Source: Candidatus Parcubacteria bacterium
GTDB lineage: Bacteria; Patescibacteriota; Minisyncoccia; UBA6257; 2-01-FULL-56-20
NCBI GenBank assembly: GCA_027424065.1
Contig: DAIBYH010000017.1
Location: 1-11,475 of the forward strand
DNA length: 11,475 nucleotides
Direction of reading: 5' to 3'
The notes beneath the pieces were generated by a model. It was given only the letters and a program-made list of their open reading frames with translations, was not told where the DNA came from and did no database searches. Numbering within the stretch: position 1 is the stretch's first letter; each line of letters starts with the position of its first letter. The translations under genes and the position numbers were made by a program. This document shows positions 1 through 11,475 of the stretch, one piece after another.

Positions 1-184
1 GGCCCGTCCGATCTCGGACAGGAATCTCCAGTCGCTCTCCGCGGCGTTCGCGGGTCCGAAGGATTCGGTCGAGACGCGGGTCAGCCCCGAGCTCGTTGCC
101 GGCATACGGGTCACCGTGGACGGTGAGCGCGAGCTCGACGGATCGCTGAAAGGAAAGATGGATAAGATGTTCGGGGGCGTCTAG
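1..184 (+). CDS. atpH: F1Fo ATP synthase subunit delta, C-terminal end (partial)
   Basis: The reading frame beginning at base 2 is open to a TAG at 182-184 and gives about 60 residues. It contains the end typical of the delta (OSCP) subunit: a Pro-Glu-Leu-Val-Ala-Gly-Ile strand segment followed by the near-terminal LDGSLKGKM stretch, equivalent to the usual 'GG(I/L)...DgSv...L' ending. Delta links the F1 head to the peripheral stalk of the membrane ATP synthase. Its place directly before atpA matches the standard atp operon order and strongly supports the call. The start lies outside the window, so nothing can be said about the N-terminal helical domain. Confidence 0.85.
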   Translation, partial: ARPISDRNLQSLSAAFAGPKDSVETRVSPELVAGIRVTVDGERELDGSLKGKMDKMFGGV

Positions 185-295
185 GGTCAAAAAAAACAGA
201 AAGCGCAAAAATCAAAATTGAAACGCAAAGATCAAAACTTTCGAACTTTCAATTTCAGTTTTGATTTTTGACTTTTGCATTTTACATTTCCCACC
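185..295 (+). repeat. A/T-rich atpH-atpA spacer made of repeated and inverted words
   Basis: This 111-base spacer is nearly all A and T and repeats one word. GCAAAAATCAAAATT (205-219) recurs 20 bases later as GCAAAGATCAAAACT (225-239). Inverted copies follow at 247-278. A 14-bp stem with one G-U pair can form between 226-239 and 257-270 (ATCAAAACT with AGTTTTGAT at its core). A competing pairing is 206-223 with 247-270, with a short bulge. There is no Shine-Dalgarno sequence before atpA. The stem is A/U-rich and not followed by a clean termination tract, so an mRNA structural or spacing element is more likely than a terminator. The role is inference. Confidence 0.6.
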
Positions 296-1822
296 ATGAG
301 CTATGAAATCATAGAAAAACTGAAGCAGGAGATCGCCGGCTACCGGGACAATCCGGAGTGGGCGGAGATCGGGCGGGTCATTGAGGTTGGCGACGGCATC
401 ATCAAGGTCGTCGGGCTTCGCAATGCGGTGAGCCAGGAGATCCTTACAGTCGTAACGAAGAAAGGGGAGCGCACGGCGCTTGCATTGAGCCTTGAAGAGG
501 GGTCCATCGGCGCGCTTGTCATTGATGACTTTCTTCCGATCGAGGTCGGCGATACCGTCAAACGGACCGGCAACGTGCTTTCCGTCCCGGTCGGCGAAGA
601 GCTTATCGGGCGAGTCATTGATCCGCTCGGCGTTCCGCAGGACGGCCTGGGCGACATTTTCCCGAAGGGTAAAACGCCGCAGCGCAATCCGCTTGAGGCG
701 CCGGCGCCTTCGGTCCTCGAGCGTGAATCCGTGAACACGCCGCTCCATACCGGCATCAAGGCGATCGATGCGATCATCCCGATAGGCCGCGGCCAGCGCG
801 AGCTTATTATCGGCGATCGCCAGACCGGCAAGACGGCCATCGCTCTCGATGCCATCCTGAATCAATTGAATGACAAGGGCCGCCGACGCCCGGTCTGTAT
901 CTATGTCGCGATCGGCCAGAAGGAATCCAAGATCGTGAAGATCGCGGAAACGCTCAAGCAGTACGATGCGCTCCAGTACACGATCATCGTCTCGGCTTCG
1001 GCATCCTCGCCGGCGGCCATGTGGTATCTCGCTCCTTATGTCGGCTGCGCGATCGGGGAATATTTCCGCGATAAAGGAGAGGACGCGCTCATCGTTTATG
1101 ACGATCTCTCAAAGCATGCGTGGGCCTATCGCCAGATCTCGCTTCTTCTGCGCCGCCCGCCGGGACGCGAGGCGTATCCGGGAGATATCTTCTATCTCCA
1201 TTCCCGCCTCTTGGAGCGCGCCGCGAAACTCTCCAAGGAGAAGGGCGGCGGATCGCTTACGGCGCTGCCGATCGTGGAGACGCAGCTCGGTGATGTGACG
1301 GCATATATTCCGACGAATATCATCTCCATCACGGACGGGCAGATCTTCCTGGAGTCCGATCTCTTCAACCAGGGCCAGCGGCCCGCGCTCAATATCGGCA
1401 TCTCCGTTTCCCGCGTCGGTTCTGCGGCCCAGACGAAGGCCATGAAGAAGGTCGCAGGCAAGCTCCGTCTTTCTCTTGCCCAGTTCCGCGAGCTGCAGGC
1501 ATTCGTCCAGTTTGCGACGGATGTCGACGAGGGGACGAAAAAGAAGATCCTCCAGGGCCAGAAGATCAGCGAGGTCATGAAGCAGGACGACCTTTCGCCG
1601 ATGCCGTTTGAGACGCAGGTTTGCGTCTTCTATGCGGTTCTCAATAATTACTTCGAAAAAACGGAGGTCGCAGATATCAAGAAGACGGAAGCGGCGCTTG
1701 TGGAATACCTCGAGAAATTCCACGAAGAGGACATTCTGAAGCCGATCCGCGAAAGCGGCCAGTTTGATGAGGCAATCGAGGGCAAGCTGAAGGAGGCCTT
1801 GGGCAGGTTCCTTGAGAGGTGA
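296..1822 (+). CDS. atpA: F1Fo ATP synthase subunit alpha
   Basis: This 508-residue protein is the alpha subunit of the F1 catalytic head, which binds nucleotide at the non-catalytic sites and forms the alpha3beta3 ring. It has the N-terminal beta-barrel (about 25-95, with [12 protein letters not shown]), the P-loop GDRQTGKT at 173-180, the hydrophobic Walker B segment [13 protein letters not shown], and the [10 protein letters not shown] loop that supplies the arginine finger to the beta site. The C-terminal part is helical. Length is normal for the family. I choose ATG 296 ([10 protein letters not shown]) because it gives the usual short N-terminal helix. An in-frame TTG at 275 would add seven residues. 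Neither start has a Shine-Dalgarno sequence; the upstream bases are T/A/C only. It lies between atpH and atpG. Confidence 0.97.
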
Positions 1823-1883
1823 TGTGCGCAGGACGCGTCATCCTTTCAGATCGCCAGCAACTAATCACTAATCGCCAATCTCC
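1823..1883 (+). repeat. atpA-atpG spacer with three tandem heptamers before the atpG start
   Basis: The 61-base spacer ends in three consecutive 7-base units, CTAATCA (1861-1867), CTAATCG (1868-1874) and CCAATCT (1875-1881), directly abutting the atpG ATG at 1884. The word ATCGCCA also occurs twice (1850-1856 and 1871-1877). No Shine-Dalgarno sequence is present. The tandem period is seen directly; any role in translation start or spacing is inference. Confidence 0.55.
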
Positions 1884-2816
1884 ATGGCATCCATCCAAAA
1901 TCTCAAGCGACGCATCAAAAGCGTCCAAAATATCGGAACCATCACGAAGGCCATGGAGCTGGTGGCGGCAACAAAGATGCGGCGCAGCCAGGAGCTCGCG
2001 CTTTCGTCACGTCCGTATGCCTACACGGCACTCGAGCTTCTCGGGATCCTTTCCGATCTTAAGGATGTTCCACTGCCGGATCTTTTGACCCCCCGCGAGA
2101 TCAAGAGGACGGCTTTCGTCATTGTGACGTCCGACCGCGGACTCGCCGGATCGTTCAACAGTTCGGTCATTAAAAAATTCGAAAATTATGTGAAGGAGCG
2201 GGGGATCGACGTTTCATCTCCCGAGTTCGTTTTTGTTGCGGTCGGCCAAAAAGCGAGGTCCTACCTCGAACGCCGGAAGTTGCCGGTCGCCGCATTCTTC
2301 ACCCATGTCAGCGACTTTACGAAACTCGAGGAGACCGATCCTATCGCCGAATTTCTTATCGCCGGATACGAGAACCGCGATTTTGATGCCGCCATCATGT
2401 TCTTCAGTGTGTTCGTCACGGCCCTGCGGCAGGATGCCGTTACGCGGGAATTCCTTCCCGTCACCTACGATGCCGTGAAGGCCTCCATTGAGGACACGAT
2501 CCCGCGCGCGGGGAGGTATTCCGATTATGCGGAATCACCTTCGTTCTTCGAAGGAAAGGTGGGGGAGTATCTGATCGAGCCTTCTCCCCGCGAAGTACTC
2601 GCGGAACTTGCACCAAAACTTCTGAAAACGAGGATCTACCATGCGATCCTGGAATCGAATGCTTCGGAATATTCCGCCCGGCGCATGGCAATGAAGAACG
2701 CCTCCGACAATGCGGGCGAGCTTTCAAAAAATCTGAATCTTGAGTATAATAAGTCGCGTCAAGCAGCGGTGACGAACGAGATCATCGAGGTCACGTCGGG
2801 GTCCGCAGCGGAATGA
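1884..2816 (+). CDS. atpG: F1Fo ATP synthase subunit gamma
   Basis: This 310-residue protein is the central rotor shaft of F1, coupling c-ring rotation to the alpha3beta3 head. The N-terminal helix signature is clear (IKSVQNIGTITKAMELVAATKM, residues about 11-32), as is the C-terminal coiled-coil partner near 265-300 (RRMAMKNASDNAGEL, then NLEYNKSRQAAVTNEI), the region that packs inside the head. The central Rossmann-like domain contains the TSDRGLAGSFN segment typical of gamma. It is slightly longer than the usual 285-295 residues. Start ATG 1884 begins with the classical MASIQNLKRRI; no Shine-Dalgarno sequence precedes it. It sits 61 bases after atpA and 24 bases before atpD. Confidence 0.96.
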   Translation: MASIQNLKRRIKSVQNIGTITKAMELVAATKMRRSQELALSSRPYAYTALELLGILSDLKDVPLPDLLTPREIKRTAFVIVTSDRGLAGSFNSSVIKKFENYVKERGIDVSSPEFVFVAVGQKARSYLERRKLPVAAFFTHVSDFTKLEETDPIAEFLIAGYENRDFDAAIMFFSVFVTALRQDAVTREFLPVTYDAVKASIEDTIPRAGRYSDYAESPSFFEGKVGEYLIEPSPREVLAELAPKLLKTRIYHAILESNASEYSARRMAMKNASDNAGELSKNLNLEYNKSRQAAVTNEIIEVTSGSAAE

Positions 2817-2831
2817 TCGGTAAACGTTTAA

Positions 2832-4225
<1,394 letters not shown>

Positions 4226-4226
<1 letters not shown>

Positions 4227-4249
4227 CGCGGGATCATTTGATGCCGCGC
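4226..4249 (+). other. Small hairpin at the atpD stop, before atpC
   Basis: GCGCGG (4226-4231) pairs perfectly with CCGCGC (4244-4249); after one mismatch ATC/GAT adds three inner pairs around an ATTT loop. No T run follows, so it is not a standard terminator. It could slow 3' decay of the atpD message or lower epsilon output, but this is inference. Confidence 0.35.
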
Positions 4250-4295
4250 CCGCGGAAGCAAGAACCCTGCTTTTAAAAATCGAAAATAATCCTTC

Positions 4296-4547
4296 ATGAA
4301 AGTCGGAGTTTATTCCATGCAGAAGGTGCTCTATCAGGGCGATGCCGAGTCGGTGACCTGCGTTACCGCCGTCGGCGAGATCACGATCCTTGATCACCAC
4401 GAACCGATGATCTCCCTTATCCGCAAGGGCCTCATGAAGATCGTGGATCGCGAAGGCCAAGAGCACTACATTCGGGCGGAGTCCGGATTTCTCGAGGTCA
4501 GGTCCGGCAACGAAGCGAGATTTCTCGTAGAGGAAGAAAAAGCATAA
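4296..4547 (+). CDS. atpC: F1Fo ATP synthase subunit epsilon, short form
   Basis: This 83-residue protein matches only the N-terminal beta-sandwich of epsilon, which binds gamma and the c-ring. The GEITILDHHEPMIS segment corresponds to the family's 'G..G.L..H.P..' pattern, and SGFLEVRSGNEARFLVE corresponds to the final strands. Typical epsilon subunits are about 130-140 residues, with a C-terminal two-helix domain that can inhibit ATP hydrolysis; that domain is absent here. The stop at 4545-4547 is followed 18 bases later by the next gene, with no trace of a broken helical domain, so the short form appears native. Start ATG 4296 lacks a Shine-Dalgarno sequence. Confidence 0.9.
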   Translation: MKVGVYSMQKVLYQGDAESVTCVTAVGEITILDHHEPMISLIRKGLMKIVDREGQEHYIRAESGFLEVRSGNEARFLVEEEKA

Positions 4548-4565
4548 ACATCACTCTCTCAAACC

Positions 4566-4994
4566 ATGGAAAAGACCCTTTCTTACGAAACTCCGAAAGA
4601 GCATTATGTCGCCGACGCATGCGTCGTCTGGTGCTACGACGACCGGTTTTCCGGCCTGCTCGGCGCTCTTACGAAAGACTTGAAAAATTACGACCTGGTC
4701 AAGGTCGCCGGCGGAGCCAAGGCGCTCGCAGGAGATCCTTCTCCGGAGCGGAATTTCGTGCTGGGACAGATAACGACTTCTCTCCGGCTGCATGGAACGA
4801 AGCGGGTCGTTTTGATGCTTCATCGCGATTGCGGCGCTTACGGCGGATCAAAGCAGTTCGCGGATCCGGATGCGGAGGCGGCATTCTTCAAAGACCAGCT
4901 CGCCGCGGCAAGAGATTTTTTGAAGGGCGAGGTCGGCGATCTCCCCGTTGATGCGTATTTTGCCGACTTTGACGGCCTCTTTCTCTTGAGCTGA
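4566..4994 (+). CDS. Small beta-carbonic-anhydrase-like protein, last gene of the atp operon
   Basis: This 142-residue protein resembles a minimal beta-class carbonic anhydrase. It shows the C-x-D-x-R motif (CYDDR, Cys23, Asp25, Arg27), which supplies a zinc ligand and the catalytic Asp-Arg pair. It also has H-x-x-C-G (HRDCG, His86, Cys89), giving the other two zinc ligands. KVAGGAKAL near 46-54 occupies the place of the family's 'R.AG' loop. True beta enzymes are usually 190-230 residues, so helices are missing and the biochemical role is uncertain: CO2 hydration is possible, a different zinc function is also possible. It starts 18 bases after atpC with no promoter or Shine-Dalgarno sequence seen, so it is probably co-transcribed with ATP synthase. 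A strong terminator follows. Confidence 0.75.
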   Translation: MEKTLSYETPKEHYVADACVVWCYDDRFSGLLGALTKDLKNYDLVKVAGGAKALAGDPSPERNFVLGQITTSLRLHGTKRVVLMLHRDCGAYGGSKQFADPDAEAAFFKDQLAAARDFLKGEVGDLPVDAYFADFDGLFLLS

Positions 4995-5018
4995 TAAAGA
5001 TCGCGAACGGCGAACGAT

Positions 5019-5055
5019 AAAAAAACGGCGGGCCTCGCAATGAGGCCCGCTTTTT
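5019..5055. terminator. Bidirectional intrinsic terminator between convergent genes
   Basis: GCGGGCCTC (5028-5036) pairs perfectly with GAGGCCCGC (5042-5050) around a 5-base loop GCAAT. It is followed by T5 (5051-5055) and preceded by A7 (5019-5025), so it can end transcripts from both directions. It lies between the stop of the + gene at 4994 and the stop of the - gene at 5073, and marks the end of the ATP synthase operon. Confidence 0.92.
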
Positions 5056-5072
5056 GTGCCGGACGGATTTCG

Positions 5073-5639
5073 TCAGGCGATCGAGGGGATGCCGTTCTGC
5101 TCCGCCCACGCCTCCCAGGATTCCCGGGAGACGAAGTAGGTGCGTTTGCGGCCGTCGCCATAATCAACATCGAAGAAGGGAGCGACCACGATGCCCTGAT
5201 TGAGCGTCTTGATCTGCTGTTTGGCCCGCATGTGCAGGGCCATTTCCTGTTCGATTTCAATATGGTTCATCCTTGCCGCTCCGCAGGGCGCATGCGCCCG
5301 CGAGGCGACGGCGTGGATGTCCTTCAGTGCTCGCGCGTCGCTGATCTGGTCGAGGAACACGCTGTGTGCATGTTTCCTCTTGTTGACCGGCGAGCACGGG
5401 GCGCACGCGAGCGGTCCGCCGTGCCATCCGAAGACGTGGATGCGCGGATGCGGCCGATGGACCGTCTGCATGCCGCACTGGTGCTGGAAGACCTCCGCGA
5501 ACTGGTCGGCGTCGGAGCAGGTGATGAGAATGGCTCCATTTGCCTGGTCGAGGCAGTGGTTTTCGATGTCCCGCAGGACGCCGAACTTGCGCCATTCGTT
5601 GATGACACTCTTCTCGTGGCGAGAAAGAGACAGCTGCAT
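5073..5639 (-). CDS. Carbonic-anhydrase-like protein with altered catalytic dyad
   Basis: This 188-residue protein has beta-carbonic-anhydrase-like metal motifs: a strand AILIT leading to CSDAD (Cys41, Asp43, Asp45) and HAPCGAA (His116, Cys119). Both are spaced as in that fold, with a GWHGGPLAC segment (71-79) between them where the 'AG' loop would be. The Arg of the normal C-x-D-x-R pair is Asp45, so the canonical Asp-Arg dyad is broken; ordinary CO2 hydration is doubtful. Extra cysteines (79, 82) are of unknown use. The C-terminal part (about 148-182) ends in YFVSRESWEAWAEQNG, possibly a small extra domain. It has its own promoter and a G-rich GGGGG stretch 7-11 bases before the ATG. I cannot assign a function. 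The + strand frames here are shadows lacking family features. Confidence 0.65.
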   Translation of the reverse strand: MQLSLSRHEKSVINEWRKFGVLRDIENHCLDQANGAILITCSDADQFAEVFQHQCGMQTVHRPHPRIHVFGWHGGPLACAPCSPVNKRKHAHSVFLDQISDARALKDIHAVASRAHAPCGAARMNHIEIEQEMALHMRAKQQIKTLNQGIVVAPFFDVDYGDGRKRTYFVSRESWEAWAEQNGIPSIA

Positions 5640-5672
5640 GGGTAACCCCCAATGTGAAATTTACCTAATAAT

Positions 5673-5700
5673 ATTATACCCTTTTTTAAAATTTATGCAA
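5673..5700 (-). promoter_or_regulatory. Promoter for the 5639-5073 gene
   Basis: On the - strand a perfect TATAAT (5673-5678) lies 16 bases downstream of TTGCAT (5695-5700), a weak -35. The start codon follows about 33 bases after the -10. The A/T-rich surround supports it. Confidence 0.65.
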
Positions 5701-5701
5701 G

Positions 5702-5717
5702 TGCGGGATATTCCGCA
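5702..5717. other. Short inverted repeat upstream of the alkyltransferase-like gene
   Basis: TGCGG (5702-5706) and CCGCA (5713-5717) flank GATATT. It lies between the divergent genes at 5639 and 5772 and could be an operator. The TTTACCTA word also occurs on both sides (5660-5667 and 5720-5727). Evidence is short arms only. Confidence 0.25.
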
Positions 5718-5771
5718 TTTTTACCTAGGTTGAATCTCGATAGGTTTTTAAGGTCGTGCTAAGCTGACCAT

Positions 5772-6032
5772 ATGTCCGATTTCAAGAAGAAAGTTCTTGG
5801 CATTGTTGCCGGGATACCGAAGGGGAAGACGATGACCTATGCCGAAGTGGCCCGCCGGGCAGGGAGTTCTCGCGCCTGTCGGGCCGTGGGCAACATCCTG
5901 AACGGCAATCACGATCCGCAGGTGCCCTGCCACAGGGTCATTCGGTCCGATGGATCGACGGGCGGCTATAACCGCGGCGCCCAAATGAAAAAGCGGATCC
6001 TTCGCCGGGAGGGCGCCTTGCCGATCACATGA
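5772..6032 (+). CDS. Single-domain O6-alkylguanine-DNA alkyltransferase-like protein
   Basis: This 86-residue protein matches the C-terminal DNA-binding domain of the MGMT/Ogt/ATL family, which binds O6-alkylguanine and, in active members, moves the alkyl group onto a cysteine. It shows the MTYAEVARRA helix with the DNA-contact Tyr23, the RAVGNIL recognition helix with the arginine finger Arg37, and the active-site PCHRV (Cys53). GSTGGYNRG follows as the usual closing loop. Many alkyltransferase-like (ATL) proteins replace the Cys by Trp or Ala; here Cys is kept, so real methyltransferase activity is possible despite the lack of the N-terminal domain found in Ogt and MGMT (about 160-200 residues). 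Alternatively it flags lesions for nucleotide excision repair as ATLs do. It overlaps the next small gene by four bases (ATGA). Confidence 0.85.
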   Translation: MSDFKKKVLGIVAGIPKGKTMTYAEVARRAGSSRACRAVGNILNGNHDPQVPCHRVIRSDGSTGGYNRGAQMKKRILRREGALPIT

Positions 6033-6166
6033 ATTTAAACAAGGCGGTAAAATTCATTGCCATCGCATTTGCGGTCATTATCGTGGCACTGCTCGCGATC
6101 CTGATTTTTGTGAATTCGCCGGGACCAGCGGTAAGCCGAACCACGACAGAAGCCCCGTTGCCGTGA
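6029..6166 (+). CDS. 45-residue single-pass membrane peptide
   Basis: An ATG at 6029 overlaps the stop of the alkyltransferase-like gene as ATGA, an arrangement typical of translational coupling. The frame is open for 45 codons to TGA 6164-6166. After a short basic N-terminus (MNLNKAVK), residues 9-28 are all hydrophobic (FIAIAFAVIIVALLAILIFV), a clear membrane helix, followed by a Pro/Thr-rich tail outside or in the cytoplasm. No family is recognised. The tight overlap and clean helix support a real gene; its short length and absence of a Shine-Dalgarno sequence are reasons for caution. Confidence 0.55.
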   Translation: MNLNKAVKFIAIAFAVIIVALLAILIFVNSPGPAVSRTTTEAPLP

Positions 6167-6218
6167 AACTCCCCTGGCTCACGCCCTGGATATTCGCCCA
6201 AGATGGAATAAAAGAAAT

Positions 6219-6249
6219 GCCGCCGGATCTCGGAGAGAGAAACGGCGGC
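6219..6249 (-). terminator. Possible terminator for the 6592-6269 gene
   Basis: GCCGCCG (6219-6225) pairs perfectly with CGGCGGC (6243-6249), with a 17-base loop. Read on the - strand it is followed by ATTTCTTTTATT, a moderately T-rich tract. It lies just past the stop of the - gene at 6269. The large loop makes it a weaker candidate. Confidence 0.45.
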
Positions 6250-6268
6250 GGGTGATCGGAGCGAGCGA

Positions 6269-6592
6269 TCAGAAAAGATCAAGCTGAACGGGAAGGAGCG
6301 ATTGCGTCGATAGAGCGGCGGGTGGCTCGGGCGAAGCGGGCGGGGCGGAAACGACGAGCAGCTCGTCAGGGGTCGTCACATTCGCTTTTTTGGCGGCGTG
6401 AAGCCTCTTTCTCTGAGCACTCCATCCCGAAAGGACATGCTGGATCTTTCGGAATGCCTTATCCCGGTCGCCCTGGAAATCGCCGAGTTCATTCCAGATT
6501 TCCTGGCGAAAGTCGGGATTTTTCCCCTGCGCCCGGGCGATCTTCAGCCGGTTCTTCACGCGGTGTGCTGCGCTTACAAAAAAGTCATCCAC
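6269..6592 (-). CDS. Unrecognised basic protein with C-terminal sliding-clamp binding motif
   Basis: This 107-residue protein has a helical, Lys/Arg-rich first part (about 1-70, with HRVKNRLKIARAQGK and QRKRLHAAKKA), then a Pro/Ala/Ser-rich, probably disordered linker (about 80-100). It ends with QLDLF at residues 103-107. QL(S/D)LF is the known consensus of the beta-sliding-clamp (DnaN) binding peptide of bacterial replication and repair proteins, and an exposed C-terminal tail on a flexible linker is a common way to present it. The start is GTG 6592, set by a strong AGGAGGT five bases upstream. A TTGACA promoter stands back to back with that of the 6724 peptide gene. No fold is recognised; a DNA-binding, replication- or repair-associated role is inference. 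Confidence 0.6.
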   Translation of the reverse strand: MDDFFVSAAHRVKNRLKIARAQGKNPDFRQEIWNELGDFQGDRDKAFRKIQHVLSGWSAQRKRLHAAKKANVTTPDELLVVSAPPASPEPPAALSTQSLLPVQLDLF

Positions 6593-6626
6593 GAGGCACC
6601 TCCTATGCCACGGTAATCTGCTATAT

Positions 6627-6655
6627 TTTTAGCATATTTTAAATAATTTTGTCAA
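6627..6655 (-). promoter_or_regulatory. Promoter and strong RBS region of the 6592-6269 gene
   Basis: On the - strand TTGACA (6650-6655) is followed, with an 18-base spacer, by TAAAAA near 6627-6632. Further down AGGAGGT (6598-6604) lies 5 bases before the GTG start. The -35 is perfect; the -10 is weaker. Confidence 0.55.
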
Positions 6656-6672
6656 ATTCACCGCACAACAAC

Positions 6673-6716
6673 TTGACACAAAAAATATCAATATATAACC
6701 TATGAACAGAAAGGAG
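6673..6716 (+). promoter_or_regulatory. Promoter and RBS of the candidate RiPP precursor
   Basis: TTGACA (6673-6678) is followed after 15 bases by TATAAC (6694-6699); with 17 bases the hexamer would be TAACCT. The 10-mer CAATATATAA (6689-6698) covers the -10 and occurs in the same orientation upstream of the YcaO fusion gene (10002-10011, - strand). AAGGAG (6711-6716) lies 7 bases before the ATG at 6724, the same motif and spacing as for the fusion gene. Confidence 0.6.
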
Positions 6717-6723
6717 AAATGCC

Positions 6724-6846
6724 ATGAACCATAAAAAGTTCAATTGGAAAATTTCTTCCAGAGACCGATGCCCTTCTGGTACGGCAAGACGCCAGGAACA
6801 GTGCAGCTCTGGAGGGGGCGGCAACGGCAAGTGTGGCGGCAAGTAG
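6724..6846 (+). CDS. Candidate RiPP (TOMM) precursor peptide, 40 residues
   Basis: A short frame from ATG 6724 to TAG 6844-6846 encodes 40 residues. The N-terminal part (MNHKKFNWKISSRDR) is polar and basic and could be a leader. The rest holds Cys16, Cys27 and Cys37, almost evenly spaced, with Ser18, Ser28, Ser29 and Thr20 nearby, and ends in CSSGGGGNGKCGGK. A Gly-rich tail with Cys and Ser next to Gly is the kind of core that YcaO cyclodehydratases turn into thiazoles and oxazoles (microcin B17 is the classical example). A strong promoter, AAGGAG seven bases upstream and a strong terminator 22 bases after the stop make it a transcribed mini-gene. It lies beside a peptidase and a YcaO-dehydrogenase fusion. 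There is no double-Gly cleavage motif; the leader/core boundary is unknown. I recognise no known precursor family. Confidence 0.65.
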   Translation: MNHKKFNWKISSRDRCPSGTARRQEQCSSGGGGNGKCGGK

Positions 6847-6868
6847 CGCTACCCTCCGCCTTATCACC

Positions 6869-6915
6869 GAGGGGAACACGATGATCCTACTTCATCATTT
6901 CCCCTCTTTTCGTTT
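6869..6915 (+). terminator. Strong terminator of the precursor transcript
   Basis: GAGGGGAA (6869-6876) pairs perfectly with TTCCCCTC (6899-6906); inside, ATGAT (6881-6885) pairs with ATCAT (6894-6898). TTTTCGTTTTT follows on the + strand. The right arm overlaps the last codons and stop of the converging peptidase gene. No T tract follows on the - strand, so it works for + transcripts. Confidence 0.88.
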
Positions 6916-7719
6916 TTGACGGAAAAACTCCAAAAAAATTTCTGGAGGAATTTTCATTATTTTATTCCATGACAAACGGCTGTCCTCGATGAAGGTTTTG
7001 GTTATCCAGTATCCTATTGAATAGCCCGTCCATTTCTTATATTTTTTTCCGCCCAAAAGGAAATTTTTAATCGTTGCTGGATCATGTGAATCCAAAATAT
7101 CCTCCGAGTTCGCAAGAATATCAATCGCTTTTTGGCGGGAAAGTGCGACCGCCCATGGCGTTGGCCGATGATCGAAGAGCTGTTCTCTAAAATTTTCCGC
7201 CAGCCCCTCTATAATGATCTCTTCCAAGAGAGCGTAGTTATTAAAATTATCGTAATGATGATAATAATAGATCGTATGATTTAACTCATGGGCGATGGTA
7301 TTTTCTAAGGATCGGAGGGTATAGCTGTGAAAATCTATAAAAACATGGAATACGCAACTATATGCTGCCACCGCCATCACCCCCTCAAAAATATTGTCTT
7401 CCCGGCTGGGAAAATAGGGATATACAAAAATAAAATTTTTGACAGGAATTTTTAGGGTCTTGTTGCATTTTTCTATCGTTCTCAAGATTATCTTTCCGAT
7501 GTTTTTTTTCTCTGTGTCGGAGATGGTCCGATAACCGTGGGTCGATCCGGATCCGATGTATCGAAGCAGGCCGTTTCGTAATGATTTTTCATCAGCATAG
7601 CCTGCACGGGAAATGCTCCCGCGCTCTCGCATATCACGAAGGATGTTATTGACAAAGCCCACGCTGCTTTTGCGGTGAATATTGGGAAAATAAAATTCTA
7701 TCTGCGCCAATGAATTCAT
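6895..7719 (-). CDS. HExxH zinc metallopeptidase, DUF2268-like; candidate leader peptidase
   Basis: This 274-residue protein carries AHELNH (His144, Glu145, His148), the HExxH zinc-binding and catalytic motif. It is followed 23 residues later by EGLAENF with Glu171 as the probable third ligand. The HE..H plus EG(L/F)AE arrangement and overall size match the predicted Zn-dependent proteases of the DUF2268 type. No signal peptide or membrane helix is seen, so it should be cytoplasmic. Position 66 bases after the YcaO fusion on the same strand suggests it processes the modified peptide, for example by removing the leader; this is inference. Its DNA is A/T-rich (near 40% GC in the lines I counted) against near 58% in the ATP operon, a sign of transfer. 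Start ATG 7719 has only a weak GAAG before it. Confidence 0.75.
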   Translation of the reverse strand: MNSLAQIEFYFPNIHRKSSVGFVNNILRDMRERGSISRAGYADEKSLRNGLLRYIGSGSTHGYRTISDTEKKNIGKIILRTIEKCNKTLKIPVKNFIFVYPYFPSREDNIFEGVMAVAAYSCVFHVFIDFHSYTLRSLENTIAHELNHTIYYYHHYDNFNNYALLEEIIIEGLAENFREQLFDHRPTPWAVALSRQKAIDILANSEDILDSHDPATIKNFLLGGKKYKKWTGYSIGYWITKTFIEDSRLSWNKIMKIPPEIFLEFFRQKRKEGK

Positions 7720-7742
7720 TCTTCAATCATAACAAATGAAAT

Positions 7743-7770
7743 CGGGGGCAGAAAGTTGATTCTGCCCCCG
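7743..7770 (-). other. Perfect 11-bp hairpin between YcaO fusion and peptidase genes
   Basis: CGGGGGCAGAA (7743-7753) pairs perfectly with TTCTGCCCCCG (7760-7770) around a 6-base loop. Read on the - strand it follows the fusion gene stop (7786) and precedes ATTTCATTTGTT, only moderately T-rich. It may be a leaky terminator or an mRNA stabiliser that sets fusion and peptidase levels apart. Confidence 0.7.
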
Positions 7771-7785
7771 GATCCTTCGGATTGG

Positions 7786-9966
7786 CTACTCGAAGGGGTG
7801 AGGGAATTTCGTAAGTTGGTGATGGGTTATACCGCGTCCGAACCGTGCTGCAATTTGGTAGATTCGCGGCATGCCTGTCGGTTCTTGCCGATAGCCAAAC
7901 GTCATCTGCGTCATTCCGGGGACAATAGTCCTGACGATGTGCAATCCGTCGTTGCCTCCGTATTTGGCAGATACGGCGAGAGGTACCACAAGTTGCTTCC
8001 ATCCTTTCTGATTAAAGCGCTTCATCAGAGATGCTCGCGACATCGCTGCGCCATGCGCCGCATCTTTGAAAGATATCATTCTATTGTCGCTAACCAGAAA
8101 ATCGGATTGGCGAAAGTAGCGTCGCTGAGCATAGAGTCGTCCGTGATCGTTCGGCCAGACAACCTCATTTGGTAGAAGCGATGCTAAAGGGCCGTGCTGT
8201 AGGCGATACAGTATTGAGGATTCCACTTCCGTTAGGGCATGTTCGGTGGCATATGCAATATCGAAGCTGGAGCATGATGCACACGCCGTGAAAGAGATGT
8301 TCGTGTTCTGGGCAAAGACAAAAATCACCGGAGCGAGATCGAGTGTGTGATCCAAGAACCACACATTAAATCCGATACGCCGAAGATTCTGCAGGCGCTT
8401 CTGAATTTCATCCGGAAGCGTTTTGGGGGAAATGATAGGCGCGCTGATCCTACAGAGATATCTGTTCATAAACGCATCGCGCTCGACCAGTTCGAGGGTG
8501 CCCGTCTCGATTGCGGTTTGTTCATTTGGATGCGCAGCGCAACCCGATGAATTTGCGTAGCAATAATAGGGCGTTTCGGGAAAGTACGGGAAGTAGACGT
8601 GATCAGCGAGGACAAAAAACTCTTTCCCTTCCGCGTCATATGCCTTCGTCCATGCGTATTGTGCTGATTCGTCAAATGGCACAAACGGAAAACCGGGCAG
8701 GTTATATTGGCGCGAATGAAATCGGATAATTTGCCTCGGATCGACGACGCAATCCAATTCTTTGTAGCGAGCGCGAATTAAATCAGGAATACATCCACAC
8801 GCTGTCCACTCCCGCGCTTCAGACGTTGCCTTCATGACAGCCATCTTTGGCGAGGGATCTCTCCCGTGGGCCCAATTACGCCCAGGAGATAAGCGCGCAG
8901 ATGCAAGAGCGAAGCTCGGTTTGTAGTTCCTTGCGAGAGGAATCATCCAATCCACTTCAGGTTTGGGAGAGCTGTTTTCGGAATCCGATTGGAACCCTTC
9001 TTTTCCAAACGCGATTACGGTAAGGGGGTGATATTTCCCGTTGAGATTTACTGCGTCAGCAACCAAATCGTCGGCAAAGCCGCCGATCTCGAGGGTTGCT
9101 ACGCCTCGTTGAGTCGCTTCGAGAAGGATGTTCTGTGCAACGTGTCCGGCTTCGAGCGTCGTGTAGAGCATTGCCCGGTTGCCGTATTTCGCGTTCGATA
9201 CGGAGAACGAACCACTTATGACAATTGCTCCATGAACGCCATTCTGAATTCCGGCAGGGCTAAGGAAGGCCCTGGCGAATTTTAGCGTGTCTTCGGTGAT
9301 CAACTTGAATCCAACCGATCCATTTTGGTCATAGCAGGCTTTATAGATGCCAGCTGCGAGATCTCCGCTTTTTTGGAATAATCCCACGCGAATATCAAGC
9401 GGATACAAAGCTCCGGCAGAAGGGACGGTTCTATGCGAGCGCTCATCAGCAGCAAAACATTCTCCGTAAGCGCTCCATAGCATATTGACGATGGTTTGGA
9501 TCGGAACCTCCTCTCCGGAAAAGATTCTGGTTGATTTGCGAGATGCGATAAGCACCTCAAGATTTCCAAGATTCGGTTCATAGGTTTTATCGCAGATGTC
9601 CAAACGGTGCCTATCAACAGCATCATTGACAAGCGACGCAACCTTTTTGTTGCTGACGATTACAGGAAACAGCATGGGATTGGTAACCACTTGCCAAAAT
9701 TCTTCTATAAGATTTCTTCCGTCAACAACAATTCTTTTACGGAAAAGATCACCAAGAAGACCAGAGACAGATTTCCTCTCCCATGAACTCGACATTTCAT
9801 TGAGGACGCTTGCGACGGTCGTGCGACCATCGCAAAGATCGAGCATCTGCCGAATTACCACATTCGGCACCTCTACCGTAATTTCTTCAGTCAGCGTCTT
9901 AAAGGCTGTTTTGTTGCGGAAGACGACGGATGATGCACGCAGAACGGGAACGTCATCGAATTTCAT
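7786..9966 (-). CDS. RRE-like / SagB-type dehydrogenase / YcaO cyclodehydratase fusion
   Basis: This 726-residue protein appears to join three TOMM-pathway modules. Residues 1-90 resemble the PqqD-like winged-helix recognition element that binds RiPP leaders (VVIRQMLDLCDGRTTVASVL, then a helix and KRIVVDG). Residues 130-325 are a SagB/McbC-type FMN nitroreductase-fold dehydrogenase: SRKSTRIFSGEEVP, RTVPSAGALYPLDIRV (179-193) and AGHVAQNILLEATQRG (273-288); it would oxidise azolines to azoles. Residues 350-726 are YcaO: SEAREW (382-387), NSSGCAAHPNEQ then LELVERDAF (491-499), HALTEVESS, and a C-terminal PHPFE like the Pro-rich ends of azoline-forming YcaOs. YcaO uses ATP to cyclise Cys, Ser or Thr. 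The usual Arg of the first 'EA.ER' motif is Trp387. No separate E1-like partner is present. Start ATG 9966 has AAGGAG seven bases upstream. Confidence 0.88.
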   Translation of the reverse strand: MKFDDVPVLRASSVVFRNKTAFKTLTEEITVEVPNVVIRQMLDLCDGRTTVASVLNEMSSSWERKSVSGLLGDLFRKRIVVDGRNLIEEFWQVVTNPMLFPVIVSNKKVASLVNDAVDRHRLDICDKTYEPNLGNLEVLIASRKSTRIFSGEEVPIQTIVNMLWSAYGECFAADERSHRTVPSAGALYPLDIRVGLFQKSGDLAAGIYKACYDQNGSVGFKLITEDTLKFARAFLSPAGIQNGVHGAIVISGSFSVSNAKYGNRAMLYTTLEAGHVAQNILLEATQRGVATLEIGGFADDLVADAVNLNGKYHPLTVIAFGKEGFQSDSENSSPKPEVDWMIPLARNYKPSFALASARLSPGRNWAHGRDPSPKMAVMKATSEAREWTACGCIPDLIRARYKELDCVVDPRQIIRFHSRQYNLPGFPFVPFDESAQYAWTKAYDAEGKEFFVLADHVYFPYFPETPYYCYANSSGCAAHPNEQTAIETGTLELVERDAFMNRYLCRISAPIISPKTLPDEIQKRLQNLRRIGFNVWFLDHTLDLAPVIFVFAQNTNISFTACASCSSFDIAYATEHALTEVESSILYRLQHGPLASLLPNEVVWPNDHGRLYAQRRYFRQSDFLVSDNRMISFKDAAHGAAMSRASLMKRFNQKGWKQLVVPLAVSAKYGGNDGLHIVRTIVPGMTQMTFGYRQEPTGMPRIYQIAARFGRGITHHQLTKFPHPFE

Positions 9967-9991
9967 TTCAAATCTCCTTTCCAGTTGTCAA

Positions 9992-10034
9992 TTTATACCA
10001 TTTATATATTGCGTAATATATAAATTTAAGTCAA
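9992..10034 (-). promoter_or_regulatory. Promoter and 26-bp palindromic operator candidate of the YcaO fusion gene
   Basis: On the - strand an extended -10, TGGTATAAA, occupies 9992-10000. Just upstream lies an inverted repeat with perfect 11-bp arms, ATTTATATATT (10000-10010) and AATATATAAAT (10015-10025), around GCGT. TTGACT occurs at 10029-10034. The palindrome sits where a repressor or activator would touch RNA polymerase. Half of it contains the CAATATATAA word of the precursor promoter. Confidence 0.6.
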
Positions 10035-10051
10035 ATTTAGCAGAAATATCA

Positions 10052-10069
10052 GAATTCGGTACCGGATCC
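10052..10069. other. Three abutting 6-bp palindromes
   Basis: GAATTC (10052-10057), GGTACC (10058-10063) and GGATCC (10064-10069) follow without gaps, looking like a cloning polylinker (EcoRI, KpnI, BamHI sites). The site also marks the change from A/T-rich to G/C-rich sequence. It may be chance, an assembly or library artefact, or a natural junction. Confidence 0.5.
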
Positions 10070-10101
10070 CTGCCGCCCTGGACTTCCTGTGGATATCTCA
10101 G

Positions 10102-10128
10102 TTGCGCCCCGATGCGAAATGGTACAAT
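10102..10128 (+). promoter_or_regulatory. Promoter of the 10179 gene
   Basis: An extended -10, TGGTACAAT (10120-10128), is preceded by TTGCGC (10102-10107) with a 15-base spacer. The start codon lies about 50 bases downstream. Confidence 0.55.
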
Positions 10129-10178
10129 AAAAGCAAAGCCGGAGAGCGTCAATATTCATATAAACCTCATCAACTTTC

Positions 10179-10634
10179 ATGCAAGAAAATAATGTCGGGA
10201 TGGCGCAGAAAAAAACCGTTATCATCGCTGCAGTCGTTGCGGTGATCGTGATCCTCGGTGCCTCGTGGTATTTCTTCGGGCGGCCGACTCCGCCGCGCGC
10301 AACTTTCGCGCCGCAGGGGGCGCTCGTCTCCGGGTTCCCGCAGAGTCTGGTCCTGGACCAGGCGGCGGCGATCAGTAACAGCTATGCGATCGCCTACTCT
10401 CAGAACCTGAACCAGTACACGGCGAACTGGACCTCGGGCTCCAATATGGATTCGCTCTACCAGCGCTATCTCCAGTACTTTACGGAGAACGGCTGGACCA
10501 TCACGAACTCCAGCACGGCCATCACGGGCTTCCGCGGTCTCTACGCCGTGAACCCGTCAGCTGACGTGAATGTGACGATGAGCGATGCCGGTACCGGCGG
10601 TCTCCGGGTCACCGTAAGCTATGTGAAGAAATAA
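10179..10634 (+). CDS. Membrane-anchored protein of unknown function
   Basis: This 151-residue protein has a short basic N-terminus (MAQKK) and one hydrophobic helix at about residues 13-33 (TVIIAAVVAVIVILGASWYFF). A Pro-rich turn and an extracellular domain of about 110 residues follow, rich in Ser, Thr, Asn, Gln and Tyr, with no cysteine. The domain holds LYQRYLQYFTENGWTI and ends in a strand, LRVTVSYVKK. The pattern 'YxxYFTENGW' recalls small envelope proteins with an alpha/beta sandwich, but I recognise no family. Two starts are possible in frame: ATG 10179 and ATG 10200 (MAQKKT...). Neither has a good Shine-Dalgarno sequence. It ends two bases before the next gene, so the two are probably one transcript. 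Confidence 0.75.
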   Translation: MQENNVGMAQKKTVIIAAVVAVIVILGASWYFFGRPTPPRATFAPQGALVSGFPQSLVLDQAAAISNSYAIAYSQNLNQYTANWTSGSNMDSLYQRYLQYFTENGWTITNSSTAITGFRGLYAVNPSADVNVTMSDAGTGGLRVTVSYVKK

Positions 10635-10636
10635 CT

Positions 10637-11475
10637 ATGATATCCATGAAAAACGCGATGAAAAAATATTGGTATCTCGGCGGCATGCTTGCCCTCCTGG
10701 TCGCGATCGTTGCGGGTGTTCATGCCGTGCATCCTTTTGCGGTACGCACGGCGGACGCACAGGGCGCCGCAGCGAGCACGGTGACCTTCGGACTTAACGT
10801 GTATGGATATTCCATAAAAACAAACGGGACGCCAAATCAGGTGATCGGAACCGGTCCCATTGTGGACAGTTCGGGCGTTGCGATCAATCCTAACGATTAC
10901 CGAAGCGGGACTCCTCATGCGATCTATCTGAACGCATCCTCCTATAGTGTGGACTTCCGCGTCGGCCTTGAGATCTGCCAACCCGATGGCACGAACTGCC
11001 ATCAGGGATGGACGCCGTGGGCGAGCCAGATGGCGGCGAATCCGGCGGGCGACCCCTACTCCCCGATCGTGGGAGGCGGACCGGATGAGGTCGGTAATAC
11101 GACGTGCGGTGCCCAGGAGGCGACGATTCACAACCGTCTCGGCGATATCTTTGTCGGCGTTCAGACGCGATCCCTGCCGCAGGGAGAGATCCTGAACAAT
11201 GTCTCTTTGACGCTCATTCCGGTAGAGTGGGACTTCCATGTTCCTGTTGACAGCGTGACCCCGCTGAACTGCCTTGATCCGGGCAATATCCAGGCGACCC
11301 CGGGCATCACGCCGGCGGGCGGCGGCTGGAGCGGTGGAGCGTTTGATAAATGGAACAATGCGTCCACGGACGGTTTTGTGATCGGTCTGAACGTGGGGAA
11401 TGTTCTCAACGCCTCGCCGGTCGGCAGCAATATTCCGACGTCATTCGGTGTGCATGAGACGAAGTTCACAGGAAC
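10637..11475 (+). CDS. Secreted or cell-surface protein, 3' end outside window (partial)
   Basis: A frame from ATG 10637 stays open to the window end, giving at least 279 residues. The N-terminus is a signal peptide: basic MKNAMKK, hydrophobic YLGGMLALLVAIVAGVHA (about 13-30), then a likely signal peptidase cut after VHA (residue 30) or ADA (residue 41). The mature part is rich in Gly, Asn, Thr and Val with many predicted strands, and has Cys pairs (EICQPDGTNC; later TTC and LNC) that could form disulfides in the extracytoplasmic space. Possible alternative starts are the ATG codons at 10646 and 10658. It begins two bases after the previous gene. No family is recognised; a beta-rich surface protein is the best description. 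The opposite-strand frames are shadows. Confidence 0.75.
   Translation, partial: MISMKNAMKKYWYLGGMLALLVAIVAGVHAVHPFAVRTADAQGAAASTVTFGLNVYGYSIKTNGTPNQVIGTGPIVDSSGVAINPNDYRSGTPHAIYLNASSYSVDFRVGLEICQPDGTNCHQGWTPWASQMAANPAGDPYSPIVGGGPDEVGNTTCGAQEATIHNRLGDIFVGVQTRSLPQGEILNNVSLTLIPVEWDFHVPVDSVTPLNCLDPGNIQATPGITPAGGGWSGGAFDKWNNASTDGFVIGLNVGNVLNASPVGSNIPTSFGVHETKFTG

Follow-up and report, generated by a model that had tools for sequence, protein, structure and literature searches.

A one-chain SagB-YcaO enzyme, a DUF2268 peptidase, and a conserved 40-residue peptide at a putative minimal LAP/TOMM-type RiPP locus in Patescibacteria

Patescibacteria are mostly uncultured organisms with small genomes, many of which are thought to live on other cells, and few of their weapons or signals are known. 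The microcin B17 synthetase McbBCD consists of three separate proteins, one of which is E1-like. The cyanobactin heterocyclases LynD, TruD, and MusD carry an E1-like domain and are not known to have a dehydrogenase between, and the azoline oxidases ThcOx and BmdC have, to our knowledge, no fused YcaO. The leader of microcin B17 is removed by TldD/E, as described in the available part of PMC10885120, and an E1-like or ocin-ThiF partner is believed to be absent in bottromycin and trifolitoxin (available part of PMC4603692). According to the accessible text of PMC7298704 (mBio 2020), LAP clusters with a YcaO protein, a nitroreductase, a peptidase, and a precursor are present in CPR bacteria, 110 of them in 93 further genomes. 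YcaO and nitroreductase are encoded there by neighbouring genes, and an 84-residue precursor lies next to YcaO.

The locus presented here is located in a window of 11,475 nucleotides of a Candidatus Parcubacteria genome (contig DAIBYH010000017.1). Compared by description with the CPR clusters in the accessible text of PMC7298704, it has the same parts, but its YcaO and dehydrogenase form one chain. The fused chain, the peptidase family, and this precursor family are not mentioned in that text, and a literature search that covered few subscription journals yielded no paper on this fused CPR enzyme. As CPR LAP clusters have already been published, the locus is new as a variant only; "undescribed", the word used in an earlier note on this DNA, fits the fused chain and the precursor family but, judged by the same text, not clusters of YcaO, nitroreductase, and peptidase as such. 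Unlike McbBCD, the enzyme is a single chain in which no E1-like domain was recognised. Its middle part is a dehydrogenase, in contrast to LynD, TruD, and MusD, and it differs from ThcOx and BmdC in its fused YcaO; its RRE-like domain is the only one seen at the locus. For leader removal a gluzincin is proposed instead of TldD/E.

With a probability of roughly 80 %, this is a minimal LAP/TOMM-type RiPP locus: its fused enzyme would read the leader and make azoles, and the peptidase would free the core. The YcaO cyclodehydratase, the FMN dehydrogenase, and a nearby precursor with a leader and a Cys/Ser/Thr core are present; the E1-like or ocin-ThiF partner, a typical but not defining feature of such loci, was not found in the 85 % complete draft genome.

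The precursor peptide gene (6724-6846, plus strand) encodes 40 residues, MNHKKFNWKISSRDRCPSGTARRQEQCSSGGGGNGKCGGK, with KKFNWK in the leader, a conserved QEQC, and the core CSSGGGGNGKCGGK. Its cysteines are Cys16, Cys27, and Cys37, as the earlier note had reported. The ribosome-binding site AAGGAG at 6711-6716 (plus strand), 7 nt before the ATG, was read directly, and comparable purine-rich sites were seen by eye upstream of the peptide genes of relatives. A promoter-like sequence (6673-6699, plus strand), also read directly, consists of TTGACA at 6673-6678 and, after 15 nt, TATAAC at 6694-6699. Because the spacer to this best -10 sequence is so short, no peptide-strand promoter was called by a promoter scan that demands 16-18 nt; the TTGACA that had been claimed is there, but the promoter is weaker than was claimed and only fairly plausible. 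The strong terminator is a hairpin at 6869-6906 followed by a U-tract (plus strand; -19.4 kcal/mol, z -4.28, none of 200 shuffles as good). It was not listed by a simple scan, since this allows loops of 3-8 nt only. The peptide gene is convergent with the peptidase and fusion genes, both of which are on the minus strand.

When 244 genomes from the order were searched with a precursor profile built from three copies, five further copies were found (E<=4.2e-9), so that the peptide is present in eight of the 244. In all, 11 genomes matched at E<=0.01; G015, G033, and G214 (0.0015-0.008) were set aside as chance matches, and second weak matches in G012 and G190 were likewise taken as chance. Seven of the eight peptide genes directly adjoin a gene of one subfamily of DUF2268 zinc peptidases. 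The eighth, in G103, is in the same cluster, where it adjoins the fusion gene with the DUF2268 gene behind the latter. Of the three cysteines, Cys27 and Cys37 are shared by all eight sequences, Cys16 not by all. In ten pairwise comparisons of five precursors, third codon positions varied most (17-25 differences, against 6-16 at position 1 and 6-12 at position 2). The peptide had been said not to be random, and this conservation across genomes, with its excess of third-position change, bears that out: relatives in other genomes have retained the peptide within this gene cluster, and by these sequence comparisons the frame of 40 residues at 6724-6846 is a real gene.

The fusion enzyme (7786-9966, minus strand; 726 residues) is preceded by a directly read AAGGAG (9974-9979, minus strand). 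It comprises an RRE-like N-terminal domain (9712-9951, residues about 6-85), a SagB-type FMN dehydrogenase domain (8992-9579, residues about 130-325), and a YcaO domain (7789-8976, residues about 331-726) ending in KFPHPFE, all on the minus strand. Pfam PF00881 matched residues 140-322 (5.8e-16) and PF02624 residues 368-685 (1.7e-37). The best NCBIfam match was the SagD azole model TIGR03604 (1e-42). Scores were below the curated NCBIfam cut-offs for both SagD (TIGR03604, 146.4 of 219.25 bits) and SagB (TIGR03605, 71.7 of 78.4), and on sequence grounds the protein is related to these families without being a typical member. Both models were matched by all 19 aligned fusions, that of the window included (E<=0.01). 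In structure alignments, the predicted model fits LynD, TruD, MusD, and McbD as well as McbC, ThcOx, and BmdC. The identities that had been proposed for peptidase and fusion hold in sequence and in predicted fold.

The RRE-like domain was missed by the earlier note. Its assignment comes from the model, in which strands are followed by three helices as in an RRE, from structure alignments in which the rows of LynD, ThcOx, and BmdC extend to the fusion N-terminus, and from weak PqqD matches in eight of 16 fusion N-termini (L056, L061, and L063 were left out of this alignment of the 19). Weak LynD, MusD, and TruD profile matches at the N-terminus scored below unrelated profiles. The domain is RRE-like and may read the leader.

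Intact fusions were found in four of the eight peptide-bearing genomes (G000, which is that of the window, G012, G103, and G188). Two, G013 and G190, carry only a C-terminal remnant, and in the other two, G217 and G243, a profile search detected no fusion. The fusion profile matched 12 of the 244 genomes at E<=1e-5; six of these (G042, G044, G158, G159, G176, and G191) were left out as partial matches, consisting of separate SagB- or YcaO-like proteins that match parts of the profile only. Among 383 evenly drawn genomes of the class, four had a fusion match at E<=0.001, including those in G312 and G445 (2.2e-4 and 7.6e-4). A contig scan with the single protein as query gave no relatives; an alignment-based scan gave at least 537, of which 80 were kept. 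The precursor profile matched the loci of six of these 80, in every case beside a fusion.

Recurrence of a Cys/Gly peptide near fusion homologues, which had been put forward as a check, was run as a test, and the earlier proposal withstood it: a related peptide lies near all nine intact fusions of the window's clade. The leader motif is F[NST]W in seven of them and FSF or FSP in two. Neighbourhoods were inspected for 21 of the 80 (L045-L065), two of which, L045 and L048, are identical with the contigs of G012 and G188. No precursor was recognised in seven of these 21 wider loci (L052-L056, L059, and L061), among which L053 breaks off within the fusion and L052 starts 133 bases ahead of it. At remoter loci, fused or split (L062, L064, and L065), the peptides have different leaders but tails rich in Cys, Gly, and Ser, and most of them follow closely on the YcaO gene. 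The core of one relative, in G880, is without Cys.

The DUF2268 zinc metallopeptidase (6895-7719, minus strand; 274 residues) has HELNH at residues 144-148 and Glu171 and matched PF10026 with 96.5 bits (cut-off 23.6). H144, E145, H148, and E171 are invariant across 18 aligned rows. The predicted structure (pLDDT 94.5) has a gluzincin fold, Foldseek alone returned nothing at E<=0.001, and a profile search of PDB sequences gave no useful relative. The subfamily is present in nine of the 244 genomes; the ninth, G162, has a divergent member (5.2e-25) and no peptide match. Second copies were found in G103 (contig C105) and G243 (contig C10), and on inspection no associated peptide was established for the latter. 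Between the fusion and peptidase genes lies a terminator-like hairpin (7743-7770, minus strand; z -5.47), and all 10 loci inspected for it have an equivalent.

In the proposed pathway, the peptide would be made from its own short transcript, and the RRE-like domain would read the leader through a KKFNWK strand. The YcaO domain, using ATP, would cyclise Cys27 and Cys37, and possibly Ser28 or Ser29, to azolines, and these would be oxidised to azoles by the chain's own FMN dehydrogenase domain. The DUF2268 gluzincin would then remove the leader, and the product would presumably be exported to play its biological role. That the fusion modifies the 40-residue peptide is a supposition, but the earlier interpretation of the locus is supported. 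Were it true, an azole synthase could work without the usual E1-like partner, and the RRE-like domain that belongs to its oxidase part would be a leader reader rather than a vestige. With a defined precursor family, a single-chain synthase, and its dedicated peptidase, peptide chemistry of Patescibacteria becomes testable with two or three genes in a laboratory host.

Four of the eight peptide-bearing genomes have retained the peptide and the peptidase but no intact gene for the enzyme, which speaks against so simple a story. Peptide and peptidase might be the working pair and the fusion optional or a passenger, the peptide being unmodified or modified otherwise and the peptidase processing it or protecting the producer. 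We consider this unlikely. G013, G190, G217, and G243 do have the peptide together with a full-length DUF2268 gene, the third-position excess persists between G013 and G217 (9, 6, and 19 differences), and in G190 a radical SAM-SPASM protein (L025, 5888-6997) is encoded at a distance of roughly 1.9 kb. Against this, the pair accompanies each of the four intact fusions found in the order and the other five of the clade, and the Cys/Ser/Gly make-up of the core suits azole formation. Moreover, the assemblies of G013, G217, and G243 are multi-contig drafts, and in G243 the peptide gene is on a short contig, next to a DUF2268 gene that is cut. A broader and rather doubtful proposal is that a one-chain, E1-independent azole synthase serves horizontally spread peptide-peptidase pairs of Patescibacteria, which outlive the enzyme. 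If the pair is kept under selection where the synthase decays, the peptide would have a role without a strict need for rings, or another modifier.

Some YcaO proteins form thioamides or amidines. Such a modification of the peptide is quite improbable here: the fusion weakly matches the McrA thioamidation model (39 of 365 bits), but the SagD azole model is its best match, a SagB-type oxidase is in the same chain, and TfuA was not found among the nine window proteins scanned. A single 40-residue frame with a composition bias and a promoter not called by the scan would by itself be weak evidence, and the enzyme's substrate might then be sought elsewhere; a chance open reading frame was rejected on the genome-wide profile search, the gene association, and the codon pattern, and is practically refuted by the conserved relatives. 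Azole formation on the 40-residue peptide is the reading that we prefer.

No PF00899 match indicating an E1-like partner was found in G000, an 85 % complete draft, while control genomes matched in 12 of 14 cases. In agreement with the earlier note, no exporter was recognised among the nine window proteins scanned, and no C39 peptidase was found in G000. The peptidase had no match in a phage collection. The fusion had 47 matches in plasmid records, all with less than 60 % identity and two covering at least 80 % of the query. One of the plasmid matches, from Rothia nasimurium, is a long chain whose N-terminus is similar, and no clear precursor was seen beside its gene. The locus lies in an AT-richer island (6640-10080), in which 600-base windows have a GC content of 0.39-0.52 against 0.53-0.62 in the flanks. 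G001, of the same genus, shares the left flank, continues with other genes, and has no fusion match; the island was probably acquired.

An AT-richer island in the window (GC 0.39-0.52 versus 0.53-0.62 outside) follows genes that, judging from their sequence, would encode an ATP synthase (about 275-4547) and small genes up to 6592. It holds a frame for a 40-residue peptide (6724-6846, plus strand), a DUF2268 zinc metallopeptidase proposed as leader peptidase (6895-7719, minus strand) and a fused RRE-like/SagB-type dehydrogenase/YcaO chain (7786-9966, minus strand). A search with the fusion protein yielded two relatives of identical layout, one intact (G012, 55 % identity) and one a remnant (G013); in both, a DUF2268 gene and the gene of a similar peptide run towards each other. 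The window, G012 and G013 peptides were combined into a profile (A2), which was run over 244 whole genomes irrespective of neighbourhood and returned its three input peptides and five new ones, in G217, G243, G103, G188 and G190 (E-values 1.1e-22 to 4.2e-9). The new peptide is convergent with a DUF2268 gene less than 80 bases away in G217, G243, G188, and G190; in G103, it precedes the fusion gene by about 130 bases, and the DUF2268 gene is on the far side of the fusion. A DUF2268 profile, made from seven of these same loci and not independent of them, matches 9 of the 244 genomes, eight of which are the peptide genomes. Pairwise comparison of five precursors placed most variation at third codon positions. 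The new genome-wide matches, the DUF2268 association and this third-position excess uphold the proposal in the earlier note that the 40-residue frame is a real gene. F6, Q24, Q26, C27, G35, and C37 (window numbering) are invariant in the eight peptides; among the three cysteines singled out initially, C27 and C37 are thus conserved, whereas Cys16 is peculiar to the window. The expression signals proposed for the peptide gene held up in part: the ribosome site is good and the terminator strong (z -4.28), but the promoter, with its spacer of 15 nt, rates as no more than fair. The precursor genes have purine-rich ribosome sites ahead of them, and most are followed by a hairpin with a T-run (relatives judged by eye).

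The locus is a real RiPP locus and, in its putative chemistry, very probably LAP/TOMM-like. The sections of PMC7298704 used here describe a Microgenomates LAP cluster in which YcaO, a nitroreductase and a peptidase accompany an 84-residue precursor, and 110 LAP clusters across 93 further CPR genomes. RREs fused to dehydrogenases, perhaps vestigial, appear in an excerpt of PMC7470986, and the usual cyclodehydratase is given in part of PMC4603692 as C plus D, with exceptions lacking C. The locus had been taken as undescribed; its kind is already known in these bacteria, but no account of the fused chain was found in the literature search. What seems to be new is the one-chain form, together with the newly delimited precursor family.

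Among the matches listed in a contig scan, fused chains occur in several Patescibacteria, Achromobacter, a Rhodocyclales draft, Argonema and a Propionibacterium draft. In a tree of 19 fusions, the window falls in a nine-row clade (support 99/99) with G012, G103, G188 and loci L046, L047, L049, L050, and L051. Recurrence of a Cys/Gly-rich frame beside fusion homologues, suggested earlier as a check, was found throughout this clade, a related peptide lying nearby in 9/9 (that of L049 was spotted by eye, having been missed by the profile). The leader motif is F[NST]W in seven of the nine, FSF in L050 and FSP in G188. Outside the clade, candidate precursors recognized by eye have different leaders and tails that are still Cys/Gly/Ser-rich; they start about 10-100 bases past the YcaO gene in L057 (first of two copies), L058, L060, L062, L063, L064, and L065. 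In the 21 loci L045-L065, drawn from 80 of at least 537 fusion relatives, a recognizable precursor was present in 14 and a peptidase, by profile, in 14, the two sets not being identical. No precursor was recognized beside the similar long fused chains beyond Patescibacteria in L056 (Achromobacter sp. UMC71), L054 (Rhodocyclales draft), L059, L061, and L174 (Rothia nasimurium plasmid); upstream in L054 is a transporter-like gene with, by eye, a peptidase-like N-terminus. Matches at E<=1e-20, mostly to one part only, were obtained in 21 of 379 phylum-wide genomes. Long fused chains besides that of the window were seen there in G880 (two overlapping frames), G842, and G686, while in G660 dehydrogenase and YcaO are fused and a neighbouring frame encodes the N-terminal part. 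Candidate precursors are present in G842 and G686; none was seen in G660, the contig of which ends shortly past the gene. The G880 precursor (L166 1404-1535, minus strand) has a KRFIW leader and a core with Ser and without Cys, SSDSSGKSSNSKD, which makes it a natural test case for oxazole formation.

Only four of the eight peptide genomes of the order carry an intact fusion. In G013 and G190, which represent two families, the fusion gene is reduced to a C-terminal end of about 88 residues (L025 10030-10296 in G190; with stops in G013), and no fusion was detected in G217, where 27 kb around the peptide was covered, or in G243. Peptide and peptidase genes are present in all four, with open frames in G013 and G190. 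As G190 is a single contig, the loss there is not merely a matter of missing contigs. Either the decay of the fusion is recent or the peptide-peptidase pair has a use of its own. Some 1.9 kb from its peptide gene, G190 also encodes a radical SAM-SPASM protein (L025 5888-6997, plus strand), which could be an alternative peptide modifier. Close to the locus, G190 (two copies, L025 5184-5498 and 8377-8736) and G188 (L024 2274-2606, no Pfam match) encode small proteins, around 100 residues long, that look alike by eye and end in a WWxxYFE-like stretch.

The island seems to have been acquired by the window genome (assembly of 0.53 Mb, 85 % complete), since G001, of the same genus, retains the left flank up to and including a gene related to that at 6269-6592, has different genes beyond and gave no fusion match. 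The right flank has no counterpart in the G001 stretch compared. A GC-rich terminator-like hairpin, usually followed by a T-run, lies between the stop of the fusion or its remnant and the peptidase start in 10/10 loci (window, L020, L021, L023, L024, L025, L046, L047, L049, and L051; L050, with its peptidase on the other strand, was left out). Its z is -2.4 to -7.5, at -4 or lower in nine of the ten; in the window, it spans 7743-7770 (minus strand). Fusion and peptidase genes may thus not form a simple operon, and the peptidase may be on its own short or leaderless transcript. A TATAAT-like sequence and the peptidase ATG were noticed by eye shortly past the hairpin in several loci; the scan called no promoter ahead of the peptidase in the window.

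The G012 locus (L020) contains a second peptide, MEKDILGEGMELTKVTLESSSESNCIPQCGPDCGPACIPA, at about 6755-6877 (plus strand), convergent with an HExxH-like protein (6929-7738, minus strand) for which Pfam gave nothing at E<=0.01. In G188, a relative of this protein (L024 9788-10558, 36 % identity) adjoins the precursor.
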